The notes beneath the pieces were generated by a model. It saw nothing but the letters and a program-made list of their open reading frames with translations, was not told the origin of the DNA and made no database searches. Positions 1 through 64,000 of a stretch of 64,000 nucleotides of DNA are shown here, one piece after another; the stretch's first letter is position 1, and each line of letters opens with the position of its first letter. A program made the position numbers and the translations under genes. This DNA is from Segetibacter aerophilus. GTDB taxonomy: Bacteria; Bacteroidota; Bacteroidia; Chitinophagales; Chitinophagaceae. The stretch spans positions 124,001 through 188,000 of the forward strand of contig NZ_BJYT01000011.1 in NCBI RefSeq assembly GCF_007991655.1. The letters are read 5' to 3'.

Positions 1-180
1 ATATCCTACTCCTAGCTCTGCACATCCTTCCACAATATTCCGCACACTTTCCACGCCATGAAAATGGCCAAAAAGTCTGTCTTCGCCTTTTTCTTTTGCC
101 CAACGACCATTGCCATCCATTATAATTGCAATATGCCTTGGCAAACGAGAAAGGTCAATTTTATCTTTCAAATCCTGCAT
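1..180 (-). CDS. uppS: Isoprenyl transferase (undecaprenyl diphosphate synthase), N-terminal part
   Basis: The gene starts at an ATG at 178-180 and runs off the left edge, so only 60 N-terminal residues are visible. They include MDGNGRWA (residues 21-28), the diphosphate-binding signature of cis-prenyltransferases, followed by [14 protein letters not shown], the next conserved helix. The family condenses isopentenyl diphosphate onto farnesyl diphosphate to make the C55 carrier lipid for peptidoglycan and surface glycans. It has its own upstream region: a terminator at 411-446 separates it from the DUF6089 gene, and a short repeat lies at 329-354. Identity is secure; total length cannot be judged. 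Confidence 0.95.
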
Positions 181-328
181 TTTATAAAACCCTGTTTAAG
201 TGATCAAAGGTAGCAAAACGAAATGTTTAAGTAGAAAACATTTATAATACAAGATTTAGGCATTTGAGTAAAAGAAGGCATTTGTAAAACTTCTTTTTTT
301 GGTTTCCAGCGACAAAGCATTATTCGCC

Positions 329-354
329 TTCGTTGCGTCGCACATTTGTACTTT
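329..354 (+). repeat. Intergenic short repeat, copy 1
   Basis: Contains the core GTTGCGTCGCAC followed by a TTGTAC box and a T-rich tail. Lies between the terminator of the DUF6089 gene and the start of uppS. One of ten copies in the window. Confidence 0.8.
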
Positions 355-410
355 GAACCTTTATTGATCTGTTTTTATAAAACGCGCAAACAGTTACTAC
401 TGCACATCTA

Positions 411-446
411 CTCAAAAAAAAACCTGGTCATAAACCAGGCCTTTTT
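411..446 (-). terminator. Intrinsic terminator after the DUF6089 gene
   Basis: CCTGGT at 423-428 pairs with ACCAGG at 434-439. On the minus strand the stem is followed by a run of eight T, 20 to 50 bases after the stop codon at 466. There is also a short T-run on the plus side, so it may work both ways. Confidence 0.85.
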
Positions 447-465
447 AAAATCTATTAAAATCAGT

Positions 466-1308
466 TTATGGCTTAGGACAACGGTAAGAAGAGATATTGA
501 ACGATACCCCAAAATGGGCCATCACATAAGAGTCTTTCTGGCTGCTGTTTCCTCTTTGCCTGCCTTTGACACCAATAAGTGGCCCGGTTTCGTAACTGCG
601 GTCAGCAAGTAACATGGCAGGTGAAGGTTGACCGTTTGGCGTTGTAACAAAAGCATCAGGTGCGTAAGTCATACTTACATCGTCCAGGTAATCGGTGGTT
701 GTAAAACGGTAACCAACTTCAGCGAAAACATTTATTGCAGGACTGACATTGTATTTGAAACCAATCGCTACAGGAAAACATACTGCCATTGATCCATAAG
801 GTTTGCGGTCAGGATAAGCAGCGCTTCCCTGTCCTTCGGTACCTAAAGGGCGTAAGAAATACTTAGTGCTATCGAGATAAGCATATGGATCATAAGAGAA
901 CACGCCTACCCCTAAAGAAACATAAGGAGTATAAGTAAACCCCGAAATACCGGGATAGAACTTGAAGAAATTGAAATCGCCACTTACAGCAAACTCCCAA
1001 AGATTAGTATTGAAGCTAAGGTTTCTGCGTTGCTGAAATTCGTTTTTACTGTACACGTCAGAATAACCAAGACGAGCATAATTGGCTCCAACTTTTAAAC
1101 CGATGTAATTGCCAAATTGCTTACGAAAAAAAACGCCGGCACTAAACTTTGGGCGATTAAGTGATGCGCGGGTATTTAGATCTCCGAAATAATGCGCTGC
1201 TCCAATGGCTACACCAAATTCACCTTCCTGCACGTAGCTATCCATAGATTGGGCACGGCTGCTAAGACTTATAACAACGGCGAAAAACACAATTGCAATT
1301 TGCTTCAT
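466..1308 (-). CDS. DUF6089 family outer-membrane beta-barrel protein
   Basis: 280 residues with a signal peptide (MKQIAIVFFAVVISLSSRAQ) and a body rich in alternating aromatic/glycine strands ending in VSFNISSYRC. The early segment EFGVAIGAAHYFGDLN is the hallmark of the Bacteroidota family DUF6089, which often lies next to uppS and NAD kinase. No enzyme motif is visible; an outer-membrane beta-barrel of unknown role is inferred. It lies 60 bases downstream of the NAD kinase gene on the same strand, so the two may be co-transcribed, and it is followed by a strong terminator. Start is the ATG at 1306-1308, directly in front of the signal peptide. Confidence 0.85.
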   Translation of the reverse strand: MKQIAIVFFAVVISLSSRAQSMDSYVQEGEFGVAIGAAHYFGDLNTRASLNRPKFSAGVFFRKQFGNYIGLKVGANYARLGYSDVYSKNEFQQRRNLSFNTNLWEFAVSGDFNFFKFYPGISGFTYTPYVSLGVGVFSYDPYAYLDSTKYFLRPLGTEGQGSAAYPDRKPYGSMAVCFPVAIGFKYNVSPAINVFAEVGYRFTTTDYLDDVSMTYAPDAFVTTPNGQPSPAMLLADRSYETGPLIGVKGRQRGNSSQKDSYVMAHFGVSFNISSYRCPKP

Positions 1309-1368
1309 AATTATAGGTGCTGAGTAAGTAGTAATTAATACAAATCAACCGTATTATTTTCAAATAAG

Positions 1369-2250
1369 CTATTTATTTCTTTTGTCAAAACCCCATGTTA
1401 ACTTTTCTCTAAGAGTCGAAAGAAAGCTGTTTTCGCTTAGCACAATCAACAAAACTTCGAATTCTTCTTTCTTCACTGCAAGCTGAATGTCTTTCTCTAC
1501 AATCTCGCGCCGGGCGTCCATTGTGCAGATAAACTCTTCTGCCCGGCCCTCTACTTCAAAACTAATAATGTTATTATCCGGAATGACAATTGGTCGCAGG
1601 TTCAGATTATGAGGTGCTATAGGCGTAATTACAAAACAAGCGCTTTCAGGAAAAACAATCGGACCTCCGCAGCTCATGTTATAGCCTGTTGAACCTGTAG
1701 GGGTTGAGACAATTAAACCGTCAGCCCAATAACTATTTAAAAATTCACCATTGAGATAGGTGTGAATTTTAATCATCGGAGAAAAATCACGTTTGTGAAT
1801 AGCGAACTCATTTAAGGCAAAAGGAGCGTCGCCAAATAGAGGTATAGACGCATCGAGATGTAAAAGGATTCTTTTTTCAGTAACGTAACGTCCATTAGCA
1901 AGAGCCTCTACTGCCAGTGTAAGCTCGTCTTTACTAATACTTGCTAAAAAACCAAGACGACCGAAATTAATACCCATTATAGGTATTCTTTTATCACGCA
2001 CCAATAAGGCTGAGTCAAGCATAGTTCCATCGCCGCCAAGGCTAATAATACAATCGATACTTGAATCTAAATCCTCGTGCTTAGAGAAAACTGAATAAGA
2101 GGCGGGAAGCATGTTAACCGCCGAATGTGGTCCTACCAGGGATTTGTGAAGGCAAGCTTTGATGTGGTGGCGGGTAAGTTCCTCAAGTAAAGTGAGCAAC
2201 TGCACTTCCTGTTCCGGGTCGAGACCGCGGCTGTAGATAGCTACTTTCAT
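1369..2250 (-). CDS. nadK: NAD kinase
   Basis: 293 residues, the normal size. It phosphorylates NAD to NADP in the cytoplasm. GGDGT at residues 72-76 is the catalytic motif of the family, NFGRLGFLA follows at 95-103, and TPTGSTGYNMSCGGP (183-197) is the second conserved NAD-binding block. Start is an ATG at 2248-2250. A copy of the window's short repeat lies about 135 bases upstream, between this gene and the POTRA/beta-barrel gene. The neighbourhood of uppS, DUF6089 and an outer-membrane assembly-type protein is usual in Bacteroidota. Confidence 0.96.
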   Translation of the reverse strand: MKVAIYSRGLDPEQEVQLLTLLEELTRHHIKACLHKSLVGPHSAVNMLPASYSVFSKHEDLDSSIDCIISLGGDGTMLDSALLVRDKRIPIMGINFGRLGFLASISKDELTLAVEALANGRYVTEKRILLHLDASIPLFGDAPFALNEFAIHKRDFSPMIKIHTYLNGEFLNSYWADGLIVSTPTGSTGYNMSCGGPIVFPESACFVITPIAPHNLNLRPIVIPDNNIISFEVEGRAEEFICTMDARREIVEKDIQLAVKKEEFEVLLIVLSENSFLSTLREKLTWGFDKRNK

Positions 2251-2381
2251 TAAAATGAATTACGTCCTATTATTTTAAAATTACAGAATAAGTGTGACAG
2301 GCGTAAAAATGAAGACATTGAAAATGATGAATAAGTTGTGAAGGAAACCAAAACAAATTGTACAACGATGAACAAAGATAT

Positions 2382-2406
2382 CCAGCACAAGAGTGCGACG
2401 CAACAA
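2382..2406 (-). repeat. Intergenic short repeat, copy 2
   Basis: Reads TTGTTGCGTCGCACTCTTG on the minus strand. Located in the gap between the nadK start and the end of the beta-barrel gene at 2465. Confidence 0.8.
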
Positions 2407-2464
2407 AAGATTGGCAGTGATTAAATGACGTTTACAAAAAGTAAATCCGGAGGTTTAAACCTTA

Positions 2465-3919
2465 TTACCATTCATTTTGTGTATGAAAAAATAAGGAGTT
2501 GTCTCCAAGCTGATTATAACTGTACTCGAACCTCAACACCACATCGTAAAAGGTAACGATGTCAATACCAAAACCCCATGTGCGAAGTAGCTTATTATTA
2601 AGCCTGCTTATTCCATAATTCGGGGTGTAAGAATAGCCCAGATCACCAAAGGCCTTCAAAAAAACACGAAATGGAATCTTATCGTGGGTCTTACTTTTCA
2701 AAGGACTATTGATGTTAAATGATAACACCTCGTTTTTTATAGTTGCCCTTGCCACGCCTCCTGCAACGCCTTCGATTACGTAGTACTCCAATCCACGCAT
2801 ATAGAGGCTGGGCGAACCAAGAAGGTTATTTGATATATATGGCTGATGATAAGGAAAACGCAATACTCCGGCCGCTTGCAATTGTACATACGACGTAGGC
2901 GAAAGTTTGATATTGTAATTGCCTCTGCCATTTAACTGCCAATAGTTAGATCCGTTACCGAATCTTTTGTTGAGGCCCGCATCGCCGGAAAATCCTTTTA
3001 GGGGATACGGGGCATAATCGAGATTGGTATACGATAGATTATAACTTAAATCAAAATAGCGCGAATGAGTACCGTAATGAGCGAAATAAGTTGGATTAAG
3101 CTTGACTACGGAATCATCAACAGTAATATTTCCATAAGAGGCACGGAAGGTGTGTCTTGTTCTTATAGCCGGGCGATAGGTATAGGCAAAATCAACGTAA
3201 TTTTCGTTAATTAAGAAACGGTCTTCCTGTTTCACATAGCCTATTTTGTTAGGGCGCGCAGAGTCCATTCCATAGTTCAATTCGCGATTACGTCTGAATC
3301 CGAAACCAACATTTATCCCGTTTTTAAGTTTATTGTCAATGTTAGGGTTATCGTAGCGTAGCGAAAATTGTTGAGTATATCCACCGACCATCCATAGATT
3401 TAAGTTATCGTTTCTGCCACTCACATTGTTTTGCATGAACTTAAGCCCATACTCTACCCTATCGAGGCTGTGATTCTCCTCTACCCACCACGTATTGAAA
3501 TTTCTGCTTACAATTCTAAAGTAGGGAATAGGAAATAGGTACCATCTCTCTTTTACATGGATGTCGATAAACACGTGTTCACTATCGATTTTTACCGCTT
3601 TGATATCTACATCTACAAAGAGCGAAGTATTCATCAGCTGTTGCTTGCTCAACTTCAACTTGTCGGGCAATTCCGTTGAGGAAATGGTCTGCCCTTTTTT
3701 GAAGGCAACCTCTCGCTGAATGATATAAGGTTTTGTCTTTTTAAAGCCCGTTAATACAATATCGGAAATTACTACCGACGCACTAAAGGAGTCAACTGGT
3801 GGAGTATGTACAGCAACAGGTGAAGGAGGTGCTTTTTCAATTAGTTGCGAGAATCCATTTATGTGAGTGCACAAAAAGAGAATCGTCAGAAGAAACAGTA
3901 TTCTGCCCAGGTTTCGCAT
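2465..3919 (-). CDS. POTRA and surface-antigen (BamA/TamA-like) outer-membrane protein
   Basis: 484 residues. An N-terminal signal-type hydrophobic segment (RILFLLTILFLCTHI) is followed by one POTRA-like domain at about 50-130 (ISDIVLTGFKKTKPYIIQRE; YIIQRE is typical). The rest has beta-barrel character with repeated aromatic strands and ends in FHTQNEW. It is much shorter than true BamA (about 800 residues, five POTRA domains), so it is better called a BamA/TamA-superfamily protein than BamA. A role in inserting or exporting outer-membrane material is inferred from the fold. Start is the ATG at 3917-3919. The C-terminus ends in a tryptophan, as many barrel proteins end in an aromatic residue. 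Confidence 0.8.
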   Translation of the reverse strand: MRNLGRILFLLTILFLCTHINGFSQLIEKAPPSPVAVHTPPVDSFSASVVISDIVLTGFKKTKPYIIQREVAFKKGQTISSTELPDKLKLSKQQLMNTSLFVDVDIKAVKIDSEHVFIDIHVKERWYLFPIPYFRIVSRNFNTWWVEENHSLDRVEYGLKFMQNNVSGRNDNLNLWMVGGYTQQFSLRYDNPNIDNKLKNGINVGFGFRRNRELNYGMDSARPNKIGYVKQEDRFLINENYVDFAYTYRPAIRTRHTFRASYGNITVDDSVVKLNPTYFAHYGTHSRYFDLSYNLSYTNLDYAPYPLKGFSGDAGLNKRFGNGSNYWQLNGRGNYNIKLSPTSYVQLQAAGVLRFPYHQPYISNNLLGSPSLYMRGLEYYVIEGVAGGVARATIKNEVLSFNINSPLKSKTHDKIPFRVFLKAFGDLGYSYTPNYGISRLNNKLLRTWGFGIDIVTFYDVVLRFEYSYNQLGDNSLFFHTQNEW

Positions 3920-4029
3920 TACAGGTAAGCAAACGTTTTTAGTATTGTAAATGTAAAAAGGGAAGAATTATCAAAATGAAAAGTACAAAGACATTAACAA
4001 AACCGTTTGTCCGCAATGGAACGGCTAAA

Positions 4030-4689
4030 TTAGATTTTTAGATATGACATCAGGTGATCATAATTATATCTCAGCTCGTTTTCATACTGCTCTTCGCCCA
4101 TAAAATATCTAACGCTATATTCATAACGTTGAAAAGTGGCAAGTATATCTGATACCTCCACTTTATTTATTTTAATAGTTACGATTAAAAGTCCGGTTTC
4201 GTTTTCAAAGAATGTATTGAACTGGGTTATATAGGCGTCATTGGTTTCTACAAGGCGGCTGATTTCGCCGAAAGAATAACTTTTTCTTTCCATTTCGAGT
4301 ATGATCACAGCGCCTGGTTCTTCAGCACCTGTAAATGTGGCTGCTGCTTTCAATAATTCGGTTGCCGGTATTGCCCCCATCCATTCCTGTTCGTTGTTCA
4401 CGACAGGCACCATAGAAAGATTGTTTTGGGCAGCTAATTTTAGAGCGGTGAGAAAATGTTCGGTTGGCCTGACTGCTTTTTGCAGCATTCCACTTAAAAC
4501 GACTTTTATGGATGAAGTATCGTCTGCGTCTAGTAAATCATCTTTACTTATTATGCCCAGGTACTTGTTATGGTCGACTACTGCAATATGGAGAACGTCA
4601 AAATCCTCAACCAGTTGTAATGCTAAAGTAATTTTATCATCAGGTTCTACGGTAGGATAATGAGTGGTTATTAATTGATTTGCTAACAT
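4030..4689 (-). CDS. CBS-domain protein (AcuB-like)
   Basis: 219 residues. Two CBS motifs fill residues 1-120 (VLHIAVVDHNKYLGIISKDDLL and SMVPVVNNEQEWMGAI). The last 90 residues (GAVIILEMERKSYSFGEISR, then TGLLIVTIKINK) look like an ACT-type ligand-binding domain. CBS pairs usually bind adenine nucleotides and regulate a partner; the partner here is unknown. It lies 35 bases downstream of the alpha/beta hydrolase gene on the same strand, so co-transcription is likely. No catalytic domain is present. Confidence 0.8.
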   Translation of the reverse strand: MLANQLITTHYPTVEPDDKITLALQLVEDFDVLHIAVVDHNKYLGIISKDDLLDADDTSSIKVVLSGMLQKAVRPTEHFLTALKLAAQNNLSMVPVVNNEQEWMGAIPATELLKAAATFTGAEEPGAVIILEMERKSYSFGEISRLVETNDAYITQFNTFFENETGLLIVTIKINKVEVSDILATFQRYEYSVRYFMGEEQYENELRYNYDHLMSYLKI

Positions 4690-4724
4690 TCAGACGCCCT
4701 CAGTTTTTCTTTAATGATCAAACT

Positions 4725-5504
4725 CTAAGCCAAGGTAGAGACTGGCTGATGGTGCTTGCTTAGAAACTGATCTAGTATTACGTTAAATTCTTCAGGAACT
4801 TCCATCATAGGTGCGTGCCCACATTTGTCTATAAGATGTAGTTCACTATTAGGAATTAATTTTTTAAACTCTTCAGCAACGAAAGGGGGAGTAATGGTAT
4901 CGTTTTTACCCCAGATAAGACAAGTAGGCTGCTTTATCCTTGTTAACTCCTGGCCCAGGTTGTTGCGGATAGCACTCTTGGCTAAGGATATAATTTTGAT
5001 AACCTTAATACGGTTATTTGTTATCTCAAAAACTTCATTTACCAACTCGTCTGTAGCCATCGCCGGATCGTAAAATGTAAGCTCTGTTTTTTTGCGAATA
5101 TAGTCTTTGTTACCGCGCTTCGGATAACTGTCGCCCATGCCGCTTTCAAAAAGTCCGGAGCTGCCGGTAAGCGTAAGTGTCTTTATTTTTTCCGGATGTT
5201 TTAATATGTAGACGAGACCAACGTGGCCTCCAAGTGAGTTGCCTAAGAGATGTACATTGTTGTAACCACGAGCATCAATAAAGCGATGAACAAACTTTGC
5301 CAGCCCTCCAACAGTAGTATGAAAAATATCTAATTCGAACAATGGCAGCATTGGCACGACAACACGAAATCTCGTGCTGAAATAATCAATAAGGTCTCTG
5401 AAATTACTTAATGCTCCAAAAAGTCCATGAAGCAGAACAAGCGGTTCACCGGAACCTACCTCTATAAATTTAAATTTGTCCTGTTGTTTTATTTGATACT
5501 TCAT
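4725..5504 (-). CDS. Alpha/beta hydrolase
   Basis: 259 residues with a full hydrolase fold: oxyanion segment LLHGLFG (24-30), nucleophile elbow GNSLGGH with Ser90, acid in GKNDTITPP (Asp202) and base in KCGHAPMME (His230). No signal peptide, so cytoplasmic. The substrate cannot be told from the sequence; relatives include esterases and MhpC-like C-C hydrolases. ATG start at 5502-5504. It heads a probable two-gene unit with the CBS protein. Confidence 0.88.
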   Translation of the reverse strand: MKYQIKQQDKFKFIEVGSGEPLVLLHGLFGALSNFRDLIDYFSTRFRVVVPMLPLFELDIFHTTVGGLAKFVHRFIDARGYNNVHLLGNSLGGHVGLVYILKHPEKIKTLTLTGSSGLFESGMGDSYPKRGNKDYIRKKTELTFYDPAMATDELVNEVFEITNNRIKVIKIISLAKSAIRNNLGQELTRIKQPTCLIWGKNDTITPPFVAEEFKKLIPNSELHLIDKCGHAPMMEVPEEFNVILDQFLSKHHQPVSTLA

Positions 5505-5651
5505 CTGCAGGTATGGGCGATTGCCAAATCATTCTTATTTCTACAAATAAACACAAATAATATGAAAGAATGCTTTGGGTAATGGAAACAAAATCAGTAG
5601 TTTTTAATTAACATCAAAAAAAGCTTAAAAGTTTATCATGGTAATATTCTC

Positions 5652-6185
5652 CTACCCTTTTTTCGAAACACCTTGAAAAAACTTCCCTAAGTCGGCAAAC
5701 ATGTGACTAAAAAGAGGAATTGCCTTACCAAGCAAATTCATCACTTTAGGCCCAAAAGGTTCAATAAAAGAATACGTATGCGAGTCTGTTTGTGTTTCAG
5801 CAGAAATCAGGTGAATACGGGTTGCAAAAAATAAGATCACACTAAAAACCATCAGGTACATAACCGCGTACAAAATGATTCCTGCCAACGCATCGGCCCA
5901 TCCCAAAAAAGCAACGGTTACCACTTTTTTCAGAACTGCAGCCCCCAGCCTTACTAATAACACAACCCCTATAAACACAATTAGAAAGGCCAGGAAAGGA
6001 AGCCAGTAACCGCTGATGTTCATTTTTTCCTGCAGGTGAACTGCTACAACAGCAGATAGCTTCAGCGCCGCGGCTAATCCAATTATAAAAGCAAGTAAAG
6101 AAAAAACAGCCACGATGAAGCCTTTGCTTATTCCTTTAAATATAGCCATCACTATTATGATCAGGAAAACCAGGTCTATTATCAT
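5652..6185 (-). CDS. CvpA family membrane protein
   Basis: 177 residues with four hydrophobic segments (about 2-20, 25-45, 60-85 and 100-125), preceded by the typical start MIIDLVFLIIIVMAIFKGISKGF, shortened here to its pattern: an N-terminal helix, then a KGxxKGF turn. The family is named after the colicin V production protein and is widespread in bacteria; its exact function is unclear, with links to envelope homeostasis. It lies downstream of the yqeY-like gene on the same strand. Confidence 0.85.
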   Translation of the reverse strand: MIIDLVFLIIIVMAIFKGISKGFIVAVFSLLAFIIGLAAALKLSAVVAVHLQEKMNISGYWLPFLAFLIVFIGVVLLVRLGAAVLKKVVTVAFLGWADALAGIILYAVMYLMVFSVILFFATRIHLISAETQTDSHTYSFIEPFGPKVMNLLGKAIPLFSHMFADLGKFFQGVSKKG

Positions 6186-6241
6186 GCGTCGGTAATTGAA
6201 GATTCCTTTTTTGAGTGCTCCTTTGCTTTCTGGAAATACAA

Positions 6242-6694
6242 TTACTTCGCCAATAGTTCTTTCACGGCTGCAGAAATCGCTTTTCCATCAGCCTTTCCTG
6301 CAAACTGTTTTGTAGCTGCACCCATTACCTTGCCCATATCTGCCGGAGACGTTGCGCCTACTTCAGCAATGATTGCTGATAACCCGGCTTTTAACTCTTC
6401 CTCGGTCATTTGTTTTGGCAAAAACTTTTCGATTATCGCTATTTCTTCCTGTTCTTTCTGTGCAAGGTCTGGGCGGTTTTGCTTTTGAAATATCTCCAAA
6501 CTATCCCGACGTTGTTTTACTAATTTTTGCAGCAATTTCGTTTCATCCTCTTCTTTCAATTCTCCCCCTGCTCCTTCTGATGTTTTAGCAATGATAATAG
6601 CCGCTTTTATAGCTCTCAGTCCCCTCAAGGCAGCTTCATCTTTCGCTTTCATGGCATCTTTCATGTCAGCCATAATTTTTTGTTCGAGGCCCAT
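6242..6694 (-). CDS. GatB/YqeY domain protein
   Basis: 150 residues, the normal size for stand-alone YqeY proteins. It begins MGLEQKIMADMKDAMKAKDE and carries the conserved EEIAIIEKFLPKQMTEEE block and the C-terminal helix GKADGKAISAAVKELL. It resembles the tRNA-binding tail domain of GatB, subunit of the amidotransferase that makes Gln-tRNA. Stand-alone versions are assumed to act in tRNA-linked amidation, but this is not proven. ATG at 6692-6694. Confidence 0.9.
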   Translation of the reverse strand: MGLEQKIMADMKDAMKAKDEAALRGLRAIKAAIIIAKTSEGAGGELKEEDETKLLQKLVKQRRDSLEIFQKQNRPDLAQKEQEEIAIIEKFLPKQMTEEELKAGLSAIIAEVGATSPADMGKVMGAATKQFAGKADGKAISAAVKELLAK

Positions 6695-6757
6695 AGTATA
6701 ATTTATTGAAGTGTTTAAAATGAATGGAAAGCAAGCGCACTGGTAGTGAAAATTCAG

Positions 6758-7108
6758 CTATCCCAGCTTATTGGTCTGCATCTGCGAATCTCTGAATTTG
6801 GTATAAAAGCTCTTTGCAAAAGACTTCATGTCCTCAGATAGTTCAGTTTGTTTGGTAGCGCGACTATAAGTGTCAGCCATAGTCATAAAAGTTTGATAGA
6901 AAAAATCTGCCATTTCATCTACCATCATTTCTTTGGTCCAAAGATCAATACGAAGGGCAGTCTTATCTGCAGGATCCCAAAAAGAAATCATCATCGCTTT
7001 TGCACGTTGAGTAGCATCTGCTGTACTATCCGAGGCTTTCCACGAAATGTGTTGCGGCACCTTGTCGTCTCCTAACTCTACATCGATGGTTATAGTACTC
7101 TTTGGCAT
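6758..7108 (-). CDS. gldC: Gliding motility protein GldC
   Basis: 116 residues, no signal peptide. The pattern begins STITIDVELGDDKVPQHISW and continues with AKAMMISFWDPADKTALRID and KEMMVDEM, which matches GldC, a small soluble protein that supports gliding motility in Flavobacterium and is conserved well beyond gliding species. Together with porT at 11.6 kb it supports assignment to Bacteroidota. It is a single gene here; the gldB partner is not in the window. Whether this organism glides cannot be told from one gene. Confidence 0.88.
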   Translation of the reverse strand: MPKSTITIDVELGDDKVPQHISWKASDSTADATQRAKAMMISFWDPADKTALRIDLWTKEMMVDEMADFFYQTFMTMADTYSRATKQTELSEDMKSFAKSFYTKFRDSQMQTNKLG

Positions 7109-7176
7109 TTGTATATTTTTAATGTTCTTTCTTGTGAATGATAAATAAATATGACGGTTTGCAAAAGTAAGGGAGA

Positions 7177-8301
7177 TTATTTGGAAACAACCTGCTCTAC
7201 GACTTGCCCCAAAAGCGCAGCGGTTTTATCCCAGCTGAAATATTCCGAACGCATTTTTGCCGCTTCAATAAGCTCGTTTCTTAGCCGTTCATCTTTAAAG
7301 ACTTTTTTCATTTGCTCGGCAATTTCTTCCGGACTGCTAGGGTCTGCGTAAAGTCCAGCTTCTGCTGCAACTTCGCTCATGCTGCTATGTTTTGTGGTAA
7401 TCACCGGCACTCCACATTTTAGTGATTCTAACACCGGCACTGGAAAACCTCCATAAGACAATGGAAAAATCATCGCGTAAGAAGCAGCTACAAGTTTCGC
7501 TAGCTCCACCTGTTCCAGGTCCCTTTTAACAAGAACATCTGCGCGATATTTATAAGAAGGTAATTTTTCTAAATCCTTTTCGATTGCATCAAAACCGCCT
7601 GCTATTAGCAGTTTCATCCTGGTCTTTTGCCATTTTTTAAAAATTGAAAATGCCTTCAACACGTTTAAAAAATTGGAGCGGAGATATGAGCCGCCGGTAA
7701 AAACAAAATATTCATGTCCGTCAGCAAATTGTTCTTTAACGGCTTCTCTTTCTTCCCAATCGAACGTTTTGAAGGAAGAGGCAGTTCCGCTTCCAATGGT
7801 CTGGATAATTTTCCTATCAACGTTATACTGTGTTACCAGTTCTTCCTTCACAAAATCTGAAAGGGTAACAATAGCTTTTGACTTTTTTATGAAACTGGAA
7901 AAAAACCTTCTATAAAAGCTTAAACCATTTGCAGAAGAAGAGTTTTGTTTTCTAAGGAAAGCAAGATCTCTGACAACTAAGATCTGCGGAACGGAAGTAG
8001 TCAGGGAAGCGAAGCCGTAGGTACCAACAAACAAGTCAGCCTTATATTTTTTTAGAGCAAAGGGAAGCTTTACGTCGTACCACCATTTATAAGATAAAAG
8101 ATTTGTCGGTTTTGGATGGATTGTCTTTTGTTCAACATTTGTCGAGGCACTTGCCTGGTCATTCGATTTGGTGTCGTTTAGAAATAGAAAATGATGTTCA
8201 GGATGCGCTGCAGAAAGACGATGAAAGACTTCGGCGGTAAAATTCATTACATCAGGATTTTCCTTGGCATGTAGAAACCTGGTATCAACTGCAATGCGCA
8301 T
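7177..8301 (-). CDS. Glycosyltransferase family 4-like (GT-B fold)
   Basis: 374 residues from the ATG at 8299-8301; three codons upstream is an in-frame TTG that I do not favour, because MRIAVDTRFL is the usual start of the family. The acceptor half is residues 1-190. The donor-binding half has FVFTGGSYLRSNFLNVLKAF (from 202) and the EX7E-type loop YGGFPVPVLESLKCGVPVIT (286-305). It should transfer a sugar from a nucleotide or lipid donor to a glycan in the cytoplasm. No other glycan genes flank it, so the product is unknown. Confidence 0.88.
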   Translation of the reverse strand: MRIAVDTRFLHAKENPDVMNFTAEVFHRLSAAHPEHHFLFLNDTKSNDQASASTNVEQKTIHPKPTNLLSYKWWYDVKLPFALKKYKADLFVGTYGFASLTTSVPQILVVRDLAFLRKQNSSSANGLSFYRRFFSSFIKKSKAIVTLSDFVKEELVTQYNVDRKIIQTIGSGTASSFKTFDWEEREAVKEQFADGHEYFVFTGGSYLRSNFLNVLKAFSIFKKWQKTRMKLLIAGGFDAIEKDLEKLPSYKYRADVLVKRDLEQVELAKLVAASYAMIFPLSYGGFPVPVLESLKCGVPVITTKHSSMSEVAAEAGLYADPSSPEEIAEQMKKVFKDERLRNELIEAAKMRSEYFSWDKTAALLGQVVEQVVSK

Positions 8302-8604
8302 AGGGTTCAAAGGTAGGATCGATTATCATCTACCTAATATTTGCGGGTGAAAGGATTGCTTTTATGGGGCCGGCAGAAGAACAAAACCGGGCGGCTGTTG
8401 CGTCGCACACTGGAGCTTTCAATCTTTTTTGGGCTAATTCCCACTCGAAGCAAAAGGGCAAATGTGAGCTAACATAAGAACCAATTGTCGACCTGCAATC
8501 TCCAAAACTCCGCTTGCAAGACTAACAGAATTACAAATGATGAACGGAGCGTCGCCACGAAAGACACAGAAGGAACAAATGCCGGAACCCAAATAACTCT
8601 CTTA
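8302..8604. other. Intergenic gap with one short repeat
   Basis: About 300 bases between the glycosyltransferase start and the end of the GNAT-like gene. The only structure I see is repeat copy 3 at 8395-8420. No convincing small gene or terminator. Confidence 0.6.
8395..8420 (+). repeat. Intergenic short repeat, copy 3
   Basis: Core GTTGCGTCGCAC at 8397-8408, then ACTGGAGC in place of the usual ACTTGTAC. About 95 bases upstream of the glycosyltransferase start. Confidence 0.75.
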
Positions 8605-9771
8605 TTACCCAACAACAGGATGTCGTTCAAAAGGTCTGGATCTATCAAATATGTAACGATAGGTGATCATTCGGCGGCTTTGCGTTCCACCTAAGGCTTT
8701 GTAAATACCGATCATTCTTGGGTTCCAATCGCCCGCCCAACCCATCTCAATTAGATCGTATTTGCCCTCTTTTCTTATTACCAAAGTACCCGAATAAATC
8801 ATAAACGCATCTATCCCTAACCCTTGAAATTTTGGAACTATTCCAAAGGCAACACCATTAATCTTGCGGCTCGGTTTGGTTTTTTGCAACAGCAGCAAAC
8901 GAAGTTTTTGCCACCAGCCAAACTTGCCTTTAAAATATTTAAAGTACTGGTTAAGATCTGGAATATTGACCCACATACCAATTGGATCTTCTTTATAATA
9001 AGCGAACCAAACAAGCGACTCATCCATGATCGGTTTCATCTTATTGAACAACTTCAGCGCCGCTTGGGTACTAATCTCTTTGCCTTCATTGTGCTGTGCC
9101 CAAGCAAGGTTGTAGATCGTAGAAAAGTCTTTAGCAAATTTCGGAAGGTTACTTTTATCGACATGACGCGCAGAATAATCTGGTTTAGAAGCAAACTTCG
9201 CGTGCCTTTCGCGATACTTATCGCTCAGGGTACCATAGGCGGCTAAAGTATAATAATACTGGTTGTAATAATTTTGGAAGCCGTAACCTTCAAACAACTT
9301 TTCATAATAGCGCGGATTGAAAGAAATGCCGTACAGCGGTTCTTCATCAAAACCTTCGACCATGAGGCCCCACCATTTATCACGTTCGCCAAAATTTACG
9401 GGACCGTCCATTGCTTCCACATCATTTTCCCGTAACCATTCTTTAGCTGTATCAAACAAAAGATTTGCGGCGGACTGGTCATCAATGCAATCAAAAAAAC
9501 CGCACGATCCAACCGGGTAAGTATCTCCTTTATTAATGTATTTGCTGCTAACAAATGCTGCTATCCTGCCCAGCAGACTTCCCTGGTTATCTTTTAAAAT
9601 CCACCTTTTTGCAGTACCGTTTTTAAAAGCCTTATTTTTTTGCGGGTCGAAAACATCCCTTACTTCGTTATCAAGTGGCTGAATATATTTTGGGTTATGC
9701 CTGTTCATCAAGACATTTATTTCGAGAAATTCTTTTTCCGTTCTTTTGTCCGTCACCTCTGTTATTTGCAT
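8605..9771 (-). CDS. GNAT-like acyltransferase of unknown substrate (YghO-like)
   Basis: 388 residues. The N-terminal part has FLEINVLMNRHNPKYIQPLD and the AMDGPVNFGERDKWWGLMVE block; the C-terminal third (FGIVPKFQGLGIDAFMIYSG) resembles the acetyl-CoA-binding loop of GNAT proteins, with QGLG in place of the canonical QGxG. Homologues are annotated as hypothetical or YghO-like; no substrate is known. It is a single transcription unit, with ATG at 9769-9771 and a divergent membrane gene pair starting 147 bases away. Confidence 0.65.
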   Translation of the reverse strand: MQITEVTDKRTEKEFLEINVLMNRHNPKYIQPLDNEVRDVFDPQKNKAFKNGTAKRWILKDNQGSLLGRIAAFVSSKYINKGDTYPVGSCGFFDCIDDQSAANLLFDTAKEWLRENDVEAMDGPVNFGERDKWWGLMVEGFDEEPLYGISFNPRYYEKLFEGYGFQNYYNQYYYTLAAYGTLSDKYRERHAKFASKPDYSARHVDKSNLPKFAKDFSTIYNLAWAQHNEGKEISTQAALKLFNKMKPIMDESLVWFAYYKEDPIGMWVNIPDLNQYFKYFKGKFGWWQKLRLLLLQKTKPSRKINGVAFGIVPKFQGLGIDAFMIYSGTLVIRKEGKYDLIEMGWAGDWNPRMIGIYKALGGTQSRRMITYRYIFDRSRPFERHPVVG

Positions 9772-9918
9772 GTACTCGACCTTTTGTAGTAATAAATTTT
9801 GAAGGAAAACAGCATAAAAATAAATGAAAGAATGCTACGAAAACATACTGTAACAGGTTGATTAAGAGTAAACATCTGGTTTAATTATTGCTAACGATAT
9901 TGAATAATAAAACGACCA

Positions 9919-10284
9919 ATGGAAAAAAACGGATTTTTTGTTGAGGTAAAAGATATGGTTGAAGAGTATGTGGATGACCGCATGTTGTTGCTAAAACTGC
10001 AGGCGACGGAAAAGGCTGCAAAAGCTTCGGCAACACTTTTTCTTGGCGTAGTAATCACCTTTATAAGCCTGATTCTGTTTATGATCATAAGTTTTATAGC
10101 AGGTTACTATTTATCCCAGGCAGTAGACAGCTATCCCGGGGGGTTTGCCATACTTGCCGGCATATATGTACTACTGATTTTCGTGCTGGTATTCGTTCAT
10201 AAGAAATACACGGGCAAATTAATTATTGACTCTATCATAAAATTTTCTTTCGATAAAAAAGAAACCTGGTCTAATGAAGTATAA
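9919..10284 (+). CDS. Phage-holin-family / YqjE-like membrane protein
   Basis: 121 residues with two transmembrane segments (about 40-62 and 72-95) after a charged amphipathic N-terminus. This is the layout of the Phage_holin_3_6 / YqjE family, which despite its name is an ordinary chromosomal membrane protein in many bacteria and often sits next to small stress-related proteins. No phage genes are nearby. Its last 11 bases overlap the next gene, so the two are translationally coupled. Confidence 0.75.
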   Translation: MEKNGFFVEVKDMVEEYVDDRMLLLKLQATEKAAKASATLFLGVVITFISLILFMIISFIAGYYLSQAVDSYPGGFAILAGIYVLLIFVLVFVHKKYTGKLIIDSIIKFSFDKKETWSNEV

Positions 10285-10612
10285 TTTATCTCACGTAAAT
10301 TCTTTGAAAGCATTACAAAAAGAACAGCAAGTGGTAATGCAAAGAATAGTAGAAGAAGAACACGAATTACGGATGAAGATGTATGAACTACCGGGTGAAC
10401 TTGCTGCTGCCGGGGTCAATACATTTATACCGAAAATTTTACGGGGAAAGATTACCGATGCTGCTCTAAACGGCGGGAAGAAATTAATCAACGGTTTTTT
10501 TGCCCCTCCCGGAAACCAGGGAAACCTGCTTACTTACGGCGCTAAGCGACCGTCTGCTGTTCTCTCTATTTTGAAAAAAGGGTTTAATTTGTTTAAAGCT
10601 ATCAAGAAGTAA
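10274..10612 (+). CDS. Hypothetical protein paired with the YqjE-like gene
   Basis: 112 residues, basic, with an N-terminal coiled-coil-like helix (about residues 8-40: ALQKEQQVVMQRIVEEEHEL) and a glycine/alanine-rich middle. There is no clear signal peptide or strong membrane span. It starts inside the end of the YqjE-like gene and most likely acts with it at the membrane. I do not recognise a family. Confidence 0.6.
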   Translation: MKYNLSHVNSLKALQKEQQVVMQRIVEEEHELRMKMYELPGELAAAGVNTFIPKILRGKITDAALNGGKKLINGFFAPPGNQGNLLTYGAKRPSAVLSILKKGFNLFKAIKK

Positions 10613-10682
10613 AAGAGTACCAAGCTGTTAAAAAACTGCACGAATAAAACCGACGAAACGTAATACAGTATCTTCGCCACCT

Positions 10683-11426
10683 ATGGCGAAATATGCACAC
10701 GACACCATTGTTCCCTTTAAGGAAAGCGACCAAAGCAAAAAACAACAGGTCGCAGCCATGTTTGATAAAATTGCTTTCCGCTACGATTTTTTAAATCGCT
10801 TTTTATCTGCCGGAATAGATGTTAGCTGGCGAAAAAAAGCCATCAGGCAACTACAGCCACTACACCCACAAATTATACTCGATGTTGCTACCGGCACGGG
10901 AGACGTAGCAATTCTTACCGAGAAAATATTGCAGCCAACAAAAATTACCGGGATAGATATCTCGGAAGGAATGCTGGAAATAGGGCGACAAAAAATCGAA
11001 AAGCTTGGACTGAAAAATAAGATAGAACTACTAAAAGGTGATAGCGAAACAATTGCTTTTCCCGACAATAGTTTTGATGCCATTACTGTAGCCTTTGGTG
11101 TAAGAAATTACCAGAACCTCGAGAAGGGTTTAAGCGAAATGTTGCGGGTACTTAGACCAGGTGGCAGACTCGTTGTGCTCGAATTTTCAAGACCCAAACA
11201 GTTTTTGTTTAAAGGTGTGTACAACTTATACATGAATACAATTGCCCCAGGTTTTGGAAAACTGATTGCAAAAAACAAAGACGCGTATCAGTATTTAAAT
11301 GACTCGGTTCAAAGGTTTCCCGAGGGTGAGCAGTTCATTGACATTTTAAAAGGAGTAGGCTATACCTCCACCTATTCTAAGATACTTACACTTGGTATTT
11401 GCACCATTTACTGTGGCAGTAAATAG
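10683..11426 (+). CDS. ubiE: Demethylmenaquinone methyltransferase (UbiE/MenG)
   Basis: 247 residues, full length. SAM-binding motif LDVATGTGDVAIL (from residue 60), the ubiE/COQ5 signature VRNYQNLEKGLSEMLRVLRP, and the late block RFPEGEQFIDILKGVGY identify it. It C-methylates demethylmenaquinol, the last step of menaquinone synthesis; Bacteroidota use menaquinone. The porT-like gene follows on the same strand, a pairing seen in other Bacteroidota. Confidence 0.95.
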   Translation: MAKYAHDTIVPFKESDQSKKQQVAAMFDKIAFRYDFLNRFLSAGIDVSWRKKAIRQLQPLHPQIILDVATGTGDVAILTEKILQPTKITGIDISEGMLEIGRQKIEKLGLKNKIELLKGDSETIAFPDNSFDAITVAFGVRNYQNLEKGLSEMLRVLRPGGRLVVLEFSRPKQFLFKGVYNLYMNTIAPGFGKLIAKNKDAYQYLNDSVQRFPEGEQFIDILKGVGYTSTYSKILTLGICTIYCGSK

Positions 11427-11620
11427 TATGAACCTTTTCGACATAGGCCTGGCAACATCGCAACAATTATTGTCGTCTTTATTCGTTTTACTATTAACAC
11501 TTCTTTAAACGGGCAATTAGGAAGCTTCAAAAAACCCAAGTAAATTGCCCTAAAAATTAAAAGAAAAATATAAGCAGAAAATCTACCTAACAGATGATTG
11601 ACAGAATAACAAAAAAGTAA

Positions 11621-12370
11621 ATGTTAGATTTAAAGGGGATTTTCAATTGTATATATTTTTCAGGCAAGACAATCCTACTGGTTGTTTTTATCAGCTTTAT
11701 TTCTTCCGGTGTATTTAGCCAGGAGAGAGAAGAAAACAGGCCCAATCACGATGACTGGCCTTATTACTTCGGCCTCTCTATCAGTTATAATTCTTCGACA
11801 CTCCATCCTTCAAAACACCCGACATTTCTTCAAAACGACAGCGTTCTATCGGTTGAGCCCGGTAGCAGTGGCGGCATTGCTTTAGGTTTGGTTGGAACAT
11901 TTCGCTTATCCTCCCGGTTTTCATTTAGGGCAAACCCGCAGTTAATTATTGGAGGAGCTAAGTACTTTACTTACGGTTTAAAATATCCATTGTACGACGA
12001 GAAAGCCATAGAGAAGAAGACCCTTCCATCAACAATTGTTAGTTTTCCCTTCCAGGTAAAATTTAATAGCGATCGTATTGGCAATTTTCGAACGTATCTG
12101 TTGGGAGGTGTAAAATATGACATGGATCTTTCTAGTAATTCCCAGGCGAGAAACGCTGAAGACCTGGTAAAACTGAATAAGAACGACTTTGGTATAGAAG
12201 CCGGGGTTGGCTTCAATTTCTTTTTCAAATACGTAACTTTTTCCCCTGAGTTAAAGATCAGCAATGGTTTGTCTAACATTCATAGCCGCGATCCTAATTT
12301 AAAATTCAGTAGCGTGCTCGATAAGCTACAATCGCGTATGCTGGTTTTTTCAATTATTCTCGAAGATTAG
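11621..12370 (+). CDS. porT: PorT-like outer-membrane protein, type IX secretion
   Basis: 249 residues. A signal peptide ends near residue 33 (ISFISSGVFSQ), and the mature part is a beta-barrel with YYFGLSISYNSSTL near the start. That motif, the size and the position directly after ubiE fit PorT (SprT), an outer-membrane protein required for the type IX secretion system of Bacteroidota. No other T9SS core genes are in the window, so the name rests on family pattern and synteny. A general outer-membrane porin-like protein is the alternative. Confidence 0.75.
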   Translation: MLDLKGIFNCIYFSGKTILLVVFISFISSGVFSQEREENRPNHDDWPYYFGLSISYNSSTLHPSKHPTFLQNDSVLSVEPGSSGGIALGLVGTFRLSSRFSFRANPQLIIGGAKYFTYGLKYPLYDEKAIEKKTLPSTIVSFPFQVKFNSDRIGNFRTYLLGGVKYDMDLSSNSQARNAEDLVKLNKNDFGIEAGVGFNFFFKYVTFSPELKISNGLSNIHSRDPNLKFSSVLDKLQSRMLVFSIILED

Positions 12371-12415
12371 TAGATTCTTGTATTGTTACCAGGCCGCAGA
12401 ATTTCTTATCGTCTC

Positions 12416-12441
12416 AGGTTGCGTCGCACTATTGTACATTT
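12416..12441 (+). repeat. Intergenic short repeat, copy 4
   Basis: GGTTGCGTCGCACTATTGTACA, that is the core minus the first base match plus the TTGTAC box. Lies between the convergent porT-like and Wzi-like genes. Confidence 0.75.
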
Positions 12442-12554
12442 TATCTTCTTTAAGCAAAGGCTTTAAAAAAGCTTTAAAGTATCTATCCACTTCGGGTTCC
12501 CCACTTAAGGAATATTAAGTGTCCACCCCAATTTCCTGCTAGCCAATAAATAAA

Positions 12555-12589
12555 AATCCGGCAATCAGAATAAGATCTGAAGCCGGATT
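12555..12589 (-). terminator. Terminator after the Wzi-like gene
   Basis: AATCCGGC at 12555-12562 pairs with GCCGGATT at 12582-12589, with an inner CAGA/TCTG stem. The T-run is on the minus strand side, 25 bases after the stop codon of the gene ending at 12615. Confidence 0.8.
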
Positions 12590-12614
12590 GGTATAATTTA
12601 AAACCTATTATTTT

Positions 12615-14300
12615 CTAAAAATCAAAATTCCTTCTGGCCATATTCCACCTTACTCCAAATGAAAATATGGTAGCAGAAGTATTGCCTCCTACAGCTCTGT
12701 TGTAAGTTCTACGTTGCAGGTTAGCGTCAACAAACAAGTTTTCCTTTAATTCATACGAGGCGAGAAGATTTATATTCATAGACTTCACCTTATTACCATC
12801 ACCAACAAAATATCCGAAATCTCTTGTCCTTGTATTATAGCCAGCATTGATGTTACTGCCGAAATTAATGCCGGCAGAGTCTAACCCCTGGTAATAATAA
12901 ATTGCTTTAGCCTGTAGGTATAACTTATTTAAAGGCTGATATTTTAAAATGCCAATATACTCCTGGAAGTTAGCACCCAGTGGATGGGCCAAAGGTTGAT
13001 TGTAATGTGTATAATTGCCAATACTATCATTATGAGTATAGGTAAATGGTCTTACCCTGTTTGACTCTACTTGCAAGTCTAAATTCTTAACTCCAAATGC
13101 ATCAGGGTACTTAACGCCCAATTGATATCCATATTTGTTAGCCCAAAAACCATTGTTTTTTACTACTTGCTTTAAGACAAACTCATCCAAAACAAATTGT
13201 CCATAAACTTGTAGCTTCTTCTTGATGTTTGCTTTTGCGGTGAGTCCAAGTTTTGCCTTGTCGCCACTTCCGATATCAGATTCTGCCGGACGGAGAAACA
13301 TGACCGGCACGATGTACTGAAAGTCAAAATGATCTTGTCTTCCAAAAACAACAGCGTCGAACACGCCTACATTTAACCATTTTGTCGCATTGAAGGTTAA
13401 GTAGTTCATCCTAAAATACTTCCTCGGAAGCACGTAGTCACCGCTTGCCCTTCGATAATTTGGAATCAACTCCATGAACAAATTCTCGTAATTGAATTTC
13501 CAAATCCGGGTATTGAATTTTAAGAATAAAGCATTTCCCGAGAAATCGCTTAGTAGTAAGCTGCGGTGTCCATCTCCTATAAAGTTTTTATCGTAGCCCA
13601 ATTGTATATCGATATACTTGGTAGCATTAATACTTACAGAACCCCTGTTATCAAAATAATCATAACCACCCGCAGCTTTAAAATTCTTATAATACCTGGC
13701 ACCAGGAACGGCGGTGTTTCTGCGTATCCAATCCTGCACATACAGCGGGTCTCTTTCCTGGTTGTCTGTGATGTATAAATCAAAAGCGACTTTTTTACTG
13801 ATCATACCACGAATACTCGCACCCCTGCTATTGTAAAAAAGGTTTTGAGAATTTCCCTTTTCGACCATCTGCTGATACTGTATAACCGGATTGAAGGCGA
13901 GGAAAAAGTCAGGCGTATTGATCTCAAAAAAATTGCCTTTTGTTTTATAGAAACTTTTAAGAAAGGGTTTTTTACTGTTGTAACTCTCCCTCGGTTTTGA
14001 CCATTCACTGTTATTCATCAAAAAACGTTGCATGTTGTATTGATCAATCTCAGTAAGGCTTTTTGTTGAGGGATCTCCCGCAGCAACTAAGCTGTCGATG
14101 TTCTCAACCTCGTGGGTTGTGAGGCGGCGGTTAAACGGTTTTACGGTCGAATGCATCAGGTTTACATTTCCTGTTTTTATTTCGAGGCGATCCAACATTT
14201 GGTAATCTTTTGTTCCAAGAGGGATGTAAGAACTTTGCGAAGAGGCTATGAGAGGACTCAAGAAAAAAACAAGTATGCGAACGGATTTAATAATTTGCAT
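12615..14300 (-). CDS. Wzi/RemB-like outer-membrane beta-barrel (capsule assembly Wzi family)
   Basis: 561 residues with a signal peptide (about 1-22) and a large barrel-like body. The DYFDNRGSVSINATKYIDIQLGYDKNFIGDGHRSLLLSDF region (only short stretches cited), with GDGHRSLLLSD near residue 242, matches the Caps_assemb_Wzi family of Bacteroidota, which includes the gliding-associated RemB of Flavobacterium. In Escherichia coli Wzi is a lectin that anchors capsule; the ligand here is unknown. It starts only 29 bases from the divergent dihydroorotase gene, and a terminator follows it. Confidence 0.75.
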   Translation of the reverse strand: MQIIKSVRILVFFLSPLIASSQSSYIPLGTKDYQMLDRLEIKTGNVNLMHSTVKPFNRRLTTHEVENIDSLVAAGDPSTKSLTEIDQYNMQRFLMNNSEWSKPRESYNSKKPFLKSFYKTKGNFFEINTPDFFLAFNPVIQYQQMVEKGNSQNLFYNSRGASIRGMISKKVAFDLYITDNQERDPLYVQDWIRRNTAVPGARYYKNFKAAGGYDYFDNRGSVSINATKYIDIQLGYDKNFIGDGHRSLLLSDFSGNALFLKFNTRIWKFNYENLFMELIPNYRRASGDYVLPRKYFRMNYLTFNATKWLNVGVFDAVVFGRQDHFDFQYIVPVMFLRPAESDIGSGDKAKLGLTAKANIKKKLQVYGQFVLDEFVLKQVVKNNGFWANKYGYQLGVKYPDAFGVKNLDLQVESNRVRPFTYTHNDSIGNYTHYNQPLAHPLGANFQEYIGILKYQPLNKLYLQAKAIYYYQGLDSAGINFGSNINAGYNTRTRDFGYFVGDGNKVKSMNINLLASYELKENLFVDANLQRRTYNRAVGGNTSATIFSFGVRWNMARRNFDF

Positions 14301-14329
14301 GAAAACGGGTTTTGGATAAAATATCTACT

Positions 14330-15667
14330 ATGGATTATTTAATAAAGGATATACAGATTGTGAACGAAGGTAAAACTTTGGTCGGTGATGTTTTTATTAA
14401 AGATAGGGTGATACATAAAATCGATCGCAACATATCAGTTAAGGAAAACGTTACCGAGATAAACGGAAATGGTAAGCATTTATTGCCCGGAGCAATAGAT
14501 GACCAGGTTCACTTTAGAGAGCCGGGTTTAACCCATAAAGCAACGATATATTCGGAGTCAAAAGCAGCGGTGGCGGGGGGTGTAACAAGTTTTATGGAAA
14601 TGCCGAACACCGTTCCACCGGTTTTTACACATGAGCTGCTTGAGCAGAAATACAGTATTGCGGCTACGTCATCACTTGCCAACTACTCCTTCTACATGGG
14701 TACAGGTAACGATAATTTAGAGGAGGTTTTACAAACAAACAATAAAAAGAAAGATGTCTGCGGAGTGAAGGTGTTCATGGGTTCTTCAACCGGCAACTTG
14801 TTAGTTGATAATCCTTTGGTACTTGAGAAAATTTTTGGAGGAGTTGAACTGTTAATTGCAACACACTGTGAAGATGAGGCTACGATCAAAAGAAATCTTC
14901 AAAAAATTAAACAGCAGAAAGAAACACTTGAACCTGCGGATCACCCGCTTATAAGAGACGAAGAGGCCTGCTTTGAGTCTTCCTTTCGAGCTGTTCAGCT
15001 GGCCAAAAAGTTTGATACCCGCCTACACATTCTTCATATTAGCACAGAAAGAGAATTGCAGCTATTTAGCAATATGCTGCCATTAAAAGAAAAAAGAATT
15101 ACAGCTGAAGTGTGTGTACATCACCTGCATTTTACAAGTAATGACTACAAAAATCTAGGGAACCTGATAAAGTGCAATCCTGCTATAAAAGCGGAACATA
15201 ACAAGCAAGCCTTATGGCAAGCGTTGCTTGATAACAAGCTGGATGTAATAGCCACAGATCATGCCCCTCACACTTGGGACGAAAAAAATGAACCTTACGA
15301 AAAGGCGCACGCTGGTCTTCCCCTTGTGCAACATTCGTTACTGCTAATGTTGAAATATGTGCAAGAAGGAAAAATTACGTTGGAAAAAGTAGTTGAGAAA
15401 ATGAGCCATGCAGTGGCTGACTGTTACCAGGTAGAAAACAGGGGTTATATCAGAGAAGGTTACTTCGCAGATCTTGTAATGGTTGATATGGACACAGTTT
15501 CAGAAGTCAACAAAGAAAATATCTTGTACAAATGTGGCTGGAGTCCCTTGGAGGGAACCGCCTTTCCAGCTACTATTACTCACACTTTCATAAATGGGAA
15601 CTTAGTTTGTGGAAAGGGAGTATGGAATGAGTCTATCAAAGGAATGAGAATGAAATTTGATAGATAA
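14330..15667 (+). CDS. pyrC: Dihydroorotase (amidohydrolase family)
   Basis: 445 residues from the ATG at 14330; an in-frame TTG 18 bases upstream would add six residues and is less likely. Metal ligands are visible: DQVHFREPG near residue 56-63 (the usual DxHxxFR), the SSTGNLLV loop, THCEDEA, HILHIS and TDHAPHT. The ring-closing step of pyrimidine synthesis is the expected role, and the layout matches class I dihydroorotases of Bacteroidota; an allantoinase-type function is less likely because no purine-catabolic genes are nearby. A MutS-like gene follows 62 bases downstream on the same strand. Confidence 0.9.
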   Translation: MDYLIKDIQIVNEGKTLVGDVFIKDRVIHKIDRNISVKENVTEINGNGKHLLPGAIDDQVHFREPGLTHKATIYSESKAAVAGGVTSFMEMPNTVPPVFTHELLEQKYSIAATSSLANYSFYMGTGNDNLEEVLQTNNKKKDVCGVKVFMGSSTGNLLVDNPLVLEKIFGGVELLIATHCEDEATIKRNLQKIKQQKETLEPADHPLIRDEEACFESSFRAVQLAKKFDTRLHILHISTERELQLFSNMLPLKEKRITAEVCVHHLHFTSNDYKNLGNLIKCNPAIKAEHNKQALWQALLDNKLDVIATDHAPHTWDEKNEPYEKAHAGLPLVQHSLLLMLKYVQEGKITLEKVVEKMSHAVADCYQVENRGYIREGYFADLVMVDMDTVSEVNKENILYKCGWSPLEGTAFPATITHTFINGNLVCGKGVWNESIKGMRMKFDR

Positions 15668-15729
15668 TTACGTTCAACAGGCGACCATTAACAAAATAGG
15701 CAGCAACAAGAGCGGAAACTTTGAAACAC

Positions 15730-17046
15730 ATGCAAGCAGACAAGACGACTATTCACGATTTAGCCATTTTCCATAACGAAGAAGAACAATCTGTTTTTCA
15801 CTATTTAGACTTAACAACTACTATCGGTGGAAGAGAATGGTTTAGACACTTCCTTGCAAACCCGTACTCAGATCTTGAAAAAATTCAGGAAACACAACAA
15901 ACGCTCAAACTGATTATTGATCATGAAGACAAGTGGCCCTCCATGATATCCAATGGTACAGTGATGGTCGTTCAGAAATATTATGACTCCCAAATAGAGC
16001 AAGTACCAAAAGAAACTAATCCTGTCAATAGTATTTATTACAGAATTGTTAGAGCGCAAGACTATGCTTTAATAAAATTCTCGGTTACTCATTTTATTAA
16101 CTTTCTTACCGGTTGTAAGCAACTTATAGAATGTTTCGATATCCCAAATACGCCGAAGCTGTTGCAGAAGATAATAGAAAGGATAAAGATTTTAACGAAT
16201 AATGCGGTGGTTAAAGAGATGATGGAATGGAATATTCAACAAAAACTTTCCACTGCTGATAATCTTAATTTCGGTCATTTTTTACTTTACCGATTTAAAC
16301 AGAATGCTTTCGATCTGATAGAGATCTACAGTCAGCTGGACGCATACCGAAGCATGGCCCTGGCGAGCAAAAAATTCGAGTTTCATTTTCCTGAGATTAA
16401 GGTGATGAACTCGCCCTTTATTGAGGCGAAAAATTTATACCACCCGTTGGTTCGTACCCCTGTAGCTTATGACGTTCAACTTAACCAGCAGGGAAACTTT
16501 CTGTTTTTAACAGGTGCTAATATGGCTGGCAAAAGCACCTTTATAAAAGCAGTGGGCGTATCTGTTTATTTAGCTCATGTGGGTATGGGAGTGCCTGCCG
16601 AAAAACTTGAGCTGAGTCTTTTTGATGGTTTATTGAGTAACATCCAAGTAGAAGACAACATTTCACGCGGGGAAAGCTACTTTTTCAATGAGGTACAAAG
16701 AATTAAAAAAACCATTGTCAAAATCAATGATGGTCGTAACTGGCTGATTTTAATTGACGAGCTTTTTAAAGGTACAAACGTTCAGGATGCAATGAAATGC
16801 AGTACAGCAGTTATCGAAGGTTTGAGAAAAATGAAAAATACGCTGTTTGTCCTCTCTACTCACTTATATGAGATCGGCGAAGCCCTCAAGCAATATTCCA
16901 ATATCAAATTTTACTTCTTTGAGACGCGGATAGAGGAAGATCAGCTCATATTTAGTTATCACCTCAAGGAAGGCATCAGCAATGACCGCTTAGGATATCT
17001 TATTTTGAAAAGAGAAGGGGTCGTTAAGATGCTTCATGAGTTATAA
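15730..17046 (+). CDS. MutS-related ATPase without mismatch-recognition domain
   Basis: 438 residues from the ATG at 15730 (an in-frame TTG lies 9 bases upstream). It lacks the MutS N-terminal mismatch-binding and connector domains; what remains is a helical core/clamp (about 40-240) and the ATPase: Walker A TGANMAGKSTFIKA, the SYFFNEVQR segment, Walker B LILIDELFKGT and the STHLYEI switch. Such short MutS relatives occur widely in Bacteroidota; some may act in recombination, but no role is established. True MutS is about 850 residues. Possibly co-transcribed with pyrC. Confidence 0.85.
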   Translation: MQADKTTIHDLAIFHNEEEQSVFHYLDLTTTIGGREWFRHFLANPYSDLEKIQETQQTLKLIIDHEDKWPSMISNGTVMVVQKYYDSQIEQVPKETNPVNSIYYRIVRAQDYALIKFSVTHFINFLTGCKQLIECFDIPNTPKLLQKIIERIKILTNNAVVKEMMEWNIQQKLSTADNLNFGHFLLYRFKQNAFDLIEIYSQLDAYRSMALASKKFEFHFPEIKVMNSPFIEAKNLYHPLVRTPVAYDVQLNQQGNFLFLTGANMAGKSTFIKAVGVSVYLAHVGMGVPAEKLELSLFDGLLSNIQVEDNISRGESYFFNEVQRIKKTIVKINDGRNWLILIDELFKGTNVQDAMKCSTAVIEGLRKMKNTLFVLSTHLYEIGEALKQYSNIKFYFFETRIEEDQLIFSYHLKEGISNDRLGYLILKREGVVKMLHEL

Positions 17047-17069
17047 TCTCTCCCGCGATCATATAAAAC

Positions 17070-17783
17070 TTATTCTACCACAAAGGCAACAAAATAGTAA
17101 TTATTCGCAGCCGCGATGAGTTTTAGTTTGATATAGAAAGACAAAGTAAAGTCAAGGAAAGCTTTAAACTCATGAGTAGGAACAACAAATTCATCAAAAA
17201 AGATAACATCGCCTTTTTTTAAGTAAGGGGCGAGTGAAGTAAGCGCATATAAGGTCGCTGACCAAAGATCAGCATCCAGCATAATAACATTTCTACGACT
17301 ATTATCTAACTCACTTAAAAAGCCTGGTACAGTTTGTTGAAATAGGCCTTTGTAATACTTTCCGCGAAAATCTTTTATCAGCGGCATTTCATTATTATTA
17401 CTGAAAGAGCCCTTTTTAAAAGGACCCCAATCTTCCGGTAACCCGTCAAATGTATCAAAACCATAAAACCGACTGTTGGAATGTTTGTTTTGTGACATGA
17501 ACCAATCAAAAGAATGCCCAGCTGCTACTCCAAATTCGATATAGTTGATAGGTCCGGTCAATTCTTCCTTCTTTACTACCTGCTCATACATGGGGTACCG
17601 TTTGAGGTAGTCCCACTTACTCCAAAAATCGTTGTATTCAGCTTTCTTATTTTCAGCTGCCCATTTCGAAAATCGTGATAAATAAACCAGGTTTAAAAAA
17701 ACGACCTCAAAAGGTTGAAAGATGCGATGGAGTTGAAGTTTTATAAAAAATGACTTTGTAAATCGAATTAAAAACAGCTTCAT
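17070..17783 (-). CDS. TylF/MycF-type SAM-dependent O-methyltransferase
   Basis: 237 residues from the ATG at 17781-17783. The frame stays open further upstream, but that extension overlaps the divergent sigma factor and looks non-coding. Motifs NYIEFGVAAGHSFDWF (SAM loop), FYGFDTFDGLPEDW and VIMLDADLWSATLYAL match the macrocin O-methyltransferase family, including the metal-site aspartates. Family members methylate sugars of antibiotics or surface glycans. No biosynthetic partners surround it. It ends 24 bases from the convergent MutS-like gene. Confidence 0.8.
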   Translation of the reverse strand: MKLFLIRFTKSFFIKLQLHRIFQPFEVVFLNLVYLSRFSKWAAENKKAEYNDFWSKWDYLKRYPMYEQVVKKEELTGPINYIEFGVAAGHSFDWFMSQNKHSNSRFYGFDTFDGLPEDWGPFKKGSFSNNNEMPLIKDFRGKYYKGLFQQTVPGFLSELDNSRRNVIMLDADLWSATLYALTSLAPYLKKGDVIFFDEFVVPTHEFKAFLDFTLSFYIKLKLIAAANNYYFVAFVVE

Positions 17784-18063
17784 GCGGCAAAGAAAATAAA
17801 TTATATAGCAGCGGCTGATAAAAAAAATTTTCGATTTAGCATATCTCGCTCGAAAATTGCTAAAAGCCGAATAAATAAAATGAGGAGTTAACTTTGAAAA
17901 TAATGTTGGTAGTAAGATTCTACTACCGGTCGACTTTATCTTTTGTAATGGCACTGCGTGAATTGAACATTGGTAAAGTCTTACTGAAACAAACGTTGTT
18001 GCAAAGTGGCTCAAAACGATAGATTGGATCGCTCGATTGCTTAATATTTTTAAACGGCTTTTT

Positions 18064-18609
18064 ATGTACGCAGAGGATAAGGAATTACTATACCAGTTCA
18101 AAGATCCGTCGCAAAAAGAAAGGGCTTTTACAGACCTGATAAAGAAGTACCAGGAGAAGCTATATTGGCACATCAGGAGAATGGTAGTAGATCACGACGA
18201 TACGAATGATATCTTACAAAACATGTTCATCAAGGTGTGGAAGTCATTGGAGAATTTTAGAGAAGATAGCCAGCTGTATACATGGTTATATAGAATTGCG
18301 ACAAATGAGTGTCTTACTTTTCTAGAACAACAAAAAAGACGTAGCGCAGTTAGTTTAAGCGAAGTTGAAAGTGGGCTAAGCAATAAGATAAAGGCAGACG
18401 AAAATTTCGACGCCAACAAGCTGGAATGGAAACTTCAACTTGCCATGCAAAAGTTGCCCGAAAAGCAAAGGATTGTATTTAACTTGCGGTATTATGATGA
18501 GATGCCATATGAGCAAATGAGTCGGATTTTAGAAACAAGTGAAGGTGCATTGAAAGCAAGCTATCACCATGCGGCCAAAAAAATTGAAGATTTCATCATT
18601 AATAACTAA
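18064..18609 (+). CDS. ECF-type RNA polymerase sigma factor
   Basis: 181 residues from the ATG at 18064; an upstream TTG start would add nine residues. Sigma region 2 covers about 20-90 (FTDLIKKYQEKLYWHIRRM, DTNDILQNMFIKVWK, LYTWLYRIATNECL); region 4 about 120-175 (LPEKQRIVFNLRYYDEMPYE, then a helix-turn-helix SEGALKASYHHAAKKI). It directs RNA polymerase to a small regulon, probably controlled by the membrane protein encoded next. Promoter specificity cannot be read from the sequence. Confidence 0.92.
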   Translation: MYAEDKELLYQFKDPSQKERAFTDLIKKYQEKLYWHIRRMVVDHDDTNDILQNMFIKVWKSLENFREDSQLYTWLYRIATNECLTFLEQQKRRSAVSLSEVESGLSNKIKADENFDANKLEWKLQLAMQKLPEKQRIVFNLRYYDEMPYEQMSRILETSEGALKASYHHAAKKIEDFIINN

Positions 18610-18664
18610 AAAATTAAAAGCATAATTAAACTTTAGGCGACCTTCCTTCGTCAAAGCAGCGGAT

Positions 18665-19387
18665 ATGGAGAAGAATAACAAGATATTGCAGGAATTACAG
18701 GAATGCGCCCCCTCTCTAATGCAGATTGACAACAAAACGCCTTATAGGGTAGCCCTCACCTATTTTGATGGTCTCAGTGGAGCAATTACAGAGAAAATTA
18801 AGTTGAACAGCGACGTGAAATATTACTTCTCAACAGATATGCCGTATTCAATTCCTGGTGATTATTTCGAAAATTTTTCATCCCGAGTACTGGAAAAAAT
18901 TTATGAGGAAGAAGAGGTAAATGAAGCCTTTGATGAGCTAAAGGAAATTGCTCCGCTATTAAATAAAATCAGTAGAAAACCGGTTTATAGTATTCCTGCC
19001 AACTACTTCGAAGAGAAGCAGTGGAAAAAAAACATTATTGCTGACTCAAGGGCAAAAATTATTTCAATCACTGCCCCAAAAAAAATATATCGTTTTTTAG
19101 CGGCGGCTGTAATCATTGGATTATTGGCTATAGGTCTTTTTATTTTTATAGGAAAAGACAATACTAACGCCAGGTCCTACCAGGTTAAGGCTATACCGGC
19201 GGTTAATAAATTAAGCGAGCAGGAAATCGTTGAATTTTTAAAAACTACTTCGCCTAATGAAAATATCGTCTCGAATAAAAATATCCAGCGGTCCAAACAT
19301 AACGATATTAGAAGCGCTGTAAGCAGGATGTCAGACGAGGAGATACAGGAATTTTTACAGGAAAATGGCGAAAAGGATAAAATGTAA
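18665..19387 (+). CDS. Putative membrane anti-sigma protein
   Basis: 240 residues with one membrane span at about 143-162 (FLAAAVIIGLLAIGLFIFIG). The cytosolic half has a repeated PYxxPxxYF pattern (MPYSIPGDYFENF and PVYSIPANYFEEK). The outer half ends with a repeated short helix (NKLSEQEIVEFL and SRMSDEEIQEFL). Its place directly after the ECF sigma gene and its topology suggest that it is the cognate anti-sigma protein, although no zinc-binding anti-sigma motif is visible. The 3' end overlaps the region leading into the next gene by the earlier in-frame start there. Confidence 0.65.
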   Translation: MEKNNKILQELQECAPSLMQIDNKTPYRVALTYFDGLSGAITEKIKLNSDVKYYFSTDMPYSIPGDYFENFSSRVLEKIYEEEEVNEAFDELKEIAPLLNKISRKPVYSIPANYFEEKQWKKNIIADSRAKIISITAPKKIYRFLAAAVIIGLLAIGLFIFIGKDNTNARSYQVKAIPAVNKLSEQEIVEFLKTTSPNENIVSNKNIQRSKHNDIRSAVSRMSDEEIQEFLQENGEKDKM

Positions 19388-19400
19388 ACAGGAATTTGAT

Positions 19401-19793
19401 ATGACAGAAAAATTTACTTTACTACTAGTACTTCTTATAAACATTAATTATATTTGTTTTGCTCAGCCACAGCAAAACAGTAAAAGAGCCGATTCTCTCC
19501 AAGTTGAATTTTTAACAAAGGAACTAGACTTAACTTCAGAGGAATCAGATAAACTTTGGCCTGTTTACAATAATTATAAGAACGAAATAAGGAATATCCG
19601 CAAAGAAGATCAAAGCGATCAAATTGTTTTAGACGAGAAAGTCTTAAATATCCGGAAAAAGTATAAAGACGACTTTAAAGCTGTTTTAGGGTCAGATGAA
19701 AGAGTAAATAAGCTGTTCGTTGCTGAGAAAAACTTTATGGAAATGTTGCGAAAAGAATTAATTAAGCGTAATATTAAACGAGAAGGAACATAA
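19401..19793 (+). CDS. Small secreted helical protein, Spy/CpxP-like in layout
   Basis: 130 residues from the ATG at 19401. Signal peptide FTLLLVLLININYICFAQ, then a charged all-helical mature part with DLTSEESDKLWPVYNNYKN, which resembles the LTxEQ-type repeats of periplasmic Spy/CpxP metal or stress sensors. It follows the sigma/anti-sigma pair at 13 bases, so it may report envelope stress to them. Family membership is inferred from pattern only. Confidence 0.6.
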   Translation: MTEKFTLLLVLLININYICFAQPQQNSKRADSLQVEFLTKELDLTSEESDKLWPVYNNYKNEIRNIRKEDQSDQIVLDEKVLNIRKKYKDDFKAVLGSDERVNKLFVAEKNFMEMLRKELIKRNIKREGT

Positions 19794-19899
19794 CAATTTT
19801 AAAACATTTGTACCTTATTATAAACTCGGTGTTTTTCATAGGTTAGCAACGGCCAGCTCTTTTTAGGGCAGGCCTTTTTTATATCAAGTAATATCCCAA

Positions 19900-20643
19900 T
19901 TAAGGTTTGGAGGAATAAAAGGGTGTTTTTACGTCATGGTAAAACAAAAAAGTCCAGTGTTCCCGGTTTCCTTGTTGCCACCACTTTTGCCTTAGCTCCA
20001 TGCTCTTTTTGCCATCATAATCATACTTAGCTACAAGTTTACTTTTCATTTGTTGTAGTTGAGGTGCTACATCTCCTCCAAAAAAAACCGTCTCTTCACT
20101 TTCTTTTATCCAATAGGCATAATGAAATGGGCTGTGTCCACCAACGAGCTGATATTCTATATAGTCGTCTATACTTCCTTTTTCGTCGAGTAGTACTGCC
20201 TTATTGTTATTAGTAAGTATGTCAAACTCCTCGGTTATATAACTGGGAAAGCCTTTTTCAAAAGCATAATCAAGTTCATCTTTGGGAAGATAATAGGTAG
20301 CATTTGGAAACGCCAAAGAATAATGGCCTAGCTTATCTTTTACACTTACTCCACCCGCATGATCTTTATGTAGATGTGTTAGCAAAACTTTGGTAACTGT
20401 TAATGGGTCTATTCTGTTTTCCTCCATGTTTTTATAAATCTGGGGTCTCCCATCTACCATAAATCCAAGGCCTGTGTCCAGCAGTAAAACGTCTTTGGAT
20501 GTTACTACGACAAACGGTTGCACTTCTACCAGCAAACTTCCAACAGGCCGTTGTTGCAAATCATCTGATGCCATCTGAAAAGGAACAAAAACTTTGGTTT
20601 TATCAATGGTAAAAACGCCCTCACTTAATGGAATAATTTTCAT
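19900..20643 (-). CDS. Metallo-beta-lactamase fold hydrolase
   Basis: 247 residues, no signal peptide. The metal site is complete: HLHKDH (about 91-96), His in GGHSPFH, Asp in FFGGDVAP and His in LFYHD. This is the quorum-quenching/AHL-lactonase-like and glyoxalase-II-like superfamily; the substrate is not clear. ATG at 20641-20643. A short repeat lies upstream at 20723-20749, between this gene and rodA. Confidence 0.85.
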   Translation of the reverse strand: MKIIPLSEGVFTIDKTKVFVPFQMASDDLQQRPVGSLLVEVQPFVVVTSKDVLLLDTGLGFMVDGRPQIYKNMEENRIDPLTVTKVLLTHLHKDHAGGVSVKDKLGHYSLAFPNATYYLPKDELDYAFEKGFPSYITEEFDILTNNNKAVLLDEKGSIDDYIEYQLVGGHSPFHYAYWIKESEETVFFGGDVAPQLQQMKSKLVAKYDYDGKKSMELRQKWWQQGNREHWTFLFYHDVKTPFYSSKP

Positions 20644-20722
20644 ATCTCGCTGAGTTTTTCGGTAAAGTTTCTTTCAAAAAGGGTTATAACGATCACGTAC
20701 ACACATTGCTTCATAGTGTTTA

Positions 20723-20749
20723 AACGTACAAGAGTGCGACGCAACAATG
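20723..20749 (-). repeat. Intergenic short repeat, copy 5
   Basis: Minus-strand reading TTGTTGCGTCGCACTCTTG followed by TACGTTTA. Between rodA and the MBL gene. Confidence 0.8.
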
Positions 20750-20821
20750 AAAAATAGTAGTAATGATTTATGGATCCACATCTTTTTACTAAATCACAAA
20801 AGGACTGATAATAGCTTTAAA

Positions 20822-22171
20822 CTAACGTAAGATCATTTGTCTGTCTGCATCGAGCCTGATAAGAATAAACAACAAAATGGTGAAGGTAAGCAAAGAAGAT
20901 CCACCGTAACTAATCAAGGGGAGCGGGATTCCGATAACAGGCGCAAGCCCAATAGTCATGCAAATATTTATGGTGATGTGAAAAAAGAAAATGCTGGCCA
21001 CACCATAGGCGTACACCCTGCTAAAAGTGCTTCTCTGTCGTTCTGCAATAATTACGATCCGGAACAATAAAATCGCATAAAGGGCTAAAAAAGCAATACT
21101 GCCGAGGAAGCCGAAACCTTCACCGATTGTGCAAAAGATAAAGTCTGTTCTCTGCTCCGGCACGAAATCGTACCTTGTTTGTGTACCCTTTAAGTAACCC
21201 TTACCTGTCCACCCACCTGAGCCAATAGCTATTTTTGATTGAATAACATTGTACTCACTTTGGTTGCGGGTTTTACCCCTCGTTTTAGCTTTCACGAGTT
21301 CTAGTTCCGCCCTCTCTTCCGGGTCCTGGGGAATGTAAGGCTTACCAACGAGACTATAAATTCGGTCCCTTTGGTATGGTTTCATTACTTTATTTATCAG
21401 GTACGGAATGGCTACGGACGACACTATGCTCGCAAAGGCCCACACGCCTATTATTATCCAAAGCAGTGCACGGTTTCTCTTAAATAGATTACGGCAAAAA
21501 AATATCATAAGCGCAGCTAAAACAGCGTAGGCGATAAAAAGAGTATTTGGAGAAAAGATGAGTGATAGTATGAGAATAACAGCGAGGGACGCTCCTGTAA
21601 TCAGAATAAATGGTGGCAGTCCTTCCCGGTACATTACGAGGAAAAATGAGAAGTAAACCAACGCCAGTCCCGTTTCATTTTGAGCAACGGTAATAATGGC
21701 GGGCAACAAGGATATTGCTGCCCCAACTGCCTGCGATTTTGTTTTGCTAAAATCCGTCTCCTGCCTGCTTATGTATTTTGCTAACGCAAGACAAGTAAAG
21801 ACTTTGCAAAGTTCAGAAGGCTGTAATCGAAAGCCGCCTAGTACGAGCCACGACTTTGACCCTTTGACTTCCGAACCGATTACGAGCGCCGCAAGACACA
21901 GTACAATACCGACCCCATACATCAGGTTTGCGGTCGCTGTAAAAAATTTGCTGTCCGTGAGTAAAATGAAAATGGCAAGCACCGAACAGATGCCGGCCCA
22001 TAATGCTTGCTTTCCGTAGTCTTTTGATTGGCTTAAGACAGGCTGAAAAATGTTATCCCCCTCTTTATACTCATTCGCAAAAATCATCAACAGGCCTATG
22101 ATCACGAGCGTTCCGTACAAGATAACTATACTCCAGTCTATCCCTTTAGAGATGTTATTACTATTTGTCAT
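20822..22171 (-). CDS. rodA: Rod-shape SEDS glycosyltransferase RodA
   Basis: 449 residues, about ten membrane helices, of the FtsW/RodA/SpoVE family. Conserved parts are GSWLVLGGF-like SKSWLVLGGFRLQPSEL, the long loop with QYNVIQSKIAIGSGGWTGKGY-type sequence (SEYNVIQSKIAIGSGG) and LISYGGSSLLT at the end. It polymerises lipid II glycan strands for sidewall peptidoglycan, together with PBP2. Its start overlaps the end of mrdA by 11 bases. The mreBCD genes usually upstream are not next to it here. Confidence 0.93.
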   Translation of the reverse strand: MTNSNNISKGIDWSIVILYGTLVIIGLLMIFANEYKEGDNIFQPVLSQSKDYGKQALWAGICSVLAIFILLTDSKFFTATANLMYGVGIVLCLAALVIGSEVKGSKSWLVLGGFRLQPSELCKVFTCLALAKYISRQETDFSKTKSQAVGAAISLLPAIITVAQNETGLALVYFSFFLVMYREGLPPFILITGASLAVILILSLIFSPNTLFIAYAVLAALMIFFCRNLFKRNRALLWIIIGVWAFASIVSSVAIPYLINKVMKPYQRDRIYSLVGKPYIPQDPEERAELELVKAKTRGKTRNQSEYNVIQSKIAIGSGGWTGKGYLKGTQTRYDFVPEQRTDFIFCTIGEGFGFLGSIAFLALYAILLFRIVIIAERQRSTFSRVYAYGVASIFFFHITINICMTIGLAPVIGIPLPLISYGGSSLLTFTILLFILIRLDADRQMILR

Positions 22172-24248
22172 GCTTCAACGTGTCTAAAGTATTCTTTTTG
22201 TCGTCAGGTAAAAGCATGGACGGTTTCTCAATGAGATATTCTCCTGTATCTTTTCTATTTGGTTCGGCTTCAGGATCGAATGTTGTCTTCTTAGCTACTA
22301 CCACCGGCTGTTCTATTACTGTATCTACACTTACTTCTTTAATGCCAGCTTTAGCTCGCCTGATAGAGTCCTTTTGATAATACCAGTGCTTGATTGCTGC
22401 AGGAATTAAATCTGCTTTAGATACCCTTTCCAGTGTCGACATACTTTCAGCAGAAATAGTATCATTTAAGTATTTCTCCATAAGCAGTGTAGCAATTGGA
22501 CCTGCCCAGGTAGCACCATAGCCAGCATTTTCAATCACAACAGCGACAGCAATCTTTGGGTTTCTACGCGGAGCGAAACTGGTGAATATTGAGTGATTTT
22601 TACCGTGAGGGTTTTGAGCTGTCCCCGTCTTTGCACAATATTGAATGTTCGGAATTTTAAGAAAATTTGCAGTACCGTATACAGTAACGTCATACATTCC
22701 ATCAACCACGGCCTGGTAAGCTGAGTCTGAAATATTTGTCACCTTATGTTTGGTTCTGTATTTTTCAAGGAAAGCGGTATCATTAATCGTTTCCTCTTGT
22801 ATACTATCTACAAAATGCGGAGTATAATAATAGCCGCGATTAGCTATAATGCTGGTTACGTTTGCCATCTGAAGAGGAGTAGCTGTCATACGATCCTGGC
22901 CGATGCCAAGGGTTAACACGTTGCAGCTGTTCCAGCGCTTCGCGCCACCAAAATCTTTATTGTAACGACTCGTATCTGGTATTGAAGCCCTGTCTTCGCT
23001 CGGCAAGTCAACGCCTAATCTTACACCCATGCCAAATGAGTTCATGTACTCTTTCCATTTAAGGTAGCCATTGGCGGTATTTCCAAAAGCAGGATTATCA
23101 AGAGCCATCCGAAAAATCTGGACAAAATACGAGTTGCACGAGTTGGCCAAAGCTATTCTAAGATTGGCGGCATGACCCCCACCAGAGTGAGTACAAGCCG
23201 GCTTTCCTATTCCGCAGCCATAGTAGCGACCCGGACATGAGTACCCATAAGAAGGGGTGATCAGTCGTTGATCTAAAGCTACCAACGCACCCAAAGGTTT
23301 AAAAGTAGAGCCGGGAGGATATTGTCCCTTGATTGCCCGATTGTATAAAGGTCGGGCAGTGTCAAGTGCCATTCTGCCCCAGTTTTTTCTAAAAGCAGCA
23401 CCGGCCAAATCATTCGGATCATAACTAGGTCCCGATGTCATCGCAAGGATTCCTCCTGTTTTAGGATTAATAGCTACCAATCCGCCTATCTTGTTCTTCA
23501 TCAATTTTTCAGCTAATTGCTGCAACTCAATATCAACGCTCGTATATAGGTTTCTTCCGGCTTCCGCCAAGGTATCATACACGCCTTTTTCATAGCTGCC
23601 CTGTATTCTGTTTCTGTTGTCCTTAATCAAAAAGTTAATTCCTCTTTGACCCATTAAAACCTTTTCATAGGTTTTCTCTAAACCGCTACGGCCCACCAAA
23701 TCGCCCATTTGATAGAAATACCCAGACTTTCTAATAATGGCCGTATCCACTTCTCCAACGTAACCTAATATATGAGCAGCAGCTTTGTACGGATAAGTAC
23801 GAACAGGTCTTTCAGAAAGGTCAAACCCTGAAAACTTATACATGTTTTCATCCAACTGCGCTTGTAACTGCGTAGTTATAAAAGGCTCGAAAACGCTGGG
23901 TCTATACCTTCCGTTTTTGATAATAGAAGTGACAATTCTTTTGTTGAACTCGGCTGTATCTATTTTTAAGAGATTACATAATGCGAGCGTATCGATTCCT
24001 TTTACCTGGGAGGGCGTAACCACTAAATCGAAACGGGCAATATTATCTAGAATAGCTCTTCCTTTTCGGTCGTAAATAATACCACGGCTTGGGTAAGCGA
24101 TCTTTTTAGCAACGGCGTTATCGTCTGCAAGCTTTTTATATTTTCCAGATGTCACTTGCAGGTTAAATAGCTGTCCTACAATTACAAGAAAAACAACAAC
24201 AAAAATTAATTGAATTACCCTCTTTCGGGACTGATTAAATTCCGGCAT
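22161..24248 (-). CDS. mrdA: Penicillin-binding protein 2
   Basis: 695 residues. One membrane anchor (about 10-30), a pedestal domain, and a transpeptidase with all active-site motifs: PPGSTFKP with Ser314 and Lys317, SCN at 370-372, and KTG at 540-542. It cross-links peptidoglycan as the partner of RodA in the elongasome and is the target of beta-lactams. The C-terminal 50 residues are polar and charged, with no clear domain. The gene heads the mrdA-rodA unit. Confidence 0.95.
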   Translation of the reverse strand: MPEFNQSRKRVIQLIFVVVFLVIVGQLFNLQVTSGKYKKLADDNAVAKKIAYPSRGIIYDRKGRAILDNIARFDLVVTPSQVKGIDTLALCNLLKIDTAEFNKRIVTSIIKNGRYRPSVFEPFITTQLQAQLDENMYKFSGFDLSERPVRTYPYKAAAHILGYVGEVDTAIIRKSGYFYQMGDLVGRSGLEKTYEKVLMGQRGINFLIKDNRNRIQGSYEKGVYDTLAEAGRNLYTSVDIELQQLAEKLMKNKIGGLVAINPKTGGILAMTSGPSYDPNDLAGAAFRKNWGRMALDTARPLYNRAIKGQYPPGSTFKPLGALVALDQRLITPSYGYSCPGRYYGCGIGKPACTHSGGGHAANLRIALANSCNSYFVQIFRMALDNPAFGNTANGYLKWKEYMNSFGMGVRLGVDLPSEDRASIPDTSRYNKDFGGAKRWNSCNVLTLGIGQDRMTATPLQMANVTSIIANRGYYYTPHFVDSIQEETINDTAFLEKYRTKHKVTNISDSAYQAVVDGMYDVTVYGTANFLKIPNIQYCAKTGTAQNPHGKNHSIFTSFAPRRNPKIAVAVVIENAGYGATWAGPIATLLMEKYLNDTISAESMSTLERVSKADLIPAAIKHWYYQKDSIRRAKAGIKEVSVDTVIEQPVVVAKKTTFDPEAEPNRKDTGEYLIEKPSMLLPDDKKNTLDTLKHDK

Positions 24249-24634
24249 ATTGCCCTTTCTATTTTACGAACCATTAATACGTTACCATGCAAATTTGCAG
24301 TATGTTTTGCAAAATTTCTATTATTAAATAAAGACACTGTGTGCATTAAGTAGAAATCAGTTTTGCCTCAACTTTTCAATCAATTGAAGTTGTTTTTTGC
24401 CGGGAGTAATAAACGTGCAAAAAGGCTCAAACCTTCACAAGCTTTTGGACGCAAAAATCTTAATAAAGAATTTTTTGTGGCAAGCGAACGAAACGCTTTT
24501 CATCTTCGTTGCGTCGCACACTTGTACTTTTTTTTACAAAAGGCAGCAGCTCAACGGAGAATTTTCATTTCTTACAGTGAATGAAATAAGATGGAATTTG
24601 ATGAATTACAAAAATATGAGCAGCCACTAACTCT
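24249..24634. other. Intergenic gap with repeat copy 6
   Basis: 386 bases between the mrdA start and the end of the DUF4407 gene. Apart from the repeat at 24505-24531 I see no gene, terminator or promoter that I can support. Confidence 0.6.
24505..24531 (+). repeat. Intergenic short repeat, copy 6
   Basis: The best full-length copy: TTCGTTGCGTCGCACACTTG, then TACTTTTTTT. About 250 bases upstream of mrdA. Confidence 0.85.
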
Positions 24635-25834
24635 TTAATTTTCCTGCTTCGTTAGCATATCCTTTTTAAAACGCTCCCAAAAACCATCAAAAGGTTCTTC
24701 ATGATCTTTGCTCCAACTTTCCAACTGAGACTTCATTTTCTCATCCCGTCCAGCTCTACTAGAAGCAAAAAACTGTTCAATAAACGTAGTATCGTTTTCC
24801 TGCGCCAGGCGGTTATATAACTCCTTAAGCTGCTTTTCTTTCAACTGGTTAGCCTCAGCAATTTCCTTCTCCATATCCTCTGTCAATTTCACCTTTTCAT
24901 CATAAGTTCCCGCAGGCAAAAGAGTTTTGGCCAAAACTGGCATCAATTCGATCAACATCAGAATTACAACTATTAAGATGTATCTCCATTGCAAAGCTGA
25001 ATTCTTCTTAACTAAATTATTAAGCGCTTCTATTCTGGTGAGAAATCCGTTGTTTAATAATCCCGCAAAAACATCGTTCTCTTTTTTTACCTGGCTATTT
25101 ATAGAGGCAAGGTTACTATCTATAGAAACAATGCGCGGTTGAAGAGAAAAACGTAGCTGGTTGTATTGACTGTCGAGTTTCTCATACTCCGCTCTTTTCG
25201 CTTTCGCAATGTTCTCAATTCCAACCTTACCAGTCCCGCCTGTTCCATCTATCTCCGCTAAAAATTCCCCGCGTGAGGTCGACACCTCGTTGTATTTTCC
25301 GGTCAGCTGGTTTTGCAATTGCGTACGCTCGGCATTAAGAGCATTTTTCTGAGGGTTGAAAAGAGAATCCAGTTCTTGTTGTTTTGCTCGTTTTCTTATC
25401 TCGTTATCTAACGACGCCTGCAATTTAATTTCCTTATCGAACATAAAAAGAATAGCGGGTTGAGCCATAAAAGTTCCAAGAGTAATAGCTAAAACACTTC
25501 GAAGCAATAACGGAGCAATTTTGTTTCTATTAAACTTATTCATGCCCTTGATAAGAGCACGGTCGATGGTAAGTATAATAAAACCCATAAACAATCCGAG
25601 CAAAATGGCCAGAACCAGGCTAGTCGTAATGGTTGACCAGAAGTAGGTCCATGCTAGGGTGGCAAAGCTCCATGTTGCCAAAACTGTAGTACCAATAATT
25701 TTATACCTGTTTCTATCAACTACGCATTGTATCAGTAGTTCTTCCTCTGCTGTGCTTAACCACCATAAAAAAGAATCCCATTTGGTGGCGTTATACTGCT
25801 CCCTTTGAGAAATAGATGAAATGTTTTTATTCAT
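24635..25834 (-). CDS. DUF4407 domain membrane protein
   Basis: 399 residues. Four membrane segments (about 48-66, 72-92, 112-130 and 283-303). Between the third and fourth lies a roughly 140-residue charged coiled-coil stretch that includes LNAERTQLQNQLTGKYNEVS. This is the layout of DUF4407 (starting ATKWDSFLWWLSTAEEELLI), a family of unknown function common in Bacteroidota. The coiled coil most likely projects from the membrane, and a second coiled coil follows the last span. No enzyme motif is visible. Confidence 0.85.
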   Translation of the reverse strand: MNKNISSISQREQYNATKWDSFLWWLSTAEEELLIQCVVDRNRYKIIGTTVLATWSFATLAWTYFWSTITTSLVLAILLGLFMGFIILTIDRALIKGMNKFNRNKIAPLLLRSVLAITLGTFMAQPAILFMFDKEIKLQASLDNEIRKRAKQQELDSLFNPQKNALNAERTQLQNQLTGKYNEVSTSRGEFLAEIDGTGGTGKVGIENIAKAKRAEYEKLDSQYNQLRFSLQPRIVSIDSNLASINSQVKKENDVFAGLLNNGFLTRIEALNNLVKKNSALQWRYILIVVILMLIELMPVLAKTLLPAGTYDEKVKLTEDMEKEIAEANQLKEKQLKELYNRLAQENDTTFIEQFFASSRAGRDEKMKSQLESWSKDHEEPFDGFWERFKKDMLTKQEN

Positions 25835-26063
25835 CAGGAAATAAATTAAGTGAGTAAAAAATAGATACAGGCGGTTGAAGAAGGGAAAGTATTACAAATA
25901 CTGGAAGTAAAATAAAAACATTGACACTTACAAAAAGTAGAGAAAGTCCCTTTTATCTATACTTTAACGTCAACTTTTTGCCAATAAGCCAATCGTGCTT
26001 TAATAGAATGAGCTGACTTCTAGCTTACTGCCTCCTCCCAAATCTATCTAAACTGCAAATCAT

Positions 26064-26071
26064 TACCTTTG
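26064..26071 (+). promoter_or_regulatory. Possible -7 box in front of yidC
   Basis: TACCTTTG matches the Bacteroidota -7 consensus TAnnTTTG 22 bases before the yidC start. I find no clear TTTG at the -33 position, so the call is weak. Confidence 0.3.
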
Positions 26072-26092
26072 CCGCCTAATTTTTACTTTGTT

Positions 26093-27958
26093 ATGAAGAC
26101 TGACAATAATACGGTCATTGGTTTTGTGTTGATTGGGATTCTTTTTCTTGGATATTTTTGGTTTTCAAACCGGCAGCAGCAGGCCATACTTTTAGATAAA
26201 AAACGAACTGAAGATTCTATTGCACGCGTTAGAGCTCTTACTGCACCGAAAGTAGATCCTGCCGCGGCAGCTTTAGATTCACTAAAAAGAGATTCTACAA
26301 ACAAGCTAGCCGTGGCGGGTAACTTTCAAAGCGCAGCAAATGGTGCTGAAGAACTTACAACTATCGATAATGGGCTTATAAAAATAAGTTTTACAAATAA
26401 AGGTGGCCAGCCTAAGAGTGTTGAACTAAAAACTTTTAAGTCCTTTGATAGTTCTAATGCAATAATGGGCGGTTCTCCATTTAATAATATTGCGTACACC
26501 ATTAATACTTCTGCAAATCAGTCAGCTCTAACAAGCAGCCTGTTTTTTAATCCCCCAACCATTACTAAAGAAGCAGATGGAAGAGAAGTAGTGAGCTATT
26601 CACTCACTTCTGTAGATGGTCAGAGCATTACTCACCAATTTATCGTTAAGCCGAACGATTATATGGTTGACTGGAATATCGTAATAAATGGTGCAAACCG
26701 GCTTTTAACAGGAAATACATTAAACGTAAACTGGCAGGTAGAAGCGGACAAGAAGCAGACAGATATTGTCTACGAAAGAAGACAGTCCAGGCTTTGTTTC
26801 GTTGAGGACGGAAGCTACGATTACAAGACTGCGACTACAGGCACGACAGCTACTTTTGAGAAACCTGTAAACTGGGTGTCGATGAAGCAGCAATTCTTTA
26901 ATTCTACGCTTATTGCTAAAAATAATTTTAATGGCGGAGAGATGAGTGTTACAGTTCCAGCCGACAGTGACACAGGCAAAGTAGTCGGGAAAGCTATTGC
27001 GAATATGAAAATTCAACTGCCTGCGGCGGCGTCAGCTACTATTCCAATGGCACTTTACTATGGACCAAATGAGTTCAACGTTCTTAAAAAGTATAACATC
27101 AAAATGGAGAGTATTGTGGACTTAGGTTCGGGTGTGTTCTCCTTCGTAAAGTATATTAATAGGTACATTATTATCCCTGTATTCAACTTCTTCGCAAGTT
27201 TCATTAGTAGTTACGGTTGGGTAATCGCCTTACTTACAATCTTTATCAGGTTAGTTACTTCCCCCCTTACATATACGAGCTATTTAAGCGGTGCCAAAAT
27301 GAAGGTTTTACGCCCTGAATTAGATATCCTCAAGAAAAAACTCGGGGATGACCAGCAAGCCTTTGCAATGCAGCAGATGAAATTGTTCAGGGAGGCAGGA
27401 GTTAATCCATTAGGAGGCTGTATACCGGCTGTCTTACAAATTCCAATCTTCTTTGCGTTGTACAGTTTCTTTAATTCTGAGATTGCGTTGCGAGGGCAAA
27501 GCTTTTTGTGGGCGAAAGATCTTTCGTCTTATGATGTAATTGCGCGGTTGCCTTTTTCTATTCCTTTTGGGTTCGGCGACCACATTAGTCTTTTTACAAT
27601 CACGGCAGTCACTACCAGCTTTCTAATTTCAATTTACAATATGAGCATGACTCCTGACCAGGGAAACCCGGTCATGAAGTATATGCCTTATTTCTTTCCC
27701 TTTATACTCCTGTTTATATTTAACCAATTGCCGTCGGCGTTAACGTGGTACTATACTGTTTCAAACCTTATTACGCTAATTCTTCAGTTTGTAATTCAGA
27801 ACTACATTATAGACCACGACAAGATTTTAGCAAAAATGGAAGAAACAAGAAAAAAGCCAAAAACAAAGTCTAAATGGCAGGAGCGATACTCCCAGATGAT
27901 GGAATCGCAGCAAAAGGTTCAGGATCTGAAGCAAAGAACCAATAACAACAAAAAGTAA
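26093..27958 (+). CDS. yidC: Membrane protein insertase YidC
   Basis: 621 residues from the ATG at 26093 (MKTDNNTVIGFVLIGILFLG is the signal-anchor helix; an upstream TTG-type start would add eight residues). A periplasmic beta-rich domain fills about 80-340, and the conserved insertase core has FIRLVTSPLTYTSYL, GVNPLGGCIPAVLQIPIFFA and the last helices through LPSALTWYYTVSNL. It inserts and folds inner-membrane proteins with or without SecYEG. An intrinsic terminator follows at 27971-28000. Confidence 0.95.
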   Translation: MKTDNNTVIGFVLIGILFLGYFWFSNRQQQAILLDKKRTEDSIARVRALTAPKVDPAAAALDSLKRDSTNKLAVAGNFQSAANGAEELTTIDNGLIKISFTNKGGQPKSVELKTFKSFDSSNAIMGGSPFNNIAYTINTSANQSALTSSLFFNPPTITKEADGREVVSYSLTSVDGQSITHQFIVKPNDYMVDWNIVINGANRLLTGNTLNVNWQVEADKKQTDIVYERRQSRLCFVEDGSYDYKTATTGTTATFEKPVNWVSMKQQFFNSTLIAKNNFNGGEMSVTVPADSDTGKVVGKAIANMKIQLPAAASATIPMALYYGPNEFNVLKKYNIKMESIVDLGSGVFSFVKYINRYIIIPVFNFFASFISSYGWVIALLTIFIRLVTSPLTYTSYLSGAKMKVLRPELDILKKKLGDDQQAFAMQQMKLFREAGVNPLGGCIPAVLQIPIFFALYSFFNSEIALRGQSFLWAKDLSSYDVIARLPFSIPFGFGDHISLFTITAVTTSFLISIYNMSMTPDQGNPVMKYMPYFFPFILLFIFNQLPSALTWYYTVSNLITLILQFVIQNYIIDHDKILAKMEETRKKPKTKSKWQERYSQMMESQQKVQDLKQRTNNNKK

Positions 27959-27970
27959 ATATCTATCTAT

Positions 27971-28000
27971 AAAAAGCTGAAGCCGCGCTTCAGCTTTTTT
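27971..28000 (+). terminator. Intrinsic terminator after yidC
   Basis: AAGCTGAAG (27974-27982), loop CCGCG, CTTCAGCTT (27988-27996), then a T-run. Starts 13 bases after the yidC stop codon. Confidence 0.9.
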
Positions 28001-28040
28001 CTTATCAACAGCCAGATTTTTGTTTCTTTACATCGACAAT

Positions 28041-28679
28041 ATGAAAATACTACTAACGATCTTTTGTGTAGCTTTTTTGGCTAGCGCTAAAACCTCCGGC
28101 CAGGAAACAAAGATAATCTCTGACTGCACTGTGAATTTCGATGTTGCGGTACAAGACACTAAAGGCGACATGGCAGCTTCAAAAGCTATGACTGGAACTA
28201 CCAAGGTTGTTTATATAAAAGGTACAAGAAGCAGAAGCGATTTGGAAACGCCAAATTTTAAGCAAACAATGATTTATGACTCGAAAGAGGACAGTACAAT
28301 CATATTGAGAGAGCTGGGAAATACAAAATACATTTCTTACCTCGATGGCAACCAAAGGAGAGAGAAAAATAAAAAATATGAGGGAATTAAGTTTACAAAA
28401 ACAAATGAAAAGAAAACAATTCTAGGCTATGAATGCAATAAAGTAATTGCAACTCTTACTGACGGTTCTACTTACGATGTGTTTTATACCACCGCCATTA
28501 TCCCCTCGACTACAGAGTACGAATATCAGTTTAAAGATTTGGCAGGATTTGTTTTAGAATACCAGGCTGAATTTGCTCAAGGGAAAACAAAAGTTACTTT
28601 TACAGCTTCAAAAATATCATTAGTACCAGTTCCGGTAGCTAAATTTGACGTGCCTAAAACTGGTTATCGAGTGCTGTAA
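28041..28679 (+). CDS. Secreted GLPGLI/DUF4412-like protein
   Basis: 212 residues from the ATG at 28041. A signal peptide of about 22 residues (LLTIFCVAFLASAKTSGQ) precedes a beta-rich body with repeated patterns such as KQTMIYDSKEDSTIILRELG and ILGYECNKVIATLTDGSTYD, which resemble GLPGLI/DUF4412 proteins of Bacteroidota. These are periplasmic or exported lipid- or metal-binding-like folds of unknown function. It stands alone after the yidC terminator. Confidence 0.65.
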   Translation: MKILLTIFCVAFLASAKTSGQETKIISDCTVNFDVAVQDTKGDMAASKAMTGTTKVVYIKGTRSRSDLETPNFKQTMIYDSKEDSTIILRELGNTKYISYLDGNQRREKNKKYEGIKFTKTNEKKTILGYECNKVIATLTDGSTYDVFYTTAIIPSTTEYEYQFKDLAGFVLEYQAEFAQGKTKVTFTASKISLVPVPVAKFDVPKTGYRVL

Positions 28680-28698
28680 TATACAAGAAAAGCAATAA

Positions 28699-29055
28699 TT
28701 AACGAAAAGCAGGAGGTGCTGGAGCTTTAAACTTAGGAACACTTACCTTATGAGTATAGGGATAAATATAGGTCGTGTTACCTTTTTCAAAACGCATCAT
28801 AGAGTTATAAGTGATATCCCCGTTTTGCTCTTTCTTTTGGCTTAGCAATTGCAGCCCTCTATATTCAAAACCAGCGCGTAATGAGAACGGAGAAGCTGAT
28901 TTATAAAAATTTCTATTAAAGTTCTTTAACGAATAAATATTTCTAGTTCTTTTATCCGTTGAACCGGTAAAAGAACCCATAGCAATATGAGTAAACCCAA
29001 CTAAGAGCAGGGCAATTGATATTTTTTTAAGTTGTATGTTATATGGATGTCTCAT
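28699..29055 (-). CDS. Hypothetical exported protein
   Basis: 118 residues from the ATG at 29053-29055, which gives MRHPYNIQLKKISIALLLVG, a plausible signal peptide; an in-frame start 12 bases upstream is possible. The mature part has a short beta-like segment (FSLRAGFEYRGLQLLSQKKE) and a proline-rich tail (KFKAPAPPAFR). I do not recognise a family. It ends 20 bases after the convergent GLPGLI-like gene. Confidence 0.55.
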   Translation of the reverse strand: MRHPYNIQLKKISIALLLVGFTHIAMGSFTGSTDKRTRNIYSLKNFNRNFYKSASPFSLRAGFEYRGLQLLSQKKEQNGDITYNSMMRFEKGNTTYIYPYTHKVSVPKFKAPAPPAFR

Positions 29056-29199
29056 TTTACGGTACAAATTTACAAGTATTATTCATTATTTAACAACTTT
29101 TTGCCCTTTTTATTATAGACGCGGGAAAATAAAAAAAGTTAAAAAAAGAAATTTGTTTTTTTTAACAGGTAGCTTAACTTTCAAATATAAGACACACAA

Positions 29200-30621
29200 A
29201 TGGCGGGAAATTCATACAGAGAAGATAAAGAAGAGATGCGGGAATTGCTCAGGCAGTTTGAAAATTTAAGGTCCGGACGACAGCATTCATTTCTGGAAGA
29301 AGACTCATTTGAACGCATAATTGACTATTTCGACGAAAAGGATGAACTTTTAAAAGCGATGGAGGCGGCAGACTTTGGAATAGAGCAGTTTCCTTTCTCG
29401 TCGGTGCTTATGATAAAAAAAGCTGACCTTTTGTTGGCGGGAAGAAAATATTGGGATGCACTTGAAATCCTTGAGAAGGCTGAGCTATACGATAGCAACG
29501 ACATCAATCTTTTCATTCTTAAAACGGACGCATATCTCGCGCTCGATCAGCAAAGCAAAGCGGTTGAACTTTTAGAAGCTGCCCTATTGCAGTTTGAAGG
29601 TGAAGAAAGAATTGAACTCCTTTTTGAACTTGCGGATGTTTATGATGACTACGAGGAATTTGACAAGGTTTTTGATTGCCTGAAATTAATTCTTGAAGAA
29701 GATCCCACCAATGAAGAAGCCCTCTATAAAATTTGCTTCTGGACAGATTTTACCGGTAGAAATGAAGAAAGCATTAAACTCCACCTTCAGATTATTGAAG
29801 ATTACCCTTATAGCGAACTAGCGTGGTTCAATCTAGGTGCGGCGTACCAGGGTTTGAAGTTGTATGAAAAAGCGATCGACGCTTACCTCTACGCTGTTAC
29901 AATCGATGAAAAGTTTGATTATGCCTACCGGAACATGGGTGATGCATATCTACGCCTGAGGAAGTTTAAGGAGGCTATAGAAGTGCTGGAAAAGGTTCTA
30001 GAACTGAGTCGCCCGGAAGATGTGATTTACGAGGCTATTGGACATTGTTATCATAAAATTGGAAATTTCGCGCAAGCACGATTCAATTATCGTAAAGCAT
30101 CGCACCTGAATCCGGACGATAGTAAGTTGTACTACAAAATGGCACTAACGTACATCAACGAGGAGCAATGGGAAAGTGCCGTGAAACAATTAGATAGTGC
30201 CATGCGTATTCACCGTAACCTGCCGGAATATAACCTGGCAATGGGCGAATGTAAAATGCAGCTCAGACTTTTTAAAGAGGCAATTCAATTTTTTGGAAAT
30301 GTGGTGAGAACCCGCCCAAAAAGCGTTGCAGGATGGGAAGCACTAATAAGATGCCTTTTTAAAGCAGGTTTTTATGAGGAGGCAATAGAGCAGTGCCATG
30401 CGGCTATTAAAATTACTGAAGGAAAGTCCTTATTTATATTTTATCATAGCGCCTGCCTGTTTGCTCGCAAAAAATCTAAAGAAGCGCTTTTACAGTTGGA
30501 AAAGGCAATGAATAAATCTCCAAGGCAAGTTAAAAAGCTTATAGACCTTTATCCTGCAATTTTACAAAATCAGCAAGTTGTAGATTTAATTGGCAGGTAT
30601 AAAAAGGGAAAGAAGTCATAG
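29200..30621 (+). CDS. TPR-repeat protein
   Basis: 473 residues of helix-turn-helix repeats, about ten TPR units. Good examples are the unit with AWFNLGAAYQGLKLYEKAID (near residue 208) and the one with AIGHCYHKIGNFAQARFNYR (near residue 285). No signal peptide or catalytic domain. TPR solenoids bind partner proteins; the partner is unknown. Homologues of this size occur in most Bacteroidota as stand-alone cytoplasmic proteins. Confidence 0.85.
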   Translation: MAGNSYREDKEEMRELLRQFENLRSGRQHSFLEEDSFERIIDYFDEKDELLKAMEAADFGIEQFPFSSVLMIKKADLLLAGRKYWDALEILEKAELYDSNDINLFILKTDAYLALDQQSKAVELLEAALLQFEGEERIELLFELADVYDDYEEFDKVFDCLKLILEEDPTNEEALYKICFWTDFTGRNEESIKLHLQIIEDYPYSELAWFNLGAAYQGLKLYEKAIDAYLYAVTIDEKFDYAYRNMGDAYLRLRKFKEAIEVLEKVLELSRPEDVIYEAIGHCYHKIGNFAQARFNYRKASHLNPDDSKLYYKMALTYINEEQWESAVKQLDSAMRIHRNLPEYNLAMGECKMQLRLFKEAIQFFGNVVRTRPKSVAGWEALIRCLFKAGFYEEAIEQCHAAIKITEGKSLFIFYHSACLFARKKSKEALLQLEKAMNKSPRQVKKLIDLYPAILQNQQVVDLIGRYKKGKKS

Positions 30622-30786
30622 CTCAAACAGAATTGCCTGGAGTAGATCAGACGAAATAAGTAGTAAACTTCTACCGCTAATGAGACTAAAGAGCCATTGA
30701 AAGTTGCAGACAAAGTGATTGCGATGCCATGGTGATGCTATGAAAAGACCTGCTGGTATCATAATAGTTTAGATGCTAACTTCAAA

Positions 30787-30816
30787 TTGGAAATTCAAAT
30801 CCATTACCTACTTTTG
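30787..30816 (+). promoter_or_regulatory. Probable promoter of efp
   Basis: TTGG at 30787-30790 and TACTTTTG at 30809-30816, spaced by 18 bases, fit the Bacteroidota promoter (-33 TTTG, -7 TAnnTTTG). Transcription would start about 40 bases before the efp start codon. Confidence 0.6.
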
Positions 30817-30861
30817 CGGCTCTTAAAAAGGTTTAAAGGAATTTGAATTAATTATTTTTTT

Positions 30862-31425
30862 ATGGCAAATACATCAGACATCAGCCGTGGGATGATTTTA
30901 AAATTAGACGGCAGTCTTTATACGGTGGTTGAATTTGGACAGAACAAAACTGCCCGTGCTGCTGCTAAATTTTGGGCTAAACTAAAGGGACTTGACAATA
31001 ATAGAAGTATCGAACACACCTGGAATAGCGGTGATACTGTTTACCCTGTAAGAGTTGAAAAGAAGCCTTACCAGTTTTTGTACAAAGACGAAAGCGGCTA
31101 CAACTTTATGGATAACGAAACTTTTGAGCAGCTGTCGTTGGCAGAAACAATGATTAATGCTCCCCAGTTTTTAAAAGACGGCCAGGAGGTTTCAGTATTA
31201 ATTAATACTGAAACAGATCAACCGATGAGTGTTGAGCTACCCGATAAAATTGTGATGAAAGTTACTTACAGCGCACCAGGCTTGAAAGGTGATACAGCGA
31301 CAAGAACATTAAAACCTGCAACCGTAGAAAGCGGTGCAACGGTGATGGTTCCTTTGTTTGTAGATGAAGGCGAACTTATTCGCATCAATACATCAACCGG
31401 TGAATACGTTGAGCGCGTGAAATAA
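30862..31425 (+). CDS. efp: Translation elongation factor P
   Basis: 187 residues, full length with the three EF-P domains; the C-terminal signature GDTATRTLKPATVESGATVM is clear. EF-P rescues ribosomes stalled at consecutive prolines. The tip loop of domain I reads NKTARAAAKFW instead of the common VKPGKGxAF, so the residue that is usually a modified lysine (Lys34 in E. coli) aligns with Arg32. Promoter at 30787-30816 and terminator after the gene suggest a single-gene unit. Confidence 0.95.
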   Translation: MANTSDISRGMILKLDGSLYTVVEFGQNKTARAAAKFWAKLKGLDNNRSIEHTWNSGDTVYPVRVEKKPYQFLYKDESGYNFMDNETFEQLSLAETMINAPQFLKDGQEVSVLINTETDQPMSVELPDKIVMKVTYSAPGLKGDTATRTLKPATVESGATVMVPLFVDEGELIRINTSTGEYVERVK

Positions 31426-31444
31426 GAATTGAATTTTTTAGAAG

Positions 31445-31467
31445 AGCAGCCTTAGGGCTGCTTTTTT
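31445..31467 (+). terminator. Intrinsic terminator after efp
   Basis: AGCAGCC, loop TTAG, GGCTGCT, then a T-run. Twenty bases after the efp stop codon. Confidence 0.9.
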
Positions 31468-31577
31468 CATTTCTGTACATTTCACTTACAACGATCTCGC
31501 AGCCAAAACCTACTCTCCTACTGTCTATTTGTACTTAAAGTAATCTTCCAATTTGCACTTGTCTTAACTTCGGTTTT

Positions 31578-32504
31578 ATGAATGCGCTTATTTATAAATC
31601 AACGGGAAGTTGGTATGTGACAAAGACTGAGGATGGAAAAATTTTTAACGCCAGGATTAAGGGTGTTCTGAAAATAAGCGGCCTTACCTCAACAAACCCT
31701 ATCGCAGTTGGTGATGTGGTAGAGATGGAACTGGAGAACGAATTAGAGAGCACAACTACCATTACTTCGATTCATGACCGGAAAAATTATATTGCCAGGG
31801 TTTCTCCTCACAACAAAAACCAGCATCATATTGTCGCTTCAAACCTTGACCAAAGTTTTTTGTTTGCTACCATAAAGGATCCAAAAACATCCCAAGGCTT
31901 TATTGACCGGTTCCTGGTTTCGTGCGAAGCTTTTCATGTTCCTGCAGTCATTGTCTTTAATAAGGCCGACGTCTACGGTCAGAAAGAAATGGATAGGTTT
32001 GACGAATTGAAAAGCATGTATAATGGGGTTGGTTATACCGTACTGCTGGCAAGTGTTGTAAACAACACAGGGATAGACGAAGTAAAAGAATTTCTAAAAG
32101 GCAAAACTACTTTATTGAGCGGCCATAGCGGGGTTGGCAAATCATCTCTTATAAACGCAATATTTCCCGAATTAAACCTACGCACTAAAGAAGTAAGTGA
32201 TTGGAGCGGCAAAGGAATGCACACCACCACTTTCGCCGAAATGTTTGATTTGCCGTTAGAAGGTAAGGTGATAGATACACCCGGCCTCAGAGAGTTTGGA
32301 TTAACAGGCATAACAAAACAAGAGTTGTCACACTACTTTCCGGAAATGAGGAGGCGCCTGAATGATTGCCAGTTCAACAATTGTATGCACACCAATGAAC
32401 CTGGCTGCGCTATAAAGAATGCGGTAAACACAAATGAAATACATGTAGACAGGTATGTTAGCTACATGACTATTTTAGATACAATGGAAGACAAAAGCTA
32501 TTAA
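31578..32504 (+). CDS. rsgA: Ribosome small-subunit GTPase RsgA
   Basis: 308 residues. Circularly permuted GTPase order: OB-fold (1-75), NKAD (128-131), Walker A GHSGVGKSS (182-190), DTPG (233-236), then the zinc finger with Cys264, Cys269, His271 and Cys277. It helps the last steps of 30S subunit maturation. Its last four bases overlap the end of the convergent small gene that follows. Confidence 0.95.
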   Translation: MNALIYKSTGSWYVTKTEDGKIFNARIKGVLKISGLTSTNPIAVGDVVEMELENELESTTTITSIHDRKNYIARVSPHNKNQHHIVASNLDQSFLFATIKDPKTSQGFIDRFLVSCEAFHVPAVIVFNKADVYGQKEMDRFDELKSMYNGVGYTVLLASVVNNTGIDEVKEFLKGKTTLLSGHSGVGKSSLINAIFPELNLRTKEVSDWSGKGMHTTTFAEMFDLPLEGKVIDTPGLREFGLTGITKQELSHYFPEMRRRLNDCQFNNCMHTNEPGCAIKNAVNTNEIHVDRYVSYMTILDTMEDKSY

Positions 32505-32791
32505 TAAAACTTGCTTTCAAGGGAGGCGGCAAGTTCAGCTACAACATCATTGTCCCTGATGTGAGCGTTGCAAATGGAAACGCCATTGTAGATATTATAA
32601 TGCAAGTTCAGACTGTGACCTTTATACTTAAAGTACCAGTCCACCGTTTCGCTGCGATCCTCTTTAGCCACAAATTTAATTTGGTGCTCGCTTACAAGCA
32701 TGTTGGCAACACTTAAAAACTTTTTCATGCCGCAATTATCATCGATAACTGCTTCGATCGTGCCCTGAGCCGATGTTAGGCGGTAACTCAT
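32501..32791 (-). CDS. Small hypothetical protein
   Basis: 96 residues, no signal peptide or membrane segment. It is composed of short beta-like stretches (WYFKYKGHSLNLHYNIYNG) and is mildly acidic. The stop codon overlaps that of rsgA, tail to tail. I do not recognise a family. ATG at 32789-32791. Confidence 0.6.
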   Translation of the reverse strand: MSYRLTSAQGTIEAVIDDNCGMKKFLSVANMLVSEHQIKFVAKEDRSETVDWYFKYKGHSLNLHYNIYNGVSICNAHIRDNDVVAELAASLESKFY

Positions 32792-32821
32792 ATATTGGAT
32801 ATTAGATTTTACAGATGCACT

Positions 32822-32992
32822 TTAAGAACGAAACTTGCGGGCTTTTTTCATGTCCTTTATCGCTTTAGGGTCACCGCTTAAGATTTTTTCCGCTCCCACA
32901 TTTCTTCCGCTGCTTGGACACCCTTTGCCCACATTGCAAGACATAAACATTACACACATCGCACTTATAGCTATTGCTGCAACTATTTTCAT
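32822..32992 (-). CDS. Small lipoprotein
   Basis: 56 residues from the ATG at 32990-32992 (the earlier in-frame start would put eight extra polar residues before the signal). The signal peptide MKIVAAIAISAMCVMFMSC ends in a lipobox (FMSC), so the mature protein of about 38 residues is anchored by its cysteine. The mature part is basic (KAIKDMKKARKFRS). Unknown function. A short repeat lies just upstream. Confidence 0.6.
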   Translation of the reverse strand: MKIVAAIAISAMCVMFMSCNVGKGCPSSGRNVGAEKILSGDPKAIKDMKKARKFRS

Positions 32993-33033
32993 GTCTGTAT
33001 ATTTTTGTGTCGGCATTAATTCTTTTTTCTGCT

Positions 33034-33059
33034 TCCGTTGCGTCGCACACTGCAGCTTT
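33034..33059 (+). repeat. Intergenic short repeat, copy 7
   Basis: CCGTTGCGTCGCACACTGCAGC; the second half deviates from CTTGTAC. It lies 42 bases upstream of the small lipoprotein gene. Confidence 0.8.
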
Positions 33060-33172
33060 GATGCTTTTATTCAGCTTTTTTCCATTCACGTAAAAGCCTT
33101 GCTGGGTCCGATAGATCTTCCCTGTAGCACAGACTTACTTTTTAATAAGCAGCATGATATAACGTTCATAAG

Positions 33173-33715
33173 TTAAATATTATTTTCTTTTACCGCATTA
33201 TAATTCTCAAACCAAGAAGCATATTTTGTATAGTTATTTGCAATGCGGTCAATTTCACCACTTATTTTCTCAGGAGAAATGTCCTTTACTTTTTTGGCGG
33301 GAACGCCAGCATAAATGCTGCCTTCTTCGACAATGGTTCCTTCTAAAACAACTGCACCTGCTGCGATGATAGAATTGCTGTTTACTACACTTCTATCCAT
33401 TACAATTGCCCCCATCCCTATTAACACATTGTCATGGACCGTGCAACCATGAACAATGGCGTTATGACCAATAGATACATTATTACCAATGTTGGTTGGG
33501 TTCTTAAGGTAGGTACAATGGATCACAGCACCGTCCTGCAAGTTTACCTTATTGCCCATTTTTATATAGTTGACGTCCCCTCTTATCACAGCATTAAACC
33601 ATACGCTGCATTCATCCCCCATTACTACGTCCCCAACAATGGTAGCATTTGGTGCTACAAAACATGCTTTGCCCAAAACAGGCATTTTATCATTTACAGG
33701 AAGTATTAAAGCCAT
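33173..33715 (-). CDS. Gamma-carbonic anhydrase family protein (left-handed beta-helix)
   Basis: 180 residues with hexapeptide repeats throughout (for example NATIVGDVVMGDECSVWFNA and NVSIGHNAIVHGCTVHDNVL). Candidate metal-site histidines are in GAVIHCTY, SIGHNAIVHGC. The family includes YrdA, PaaY and CaiE; members are trimers that bind zinc or cobalt, and some have weak carbonic anhydrase or thioesterase activity. No pathway genes are adjacent. ATG at 33713-33715. Confidence 0.88.
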   Translation of the reverse strand: MALILPVNDKMPVLGKACFVAPNATIVGDVVMGDECSVWFNAVIRGDVNYIKMGNKVNLQDGAVIHCTYLKNPTNIGNNVSIGHNAIVHGCTVHDNVLIGMGAIVMDRSVVNSNSIIAAGAVVLEGTIVEEGSIYAGVPAKKVKDISPEKISGEIDRIANNYTKYASWFENYNAVKENNI

Positions 33716-33936
33716 GAGGTTATGTTAGAAGTTGATGCAATAGAGTTTACAATAAGTTGTTCTCTTATAAAGATAGAAAGAGAATTTGAACGGGTCATTC
33801 GATCATAACCTTACATGTGAGTTCGAGACGAACCAGGACAAAGCAGTAGTTTATAGAATGTCACTCATTAAAAGAAAAAAATTAGCAAAACAGAATTATT
33901 GTTTCTACATTTACTGTATTACTTAACTAATACACC

Positions 33937-34791
33937 ATGATAGAAATACAAGATGTATCTTTTGGATATAGCAGAAAAAAAATGCTGTACAAAAATCTAA
34001 CACTCACACTGGAGACGGGAACCATTTATGGATTGTTAGGTAAAAACGGGGCCGGTAAGTCTACTTTGCTTAAAAATTTAATCGGCTTGTTATTTCCGGC
34101 AAAAGGGAAAATCAACGTTAATTCATTCGAACCTAGACGACGCCAACCTTCTTTTCTGCAAACCATTTATTTTATTCCTGAAGAGGTCTACGTGCCGTCT
34201 TTAACCATAAAAGGTTACCGCAATTTGTTTGCACCTTTTTATCCCAGCTTCGAGGATGAAAAATTCAGCCAGTATTTAAAAGAGCTAGATGTAAAAGATG
34301 AAGGAAAGCTAAACACCCTTTCATTCGGTCAACAGAAAAAATTCATCATAGCGTTTGCCCTTGCATGCAACACCAAAGTATTGCTGCTTGATGAGCCAAC
34401 AAACGGGTTAGATATTCCTTCAAAAATTCAATTTCGAAAACTGATTGCCTCCGTAATGAACGAAGGCCGCACAATTGTGATCTCAACCCACCAGGTTCGC
34501 GATCTCGAAAATCTTATCGACCGCATAATCATTGTCGATAATGGCTCTTTGCTTTTAAATGCTTCGCTTGGCGATATCTCTGAAAAGCTTTGCTTTAAAA
34601 CCGTTTCAGAAGTGGACGATCCAACTCGAGTCTTATACGCTGAAGACACCCTTAAAGGAATTTCTGTGGTGCAGGAAAACACGGAAGGCGAAGACTCAAA
34701 AGTAAACCTTGAGCAACTGTTTAATGCTGTAACCGAGAACCCTGAAATGATCAAAGCAATTTTCTCAAACACCGAAACACTTGTAAAATGA
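33937..34791 (+). CDS. ABC transporter ATP-binding protein
   Basis: 284 residues. Walker A GKNGAGKST (35-43), signature LSFGQQ (128-133), Walker B VLLLDEPTNG and the STHQV switch. The last 80 residues form an extra C-terminal domain, as in exporter ATPases. With the six-helix permease encoded next it forms a small ABC-2-type exporter of unknown substrate. The genes overlap by four bases, and a GntR regulator and a secreted protein follow in the same direction. Confidence 0.92.
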   Translation: MIEIQDVSFGYSRKKMLYKNLTLTLETGTIYGLLGKNGAGKSTLLKNLIGLLFPAKGKINVNSFEPRRRQPSFLQTIYFIPEEVYVPSLTIKGYRNLFAPFYPSFEDEKFSQYLKELDVKDEGKLNTLSFGQQKKFIIAFALACNTKVLLLDEPTNGLDIPSKIQFRKLIASVMNEGRTIVISTHQVRDLENLIDRIIIVDNGSLLLNASLGDISEKLCFKTVSEVDDPTRVLYAEDTLKGISVVQENTEGEDSKVNLEQLFNAVTENPEMIKAIFSNTETLVK

Positions 34792-35582
34792 ATGATACTT
34801 TCAACCTGAAACGATTTGGCTGGCTTTTCAAGAAAACCTTACTCGAGCGCCCTGCACAACTGTTGGGTTTAATTGGTCTTATCCTTGTTATCACAGTATT
34901 GTTCTATGCCATCCTAAGATACATGGGACCTTGGGACGTAGCGCAAAACGGCTCGTTCTTGATCGGCTTTATTGGTGGCGGCACCTTCCTCGCGTCTTTT
35001 GTGTTTACTTATTTTACTTCAAATGCAAGTGGCTCATCTTATCTTACTTTACCAGCCTCACATTTTGAAAAGTGGCTCTGCGCAGTTCTAATCACGGGGG
35101 TAATATTCACATCAATCTTCCTGCTTTTTTACCGCGCTATCGATATTGCTTTTGTATCCATCTATCATAAGGCACTTAATCCTACAGGTCCTTTTTACAA
35201 GGAGATGTACGAGGCTATAAATGTCTTGCCCTATAATGGGTTTATAGCGGGAAAGGCTTACATGATGTTTGCAAATTTTACAACCGCAATGCTTGTCGGT
35301 GCCCTCTATTTTAATAAAGCTGCGTTTATAAAAGTTGCACTTATTGTGTGCGCCATTTTTATCGCAGGCTCGTATCTCAATTATTTTATGGCAAAAGCAG
35401 TCTTTGACAATCTTGACAAGGCACTTCCTTACTATGCAGTTTTTATCACCGTAGGCAAAGAATTCGGAAAAATCATTCTGCCATCGTTTGCTTCTAAAGC
35501 TGTCGACATTTGTATTTTATACATTATACCTTCAGTTCTTTTGATTACAGCTTACGTACGTCTTCGTGAGAAAGAATTTTAA
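34788..35582 (+). CDS. ABC-2-type membrane subunit
   Basis: 264 residues with six hydrophobic segments (roughly 22-42, 58-78, 100-122, 158-180, 184-204, 235-255). It starts inside the end of the ATPase gene, so the two are translated together. No family signature stands out, and no substrate can be inferred. Followed after nine bases by the GntR gene. Confidence 0.8.
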   Translation: MNDTFNLKRFGWLFKKTLLERPAQLLGLIGLILVITVLFYAILRYMGPWDVAQNGSFLIGFIGGGTFLASFVFTYFTSNASGSSYLTLPASHFEKWLCAVLITGVIFTSIFLLFYRAIDIAFVSIYHKALNPTGPFYKEMYEAINVLPYNGFIAGKAYMMFANFTTAMLVGALYFNKAAFIKVALIVCAIFIAGSYLNYFMAKAVFDNLDKALPYYAVFITVGKEFGKIILPSFASKAVDICILYIIPSVLLITAYVRLREKEF

Positions 35583-35591
35583 ATTTTAAGA

Positions 35592-35966
35592 ATGGAATTC
35601 AGAGAAAACCAGGCGATATACATTCAAATTGCGGAGTACGTTTGCGAGCAGATCTTATTGAAAAAATGGGAGCTAGGTGAGAAAATTTTAAGTATCCGCG
35701 AACTCGCTGTACTAATGCAAGTCACTCCTAACACGGTGCAACGAGCTTACGACTTCCTTCAGCAAAAACAAATTATTTCAAACAAACGCGGCATTGGCTA
35801 TTTCACAGACGCAGACGCACTTGAACGAATACTAGCCTTTAGAAAAGAACAATTTATCGCAAACGAGCTACCTGTTTTCTTTAGAAATATGTATTTGCTA
35901 GACGTCGATTTTAAAGAGGTGAACAGCCTGTACCAACAATTTATAAACGACAATTTTAAAAAATAA
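35592..35966 (+). CDS. GntR (YtrA-like) transcriptional regulator
   Basis: 124 residues. A GntR winged helix lies at residues 5-75 (QIAEYVCEQILLKKWELGEK and QVTPNTVQRAYDFLQQK), followed by a short helical tail, the YtrA subfamily layout. Such regulators usually repress the ABC operon they are part of. The operator is not obvious in front of the ABC genes. Confidence 0.88.
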   Translation: MEFRENQAIYIQIAEYVCEQILLKKWELGEKILSIRELAVLMQVTPNTVQRAYDFLQQKQIISNKRGIGYFTDADALERILAFRKEQFIANELPVFFRNMYLLDVDFKEVNSLYQQFINDNFKK

Positions 35967-35971
35967 CCAGT

Positions 35972-36802
35972 ATGAAAATAAGTTCGATAATCCTGCTTGT
36001 AACATTTCTGTTGCTTGTAACAGCTATGTTCGCCTCGAATGTTTTACTTAAGAAAGAATACGATAAAGTAGATAAAAGTGACTTGTATTGGACCTATGGT
36101 AAAATTCTTGAGCAGCCTTTTAAGCACTTAAAAATTAATGGCGGGAACGTCACAAATATTGCTTTTGAACAAAACCCAAATGCATCGGTACGGGTGTTTA
36201 AAAATTGGGATGGCTACGATAAAGGTGCGGTGAAGGCTTTTGTAAAAAATGACACACTCTTCATAACGTTCGCTAATACCTTTCAAAATCAGAATGAAAG
36301 GCAATGGCTGAGAAATAGTACTCCAATTAGAATATTCAGTCCTGAATTATTATCAATAGATGGATTTGACACAAACATTGAATTGTTTAAACTAAAGCAA
36401 AAAGGCATCAAAGTAAACCTGTCAGGTAAATCGATGGTGGAGGTAGAAAGCTTTTTATCACGACTCGACACCCTTTATATCACCCAAAAAGATTCAACGA
36501 AAGTGGTTTTCGAAATGTCCCCTGAAGTGATGAATGATAATATTAAAAGCACCGCTCAAACAAATCCAAAAGAAACACCTACAATACAAAAAGAAGGTTT
36601 TCCTTCTTCCAGCATTATGATTGCGCCTCCGCCAATAAAAAAAGGTTGGGAAACAATGAATATTCAATTTGTAGAAGCCGACGTAAAAGATGTGTCTTTG
36701 TTAGATATCGGCCATGCGCAAATAAAATCGTTGAAGTTAAATATTACGGATAGTGCGGCTGTGATCATTTCAGGAGGAACATTAAAAACGATTCGCAAGT
36801 AG
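35972..36802 (+). CDS. Membrane-anchored protein with a repetitive beta-solenoid-like domain
   Basis: 276 residues. One N-terminal span (about 4-24), then an extracytoplasmic region. The beta-rich parts, FKHLKINGGNVTNIAFEQNP and LSIDGFDTNIELFKLKQKG, resemble the head/GIN-type domains of Bacteroidota autotransporter-like adhesins. It is the last gene of the ABC-GntR unit, five bases after the GntR gene, so it probably works with the exporter. Function unknown. Confidence 0.6.
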   Translation: MKISSIILLVTFLLLVTAMFASNVLLKKEYDKVDKSDLYWTYGKILEQPFKHLKINGGNVTNIAFEQNPNASVRVFKNWDGYDKGAVKAFVKNDTLFITFANTFQNQNERQWLRNSTPIRIFSPELLSIDGFDTNIELFKLKQKGIKVNLSGKSMVEVESFLSRLDTLYITQKDSTKVVFEMSPEVMNDNIKSTAQTNPKETPTIQKEGFPSSSIMIAPPPIKKGWETMNIQFVEADVKDVSLLDIGHAQIKSLKLNITDSAAVIISGGTLKTIRK

Positions 36803-36854
36803 ATCTTTGATGATATGAAGAGGTATCGACGTTTTATTGCTGATTTTTCTAAAA

Positions 36855-37883
36855 ATGGAAAAGAAAATCTATAGAGTTCTTAAGTATGTCTTGCTATTTT
36901 TTTGCATTCTCTTTTTGTACAAGGCCTTTGTTCCGAGAAGTTATTCGTCACCTCCTTTATGGAGAAGAGCCGGTACATTATTCTGGAAACTCTCAACCGG
37001 CTCAAGAATTGGTTACACATTGCTACGTGCAAAAGGCCCACGAATAAAGCAACCAATTATTTACCTGCATGGAGGACCAGGCGGACACATACGTGAAGAA
37101 GGTATTGATGTATTAAGGCGGCTTTCTGAAAATGGCTATAATGTTTATTTATACGACCAGGTCGGCAGTGGCCAGTCGGACAGGTTGAAGAATATTAAAG
37201 AGTATACAGTAGAGAGACACGTAAGAGACTTAAGAGAAATAATTAGCAGAACCGGATCACAAAAAGTAATTCTTATCGGTCAATCATGGGGCGCCATCCT
37301 GGCTGTTTCATTTGTTGCTAAATATCCGGCCTTAGTTGACAAACTAATTTTAACCTGCCCCGGCCCCATTTTCCCTGTGCGTCAAGAACTGGCGAATATT
37401 CCAGCGCCTGATAGCTTTCACTTAAAAGATCCCTTGTTTACAAATGCGATGGGAAATAAAAAACTAAGAAACCTGAGAACGGATGTAGTTAAATTATTAG
37501 CCACAACATTTCATATAAAACTGGCAACAGACAGGGAAGCAGATATGTTTCAAACTGCACTGGATTATGAAGTAGATAAGTCGGCCGTCTGCGATACAAA
37601 CAAATTTTTAAAAGCTGAAGCTGGCAGCGGCTTTTATGCGCAAATCATGACTTTTAAAGATCTTCAGAAAACACGCGATTTTCGTTCAAAGCTGCAAAAC
37701 CTGGCCATTCCAGTCCTGGTGATGAAAGGGCAGTGCGACAATCAAAAGTGGGGCTTTACTAAAGAATACCTCGACATCTTTCCCAACCATCAACTTGTTA
37801 TTGTACCCAATGCCGGCCACTTCATTTCCGTGGAGCAGCCGGAAGTGTATATAAAAACAATTGTAAAATTCTTAGATCATTAA
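36855..37883 (+). CDS. Proline-iminopeptidase-like alpha/beta hydrolase
   Basis: 342 residues from the ATG at 36855. One N-terminal hydrophobic segment (about 10-22) may anchor it to the membrane. HGGPGG (72-77) and GQSWG with nucleophile Ser144 are the hallmarks of the S33 peptidase group; GQCDNQ supplies an aspartate and NAGHF the histidine. Substrate unknown. It follows the ABC unit after 52 bases. Confidence 0.82.
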   Translation: MEKKIYRVLKYVLLFFCILFLYKAFVPRSYSSPPLWRRAGTLFWKLSTGSRIGYTLLRAKGPRIKQPIIYLHGGPGGHIREEGIDVLRRLSENGYNVYLYDQVGSGQSDRLKNIKEYTVERHVRDLREIISRTGSQKVILIGQSWGAILAVSFVAKYPALVDKLILTCPGPIFPVRQELANIPAPDSFHLKDPLFTNAMGNKKLRNLRTDVVKLLATTFHIKLATDREADMFQTALDYEVDKSAVCDTNKFLKAEAGSGFYAQIMTFKDLQKTRDFRSKLQNLAIPVLVMKGQCDNQKWGFTKEYLDIFPNHQLVIVPNAGHFISVEQPEVYIKTIVKFLDH

Positions 37884-38038
37884 TCGTCTTTGCAGCAACT
37901 CGAAACCAATTTCCATCAAATCTTTACAAATACTGTTCACTCCGCCCAGCACTTTGTTGTTACCAAAACATTATTCCAAAAATCCTATTATTGCATCAGT
38001 AATCTTCAAACCTTCATTGCTCATCTGTCATCTTCCCA

Positions 38039-39232
38039 ATGACCAACCGCCAATTATTTCTAAGCCATGTCGCCCAAACTTCCCCTGCCCCAATAGGATT
38101 AGAAATTGTAAAAGCCGAAGGCATAAAAATGTGGGACGTTGACGGCAAAGAATATATCGATCTTATCTCCGGCTTTAGTGTCTGTAATATTGGTCATAGT
38201 AATCCTGAAGTTATAAAAGCAGTAAAAGACCAGGTCGATCGTTACATGCACCTGATCGTATATGGCGAGTTTATCGAAACACCACAAGTTGCTTATGCTA
38301 AACTCTTAACGGACTATCTCCCCTCCTCTTTGAATTCGGTCTATTTCACAAACAGCGGTGCAGAAGCTACAGAAGGCGCCATGAAGCTAGCTAAGCGGGT
38401 GACAGGAAGGTCGAAGATCATAGCCTGTAATAAAGCTTATCACGGAAGCACACAGGGCGCGTTAAGTGTTATGGGAGACGAATACTGGCGCAATGCCTTT
38501 CGCCCTTTACTGCCGGATATTTATCATTTGGATTATAATTCCCAGGAGTTAATTGACTGCATCGACAATACCACTGCTTGTGTAATAGTCGAAACTGTGC
38601 AGGCCGAAAGTGGCGTTAACCGTCCTGGAGAAAAGTGGCTTAAAACCTTGCAAACTACATGTACTGAGCAGGGAGCTTTATTGGTTTTTGATGAGATACA
38701 GGCAGGCTTTGGAAGAACGGGAAGCTTGTGGGCTTTTGAACACTACGGTGTCGTTCCTGATATATTGTTGCTTGGCAAAGCTCTTGGTGGGGGAATGCCA
38801 TTAGGGGCTTTCATTGCTGATATAAGTTTGATGGATTCGCTGACTAATAATCCTGTGCTGGGGCACATAACTACTTTTGGCGGGCACCCTGTTAGTTGTG
38901 CTGCAGGAATGGCTGCACTAAAAGTGTTGGTTGAAAAAAATTGGATTGAAGAGGTTAAGACAAAAGAGGAACTGTTTCTTAATTGTTTAAAACATGACAG
39001 GATTCATTCAGTTCGTTCTGCAGGACTATGGCTCGCAGTTGAATTTGAAAGCTTTGAAGTTTGCAAGCCGATAATAGACAGATGCATAGAGAAAGGGGTT
39101 GTAAGCGATTGGTTTTTGTTTGCACCTAATTGTATGCGAATAGCTCCCCCACTTATCATTACCGAAGCAGAAATCAAGGAAATATGTTCCGTTATTATGA
39201 GTAGTATTGAAGAAGTCTACCAAGGTAAATAG
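38039..39232 (+). CDS. Class III (acetylornithine-type) aminotransferase
   Basis: 397 residues, PLP enzyme. Motifs NSGAEATEGAMKLAK (PLP-phosphate region), VFDEIQAGFGRTG with Asp218, and LLGKALGGGMPLGA with the Schiff-base lysine Lys247. This group includes acetylornithine, ornithine and GABA aminotransferases; the sequence alone does not choose. There is no arginine-biosynthesis neighbour. A repeat copy lies 15 bases after the stop codon. Confidence 0.88.
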   Translation: MTNRQLFLSHVAQTSPAPIGLEIVKAEGIKMWDVDGKEYIDLISGFSVCNIGHSNPEVIKAVKDQVDRYMHLIVYGEFIETPQVAYAKLLTDYLPSSLNSVYFTNSGAEATEGAMKLAKRVTGRSKIIACNKAYHGSTQGALSVMGDEYWRNAFRPLLPDIYHLDYNSQELIDCIDNTTACVIVETVQAESGVNRPGEKWLKTLQTTCTEQGALLVFDEIQAGFGRTGSLWAFEHYGVVPDILLLGKALGGGMPLGAFIADISLMDSLTNNPVLGHITTFGGHPVSCAAGMAALKVLVEKNWIEEVKTKEELFLNCLKHDRIHSVRSAGLWLAVEFESFEVCKPIIDRCIEKGVVSDWFLFAPNCMRIAPPLIITEAEIKEICSVIMSSIEEVYQGK

Positions 39233-39247
39233 CTCCATTTAAATGAT

Positions 39248-39274
39248 AAGTACAAGGGTGCGACGCAACGAATG
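39248..39274 (-). repeat. Intergenic short repeat, copy 8
   Basis: Minus-strand reading TTCGTTGCGTCGCACCCTTG followed by TACTT. Directly downstream of the aminotransferase. Confidence 0.85.
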
Positions 39275-39377
39275 AATAATAGAATTACCAAAGCAGGCTA
39301 CATAACTCTTCTAAACTCTTAAGTAACCTTCATCCTTCTCGCAGTAATCTTCTGACTAAAAAACTTTTCTTGAAATG

Positions 39378-39409
39378 TTTGGTGCATTAAAAAGATCTTT
39401 GTTACTTTG
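39378..39409 (+). promoter_or_regulatory. Promoter in front of the CreD-regulon membrane gene
   Basis: TTTG at 39378-39381, twenty bases, then TTACTTTG at 39402-39409, close to the -33/-7 consensus. The -7 box overlaps the operator at 39403-39421. Confidence 0.5.
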
Positions 39410-39421
39410 AATTACAAAGTA
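39403..39421. promoter_or_regulatory. Palindromic operator upstream of the 39.4-kb gene
   Basis: TACTTTG, spacer AATTA, CAAAGTA. Matches the ACTTTGAAATTCAAAGT palindrome upstream of creD at 15 of 17 positions. It overlaps the probable -7 box, which suggests repression by the winged-helix regulator encoded at 40133. Confidence 0.6.
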
Positions 39422-39426
39422 CTTTT

Positions 39427-40092
39427 ATGACTGATGCTTTTGAACAACTCTCCGCTATAAAGGATATAAAACAAATGATGGAGCGAAGTAGCCGTTTTAT
39501 TAGTCTTAGCGGTTGGAGCGGTATTTCTGCCGGCGTTTGCGCTTTAGCAGGGGCTTGGTTTGCAAACAATATTATGAGCCGCAGCAGGTATGCTGAAGAT
39601 AATAGCTCCTCGAATCTTGATTATAGAAATGGACATGATCGGTTTGATACGGTGCAGGAATTTATAGGTAACAAACTTATTGTAATAGCTGCGCTAACTT
39701 TTTTAACTGCGTTCGTTTCTGCCTTCATATTTACATATCTCCGGAGCCGTAAAAACAATACGCCTATTTGGGGAACAAGTGCGCGTAGATTGCTGATCAA
39801 CGTGAGTATTCCTATGATTGCTGGCGGCGTTTTTTTATTGAAATTAATACTTGATGGAAGCTACGGAGTTGTAGCCCCGGGATGCCTAATTTTTTATGGA
39901 CTTGCTCTTTTAAACGGCAGCAAGTATACTTTAGGCGAGATCAGGTACCTGGGATATTGTGAAATTATTTTGGGAATAGTTAGCTGCTGGTTTATCGGAT
40001 GGGGTCTATATTTTTGGGCTATTGGCTTTGGTATTTTACATATCGTATACGGTGCTTTTATGTTGAATAAGTACGAAAGAAAAGAAGGGTAA
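39427..40092 (+). CDS. Hypothetical membrane protein of the CreD regulon
   Basis: 221 residues with five or six hydrophobic helices (about 25-45, 78-100, 120-140, 145-165, 175-195, 197-215). No conserved catalytic motif. It starts behind a palindromic operator, and 41 bases downstream begins the winged-helix regulator, so the two probably share a transcript. Similar membrane-gene/regulator/creD sets are found in other Bacteroidota. Confidence 0.7.
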   Translation: MTDAFEQLSAIKDIKQMMERSSRFISLSGWSGISAGVCALAGAWFANNIMSRSRYAEDNSSSNLDYRNGHDRFDTVQEFIGNKLIVIAALTFLTAFVSAFIFTYLRSRKNNTPIWGTSARRLLINVSIPMIAGGVFLLKLILDGSYGVVAPGCLIFYGLALLNGSKYTLGEIRYLGYCEIILGIVSCWFIGWGLYFWAIGFGILHIVYGAFMLNKYERKEG

Positions 40093-40132
40093 TGGAAATT
40101 TTTTTAGTAAAAGCCAAACGGCAAGCGATCGC

Positions 40133-40432
40133 ATGAATAACCCGATACAAAACCTTAATAAGATATTTGACAGCCGAATTCGGTTGGGTATAATGAGCGC
40201 CCTTATGGTAAATAGTGAAGTGAATTTTAATGAGCTGAAGGAATTGATACAGGTAACAGATGGTAACCTCGCGAGTCACCTGAAAACGCTTGAAGAGAAC
40301 GAATATGTAAAAGTTCAGAAAGGGTTCATAGGCCGAAAGACAAATACAACTTACTCAGTTACTAAGGCGGGTCAAAAAGCTTTTAAAGCGCACCTTGATG
40401 CATTGGAGCAAATGATAAAATCCATGAACTAA
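40133..40432 (+). CDS. Winged-helix transcriptional regulator (HTH_34 type)
   Basis: 99 residues, almost only a winged helix: RIRLGIMSALMVNSEVNFNE (helices 1-2), LIQVTDGNLASHLKTLEENE (recognition region) and the wing KGFIGRKTNTTYSVTKAG. It probably represses its own unit and creD through the three palindromes at 39403, 40449 and 42017. The effector is unknown; no ligand domain is present. Confidence 0.8.
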   Translation: MNNPIQNLNKIFDSRIRLGIMSALMVNSEVNFNELKELIQVTDGNLASHLKTLEENEYVKVQKGFIGRKTNTTYSVTKAGQKAFKAHLDALEQMIKSMN

Positions 40433-40448
40433 TTTTTTTTGTACTAGT

Positions 40449-40465
40449 ACTTTGAAATTCAAAGT
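40449..40465. promoter_or_regulatory. Palindromic operator upstream of creD
   Basis: ACTTTGAA-A-TTCAAAGT, a perfect 8+1+8 palindrome, 60 bases upstream of the creD start at 40527. The ACTTTG half also fits a -7 box. Confidence 0.65.
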
Positions 40466-40526
40466 GCTTTTTCAAATACAACAAACACTTCTCTATAATC
40501 TTTCTCAAAATCAAAACAAAAGACAA

Positions 40527-41873
40527 ATGGAACACAATTCAAATGCAAGTCCAAATGAAGCAACAGGTTCAAACAAGATCTTAATCAAGGGAGCCATTAC
40601 CGGTGCTCTTATACTCATCATGCTTATTCCAACGGTATTCATTACAAACCTGGTACAGGAACGTGAGCAACGACAAAAAGATGTGGTAGCTGAGGTAAGT
40701 AATAAGTGGGCGAAAGCACAGACGATTACAGGTCCGTATATCGTTGTTCCTTATAACGAAGTTGTTACAGACACTGCTAATAAAAAATTTACGGAAAGAA
40801 AGAATGCTATCTTCTTACCAGAAAATTTAAACATTAACGGCAACATCGCTCCTCAGCAGAGTCACCGTTCAATTTACAACGTGCTCCTTTATAAAAGTAG
40901 CCTCTCTGCAATTGGAAATTTTTCAATAAAACTACCACACGATATTTTGCCGGGAAACCTATTGTTTAGTGAAGCAAAACTGTGCGTCGGTCTAAATGAT
41001 TTTAAAGGAATTGAAGGAAAAGTGGCGGTTACTTTCAACGGTACTGCCTACGACCTTACCGCAGGTTTACCTACCAATGAAGTTGACTCAAATGGTCTTG
41101 CTGCAACCATCCCTTTGGCTGCAGAAAATTTCGGGAAAGACATACCCTTCACATTTAGCATTAATATAAAAGGCAGTGAGCAGTTAAGCTTTGTACCCCT
41201 CGCCGGCAATAGCCAGTTTACGCTTAAATCAACCTGGGCTATTCCATCATTTAACGGTAACACATTGCCTTCTGACCGGACTGTAACCGAAAAAGGATTT
41301 ACCGCCAGGTGGAATTTCAATAAAGCAAACCTACCCTTCAATACTGCTTCAAAAGATCTTAAAATTGACAAAGACATTTTTGCCTTTGGCGTTACTATGT
41401 TACAACCTGCTGATCAATATGCAAAGACAATGCGAAGCGTGAAATATGCGATCCTTTTTATAGGTCTTACGTTTTCATTGTTTTTTATTGTTGAACTGAT
41501 GCAAAGAAAACCTGTCCACCCGGTTCAGTACGTTTTGGTAGGACTGGCACTTGTGATTTTTTATTCGTTGTTGCTTTCCTTTAGCGAATACATCGTTTTT
41601 GATTATGCTTATTTAATTGCAGCTCTAGCTACAGTTACGCTGATTACCCTTTATGCCAAAAGTCATTTTGTTAGTTGGAAAATTGCCTCTGTATTTGGCG
41701 GCGTACTATCCGCTCTATATACTTTCATATTTGTCCTGATTAGCTTAGAAGATACTGCGTTGCTGGTCGGCAGTATTGGGCTATTCATAGTATTAGCGCT
41801 GGTTATGTATGCAAGCAGAAAAATAAACTGGTATCATCCGACCCTACCAGCTGCCACAATAGAAACGGTGTAA
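40527..41873 (+). CDS. creD: Cell envelope integrity protein CreD
   Basis: 448 residues from the ATG at 40527 (an in-frame TTG 75 bases upstream runs through the operator region and is unlikely). N-terminal anchor helix (about 20-40), a periplasmic beta-rich domain, then five or six membrane helices at the end, the CreD layout; GLTFSLFFIVELMQRKPVHPVQY is the typical junction (only short parts cited). In Enterobacteria CreD is induced by the CreBC system and affects the envelope and beta-lactam response; here control is by the local winged-helix protein. Confidence 0.85.
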   Translation: MEHNSNASPNEATGSNKILIKGAITGALILIMLIPTVFITNLVQEREQRQKDVVAEVSNKWAKAQTITGPYIVVPYNEVVTDTANKKFTERKNAIFLPENLNINGNIAPQQSHRSIYNVLLYKSSLSAIGNFSIKLPHDILPGNLLFSEAKLCVGLNDFKGIEGKVAVTFNGTAYDLTAGLPTNEVDSNGLAATIPLAAENFGKDIPFTFSINIKGSEQLSFVPLAGNSQFTLKSTWAIPSFNGNTLPSDRTVTEKGFTARWNFNKANLPFNTASKDLKIDKDIFAFGVTMLQPADQYAKTMRSVKYAILFIGLTFSLFFIVELMQRKPVHPVQYVLVGLALVIFYSLLLSFSEYIVFDYAYLIAALATVTLITLYAKSHFVSWKIASVFGGVLSALYTFIFVLISLEDTALLVGSIGLFIVLALVMYASRKINWYHPTLPAATIETV

Positions 41874-42016
41874 AATATTGTTGAAGTAATGGCCGGGGTA
41901 GAAATGTGAGGTTGTTATCGTGCAAGTGTTTCTATTATAGATTGGAAGAATGTCTTCCGGCCATCTTTCAACATTGTTACTTCACCTACTTCTGATTTTT
42001 ATAGCCCTTTTTGACG

Positions 42017-42033
42017 TATTGGAAATTCAAAGT
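42017..42033. promoter_or_regulatory. Third operator-like site
   Basis: TATTGGAAATTCAAAGT matches the creD operator at 14 of 17 positions, with a good right half and a weaker left half, 45 bases upstream of the gene at 42078. Confidence 0.45.
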
Positions 42034-42077
42034 AAAAAAGCTTTAAACCTATTTCTTGTTAAACCAAATTCATAAAA

Positions 42078-42497
42078 ATGAATACTACTATTCTACTTCG
42101 ACCGTTGGCTGTGGTTGGAGGAATGCTGCTTATTTTTCCCTCAGTTTATTTTGTTATCTCTTCGTGGCTTAACGACGCTTTTAATACTCCGGCACTATGG
42201 AAGATTATTGAACCAATTTTCAAAAATCAGGAATTTGATTTCGTAGGATGGAACAGGGATGTTATAATGTTACTCGGACCCCTACTTGCGATTTTGATTA
42301 ACCTGCCTCAAGTAGTTCATCTGCATTTAAAAAAAGATAATCAGCAGCTGCACGTCAATCTCGTTCTTTTAAGAAATGTGTATTGCTGGTTGATCATCGC
42401 ATCCGCAACCTGGTGTTTGACAGTTATCGATTTTACTTATTCTAGGATAGCGTCTGCGGAATTTTCCACAACATCACTACCCTACTCCAACTATTAA
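42078..42497 (+). CDS. Hypothetical membrane protein
   Basis: 139 residues with three hydrophobic segments (about 8-28, 60-80, 98-118). Unknown family. An operator-like palindrome lies just upstream, so it is probably part of the CreD regulon. A small membrane gene follows after 21 bases. Confidence 0.6.
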   Translation: MNTTILLRPLAVVGGMLLIFPSVYFVISSWLNDAFNTPALWKIIEPIFKNQEFDFVGWNRDVIMLLGPLLAILINLPQVVHLHLKKDNQQLHVNLVLLRNVYCWLIIASATWCLTVIDFTYSRIASAEFSTTSLPYSNY

Positions 42498-42518
42498 TCC
42501 CTTTTTAAATTATAACAT

Positions 42519-42734
42519 ATGAACCCGATTTGGTTTAAACCTTTTGGCTGGGCGTATCTTCCAATCACTTTCATGGGAATGGCTATCACTATACTGGCGG
42601 CTGCTTTTCTTGTGCCTGTTTTCGCAGCTATTATAAGAAACGGTCATTCTTTAAGCGACGATTTATGTCACATGTTCATCTATACCACCTGCACTGCTTT
42701 TTGGTGGAAATGGATTGCAGAAAAAACAAGTTGA
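42519..42734 (+). CDS. Small membrane protein
   Basis: 71 residues with two hydrophobic helices (about 8-35 and 43-60) and many aromatic residues (TAFWWKWIAEKTS at the end). Unknown family. Probably co-transcribed with the gene at 42078 and followed closely by dgkA. Confidence 0.6.
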   Translation: MNPIWFKPFGWAYLPITFMGMAITILAAAFLVPVFAAIIRNGHSLSDDLCHMFIYTTCTAFWWKWIAEKTS

Positions 42735-42779
42735 TTGATTGCGTTTATTAAAGTAGATTTTCGCCAAAATCTACTTTTG

Positions 42780-43133
42780 ATGCTAAATTTCCTGAAAGGA
42801 TTTCTCTACGCTTTTAATGGTTTGGTCATCTTCTTCAGACATGAAAGAAATGGAAGAATACAAATGGTGATAGCCATCGTGGTTGTGATTGTAAGTTGGT
42901 GGTTGAATATTTCAGCACCAGAATGGATGGTGGTGTTAGGCTGTATCGGAACAGTGCTTTCCCTCGAGATGATTAACAGTGCAATTGAGAAAATTTGTAA
43001 CCTTGTCCATCCAACGTATCACCCTGCCATTAAAACTATCAAAGACATGTCGGCAAGCGCCGTGTTATTTGTTTCAATTATAAGTACAATTATCGGTGCA
43101 ATTATCTTTTTACCAAAAATCCACGCCTTTTAA
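42780..43133 (+). CDS. dgkA: Diacylglycerol/undecaprenol kinase
   Basis: 117 residues from the ATG at 42780, the usual size; an upstream TTG would add 15 atypical residues. Small integral membrane kinase with three helices. The conserved FFRHERNGRIQMVIA and LEMINSAIEKICNLVHPTYH stretches place it in the DagK family, which phosphorylates diacylglycerol or undecaprenol at the membrane. It follows the small membrane genes in the same direction. Confidence 0.9.
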   Translation: MLNFLKGFLYAFNGLVIFFRHERNGRIQMVIAIVVVIVSWWLNISAPEWMVVLGCIGTVLSLEMINSAIEKICNLVHPTYHPAIKTIKDMSASAVLFVSIISTIIGAIIFLPKIHAF

Positions 43134-43155
43134 TTTGATCCATTTTTTCCAGACA

Positions 43156-43623
43156 TTAAAAAGTATATCGTATCCCCAAGCCACCCCAACTTCCAACAAA
43201 GCCGCGGCCGTCTGCAAATTCAAACGAGGGCTGCCAATCAATGGAAAAATTTAGTGGCGCTTTGTTGACTTTATAATCCAACCCTAAAACACCATCAATT
43301 CCAGCTACAGCCTTATCACCTGTATAGCCTTTATAATTGTAGAAACCCAAATGCGCCCCCGGTCCTACATACCATTTAAGCCCTGGTGCATCTGCAATAT
43401 TTCCGTGGATTTCATACAAGCCCGTAAGCCTGGTACCATTTCGATACAGATAACCAATAACCTCTAACGCGTTATTAGGTGCTACAAAAGTCTTAAAAGA
43501 AATACCTCCTCCGTCCCAGACTTTTACCCCAAGCGCAGTCTTATAACTTCTACCCATACTTTGACCATTTGCAGTGAAAACTGAAACACACATGATAGAA
43601 CAGAGCACCACCAGATTTTTCAT
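43156..43623 (-). CDS. Small outer-membrane beta-barrel protein
   Basis: 155 residues from the ATG at 43621-43623. Signal peptide (VVLCSIMCVSVFTANGQ), then alternating strands that end in WGGLGIRYTF, the aromatic C-terminus of outer-membrane barrels. GLKWYVGPGAHLGFYNYKGY is a typical barrel segment. Function unknown. Confidence 0.65.
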   Translation of the reverse strand: MKNLVVLCSIMCVSVFTANGQSMGRSYKTALGVKVWDGGGISFKTFVAPNNALEVIGYLYRNGTRLTGLYEIHGNIADAPGLKWYVGPGAHLGFYNYKGYTGDKAVAGIDGVLGLDYKVNKAPLNFSIDWQPSFEFADGRGFVGSWGGLGIRYTF

Positions 43624-43895
43624 AATATTAGTTTCAAAGCAAATGATAAAATCCATGCCATTAGCCACTTTTGAGCATTTCGTCTCGCATAATATTATTC
43701 TTTAATTCATTTAAACTAACTCATGCTTTTTGTCTAAATAATTGGAGCTCAACCACTAAGCGTAGAATTTTTTGCTCACAAAGTTGTACTCATAGCAACC
43801 GGGCTAGAAGCGGTAATAGATCTATTGAATATAATGATGGCCCGTTTTTTTTACTTATCCTGTAACCGTACTTTTTACATTTAAAATAAATCATC

Positions 43896-44363
43896 ATGGA
43901 AAAGCAAGAAGAATTAATAAGCGTTTTAAACGATCTTATCAGAATAAATAATGATCGCGTAGTAGGCTATGAAAGAGCGGTAAAAGAAGCAAAAGATTTA
44001 GATGTAGACTTAATAGCAATATTTAATGAGATGGCTGACCAAAGCCGCAAATACACTGCGCAACTTGTACAGGAAGTAGGTAGACTTGGTGGCGAAGCTG
44101 CTCATGACACCACTGTATCGGGCAAAGTTTACCGCGTTTGGATGGATCTAAAAGCAGCAATTACCGGTAAGGACAGGGAAACAATTTTAGGTAATTGTGA
44201 ATATGGCGAAGACGTTGCTCAACGGGCCTATGAAGCTGCGCTCGAGTCAGACGCATATATGAGCACAGAAATAAGACAATTAATAAGTACTCAAAAAAGC
44301 GATCTGAAAACTTCGCATGATTTGATAAAAAAATATCGCGATCTGCACGATAAAGTAAGTTAG
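43896..44363 (+). CDS. PA2169/DUF2383-type four-helix bundle protein
   Basis: 155 residues, all-helical, with a ferritin-like four-helix layout: LISVLNDLIRINNDRVVGYE, FNEMADQSRKYTAQLVQEVG and the GNCEYGEDVAQRAYEAAL helix. Proteins of this family are small, soluble and of unknown function, often stress-induced. Followed by a clear terminator. Confidence 0.8.
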   Translation: MEKQEELISVLNDLIRINNDRVVGYERAVKEAKDLDVDLIAIFNEMADQSRKYTAQLVQEVGRLGGEAAHDTTVSGKVYRVWMDLKAAITGKDRETILGNCEYGEDVAQRAYEAALESDAYMSTEIRQLISTQKSDLKTSHDLIKKYRDLHDKVS

Positions 44364-44393
44364 GGGTTTAGAGTGTTTTATAATTTTAAGAAG

Positions 44394-44424
44394 AAAGCCG
44401 GTACTTTTTGCCGGCTTTTATTTT
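44394..44424 (+). terminator. Intrinsic terminator after the DUF2383 gene
   Basis: AAAGCCGG (44394-44401) pairs with CCGGCTTT (44411-44418), followed by TATTTTT. Confidence 0.88.
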
Positions 44425-44490
44425 TACATTTATGCACTGTTTCTTAGTTACTCTGGCAAGAAATTTTCAATCATTTTAAAAACCAACGTT

Positions 44491-44847
44491 ATGGAAGAAA
44501 ATAGCACCTTTATGGAAAATAATGACCTGATACCTCATATGAAATCGCTTGCACTGGTGACTAATAAAATGGTAATGGATGGCTATGATGATGACTTTAA
44601 AATATCTGACAAAGGTCTGAGATCGTTGAAGACTGAAAAAGTATATCAGCCTGAAGATGTAAATGTGGTTAATTTCTTTAGGTTCGAAGGCCAGTCTGAT
44701 CCCAACGATAATACTATTTGCTACGTTATCGAAACCACAGACGGTTTGAAAGGAACATTAGTTGATGCCTACGGGCCTTACGCTGATCGTAAGCTTTCTG
44801 AATTTATGCAACAAGTAGAAAGCTTTCAAAAGAAGACGACCAAGTAA
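44491..44847 (+). CDS. Small hypothetical protein
   Basis: 118 residues, acidic, no signal peptide. It begins METNSTF-like with MEENSTFMENNDL and contains a short beta segment ICYVIETTDGLKGTLVDAYG. Homologues of this kind are common in Chitinophagaceae; I cannot name a function. It ends next to a long bidirectional terminator. Confidence 0.6.
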   Translation: MEENSTFMENNDLIPHMKSLALVTNKMVMDGYDDDFKISDKGLRSLKTEKVYQPEDVNVVNFFRFEGQSDPNDNTICYVIETTDGLKGTLVDAYGPYADRKLSEFMQQVESFQKKTTK

Positions 44848-44880
44848 GTAAGAGATTTGTAAGGGATTGACAAGTATTAT

Positions 44881-44917
44881 AAAAATATAAAAGCGCCAGT
44901 GGCGCTTTTATATTTTT
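44881..44917. terminator. Bidirectional terminator overlapping a stop codon
   Basis: A perfect 17-base stem (AAAAATATAAAAGCGCC, loop AGT, and its complement). It serves both converging genes; the right arm overlaps the stop codon at 44908-44910 of the minus-strand gene. Confidence 0.88.
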
Positions 44918-47067
44918 ATAACAGCAACATCTCTTAATCCTTTGAAAACGGTCATCCAAATAAAGTTGAAGAATGACCGGTACTTGTTCCTTGTAATCAC
45001 CACTTGAGCAGTTCGCATATTACTGCCTTCCTTATTACTGTTCTTTACCGCCAGGTTTGCCAGTAAACTAAATATTCCTTTTTTAGCATACTCATCGCCC
45101 TTCTTTTTTAGCAGCGATACTTTCAAATCTTCGTACGGCATTAATAAAGTTCCGTTTGATGTATTTGTATCAGCCTTCATAGAAAACGTCAACGAATGGA
45201 TCTCCCCTTTTTCAACTTTTATCAACCCCATAGGTTCAGTTAATTGATTCAGCGTTGTAGCGTGTATGTTGTTAGCAATTGAAGCCTCTGCTGTAAAAAC
45301 TCCTTTTTGCCATTGATCTAGGGAGAAAGTAAAACCCCCTGTTAAAGGAATCTCATCTAAAAAATTGGTTTTAAAGCTTACCACTATTTTTTCACCGTCC
45401 CTCGGTTTATGGTTTGAAACATTTTTTAAGGTTAATGCTGTATTAGCAAATCTTACCCGTCCGCTGTTTTCAGACTTCGGGTTTTTTTCTTTGTATTCTA
45501 TATAAGTATTTGAGAAAACAAACTTGTCTATCTTAATTGGTAAGCCAAGTTTATGAATGATTTGATGGGGGTAAGTCATCTGTTGCCCCTGTTTCGATAT
45601 GCTGTCGATAGGATAAGATAAATCGCGAAAGACTTTAACTGAACTTCCTACCGTGTTGATCGATTCTATATCTATTTCACCCCTCACCAACTTTTCGCCA
45701 TCAACGTTACTGCATCTTACATCCTTTATAATAATATTATAGCGGTCGATTTGGTATCTGGCTTTCCTAGCGAAAGCAGCTTCATCGAGCTGAGGTATAA
45801 TCCTTAATGACTTTATTGAAATACTTTTTGTTTTAGAGTTTAATCTAATCCCAGACACTTTGTATTCATATATATTGTCTGCACTCCTTATACTGATCTC
45901 GTCGTTGTACAAGTCTATTTCTTTGGCTTGATTGATCAGCTTTCCGTTGAAAGCCGCAGTTCTATCTATGCTTATATTTTTAATTAGAAAAGAATTGTTC
46001 TTCACCTGGAACGGCCTCTTGTTTTCTTCGGTTGTCCGGCTGATATAATTGACGGATTTTACCTGCAAACTGTTAAGCGAAAACTTTTTGATCCACCCCG
46101 TTAAAATTCTTCCCTCCTTGTTTTGCTTGCTTTTACTATCCTTGCTGTCATCTAAAAGTGTTTCTAATTCACCTTTGTTAATTATAACCTTATCTACGAT
46201 AAGATCTGAATTTTCTACGGGGCCTAACCATTCAATTCCGCTTAAAGATATTCCTTGAAGCTCTGTTTTAAAGAAGCCGCTGTTTTTAAAAGCATCGTAA
46301 CTGACTGAGGAGAATGCAACAATTTTTGAACGGGTGTCGAACGTTGCGAAAGATGCTTCTGCAGTATTTTTTTTGTCGCCAAAAATTATTTTGTCTGATT
46401 TGATTCCAATCTCCTTGCAAAATAACGTGCGGCTTGTATCCTGGTTGTAAGTGCTATCTATTGCAACGCCACTTAGGTTTACCGTAGTTTGAAACGTACG
46501 AAATTTGACTTCCTTGGAAAAAAAATCAGAAGCAACGACCTGAGCATTGATGACCGATACGCTGTCTGCCTTCATCAATTTAAAGTTTCCTAAAAGCTGC
46601 TTGTATAACTCTTCCTGCTTTTTCTTATCGTCTTTTTGTTTACCCTGTCCCGGAAAAAGATAGAGACGTACTTGTGGATTTGATATTACAATCTGCCTAC
46701 ACTCCATTTGTTTCGACAGCAGCGCTCTTGCAGTTTTAAAATCAACTACTTTAAGCATTGGAACAAAAATGTCGAATATTACTGCAGTTGCATTTGTGTC
46801 GTTCTTATTGATTAGTTCTAATTGACGCGCGGTATCTCCTTTTATGTAAATATTCTTTATGTACAAATCGCCACCTATCTCATCAACAGATATTGAATCA
46901 TAACTAATCTTGTATAATTCATGGGTTTTTTCCTTAACAATACTCTGAAGCTGGTGATCTAGAAAATTGTGTTTTTTAATTTTATAGAAAACAAAGCCCG
47001 CAGTCAGAAATAACACAACTATTGAAGTAATAATGTAAAATTTTCTTCCGGGCTTCTTAGCTGACAT
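44908..47067 (-). CDS. Large AsmA/DUF748-like envelope protein
   Basis: 719 residues from the ATG at 47065-47067. One N-terminal membrane anchor (about 10-30), then a long periplasmic region of short beta repeats with many ISNPQVRLYL- and LKNVSNHKPRDG-type strands, as in AsmA-like proteins that bridge the periplasm or move lipids. The C-terminus (FNFIWMTVFKGLRDVAVIKI) ends at the membrane face or terminator. Function is inferred from fold similarity only. Confidence 0.65.
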   Translation of the reverse strand: MSAKKPGRKFYIITSIVVLFLTAGFVFYKIKKHNFLDHQLQSIVKEKTHELYKISYDSISVDEIGGDLYIKNIYIKGDTARQLELINKNDTNATAVIFDIFVPMLKVVDFKTARALLSKQMECRQIVISNPQVRLYLFPGQGKQKDDKKKQEELYKQLLGNFKLMKADSVSVINAQVVASDFFSKEVKFRTFQTTVNLSGVAIDSTYNQDTSRTLFCKEIGIKSDKIIFGDKKNTAEASFATFDTRSKIVAFSSVSYDAFKNSGFFKTELQGISLSGIEWLGPVENSDLIVDKVIINKGELETLLDDSKDSKSKQNKEGRILTGWIKKFSLNSLQVKSVNYISRTTEENKRPFQVKNNSFLIKNISIDRTAAFNGKLINQAKEIDLYNDEISIRSADNIYEYKVSGIRLNSKTKSISIKSLRIIPQLDEAAFARKARYQIDRYNIIIKDVRCSNVDGEKLVRGEIDIESINTVGSSVKVFRDLSYPIDSISKQGQQMTYPHQIIHKLGLPIKIDKFVFSNTYIEYKEKNPKSENSGRVRFANTALTLKNVSNHKPRDGEKIVVSFKTNFLDEIPLTGGFTFSLDQWQKGVFTAEASIANNIHATTLNQLTEPMGLIKVEKGEIHSLTFSMKADTNTSNGTLLMPYEDLKVSLLKKKGDEYAKKGIFSLLANLAVKNSNKEGSNMRTAQVVITRNKYRSFFNFIWMTVFKGLRDVAVIKI

Positions 47068-47137
47068 CTTGGTTTTATTTAAAAACAAAAAGCTACAGAT
47101 AACCTGTAGCTAAATTTATCCGAAAACGATAAACTAC

Positions 47138-47284
47138 TTAGACCCTTCTTATCAAGCCAAGTAGCAACGAAATAATAGCCAGAACCAAGAGTACATGGAT
47201 GATACCTTTTACGCTGTACACAAAAACGCCTAACAACCATCCGATAACTAATATCACAGCTATAATATAAAGTATACTTCTCAT
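47138..47284 (-). CDS. Small lmo0937-family membrane protein
   Basis: 48 residues. The sequence starts MRSILYIIAVILVIGWLLGV and ends SLLLGLIRRV: two hydrophobic helices with a short loop. It matches the tiny lmo0937-type membrane proteins common in Bacteroidota. ATG at 47282-47284. It sits between the AsmA-like gene and the divergent yihY; the function is unknown, and some members are stress-induced. Confidence 0.75.
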   Translation of the reverse strand: MRSILYIIAVILVIGWLLGVFVYSVKGIIHVLLVLAIISLLLGLIRRV

Positions 47285-47470
47285 AAAATGAATTTGAAAA
47301 ATAATTTAAAGAACCATGCCACTCTTTGTCTTTGGCAAAAGAAAGAGAATACGTTTGCCGGCATAAGAGATTGAAAGCAAATAAGATAAGACGCGAAAAA
47401 AAATACACGTTTACACAATTTATTATGATACTGGCACGAACTTAATACTAGTTTCATGTAATTCTAACCG

Positions 47471-48424
47471 ATGAAATTTATTAAGAAATATTTCCATGTG
47501 TTAAAGGGCGCTGCAAGTGGTTTCAGCCAGGATAACTGCGCCAAGCTAAGTGCGGCATTATCGTACTATACAATTTTTGCAATCGGTCCTTTACTGATAA
47601 TAATAATATCGCTATCTGCTATTTTTTACGGACGAGATGCAGTACAAGGCAGACTGTATGGTCAACTGAATGGATTAATAGGAAGTGATGCCGCTTTACA
47701 AGTACAAGAGATTATTAAAAACGGCCAGCACTCACATAAAGGTATTATCGGAACAATCATAGGAACTGTTTTCCTGGTAATTGGAGCAACGGGCATCTTT
47801 ACGGAAATTCAAGACTCTATAAATTTTATTTGGTCGCTACGAGCCAAACCTAAAAGGGGTATAGTTAAATATCTTGTCAATCGGCTTCTTTCATTTTCAT
47901 TAATTGTGAGCCTTGGATTCTTATTGATCGTGTCTTTGGTTGTAAGTGCTTTGCTTGATTTGCTAAGCGATCGTCTTACACACTACTTTCCTCACAGCAC
48001 CGTTTACATTTTTTATGTAATTAACATCGGGATAATTTTTGTCATTATTAGTTTATTGTTCGCAATAATCTTTAAAGTACTACCGGATGGAAAAATAAAA
48101 TGGAAGGATGCTTTTATAGGAGCTTCGTTTACATCTGTTCTGTTCATAATCGGAAAAGCTGCGATCGGATTTTATCTTGGTAGATCTAACCTGGGTGCCA
48201 CCTATGGTACTGCAGCGTCTGTTATTATCATACTTCTCTGGGTGTATTACACTTCGCTTATACTCTACTTTGGTGCAGAATTTACCAAGTCTTACGCGCT
48301 TGAGTACGGGGGCGGAATAATTCCAGATGATACTGCGGTATTTATTATTAAAAGAGAGGCAAAAGAAATAGAAACAATACCTGTTGCGCTTGCAGGAAAA
48401 AACAATGAAGCAGCACAACCCTAA
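47471..48424 (+). CDS. YihY/BrkB family membrane protein
   Basis: 317 residues with six helices. The family pattern is clear: NCAKLSAALSYYTIFAIGPL, GTVFLVIGATGIFTEIQDSI and LLWVYYTSLILYFGAEFTKS. The function is not settled; members have been proposed to be transporters and were once thought to be an RNase. The stop codon begins an extended RNA structure that ends in a T-run at 48503. Confidence 0.88.
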   Translation: MKFIKKYFHVLKGAASGFSQDNCAKLSAALSYYTIFAIGPLLIIIISLSAIFYGRDAVQGRLYGQLNGLIGSDAALQVQEIIKNGQHSHKGIIGTIIGTVFLVIGATGIFTEIQDSINFIWSLRAKPKRGIVKYLVNRLLSFSLIVSLGFLLIVSLVVSALLDLLSDRLTHYFPHSTVYIFYVINIGIIFVIISLLFAIIFKVLPDGKIKWKDAFIGASFTSVLFIIGKAAIGFYLGRSNLGATYGTAASVIIILLWVYYTSLILYFGAEFTKSYALEYGGGIIPDDTAVFIIKREAKEIETIPVALAGKNNEAAQP

Positions 48425-48507
48425 AGGCCTGACTATATAATTTTAGCTGTCATCATGACTACTAGCTGACTGCAAACGTCAAAACGTTTCATTTTAGGCC
48501 TTTTTAC
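48423..48507 (+). terminator. Structured 3' region / terminator after yihY
   Basis: AAAGGCCT (48423-48430) pairs with AGGCCTTT (48496-48503), followed by T's. Inside are smaller hairpins, including AAACGT/ACGTTT. This can act as a terminator, but it is longer than the usual single stem. Confidence 0.55.
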
Positions 48508-48537
48508 TCCCATAATAGGAATGTTGGGGTGATCATA

Positions 48538-48561
48538 AACCAGTCTTTAAATAGACTGGTT
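48538..48561. other. Short perfect hairpin of unknown role
   Basis: AACCAGTCT, loop TTAAAT, AGACTGGTT. No T-run follows. Between yihY and the next gene. Confidence 0.5.
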
Positions 48562-48689
48562 AAAGCGGAAAAGCAGTTAAAGCGTTCATTTCCACTCCCT
48601 TAGCTGTAGAATTGATTCCACAGAGAAAATTTAAGGATTTTGTTGAAATCAGGTACACTTTTAGAAGTATATATACTAAAGGTTTAAAC

Positions 48690-49208
48690 ATGATGCACAA
48701 TGAGAAAGTTTTACATTTTATCGCAGAAAAAATAGAAGATATAAAGGTTGCTATCTTTTATTGCCACAGCAATAGTCCCCTTAAAATCAATAATACTATC
48801 ATTCATACATTTAAGGTGGATGACTGTGGTTACATTACTTTTTTCATTAACCGTCCCCAACAGTTAATCAGCCAGTTTGATCGTGAATTTCCTGTAGGCT
48901 TGAATTACTTCAAGAAGGGTAAGGACTATTTCATGAACGTTTTCGGAAAAGCAAGAATTATTCATGACCCCGAAGAATTAGCTTATCAGACAGATTTAAC
49001 CGCAGAAGAAATAAACAATGCGCTAACAACACAGGTACTGATTAAAGTACAAATACTAAAAGTTGATTTTTACGATAACAATTATGAGAAGAAGAACTTA
49101 TTGCTTAAGAAGATTTGGTCGGTTTTCTCTTCACTATTTGACTCGGTCGGAGCTGCTTCCCGTAGCTATGATTTAAGTGGCCCGACGGTTCATAATTACG
49201 GATTTTAA
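48690..49208 (+). CDS. Flavin-reductase-like split-barrel (PNPOx-type) protein
   Basis: 172 residues from the ATG at 48690 (second ATG three bases later). An in-frame upstream start is possible but lies in the hairpin region. The core VLHFIAEKIEDIKVAIFYCH and GYITFFINRPQQLISQFD has the layout of general-stress FMN-binding split barrels; no active-site motif confirms it. Function inferred, moderately. A bidirectional terminator follows. Confidence 0.5.
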   Translation: MMHNEKVLHFIAEKIEDIKVAIFYCHSNSPLKINNTIIHTFKVDDCGYITFFINRPQQLISQFDREFPVGLNYFKKGKDYFMNVFGKARIIHDPEELAYQTDLTAEEINNALTTQVLIKVQILKVDFYDNNYEKKNLLLKKIWSVFSSLFDSVGAASRSYDLSGPTVHNYGF

Positions 49209-49367
49209 AACTTAAGCTATACGAAGAAAATCTACTCTTTATTCAACTTATTCAACGACTAACTCTCCTTCAGTTCAAATTATATGTAGTTTACTTTAGA
49301 ACTTTTAGAAGCAAAAAAGAGAAATGTCTAAAAAGCGAATTGATAATTTTTAGTGTATAGGATTTAC

Positions 49368-49406
49368 AAATAAAAAGAGAGGCAGTTTCAGCCTCTCTTT
49401 TTATTT
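49368..49406. terminator. Bidirectional terminator
   Basis: A 16-base stem (AAATAAAAAGAGAGGC and its complement) with a 7-base loop, between the convergent genes ending at 49208 and 49454. Confidence 0.88.
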
Positions 49407-49453
49407 GTTTCAATAATTTATCGGAGTTGAAAATGAATTCAACCTTTAAGAAC

Positions 49454-50899
49454 TTATACTTTTTTAAAGCCTATAATAAAAGAAGTTCCAATATTAATTT
49501 CTGATTTCACATCGATATGAGCATTGTGAGATTGAATTATATTGAGTGTAGAAGCGAGGCCTAAACCCATACCATTTCTTTTGGAGGTAAAATAGGGCTC
49601 GAATAAGCGTGACATGTTCTCATCACTAATACCACTGCCGTTATCTTTAATTTCAACAATATGCTCGTCCTCAGTTGTGGTAATTGTGATCTTTAGGATG
49701 CCAACACCTTCCTCCATTGCCTCGACCGCATTTATAATAATATTTAAAAATGCCAGTTGAATCTTCTCAGGATCAAGTAAGACGAAACAATCAACTTCAG
49801 GATAAGAGACTTGGAGATCAATACGCTTTAAAGTCATCCGGTCTATTGCAGCAGAAATTGCATTATCCATTGCCGATTGCAATGAAGTTTTATGCAAGTT
49901 TATCTGAGACGATAGGCGTGCTGAATTAAGAAGCTCCGTTATCAAATCCCCTATCCTTTTACCGTTGCGTTGTACTATGTCCAAGTATAATTTGGAGTCA
50001 TCATCACCAGCCTGCTGGATAAGCTGCTCTATGGAAAGATTAATGTTGTTTAAAGGGTTTCTTACTTCATGAGCGAGGGTACGTACAAGACGGCCGGTTG
50101 CAGCTAACTTTTCGGCTTGTAAAGAAGTTTTCTCAGCCTTTTTGCGGCTCGTATTATCATGAATAATTCCCTGGATATATTTTTCAGCATTATTGTTTAT
50201 TTCTATGGAAGCTGAAATAATACAATTTTTAATCTCCCCATTTTTTGCAAGAAGGTCCACTTCATAATCGTAGAATTCACCTATCTCATCTAGTATGTCT
50301 GCGAAATACGTTCGGTCGCTTTTATTCTTGAAAAGAGAAAAAATGTCCCTCCTGATTAACTCATCAAGTTCATAATCCAACAACTCGGTAGCTGCATAAT
50401 TTATCTCCGAGATTCTGAATTCAGTATCAGTTATAAAAACTACATCTTTCGATTTTTCAAAAATGCTTCGATACCTTCTTTCATTTGCTTTGAGTGCCTG
50501 GATCGATGCTGCTCTTTCAAGCGAGTAACGAATGCACCTTTCGAGCTTTTCAGTATTTAATTCTGATTTTATCAAATAGTCGTACGCGCCACTCTCCATT
50601 GCCTTTACGTCAATTTCCTGTGTGCCTTTACCGGTGAGCAATATTATAGGAGCTTCACAGCCGCGCTGAATGGCGTCGTTCAGTAGATCCATCCCTGTCT
50701 TTATACCTAACCTGTAATCGACGAAGTAGATATCATACTCATTCGATACCAGCTTCTTCAGTGCATCATTATAATTGTATGACCAGTCTACTATAAATTT
50801 ATTAGCAGGAATACTTTTAATATACTCAGAAGTAATAAAAAAATCGTCTTCGTCGTCATCTACTATCAATATCCGCTTTTCCTGGTTTTGTCTGTTCAT
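49454..50899 (-). CDS. Hybrid sensor histidine kinase (REC-PAS-HisKA-HATPase)
   Basis: 481 residues, cytoplasmic. An N-terminal receiver domain (acid pocket Asp14-16, phosphoacceptor Asp61 in VDYRLG, Lys111), a PAS domain at about 143-250, the H-box LAHEVRNPLNN with His277, and an ATPase with Asn390 and GMGLGLAS. It has both a kinase and its own receiver, so it may be regulated by phosphorylation of its own N-terminus. It lies in the same direction as the NtrC-type regulator and RpoN, which are likely partners. Confidence 0.9.
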   Translation of the reverse strand: MNRQNQEKRILIVDDDEDDFFITSEYIKSIPANKFIVDWSYNYNDALKKLVSNEYDIYFVDYRLGIKTGMDLLNDAIQRGCEAPIILLTGKGTQEIDVKAMESGAYDYLIKSELNTEKLERCIRYSLERAASIQALKANERRYRSIFEKSKDVVFITDTEFRISEINYAATELLDYELDELIRRDIFSLFKNKSDRTYFADILDEIGEFYDYEVDLLAKNGEIKNCIISASIEINNNAEKYIQGIIHDNTSRKKAEKTSLQAEKLAATGRLVRTLAHEVRNPLNNINLSIEQLIQQAGDDDSKLYLDIVQRNGKRIGDLITELLNSARLSSQINLHKTSLQSAMDNAISAAIDRMTLKRIDLQVSYPEVDCFVLLDPEKIQLAFLNIIINAVEAMEEGVGILKITITTTEDEHIVEIKDNGSGISDENMSRLFEPYFTSKRNGMGLGLASTLNIIQSHNAHIDVKSEINIGTSFIIGFKKV

Positions 50900-51020
50900 T
50901 TATATCTACCCTTTTTCAAAGTTTATTTATATACGTGCTATCATAGAAGTTGGTGTAAATAATCAGAGATTATTTTTATAAGGGAAGGCAAACTCTCTAC
51001 ATCGACTTACTGTCTCTTGC

Positions 51021-51060
51021 AAAAGAAAAAAGGGTAACTTTTTTTACCCTTTTTTCTTTT
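51021..51060 (-). terminator. Terminator after the sigma-54 activator
   Basis: A 17-base stem of AAAAGAAAAAAGGGTAA and its complement with a T-rich loop, ending in T's in both directions, 15 bases after the activator's stop codon. Confidence 0.88.
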
Positions 51061-51074
51061 TATAATTTTTTCTT

Positions 51075-52583
51075 TTACAAGTCACTATTAAACTGCTTGT
51101 ACTGCTTCATTTTATTATAAAGCGTTTTTCTGTCAACGTTCAAAATTTTAGCAGCCTTACTTTTGTTGTAATTAGCCTTCCTTAAAGCCTCTACAATCAT
51201 CTCATATTCTGCATCAATACTAGCTCCTTTAAGACTGTGTTCATTAATCTCCAGTTGTTTGGTAAATACAGGCTCCGGTAAAACAGGGGCAGAATAAGTG
51301 GCCACTGGCGGAGCCGGATCTGCTTGCCTAACTTGTAAATTAGAAGTTGCTTCTTCACTGACTTCTCCAAACTGTAGTTTAGTAAAATTGGTGATTTCAA
51401 AAGGCAATACAGTCGGCATAATGTACTCAGTATCGCAAAGCAACGTGGCACGTTTTACAACGTTTTTTAACTCGCGCAGGTTCCCTGGCCAGACGTAGGT
51501 TTTGAAGATCGCTTCTACTTCAGGAGAGAACCCTTTGATGTTCTTACTTAATTCATCGTTTGTAAGTTTCAAAAAGTGCTTCGCGAAAATCATCATATCA
51601 TATTTCCGCTCGCGAAGAGGCGGCACTTCTATACTAAACTCATTGAAGCGGTGATACAAATCTTCCCGGAATTTTCCCTTTTTAGCCGCATCCAATAATC
51701 TTTCGTTGCTTGCTATTATAATACGAACATCAAGATCAATGTCCTTATTACCACCTATGCGGCGCATCTTCCTCTCTTGCACAACCCTTAGCAAAGCCAC
51801 CTGAACGTCGTAAGACAAGTTGGCTACTTCGTCAAGAAAAATAGTACCTCCGTTGGCTATCTCAAAGTTTCCTATTTTTTGGTTAAGGGCTCCTGTGAAT
51901 GATCCTTTCTCATGACCAAATAACTCACTTCCTGCTAATTCTTTTGAGAGGGCGCCACAGTCGATTGCCACAAAAGGCATGTCTTTACGCTTGCTACGCT
52001 TGTGTATCTCCTGTGCAATCGCTTCCTTGCCGCTTCCACTTTCACCATAGATTAGAATGCTATAGTTAGTTGGAGAAACAAGGTCTATTTGCTTTAGTAT
52101 GTTTTTAAACTCGGGGCTATCACTGAAAATGTATTGGCCTGATGTAATTGTTTTGGACTTTGTACTATTTTTTGAGTCATCTTCAGGCATTATTACCGTA
52201 GCAACATTTTCCTGTTTAGTTGCGCTCTTTTGTAGGGCAGATTTAATGCTTAATAAGATTTCATCAGGGAACAATGGCTTTGTAACATAATCGTATGCCC
52301 CTAATTTCATTACATCTACAGCAACCTTAATATCACTATAGCCCGTAACAATAATTACCGGCGTACGAGGATATCTTTCTTTTATTTTAATCAACAACTC
52401 CTTTCCATCAATGTCTTCCAATCTAAAATCACACAGTACAAGATTCGGCTCAGCATTTTCTAGCTCCTCAAGCGCCTTTTTGCCGTTATGGGCAAGCGTA
52501 ACTTCGTATCCATTCTTACTTAAAAATCGCTTTAGAAGTAAGCACATGTCTACGTCGTCATCTATCACTAAAATTTTACTCAT
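51075..52583 (-). CDS. NtrC-type sigma-54-dependent response regulator
   Basis: 502 residues: a receiver domain with Asp52 in CDFRL, an AAA+ domain with Walker A GESGSGKE (180-187), the sigma-54 contact loop GSFTGA (227-232), Walker B GGTIFLDEV (245-253), and a C-terminal Fis-type helix-turn-helix (YNKSKAAKILNVDRKTLYNK). GSFTGA differs from the usual GAFTGA by one residue, which occurs in other members. It opens sigma-54 promoters; rpoN lies 34 bases upstream in the same direction. Confidence 0.94.
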   Translation of the reverse strand: MSKILVIDDDVDMCLLLKRFLSKNGYEVTLAHNGKKALEELENAEPNLVLCDFRLEDIDGKELLIKIKERYPRTPVIIVTGYSDIKVAVDVMKLGAYDYVTKPLFPDEILLSIKSALQKSATKQENVATVIMPEDDSKNSTKSKTITSGQYIFSDSPEFKNILKQIDLVSPTNYSILIYGESGSGKEAIAQEIHKRSKRKDMPFVAIDCGALSKELAGSELFGHEKGSFTGALNQKIGNFEIANGGTIFLDEVANLSYDVQVALLRVVQERKMRRIGGNKDIDLDVRIIIASNERLLDAAKKGKFREDLYHRFNEFSIEVPPLRERKYDMMIFAKHFLKLTNDELSKNIKGFSPEVEAIFKTYVWPGNLRELKNVVKRATLLCDTEYIMPTVLPFEITNFTKLQFGEVSEEATSNLQVRQADPAPPVATYSAPVLPEPVFTKQLEINEHSLKGASIDAEYEMIVEALRKANYNKSKAAKILNVDRKTLYNKMKQYKQFNSDL

Positions 52584-52617
52584 TTAGAAAATTTAATACT
52601 TATTAATTAGTTTTGAT

Positions 52618-54039
52618 TTAGGCCCACATTCTTCGCAACTGGGCAACGGGAATTTGTAGTTGTTCCCTGTATTTTGCAATAGTCCGCCTGGCTACATTTA
52701 TACCTTTATTCGCTAAAATACTTACCAATTGCTGATCGGTGTATGGATTTAACTTATCCTCTTTTTCTATAACTGCTTCAATTGCGGATTGTATAACTCT
52801 ATTACTTATTACTTCGCCCTCCTTATTAATGATGCCTTCAGTAAATAAATTCTTCAGCAAAATAATACCAAAAGGCGTATCAACGTATTTATTTGACGTA
52901 ACCCTTGATACGGTGGAAATGTCGACCCCCACTTTGTCAGCTATATTTTTTAAAATCATTGGCTTCAAAAGGCTTACGTCCCCTGTTTTAAAATATTCTC
53001 TTTGTAGGTCAACAATGGCTTTCATTATTTGCATCATGGTTCCTTCACGTTGCTTAATCGCATTTACAAACCACTGCGCCGAACTCAACTTACTTTTTAA
53101 ATACTGAGTGGCTTGCTTGTCGCGTGTAGCACCGGCAAACTGCACCGTCTCCATCAACGACTGGTTGATGTACAAAGACGAGGATCTTGACCTGTATAAA
53201 TTGACTTCAATATCACCATCATCATCAACTGTAAGTATAAAATCTGGTATTATATTGTTGTTAACTGTAGTGCCTTCAAATTCTTCGAGAACAGGCTTAA
53301 GTTTTAAAGAAGCCAAAAGTCTCAGGACAATTTTTAGCTCATCTTCATCTATGGAAAGTGCCTCCATAATTTTTTCCATATTACGATGAGACAAGTCTGC
53401 ATAATGGTTCTCAAGGAGTTTGATAGCCATCTTCACATCAGGACCTTTCTTGTTGAGGTGATGAAGCTGTAGTAGCAAACATTCCCTTGTATTTTTGGCA
53501 CCTACCCCAACAGGATCAAGCTTTTGTATATGATTGACCACTTCCTGCAATTCGTCAGCTTCCACTATAACTCCATGCTTAAACGAAAGGTCATCTGCCA
53601 TGTCCTCTAGGTCCTGTAGCAAAAAACCGTTGCAGTTAAGGCAGTCAATTATATAATCTGCCAGGTTTAAATGTTTTTCTGAAAGGTCCATATACCTTAT
53701 CTGATCCTTGAGGCCTTCGCGATAATCGCTAAAAGATTTTATAGGTACATTAGGTATCGACTCGCTATTGAAGTAGTTCTCGTACTCCAGTTTGTAATCT
53801 GGTACATCATCATATCCGTGTTCTTCCCAATCTTCATAGTCCTGTGCATTTTCTTTTGCAAACTTCTCAACTGCTACCGTCTCTTCCTCTTCATTCATCT
53901 CCAAAAGAGGATTCTCGTCTAATTCATCACTGATACGCTGATCTAATTCTAAAACATTAAGATGAAAAATGTTCAGCATTTGAATTTGCTGAGGCAAAAT
54001 CTTCAACTGCTGTTTTTGGGTTTGAATTTGGCTGAGCAT
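52618..54039 (-). CDS. rpoN: RNA polymerase sigma-54 factor
   Basis: 473 residues. Glutamine-rich region I at the start (SQIQTQKQQLKILPQQIQML), the acidic region II, the core-binding region III, and the RpoN box ARRTIAKYRE at 450-459, which reads the -24 element. Sigma-54 genes need an activator, here the NtrC-type protein downstream. ATG at 54037-54039. Confidence 0.96.
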   Translation of the reverse strand: MLSQIQTQKQQLKILPQQIQMLNIFHLNVLELDQRISDELDENPLLEMNEEEETVAVEKFAKENAQDYEDWEEHGYDDVPDYKLEYENYFNSESIPNVPIKSFSDYREGLKDQIRYMDLSEKHLNLADYIIDCLNCNGFLLQDLEDMADDLSFKHGVIVEADELQEVVNHIQKLDPVGVGAKNTRECLLLQLHHLNKKGPDVKMAIKLLENHYADLSHRNMEKIMEALSIDEDELKIVLRLLASLKLKPVLEEFEGTTVNNNIIPDFILTVDDDGDIEVNLYRSRSSSLYINQSLMETVQFAGATRDKQATQYLKSKLSSAQWFVNAIKQREGTMMQIMKAIVDLQREYFKTGDVSLLKPMILKNIADKVGVDISTVSRVTSNKYVDTPFGIILLKNLFTEGIINKEGEVISNRVIQSAIEAVIEKEDKLNPYTDQQLVSILANKGINVARRTIAKYREQLQIPVAQLRRMWA

Positions 54040-54924
54040 ATTGATTATCTGAGGTTTAAATGTTCACTTTCACTGAATCCAATACAACACCAAACTTTAA
54101 AGATGTGCAAAAAAAGTATAAACAAAACAAGAAGAACGTTTTACAAATATACATTTTAAATACTGTATAAACTTCACTAAAATAATATCTTAAATAAAAA
54201 TACCTAGTGTAGAAAAGTTTCCACAGCCGCTTTTGTTTTTATTTTGGTGTAAGAAAAGTCAACGTTTTGTAAGGTAACCGAAACAGGCGGACCACACTGG
54301 TATAATACATTTTTTCCCATCCAACTGTTTTCCTCTCAATGCTTTATTTAGTTATATTTTCTGTTCTACAACTCCAAACAGTGCTTCGTTAAGCACTAAT
54401 AAAATTAGAAAAAATAAAAAGGAAAGAGAAATATAGAGAGTGCAGAAAAGCAAAAACTAGATGAGGATTTTTATACAGTTTGGAGCTTTTTAATAAAGTA
54501 TCCTAAAAACTAGAAAAAGTGCAGTTTTACTGCCGGCCGACGATGTGAACTGATTATGAAATAGCGTAGGGAATGTCAAGCGACCAACGAGTGTTACTAC
54601 CAGAGCTTTTAATGCTTTTTGTGCTTATTTATAATTGTCCCAATATTTTTTGCGTAAAATCTAAAGACATCGTCGAAGTGAAGCTGCACACCCGGTAATA
54701 GCACGCATTGCGTCATGCATTCCAGTGCGTTCTTTAAAAATCTTCCTGAGGCTTTCATAGGTTATTAATTCTTCTAATCTTACTAAGTAAATTCCATACC
54801 ACTTTTAAGAAAACTTTCTTTAATTCTTTGATCTATAAGAATCTCATGTCTTCTTTACAATCAACGTGCTTTAAATACTAAATGCCCCTCTTCGGAGCAT
54901 TTAGCATTTTTTCTTCAAGGATGT
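54040..54924. other. Longest gene-free stretch, with possible small RNA features
   Basis: 885 AT-rich bases between the rpoN start and a beta-barrel gene. I see no gene longer than a few dozen codons. A perfect hairpin GTGCTT-CGTT-AAGCAC lies at 54381-54396, and a terminator reading in the plus direction at 54879-54914 that does not belong to any annotated plus-strand gene. Confidence 0.5.
54879..54914 (+). terminator. Orphan plus-strand terminator
   Basis: TAAATGC and GCATTTA (54879-54885 and 54897-54903) flank a GC-rich loop; a T-run follows only on the plus side. The nearest gene ends from the other direction at 54925. Confidence 0.6.
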
Positions 54925-55530
54925 TTACAGGCCAAAATTGACACCTATGTTAACCCCCAAGTTCCTGTTATGTTGTTTAGTGGTTGGTCTAATATCAGTG
55001 ATGCCATGTAGGTAATTAACATCAGCGTTAAACCAGGTATTGGTTGCCAGGCGAACATTTAAGCCGGCCCCACCTGTAAGACCAAAATCGAAAGACTTAT
55101 AAAAATCTTTAGAGTTTACGGTTTGAGTAATGACAGGAGATTCTATTTTGGTTTGCCCTCCGCTAAGAAAGCCGAAGGAAGGACCAACAAATACCTTAGG
55201 TCTTACTTTATGTCCGTAGCTGCTAAAGAAATAAATTGCTTTCAACGGAATCCTGAAGTAATTGAGATCTGAAGTAGTTGTTTGATTATTGGCTGAAAAC
55301 TTTCCGCCCTCAAAAGAATACTTTGCATCCAGACCAATTCCGAAATGTTCAGCTGCACTATACACAAGCGACAGACCTGCATTACCGGCAAGTTTAGTTT
55401 TTCTGTTAGGAGTATTGTCTAACCAGGACATGCCCACCCCGACATTCGGACCAAGAGAAAATTTACTTTGAGCGCCTGCCACCAGACTAAAGCCATTGCT
55501 AATTACTAATGCCAAAAAAAGCTTCTTCAT
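54925..55530 (-). CDS. Outer-membrane porin-like beta-barrel protein
   Basis: 201 residues with a signal peptide (about 1-20) and a barrel-like body that ends in GVNIGVNFGL. Segment FSLGPNVGVGMSWLDNTPNR after the signal is typical of small Bacteroidota beta-barrels. Substrate or partner unknown. Start is the ATG at 55528-55530. Confidence 0.7.
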   Translation of the reverse strand: MKKLFLALVISNGFSLVAGAQSKFSLGPNVGVGMSWLDNTPNRKTKLAGNAGLSLVYSAAEHFGIGLDAKYSFEGGKFSANNQTTTSDLNYFRIPLKAIYFFSSYGHKVRPKVFVGPSFGFLSGGQTKIESPVITQTVNSKDFYKSFDFGLTGGAGLNVRLATNTWFNADVNYLHGITDIRPTTKQHNRNLGVNIGVNFGL

Positions 55531-55790
55531 GCTAAATCAATTTTTTCTCTCCTTAGTCAATTTTAATGCCATTTAGGTTTTTGTGCCGGTAGATGCCAAG
55601 GAAGTAACCAAAAGAAAAAGCAGACAAATGTCAATTTCTTATCATATTAATACGAGTAATCCCACTGGTTAACATGTTTAGAAAAAAATAAAAATTAATT
55701 TTTTTATGAGAAATTGTTTCTACAAATAGAAAAATCCCTTATAGAATAATTTAGAGAACACGATGGCAACATTTTTTACAACAATGCAGT

Positions 55791-56168
55791 ATGGATAGAA
55801 AGAAAGTATTAATTATCGATGATGAAGTAGACTTTTGTTTACTGATGCAATTCTATTTATCCAAGAGAAATTGCGATGTAAGTATATCTCATACACTTCA
55901 TGATGGATTAGGTTTAGTACAAAACAATTCTCCAGATATAGTAATTCTTGACAATAACCTCCCTGATGGTTTGGGATGGCCCGAAGCTCCAAATATTATG
56001 AAAGCTGTTCCTGGTGTACACTTGTTTTTAATTAGCGCTAATAAGCCAGGCAATAAAACTTTTTGCGATGACAAAGACAAAGATGACTTGAATGGAGATG
56101 GAGGTATGCAATGTCATATTGTTGAGAAACCTATCTCCATCACGCAGATCGACAACTTCTTGAAATAG
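55791..56168 (+). CDS. Stand-alone receiver-domain protein
   Basis: 125 residues, a CheY-like receiver: acid pair Asp10-Asp11, phosphoacceptor Asp54 in VILDNNLPDG, and Lys113 in VEKPISI. The loop between residues 84 and 108 is extended by a DKDKDDLNGDGG stretch that resembles a calcium-binding loop and is not usual in receivers. No output domain; it may pass phosphate to a kinase. The nearest kinase is at 49.4 kb. Confidence 0.88.
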   Translation: MDRKKVLIIDDEVDFCLLMQFYLSKRNCDVSISHTLHDGLGLVQNNSPDIVILDNNLPDGLGWPEAPNIMKAVPGVHLFLISANKPGNKTFCDDKDKDDLNGDGGMQCHIVEKPISITQIDNFLK

Positions 56169-56212
56169 GTATACTTTTTTCGAAAAGGATATTATGAATT
56201 AAACCAGAAATC

Positions 56213-56464
56213 ATGAAAGAATCATTTAATGCAGAAAAGGATATTTCGGAGAACGTAAAAACATCTTCGACTGATTCGAAAGAGAACAGTAAAACTACAG
56301 GAGATAGCCAAGTGCAGGATGGTGAAGGCGTTGCAAGGCCGGAGCAACAGAAAAAATCCTATGAGAAGAGTGATGAGCAGCAAGAATATTTACAAGACGC
56401 CAACAACAATACCGCCTCAGGCAATGAGAGCCCGGTACAAGATGGAAAAGGATTGTCGATGTAG
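56213..56464 (+). CDS. Small hydrophilic protein
   Basis: 83 residues, strongly charged and glutamine-rich, without a signal peptide, and probably disordered. It carries an imperfect repeat (QVQDGEGVARPEQQ and PVQDGKGLSM). It follows the receiver gene after 44 bases and may be co-transcribed. Unknown function; the call as a gene is moderate. Confidence 0.5.
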   Translation: MKESFNAEKDISENVKTSSTDSKENSKTTGDSQVQDGEGVARPEQQKKSYEKSDEQQEYLQDANNNTASGNESPVQDGKGLSM

Positions 56465-56492
56465 TTTATACGCACGTAATTTTTTATTCAAG

Positions 56493-56520
56493 TGCCTGGT
56501 ACAGTTAGTGCCAGGCATTT
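56493..56520 (+). terminator. Weak terminator after the small hydrophilic gene
   Basis: TGCCTGG and CCAGGCA stem followed by TTTTGCTT. Lies between the convergent genes that end at 56464 and 56524. Confidence 0.5.
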
Positions 56521-56523
56521 TGC

Positions 56524-57663
56524 TTAAAAAGAAGTTCCGTGAGTTGATTTAATAAGAGCCTTCGCCAAGGGAGGAACTGAATGCATCGTTTGCAAAAACA
56601 AAGAAGTTGAAGTATTTCCACCAAAAAATCTCTGGACATTTCGTCCTACCCATAGCCTCAATGAAAACGCTTTTTTCCAATCTGCCTCGTACTTTTCTTC
56701 CATTATATTACGACTAACTTTTCCTTCCAGAAATAGTTTAATACAATCAAATGATATTTTAGACGAGTGCATCGCCATACTCATACCGTTACCACACAAG
56801 GGGCTGATCATTCCAGCCGCGTCCCCGAGCATGAGGACATGATTTTCAACCTGGGACTTTTTACTAAAACTAATTTGCGAGATTGCTAATGGCTCTTTAT
56901 ACAAAAACTCAGCAGAAGTAAAAACGGACTTTAACTTTGGGTTTTTGAACAACACCTGCCTTTGCATCTCTTCAATTGAATTCCCACAAGATTTTAAGTT
57001 AGATGCAGTTGTTAAATAACAGAGACAACTCTTATCATCTTCAATTTTAGAAAGCCCGCAATAGCCGTTATAGAAGTTGTGTAAGGAAATACTGTCCTTG
57101 TCGTGTTCGTATTTGATATGGTATTTAATTCCAACATAGTTGTTCAGCCTTTCAGTCTTTTGGGATACAAAACTTCTTTTCCACTTAATATCGAGATTGC
57201 TTCTTTTGCCAAAAGATCCCGCGGCGACCTTTGCCCTTACCTGTCGCCCAGCGCTGCTTACTGTGAAAAGGTCATTAGAAAAACTGACGTCAGTTACTTT
57301 ACAATTAGTAAAAACAGTTACCCCTTTTGATTGAGCTATTTTAAATAGCCGGTGATCCAGAGCGTGGCGGCTGATACCAAATCCACCTAAAGGCAGGTTG
57401 AACGAATAAGTTTTACCCTTTACATCCGACAAGTGAAGGGTTTTAATTAAAGGCAAGTTGAAACTTTTCAGATCAGCCCCTATTCTGTGTAAAAAATCCC
57501 AGCTTTCGAGGCTGATATACTCTCCGCAAACTTTATGATAAGGATACTCTTCTTTTTCAAAGAGAACAACGCTGTACTGTGCATCAGCACATTGAATGGC
57601 AAGTGAAAGGCCTGCAAGTCCTCCTCCAATAATGGCTACATCGTATACAAGATTATCACTCAT
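56524..57663 (-). CDS. FAD-dependent oxidoreductase (geranylgeranyl-reductase-like) of the polyketide operon
   Basis: 379 residues. The dinucleotide-binding motif IIGGGLAGLS (11-20), an E at the end of the second strand (VVLFEKEEYP), the CGEYIS segment, and the second FAD motif GDAAGMISPLCGNGM (280-294). The sequence resembles geranylgeranyl reductases and flavin hydroxylases. In a type III polyketide cluster the expected jobs are ring hydroxylation, as in the SrsC-type enzymes of Streptomyces, or saturation of a prenyl chain. It ends the operon; its start overlaps the methyltransferase by 8 bases. Confidence 0.88.
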   Translation of the reverse strand: MSDNLVYDVAIIGGGLAGLSLAIQCADAQYSVVLFEKEEYPYHKVCGEYISLESWDFLHRIGADLKSFNLPLIKTLHLSDVKGKTYSFNLPLGGFGISRHALDHRLFKIAQSKGVTVFTNCKVTDVSFSNDLFTVSSAGRQVRAKVAAGSFGKRSNLDIKWKRSFVSQKTERLNNYVGIKYHIKYEHDKDSISLHNFYNGYCGLSKIEDDKSCLCYLTTASNLKSCGNSIEEMQRQVLFKNPKLKSVFTSAEFLYKEPLAISQISFSKKSQVENHVLMLGDAAGMISPLCGNGMSMAMHSSKISFDCIKLFLEGKVSRNIMEEKYEADWKKAFSLRLWVGRNVQRFFGGNTSTSLFLQTMHSVPPLAKALIKSTHGTSF

Positions 57664-58351
57664 GTTTATAGCTAACGAGGTATCTAAAAGCCCATTTCCA
57701 CTGTATCGTTGCGTTGCTAATACCTGCTTGGCTACAAATTTGGCTTAATTCTTCCTTGGTAAATCCCCGTGCAACGCTTAAGGGCGCATCATTTTTTACC
57801 AGGTAGGATTTCGAAAACAATTGTGTTAGGATTTTTATGGAATAATATGCTATCGTACTCCTTTGCAAATCATTTATGAAAAAACCGATCGTACTGTTTT
57901 CTTTCATCCACGTAAATTGAAACACTAATTCCTCAAAAGTAAAATGATGACAAAATAGACTGGAGAAAATAATGTCAGGTTTACGTTCAAAACTTACCTT
58001 TTTGTAATCGCAAACAATCCAGTTAACATGGGAGAAACTGCTTTGCCTGCTTTTCGCGAAATCAATACACTCTTTCTTTAAATCAATTCCCGTAATAGAC
58101 AGCTTTATATTTTCAGATCTACACCATTTCTGAATGGCCACCAAATTATCACCACCACCACAACCAATTTCGCAGACAGACACTTCCTTTTTATTTTCAA
58201 CCAACTGCCTGAACCCGTCGATTGTAATACTGTGCCCACCCAACCATTTGTTTATAAAATCGAGCTCTTTTAGATTTTGCTTAATGTCTTCAAAAGGAAT
58301 TAATTCTTCGTCTAAAAATTCGGTTTGATATGACCTTTCGGTAAGGTTCAT
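57656..58351 (-). CDS. SAM-dependent methyltransferase of the polyketide operon
   Basis: 231 residues. Class I motif VCEIGCGGGDNL (59-70), ITGIDLKKECIDFA and ICSSLFC-type acidic motif IIFSSLFCHHFTFEELV. By position, overlapping the polyketide synthase by 4 bases and the FAD enzyme by 8, it most likely methylates the phenolic product or a free hydroxyl. C- or O-methylation cannot be decided from the sequence. Confidence 0.88.
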   Translation of the reverse strand: MNLTERSYQTEFLDEELIPFEDIKQNLKELDFINKWLGGHSITIDGFRQLVENKKEVSVCEIGCGGGDNLVAIQKWCRSENIKLSITGIDLKKECIDFAKSRQSSFSHVNWIVCDYKKVSFERKPDIIFSSLFCHHFTFEELVFQFTWMKENSTIGFFINDLQRSTIAYYSIKILTQLFSKSYLVKNDAPLSVARGFTKEELSQICSQAGISNATIQWKWAFRYLVSYKHE

Positions 58352-59427
58352 GCTTTTGATGCAATGAAAGTTTCCATAGTCAGACCGGGGCCAAATGCTA
58401 CTCCGAAAACATTTGCTGCACGGTGCTTTGTCCCTTCCATAATTTCCTTGAGGACGAATAAAATAGTAGGGGAAGACATATTTCCGTATTTGGATAAAAC
58501 AGATTTTGAGCAGGACAGGTCCTCCGCTGAAAGTGAGAGCTTTGACTTAATTACTTCCAAAATTTTCCTTCCACCCGGATGTATGCACCAGTGAGTTATA
58601 TCACTTTGATCAAGGTTGCCTTCGTCTAATGCACTCTTTACTAAAGCAGCTATGTCTTCCTGTATCAGCTGCGGTATATAAGCGCTCAGCTTCATAAGAA
58701 AGCCGGTATTACTTATTTGCCACGACATGTCGTTTTTGCCTTTATATGAAATCTCTGAATAAAAGCTTTTAACCTTTAAAGCGTTGGGAGAAGTTATAGA
58801 ATTCGAGAGCAGCAACGCAGCGCTTCCATCTCCAAATAACAAACTGCTTGCAGCATTGTCGAGGGTAAAATGCTTTTGAAAATGAATAGTACAAAGCTCA
58901 GTGCAAACGATTATAACCTTTGCATTGCTGGTTGAATCACAAATCATTTTTCCAATCTTCATCGCATGAATTGCTGCATAACAGCCCATGAAATTTACAG
59001 AAGTTCTGAAGACTTTATTTGAGAGGCCGAGATCTTCTGCGATTTGTAAGTCTAAGCCCGGCGCACTCATTCCGGTACAGCTAACAGTAATTAAATGAGT
59101 AATTTCTTCAGGTTCAATAAAATTTTTTACACACTCTTTGATGGCCGCTACCGACAGGGCGAGCGCATTTGACTCAAAAAGATCGATCCTGCTATTAAGG
59201 CATTTTTCCCCTGCATCAGGCTCAACAAATTCCCACTCGCTTTCAGGTTTTCCAAAATCAGGCAACACTGAGTAACGGTTTTCTATTTCACTTTGCTTGT
59301 ATAAGAAACTAAGCTTCCGTGCATCATCTTCGTTTAGACGATAAGCCTTTTGCATAAACTTCAGGATCTCTTGTTGCGGGTGGCAATATTGAGGTAAAGC
59401 AGTTCCTATAGATATTATATTAGCCAA
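58348..59427 (-). CDS. Type III polyketide synthase
   Basis: 359 residues. All three catalytic residues of the chalcone/stilbene-synthase family are seen: Cys149 in NFMGCYAAI, His283 in HWCIHPGG, Asn316 in KYGNMSSPT; the terminal GVAFGPGLTMET loop is also typical. It condenses an acyl starter with malonyl-CoA units and often cyclises them to resorcinols or pyrones. The only in-frame start that keeps the family N-terminus (MANIISIGTALPQY) is a TTG at 59425-59427 that overlaps the end of the prenyltransferase gene, so translation is probably coupled. The starter length is unknown; long-chain fatty acyl starters are common in such enzymes. Confidence 0.93.
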   Translation of the reverse strand: MANIISIGTALPQYCHPQQEILKFMQKAYRLNEDDARKLSFLYKQSEIENRYSVLPDFGKPESEWEFVEPDAGEKCLNSRIDLFESNALALSVAAIKECVKNFIEPEEITHLITVSCTGMSAPGLDLQIAEDLGLSNKVFRTSVNFMGCYAAIHAMKIGKMICDSTSNAKVIIVCTELCTIHFQKHFTLDNAASSLLFGDGSAALLLSNSITSPNALKVKSFYSEISYKGKNDMSWQISNTGFLMKLSAYIPQLIQEDIAALVKSALDEGNLDQSDITHWCIHPGGRKILEVIKSKLSLSAEDLSCSKSVLSKYGNMSSPTILFVLKEIMEGTKHRAANVFGVAFGPGLTMETFIASKA

Positions 59428-60283
59428 ATTTTTGAAGCAGAATTATTGTTATAAAAGCGAGGCTGGTACAGGTGCTCGCCAGCCAGTTCATTTGCATTGT
59501 ATGTTTGTAATCGGCAAGGGTTTCGTTCTTCAGCACCTTTAAAAACCATTGAACAAAATATACGACCACAGGGCTGAAAAAGATTAATAAAACAATAAAA
59601 GGTTTATAAAGTTCATGGTTGCGATAATATGACCATAAAAGTGCCAGGGCTAACAAATACATGAGCGAGCAAAAGATGAAAGTTCCCTTTTTTCCCATCT
59701 TCATGCTAATGGTTGTTATGTTGTCTTTTGCATCAGCCTCGTACTGGTAAATCTGGGTAATAGGGTAAAATCCTCCAATTAAAAAAGCGGCGGCTAACAA
59801 ACCTATGAATGACATGTGATTCGTAAGATTCGAGTCAACACCATGGTAGACCATGAAGAAAGTGAGGGCGCCTTGGTTAAAAATCACTGTGAGATATCCC
59901 AATAAGGGGTATTGCTTCAGCCGAATTCCGCGGTAACTATATAAACGCGAGCAAAGGATGTAGATAACAATGCAGGAAGCAAATAAGGAAGACACAAACA
60001 GCGATAAGACAACTGCCACCACATCCATCACGACGGTTACAAAAAACAATTGCTTAGTAGGCGGAGGCGGCTTTTCAATTCCACCTATGCTTCCGTCATC
60101 TCTATCCATATAGCTATTGTAACCATTGCTGGATGGATATACCAGCAAATGAAGAATTACAAAAACCAGAATGGCTCGCGGAACATTTACAGTATCTACA
60201 AAACTGACTGCAAACCAGTAAACGGGCATTAAAAAATAAGAAAAAGGAAAACGAAGTAGCTGTATTGTAGAACGTTGAAGCAA
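59420..60283 (-). CDS. UbiA-family prenyltransferase of the polyketide operon
   Basis: 287 residues with eight or nine membrane helices. Both aspartate-rich diphosphate motifs are present: NSYMDRDDG (56-64) and YEADAKDNITT (181-191). UbiA enzymes attach an isoprenoid chain to an aromatic acceptor at the membrane. The start is a TTG at 60281-60283; no ATG is in a sensible position upstream. It is the first gene of the overlapping operon, which points to a prenylated polyketide. Confidence 0.9.
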   Translation of the reverse strand: MLQRSTIQLLRFPFSYFLMPVYWFAVSFVDTVNVPRAILVFVILHLLVYPSSNGYNSYMDRDDGSIGGIEKPPPPTKQLFFVTVVMDVVAVVLSLFVSSLFASCIVIYILCSRLYSYRGIRLKQYPLLGYLTVIFNQGALTFFMVYHGVDSNLTNHMSFIGLLAAAFLIGGFYPITQIYQYEADAKDNITTISMKMGKKGTFIFCSLMYLLALALLWSYYRNHELYKPFIVLLIFFSPVVVYFVQWFLKVLKNETLADYKHTMQMNWLASTCTSLAFITIILLQKFG

Positions 60284-60466
60284 ATAAATTTTTGTTTTAA
60301 ATATACTGCTAAATGCAATCTCCCTTACAAGCGTTCACATTGGATGTTGCATCGGATGCTAGGATGAAATGCGAGTGAATTGCTAGAACAGCTTGTTCGT
60401 ACTACTCCCGTACCAGCACGTAGCAGATGAAGAACTACAAGGAATGAAATCTGGAGTTAATAGAAA

Positions 60467-60500
60467 AAGGTGCATAAAACCTTTAAAGCTTATGCACCTT
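60467..60500 (-). terminator. Terminator after the disordered small gene
   Basis: AAGGTGCATAA (60467-60477) pairs with TTATGCACCTT (60490-60500). A T-run follows on the minus strand. Just beyond the stop codon of the gene ending at 60507. Confidence 0.82.
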
Positions 60501-60506
60501 CCTGCA

Positions 60507-60818
60507 TTAAGATTGGTTAGCGCCTTTTGCTCCTCCGGCAACTAAACCACCGGTATTTGTATCTGTGGAATCGGGTGCTTCGTTCGCTCTCGGGTTCACT
60601 CTCTCGTTGTCCCTGGTTGTTTCGGTATTAGGGCCACCTACTTTATCTAGAATTACGTTTGGCTGAGGCTTATTAGCTTGTTCGATTTCCTCCTTTGTAA
60701 AGGTGGTGCCTTGAACAGTTACCGTATCTCCTGTTAACTGACCCGTATTTGGTCCACTTACTGACGAGTTCAAATCGTTATCATTTTGGCTGTCTAAGCT
60801 TTTATTTGTGTCTGACAT
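60507..60818 (-). CDS. Disordered hydrophilic protein
   Basis: 103 residues from the ATG at 60816-60818, with no hydrophobic segment and rich in Asn, Thr and Gly. It repeats the word GPNT (SGPNTGQLTGDTVTVQGTTF and GGPNTETTRDNERVNPR). Such sequences are usually unfolded. Unknown function; the terminator supports that it is a real gene. Confidence 0.5.
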   Translation of the reverse strand: MSDTNKSLDSQNDNDLNSSVSGPNTGQLTGDTVTVQGTTFTKEEIEQANKPQPNVILDKVGGPNTETTRDNERVNPRANEAPDSTDTNTGGLVAGGAKGANQS

Positions 60819-60943
60819 AATTTTTACTTTTTGCATGAAACAATAACTAGATAGTAAAAATTGTATGCCATCTTTTCTTGCTACTATGAGGGGGCAAGAA
60901 ATATTTTAACATTAAAAGTCATGACTACCGTTACCCCTACATC

Positions 60944-61144
60944 TTATTTCTTGTACAGCCGTAACATTAAAACATCGTGTGCGGCACTACTGCTTTCATT
61001 GCAAAGGAAATCGTTGGGAGTTGGGATGAGTGGAAGCCGAAGCTGTCCCTGTCTCCATGCAATGTTGATATAGGCATAACTCTGTCCAAATCCCGTAGCG
61101 GAAACCAGACACATACATGCAAAAGCTGCGATACATTTTCTCAT
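60944..61144 (-). CDS. Possible small secreted protein, doubtful
   Basis: 66 residues. The first 21 form a clean signal peptide (MRKCIAAFACMCLVSATGFGQ), but the mature part has no family pattern. Another frame just downstream also stays open, to a TAA after HTMF, so a frameshifted remnant is possible. A repeat pair lies just upstream at 61204-61366. Low confidence. Confidence 0.35.
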   Translation of the reverse strand: MRKCIAAFACMCLVSATGFGQSYAYINIAWRQGQLRLPLIPTPNDFLCNESSSAAHDVLMLRLYKK

Positions 61145-61203
61145 ACAACTTTTTTATTTCGTTTGTTTTTTTGGTTACAAGCAGGAGTTTTCGGTACCAA
61201 CTT

Positions 61204-61229
61204 TTCTTGCGTCGCACACTTGTGCTTTT
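61204..61229 (+). repeat. Intergenic short repeat, copy 9
   Basis: CTTGCGTCGCACACTTGTGC; first base of the core differs. Forms an inverted pair with copy 10. Confidence 0.8.
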
Positions 61230-61341
61230 ATATCCGTATTGATCATGCTTCCCGAGTCGACAAAAAGGTGAAGTTTATAAGGTTCAACTGCTGCGCGAAT
61301 GATATTTCGTGTTTGGGGAAAAAGGCTGATAAATGTTTAAT

Positions 61342-61366
61342 AGTACAAGCGTGCAACGCAACGGTC
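61342..61366 (-). repeat. Intergenic short repeat, copy 10 (diverged)
   Basis: Minus-strand reading GTTGCGTTGCACGCTTGTAC, with one change in the core, so the half-site is damaged. Confidence 0.7.
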
Positions 61367-61405
61367 TTGAGTTCTTGACAAGAGTCCGGCAACAAAAAAT
61401 CTTTC

Positions 61406-62623
61406 TTATAAATTCACTTTCTCTGAAATCACTTCAGGAATTCTTTTTAAAAGTTCTATACAAGCTCTACTGTTGTGGTACGGGCATTTCCACAGTCCCA
61501 CTTTATCCTCGCCGTGCATCACAGAGTAATCTTCTTTGATGCCCCAAAACCATTCGCCGTCTTTTTTATTGAGGATATACTGCTCAATAAACTTCCAGCT
61601 ATTCCAGGATTTGTCAAGAAAAGATTGATAGCCTGTAGCCTGGTAGGCATTATAAAAACCAACCATCGCTTCAGCCTGGGGCCACCAATGTTTTTCTTTA
61701 ATGAGATGCCCTGATGGCAGTTCCTTTTCGTACCACAAACCTCCATCTGCGTCCAATCCCCGTTCAGCCGCTTCAGCAACTTTTATTGACTTTGCTTTCA
61801 CTTTTTCTACCAGGCCTGCCTGCTGTATAATTTCAGCAGCTTCCTGAACCAGCCAGGCAGCTTCTATGTCATGTCCAAAGGATATTGTAGTAGACTTCCT
61901 GTTCCATTTTTCATCAAAAAACAAAATGAGATGGTTCGTCTCTTTATCAATAATGTGATCAAGAAAGATGTTGATTAGTTCTTCGATTTTTTGCTTTAAA
62001 ACAGCATTGGGCCAAATGAGATAAAGGTTCGCAAAGGCCTCCAAAATATGCAGGTGTGTATTCATCGATTTCTTCTCGTTCGAATCTTTTGCACTCAAAC
62101 GGAGGTCCTCTATTTCTTTCCAGTCTCTTGTCAGGGCTTCAATATATCCACCGTAAACTTTCTCGTAACTACGATTGATGATTGACTTATACAGATCTAT
62201 TGCCAGCTGCTTGGCCCTTTCATCTTCGCTTGCTTTGTAGTACTCACTCAAGCCATACAATGCAAAAGCCAAGGCGTAAATTTGCTTCTTTGTATCCAGG
62301 GCGTTTCCCCTGTAGTCGATCGTCCAGTAAACGCCTCCAAATTCTTTGTCAATAAAATAAGAACTGATGTATTTAAAAGCCCTTTCAGCGGTTTGGAGGT
62401 AAGCAGGTTTTTTGACAAGATTATACGCAGCTGAAAAAGTCCATAAAATTCTGCTATTCAGTACCGAACCTTTTGGAGCGTCTTCCTCAACCTTATTTGC
62501 GTTATCTATACGTCCATAAAAGCCACCGTTTTTCAGATCAATAGAATAGGTAAGCCAGTACGCAAGAATGCGATTCAGCTCCTGCTGCATCTCGTTCCTG
62601 TAGTTAATTAAAAACTCCCTCAT
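61406..62623 (-). CDS. N-acylglucosamine 2-epimerase family protein (probable cellobiose 2-epimerase type)
   Basis: 405 residues, (alpha/alpha)6 barrel with an early AYWLTYSIDLKNGGFYGRID and the HLHILEAFANLYLIWPN, SFGHDIEAAWLVQEAAE and EKHWWPQAEAMVGFYNAYQA active-site stretches. AGE proteins epimerise free or disaccharide sugars at C2. Next to the GH130 phosphorylase, the likely substrate is mannobiose, giving mannosylglucose for the phosphorylase. The start is an ATG 21 bases after the GH130 stop. Confidence 0.88.
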   Translation of the reverse strand: MREFLINYRNEMQQELNRILAYWLTYSIDLKNGGFYGRIDNANKVEEDAPKGSVLNSRILWTFSAAYNLVKKPAYLQTAERAFKYISSYFIDKEFGGVYWTIDYRGNALDTKKQIYALAFALYGLSEYYKASEDERAKQLAIDLYKSIINRSYEKVYGGYIEALTRDWKEIEDLRLSAKDSNEKKSMNTHLHILEAFANLYLIWPNAVLKQKIEELINIFLDHIIDKETNHLILFFDEKWNRKSTTISFGHDIEAAWLVQEAAEIIQQAGLVEKVKAKSIKVAEAAERGLDADGGLWYEKELPSGHLIKEKHWWPQAEAMVGFYNAYQATGYQSFLDKSWNSWKFIEQYILNKKDGEWFWGIKEDYSVMHGEDKVGLWKCPYHNSRACIELLKRIPEVISEKVNL

Positions 62624-62644
62624 TTCCTTCTCGCGTTTGATCTT

Positions 62645-63862
62645 CTAATGCATTTTCATTTGGTGATACTGCTTATCATTTTGCCTGTTCATAATAGCAA
62701 GGTTTCGATCGATGATTTTATTGATTGTATTAACCGTATGCTCAGAGCGAAACCCGTCTTCAGGAGAATTGACGACATAATCAACAAGGCGATCGATAGA
62801 GGAAGTTGCTACATGCAGACGCGTGTCGGAGGAAGCGTAATAGATAAAGACAGTTCCGTCATCATCTGCTATCCAGCCGTTGCTAAATAATACGTTCGAC
62901 ACATCTCCTACCCTTTCCTGTCCTTCAGGCGCCATAAAGAAGCCCGCAGGTTTATGTATCACCTTCGTTAAATCCTGCAGATCGGTCATAAACATATACA
63001 GCACATATCGCAAACCGGCAGCAGTGTTGCGAACGCCGTGCGCTAAATGTAGCCAGCCTTCACTCGTTTTAATTGGGGCAGGACCTAAACCGTTCTTTGC
63101 TTCGTACACCGTATGGTACACTCTTTTGTCAATTACAATTTCTTCTTTTATCACGGCATTTTCCATGCAATCGGCAAGGCCGAAACCAATTCCACCACCT
63201 TTACCTGCATCAATAAATCCATCTTGCGGACGCGTATAGAATGCATATTTTCCTTTTACGAACTCGGGGTGCAAAACGACATTCCTTTGCTGTGGTGAAG
63301 GCGTCTTCAGATCAGGAAGACGCTCCCAATCGATGAGGTCTTTGGTACGTGCTATGCCACATTGGGCGTCTGCAGATGACTGGTCGCTTTCAGGAGCATT
63401 AGGATCGCGGCGTTCCGCACAGAACAAACCGTAGATCCAGCCGTCTTCGTGTTGTACAACGCGTATATCATAGATGTTAGTAGCAGGGTTTTCCGTTTCC
63501 GGCATTGTTATAGGTCGATCCCAAAAACGGAAATTATCAATACCGTTATCACTTTCTGCAACAGCGAAAAACGACTTTCTATCAATTCCTTCAACTCTTA
63601 CAACAACCAGGTATTTACCGTTGAATTTTATCGCTCCTGCATTTAGTGCCGCATTTATTCCAAACCTTTCCATCAGGTAAGGATTGGTTTGGCGATTGAA
63701 ATCATACCGCCACGTCAAGGGAGCATGCTGCCCCGTTAGAATAGGGTATTGGTATCTTTCATATACGCCATTACCTAACTCCTCTCTTCTATTCGGCCTT
63801 TCTATCAATTTGCTGTGGGCTTCCTGCAAACCCTGCAGTCTTTTTTCATAATTGTTACTCAT
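62645..63862 (-). CDS. GH130 beta-mannoside phosphorylase (mannosylglucose phosphorylase type)
   Basis: 405 residues from the ATG at 63860-63862 (an earlier in-frame start adds 12 odd residues). The five-bladed beta-propeller pattern is clear: [28 protein letters not shown] with the catalytic aspartate, [20 protein letters not shown] and the terminal blade. GH130 enzymes cleave mannosyl-glucose with phosphate to mannose 1-phosphate and glucose. With the epimerase it forms the second half of the bacterial mannan pathway; the mannanase and transporter may lie upstream, outside the window. Confidence 0.9.
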
Positions 63863-63957
63863 GTGGTTCTTTTTTTGGCTGCAAGCTGTTAGCCTCAAGC
63901 TGCAAGTTTTTTTATTTATTTTTCGTCACCCAACAGAACTGTTTACCTGGTTTTTCT

Positions 63958-63999
63958 CTAATCTTCCAATTTATCCCACCATGTCTTTTTTAGGATCAA
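63958..63999 (-). CDS. Possible 3' end of an upstream gene
   Basis: The last 14 codons before a TAG at 63958-63960 read LILKKTWWDKLED. This could be the end of a gene cut off by the right edge, perhaps the sugar transporter of the mannan unit. Too short for a firm call. Confidence 0.3.
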   Translation of the reverse strand: MILKKTWWDKLED

Positions 64000-64000
64000 A

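Follow-up and report, generated by a model that had tools for sequence, protein, structure and literature searches.

We propose that a four-gene operon of Segetibacter aerophilus, encoding a UbiA-superfamily membrane protein, a type III polyketide synthase (PKS), a methyltransferase (MT), and a FAD-dependent oxidoreductase, would make a prenylated phenolic lipid of the methylated, hydroxylated alkylresorcinol or hydroquinone type. We put the probability of this reading at roughly 0.68, and it remains the best account of the locus, as already suggested in the first-pass annotation of this DNA. The operon and its key residues are located as follows in the window (i.e., the entire 64,000-nucleotide stretch that was analyzed):

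59420..60283, reverse strand: predicted UbiA-superfamily membrane prenyltransferase, 287 a.a., opening the operon with a TTG start
60098..60118, reverse strand: UbiA motif 1, N56-S-x-x-D60-x-D62, altered from the canonical NxxxDxxxD
59732..59746, reverse strand: UbiA motif 2, Q180-x-x-x-D184, altered from the canonical DxxxD
58348..59427, reverse strand: type III PKS, 359 a.a., TTG start 8 bases upstream of the UbiA end
58981..58983, reverse strand: PKS catalytic Cys149, invariant in 21/21 sequences
58891..58893, reverse strand: PKS Cys179, aligned with Cys205 of PKS18
58579-58581, reverse strand: PKS His283, invariant in 21/21 sequences
58480-58482, reverse strand: PKS Asn316, invariant in 21/21 sequences
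57656..58351, reverse strand: class I SAM methyltransferase, PRK06202/UbiG-like, 231 a.a., ATG start
56524..57663, reverse strand: FAD-dependent oxidoreductase, 379 a.a., ATG start, with CGEYIS and GDAAGMISPLCGNGM motifs

In the open reading frame list, adjacent genes overlap by 8 (UbiA/PKS, 59420-59427), 4 (PKS/MT, 58348-58351), and 8 bases (MT/FAD, 57656-57663). The single strand, the overlaps, and the TTG starts of the first two genes were all read in this way in the first-pass annotation, and the four protein identities given there agree with the Pfam matches.

The UbiA-PKS-MT-FAD order is kept in 72 of 80 named loci, a figure which describes the nearest relatives, as the set comprises the best 80 of at least 552 loci (a few genomes possibly counted twice). 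Whether the order extends beyond close relatives had been raised as a check, and within this top-scoring set it is conserved well outside them (72/80). The 8-base UbiA/PKS overlap recurs in 45 of the 72 order-conserved loci, with TTG as the PKS start in 43 of those 45 (again within this set of 80), and the four-gene unit is present in all nine other genomes of the genus Segetibacter. Given that order, overlap, and start codon are conserved across the named loci, the arrangement is not due to chance.

Co-occurrence links this UbiA to this particular PKS clade. Among 295 Bacteroidia genomes, the UbiA subfamily was found in 54/54 genomes with the PKS clade (delimited at 290 bits, a threshold chosen after a gap between 295.8 and 224.8 bits was seen) versus 4/241 of the remainder; the corresponding Fisher value of 7e-55 is descriptive, since related genomes are not independent. 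In five of the 54 co-occurring genomes, the UbiA gene lies far from the PKS gene, unlinked. As for the four exceptions, the PKS gene is broken off at a contig end in one (G406), two (G212 and G236) carry UbiA relatives lacking D60, D62, and Q180, and the last (G456) is an assembly that is 61% complete and too partial to judge. The UbiA-associated PKSs form a single branch of the PKS tree (96/95), unaffected by the labelling of three tips as UbiA-less without a genome search (L053, L056, and L057) and of one as having a distant UbiA despite its absence from the distant-UbiA list (L209, from G147). Incomplete operons also occur: MT and FAD are not downstream of PKS in two loci (L129 and L228), and there is no MT within the 18 kb examined at another (L174). 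FAD and MT lie beside the PKS in 4 but not in 8 of the 12 low-scoring PKS loci sampled from the phylum (L197-L208).

We also considered a larger conserved cluster around the operon, which was rejected as flank clustering of 102 loci (some genomes represented twice, the flank families appearing housekeeping-like by eye) returned no family in more than 25 loci. The spread of the operon in this form by plasmids was likewise rejected, given that a search of 72,556 plasmid records with UbiA gave no match at an E-value of 1e-5 or below. PKS matches were present in 111 plasmid records, every one <60% identical, and in the three of these inspected, a gene table that is stated to be incomplete annotates no UbiA closer than 5 kb.

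The PKS scored 103.8 and 91.1 bits against Pfam PF00195 and PF02797 (Chal_sti_synt N and C; cut-off 27), and the Cys149/His283/Asn316 triad picked out in the first-pass annotation is invariant in all 21 aligned sequences, the window's PKS among them. Its nearest solved proteins are Steely1 and PKS18 by profile (PKS18 being second-best), and the Ectocarpus PKS (4b0n) and PKS18 by single sequence. T118, A122, and C179, all invariant in 21/21, correspond to T144, A148, and C205 of PKS18, which we take to line the acyl tunnel; the Cys179 position was aligned to both 1ted and 1tee, the latter with a Phe there. F183 replaces A209 of PKS18 and could make the tunnel narrower. In NCBIfam, the best model is DpgA (3,5-dihydroxyphenylacetyl-CoA synthase), an enzyme with malonyl-CoA as its sole substrate, but we rejected this assignment as the score of 160.6 bits falls below the equivalog cut-off of 425. 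In the wider PKS family, acyl starters are suggested by the FabA-like, ketosynthase, and PPTase genes present in sister operons of clade B.

The UbiA protein belongs to its superfamily by Pfam (65.3 bits, cut-off 34.2), and its AF2 model (pLDDT 93.8) matched Archaeoglobus UbiA and DGGGP synthase in Foldseek with a query TM-score of up to 0.72; a PDB sequence search with this protein was unproductive. The protein had been credited with both Asp-rich motifs, and while both sites are present, neither is canonical when compared with four paralogues from the same genome. Motif 1 retains N56xxxD60 with the third Asp displaced to D62, and motif 2, aligned to the MqnP-like paralogue, has Q180 in place of the first Asp. 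These residues (N56, S57, D60, and D62; Q180 and D184) are invariant in 46/46 aligned sequences, and the QxxxD form of the second motif is a new feature. With the third Asp missing from its usual place in motif 1 and the first Asp of motif 2 replaced, this UbiA is not assured of ordinary Mg-diphosphate chemistry. The EboC paralogue of the same genome likewise lacks DxxxD. A role as the menaquinone prenyltransferase was rejected, given the genome encodes a separate MqnP-type polyprenyltransferase (TIGR01475, 282.4 bits, cut-off 180.8), which makes the operon UbiA unnecessary for menaquinone.

The MT matched class I families only in Pfam (Methyltransf_25, 40.5 bits) and scored 125.7 bits against NF004851, under its cut-off of 243. 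It gave no Pfam match to ICMT, the methyltransferase type of SrsABC; an ICMT gene instead adjoins a different PKS clade (one locus tested by Pfam, L201). The FAD protein matched DAO (45.3 bits) and Lycopene_cycl (36 bits) in Pfam, and its best NCBIfam model, TIGR02032 (geranylgeranyl reductase), gave 101.7 bits, below the cut-off of 158.8. Its AF2 model (pLDDT 91.0) was closest to PltA and ChlB4 in Foldseek; among the 50 matches listed, halogenases and hydroxylases rank first and geranylgeranyl (GG)-reductase structures hold ranks 43 and 50, with E-values that overlap across all three groups (3e-23 to 6e-19). Flavin-dependent halogenases conserve an active-site Lys somewhere around residues 60 to 90; for the FAD protein, comparison of 46 sequences showed no Lys to be invariant from residue 53 to residue 99.

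Sister FAD-MT-PKS operons were found in 7/7 checked genomes without a match to this UbiA subfamily, and the FAD enzyme and MT probably belong to the polyketide part of the pathway. Another UbiA could still serve in these seven genomes. In addition, Pfam was applied to L184, taken from the nine loci whose FAD scores were weak, and to one Deinococcus plasmid, and in both the FAD slot of the PKS-MT-FAD arrangement holds a protein of FAD_binding_3, a family of aromatic hydroxylases (195 and 186.5 bits, respectively). The FAD-annotated protein of a Psychrobacter plasmid had no Pfam match at 1e-8. The FAD family in sister operons without this UbiA and FAD_binding_3 at the same slot make the enzyme more likely a ring hydroxylase than a prenyl-chain reductase. 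The choice between these two roles, left open in the first-pass annotation, is thus mostly answered by comparison, with prenyl-chain reduction unlikely in view of the seven genomes without this UbiA.

Of 107 distinct UbiA loci, 11 have a YceI lipocalin gene next to them, compared to 0.25 expected, and the other 96 have none adjacent; the Poisson value of 4e-15 is descriptive, as the genomes are related. The link was seen first and counted later, with a profile seeded from the adjacent genes (three Pfam-checked) and a background density based on 127 matches in 21 genomes (about 102 Mb in all, using rounded sizes). Most solved YceI structures are described as having held an isoprenoid, e.g., octaprenylphenol or ubiquinone-8 (PMC9113575), so the adjacency is a pointer to an isoprenoid product.

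In the proposed pathway, the PKS would use malonyl-CoA to lengthen a fatty-acyl starter and then cyclize the chain into an alkylresorcinol or alkylresorcylic acid, as its family and tunnel residues suggest. From its context, the FAD enzyme may then hydroxylate the ring to a hydroquinone or quinone type core, and the class I MT may methylate a ring oxygen or carbon. A point against is that co-expression of a planctomycete MT and FAD enzyme led to a methylation but left the FAD role unexplained (PMC10896814). A diphosphate donor would supply the isoprenyl chain that the membrane UbiA would add to the ring (at O or C), and the resulting phenolic lipid or quinone, with its two tails, would reside in the membrane. 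The proposal leaves unfixed the sequence of the last three steps, the chain lengths, and the attachment site.

The closest characterized logic is the agq system of Actinoplanes missouriensis, likened here by its described pathway and not by sequence, whose products, said to have been reported by Awakawa et al. 2011, are reportedly alkyl-O-dihydrogeranyl-methoxyhydroquinones. According to PMC10896814, the alkylresorcinols from AgqA are "subsequently prenylated and hydroxylated", and a small polyketide is O-prenylated by a membrane enzyme similar to the prenyltransferases of quinone pathways (PMC4044012). The methoxy group in the agq product name fits the presence of an MT, and PKS, UbiA, MT, and FAD are encoded together and co-inherited in Bacteroidia (72 of the 80 named loci, the top-scoring ones among at least 552; 54/54 genomes). 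The agq host differs in being an actinomycete.

The first-pass annotation had instead drawn a parallel to SrsABC of Streptomyces griseus, in which a type III PKS, an MT, and a flavoprotein make phenolic lipids and, to our knowledge, there is no prenyltransferase. This triad is indeed shared, but agq is closer, and the operon MT is class I while SrsB is an ICMT-type methyltransferase. SrsA alkylresorcinols are reportedly oxidized to alkylquinones (PMC10896814). The cyanobacterial hidABC (hierridin) and a planctomycete operon also share the MT, oxidoreductase, and type III PKS triad (PMC8086630, PMC10896814), but differ in their usual gene order (MT-FAD-PKS) and lack a prenyltransferase, except in one hierridin-like cluster of Raphidiopsis mediterranea; the planctomycete type III PKS genes yielded pentadecyl- and heptadecylresorcinols in Corynebacterium. 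The losA (loseolamycin) locus of Micromonospora endolithica has a UbiA-family prenyltransferase and a putative MT near its type III PKS, but an acyl-CoA dehydrogenase in place of the FAD enzyme, with alkylresorcinols as the reported loseolamycin products. The first-pass annotation did not recognize the hybrid as characterized in this phylum, and our literature search found no paper describing the product of this operon or characterizing the hybrid in Bacteroidota, but the hybrid has been characterized in an actinomycete.

The PKS might alternatively make a small ring without a long alkyl tail, of the dihydroxyphenylacetate (DpgA-like) or orsellinate type. UbiA would supply this ring with a polyprenyl tail like that of plastoquinone or ubiquinone, the MT and hydroxylase would act next, and the outcome would be a polyketide-derived isoprenoid quinone. 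DpgA as best model, YceI neighbors that bind polyprenyl phenols and quinones, and the MqnP-type enzyme that frees the operon UbiA from menaquinone all favor such a route, and a UbiA, a UbiG-like MT, and a FAD hydroxylase together copy the logic of ubiquinone synthesis. Nevertheless, the DpgA shortfall (160.6 against 425 bits), the PKS18 tunnel residues, and the acyl-starter genes of clade-B operons make this unlikely. PKS18 is an acylpyrone synthase and second-best among solved relatives by profile, so the PKS product could be an alkylpyrone, decorated by the other genes, rather than a resorcinol. Alkylpyrone clusters are also described as widespread in myxobacteria (PMC12766979). We consider a pyrone quite improbable, as a hydroxylase-type FAD enzyme and a UbiA are better suited to an aromatic ring and the planctomycete PKSs of related operons gave alkylresorcinols.

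The altered motifs (the invariant Q180 for Asp and the displaced third Asp), together with the lack of DxxxD in EboC, could also mean that the UbiA-like protein performs a non-prenyl transfer or carries the polyketide in the membrane. We regard this as very doubtful: the motif residues are invariant in 46/46 sequences but D60, D62, and Q180 are lost in the relatives from the PKS-less G212 and G236, which suggests a catalytic site under selection, and the YceI adjacency points to an isoprenoid product. Equally slim is the chance that the FAD enzyme works as a member of the GG-reductase family and reduces the prenyl chain to a saturated or dihydro form. The top rank of TIGR02032, the dihydrogeranyl of the agq products, and a KVCGE motif at the position of the conserved Cys-Gly of GG-reductases, argue for this role, while the seven genomes without this UbiA, FAD_binding_3 at the slot in two tested operons, and the leading halogenases and hydroxylases in Foldseek argue against it.

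The prenylated phenolic lipid, our preferred reading, would if correct be a widespread, overlooked membrane lipid of the phylum. The logic of a prenylated PKS lipid is not new, as the agq precedent indicates; the breadth of the UbiA-PKS-MT-FAD operon in Bacteroidia is. The operon UbiA could then become a source of membrane aromatic prenyltransferases, the reaction type also used in plant cannabinoid synthesis, and would offer a test, set by nature, of how Asp motifs function in UbiA enzymes. More tentatively, and with considerable doubt, many Bacteroidia may have, in addition to menaquinone, a second class of prenyl lipid or quinone that is derived from polyketides via a UbiA with a rebuilt metal site (N-S-x-x-D-x-D ... 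Y-Q-x-x-x-D), as a conserved membrane component handled by YceI lipocalins. Such a lipid would be an electron carrier, antioxidant, or barrier lipid and not an occasional secondary metabolite. PMC9100364 places type III PKS clusters among the four commonest cluster types in Bacteroidetes, most clusters of which have no known counterpart. Both PKS and UbiA occur in 54 of the 295 Bacteroidia genomes sampled, almost one in five, and distant UbiA matches (79 to 124 bits) occur in 11 genomes of family f40 outside Bacteroidia.

Reading of the ORFs on the Segetibacter aerophilus contig (C11, in a 5.9 Mb genome) placed four genes on the minus strand, with each of the four assignments backed by Pfam. 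This operon and its neighbours in the window are as follows.

60283 to 56524, minus strand: UbiA-family membrane prenyltransferase, type III polyketide synthase (PKS), class I methyltransferase (MT) and FAD-dependent oxidoreductase genes, in this order
56213–56464, plus strand: 83-residue low-complexity ORF just beyond the operon, resembling by eye an ORF in the same place in S. koreensis (locus L060)
51075–54039: rpoN (sigma-54) gene, with a sigma-54-dependent response regulator gene immediately downstream
61406–63898: GH130 phosphorylase gene adjoining a GlcNAc 2-epimerase family gene, a pair probably involved in mannan use

Successive genes in the operon overlap by 8, 4, and 8 bases and TTG is the start codon of both the UbiA and PKS genes, so the ORF coordinates bear out the first-pass annotation on the four overlapping genes and their starts. 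The 8-base UbiA/PKS overlap and the PKS TTG start (59420–59427) are both conserved elsewhere.

The search for the same four-gene order that had been suggested there returned it widely. Among 59 relatives searched (including the window's genome), the PKS was present in 21 (E below 1e-70), and in 18 of the 20 PKS loci other than the window's whose surroundings were fetched, the UbiA-PKS-MT-FAD order was identical. In one of the remaining two, UbiA is placed after the FAD gene, while the contig carrying the other is 3.8 kb long and shows a divergent UbiA and no FAD gene. The order was present in all nine other genomes of the genus and was patchy elsewhere in the family (9/26 genomes). A scan of named genomes yielded at least 552 loci, and 72 of the best 80 displayed the exact order. 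The others comprised four loci cut by the ends of the fetched stretch (L064, L073, L075, and L076), two with split reading frames (L086 and L087), one affected by overlapping ORFs (L127), and one with UbiA and PKS only (L129). The 8-base UbiA/PKS overlap was found in 45 of the 72 exact-order loci, 43 of which have TTG as the PKS start codon; this retention suggests that the two genes may be translationally coupled.

In an evenly drawn sample of 295 Bacteroidia genomes, PKS scores were bimodal, with 54 genomes at or above 295.8 bits (clade A) and 22 at or below 224.8 bits. The UbiA subfamily (E up to 1e-40) occurred in 54/54 clade A genomes, compared to 4/241 of the remainder. Within clade A, UbiA was found on the same strand as the PKS and no more than 6 kb away in 36 genomes, divergent from it in 13, and unlinked in 5. 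As for the exceptions, the PKS of G406 begins at a contig end, G456 is a 61% complete assembly that allows no judgement, and G212 and G236 carry UbiA relatives without D60, D62, and Q180 that have kept D184. Maximum-likelihood inference on 67 PKSs placed the 30 accompanied by UbiA on one side of a single branch (support 96/95), while shuffled UbiA labels needed a mean of 22.3 changes. Together with the co-occurrence, this topology fits a single recruitment of UbiA to the PKS lineage, retained even after the operon broke up. The relatives in the PKS-less G212 and G236 (L221:6266-7123 and L222:6398-7264) appear as if decaying or re-used. Family f40, which lies outside the class, also has distant UbiA proteins (about 120 bits) in two of its genomes (L214:6173-7039 and L215:5735-6613), sharing the NSxxDxD signature with the subfamily, with the PKS unlinked.

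The AF2 model of UbiA (pLDDT 93.8) displayed the UbiA fold. The prenyltransferase had been described as having both Asp-rich motifs, which holds in part. When aligned to its same-genome paralogues (CtaB, MqnP-like, GGGP-like, and EboC), the subfamily retains N56 and D60 in motif 1 and D184 in motif 2, whereas motif 1 has D62 in place of its third Asp and motif 2 has Q180 in place of its first. The residues N56, S57, D60, D62, Q180, D184, and D187 were invariant in all 46 aligned sequences, with D187 variable among more distant members. The loss of D60, D62, and Q180 in the two PKS-less genomes suggests that the site is in use, and the enzyme probably retains activity, with its metal site modified. 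The EboC paralogue of the window's genome (L141:1312-2202; 412 bits, over the cut-off) is flanked, by eye, by dehydroquinate-synthase-like and hydrolase-like genes, making an ebo cluster likely at this locus.

The solved proteins nearest to the PKS were Steely1 and PKS18 by profile, and an Ectocarpus PKS and PKS18 by single sequence; its best named NCBIfam match was DpgA, with a score far below the cut-off. Residues T118, A122, and C179, invariant in 21/21 sequences, align with T144, A148, and C205 of PKS18, residues that line its long acyl tunnel (structure 1tee, compared to 1ted, has Phe at 205). The retention of these tunnel positions favours a fatty-acyl starter.

The PKS-MT-FAD core, with no adjacent UbiA, extends to other classes of the phylum and to two plasmids: a Deinococcus plasmid, where a glycosyltransferase gene comes next, and a Psychrobacter plasmid, where the FAD and MT genes lie on the opposite strand. 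In the sister operon (clade B), the order is FAD-MT-PKS, an SDR in some, FabA-like, ketosynthase, a small ORF (ACP-sized, with no Pfam match), and a phosphopantetheinyl transferase, such that this type III PKS appears equipped with acyl-starter machinery of its own; this arrangement was seen in other Bacteroidia at L203:6220-11540, and at L198, L202, and L204. In seven genomes with FAD-MT-PKS (G108, G158, G135, G082, G015, G010, and G051), the UbiA subfamily gave no match at E up to 1e-6. The FAD proteins of these genomes fall in the window's FAD family, with the three aligned being 39 to 42% identical and profile scores of 462 to 519 bits, from a profile that itself included those three. Given that FAD and MT accompany the PKS in these genomes without a match to the UbiA subfamily, the two enzymes probably act on the polyketide rather than on the prenyl chain. 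As for the reaction, the FAD enzyme as modelled by AF2 (pLDDT 91.0) came closest to flavin halogenases and hydroxylases; geranylgeranyl reductases ranked 43 and 50 among the 50 matches listed, with scores too close to decide alone. The equivalent slot is held by FAD_binding_3 proteins in L184 (family f40; 195 bits) and on the Deinococcus plasmid (186.5 bits), and since these are enzymes of the aromatic-hydroxylase type, ring hydroxylation is the preferred role.

The agq system of Actinoplanes missouriensis is reported to make alkylresorcinols that are later prenylated and hydroxylated (PMC10896814), and a second paper, citing the same work, mentions a membrane enzyme from a rare actinomycete that performs O-prenylation (PMC4044012). 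The cyanobacterial hidABC and a planctomycete operon are described as holding the triad with no prenylation. Type III PKS clusters are reported as common in Bacteroidetes (PMC9100364), and a literature search, with most subscription journals outside its scope, returned no paper on the Bacteroidota operon. The logic of the proposed pathway is thus already known; what is new is its occurrence in another phylum, the broad conservation, and the altered UbiA.

Finally, YceI-family genes were located no more than 1 kb from the UbiA locus at 11 of 107 distinct loci, compared to 0.25 expected from their density, on both sides of it and in both orientations. Most solved YceI structures contain an isoprenoid, e.g., octaprenylphenol or ubiquinone-8, according to one report (PMC9113575), and a putative lipid/isoprenoid-binding protein is reported to be encoded within a type III PKS operon from 'Saltatorellus ferox' (PMC10896814). 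The YceI adjacency may hint at the product.
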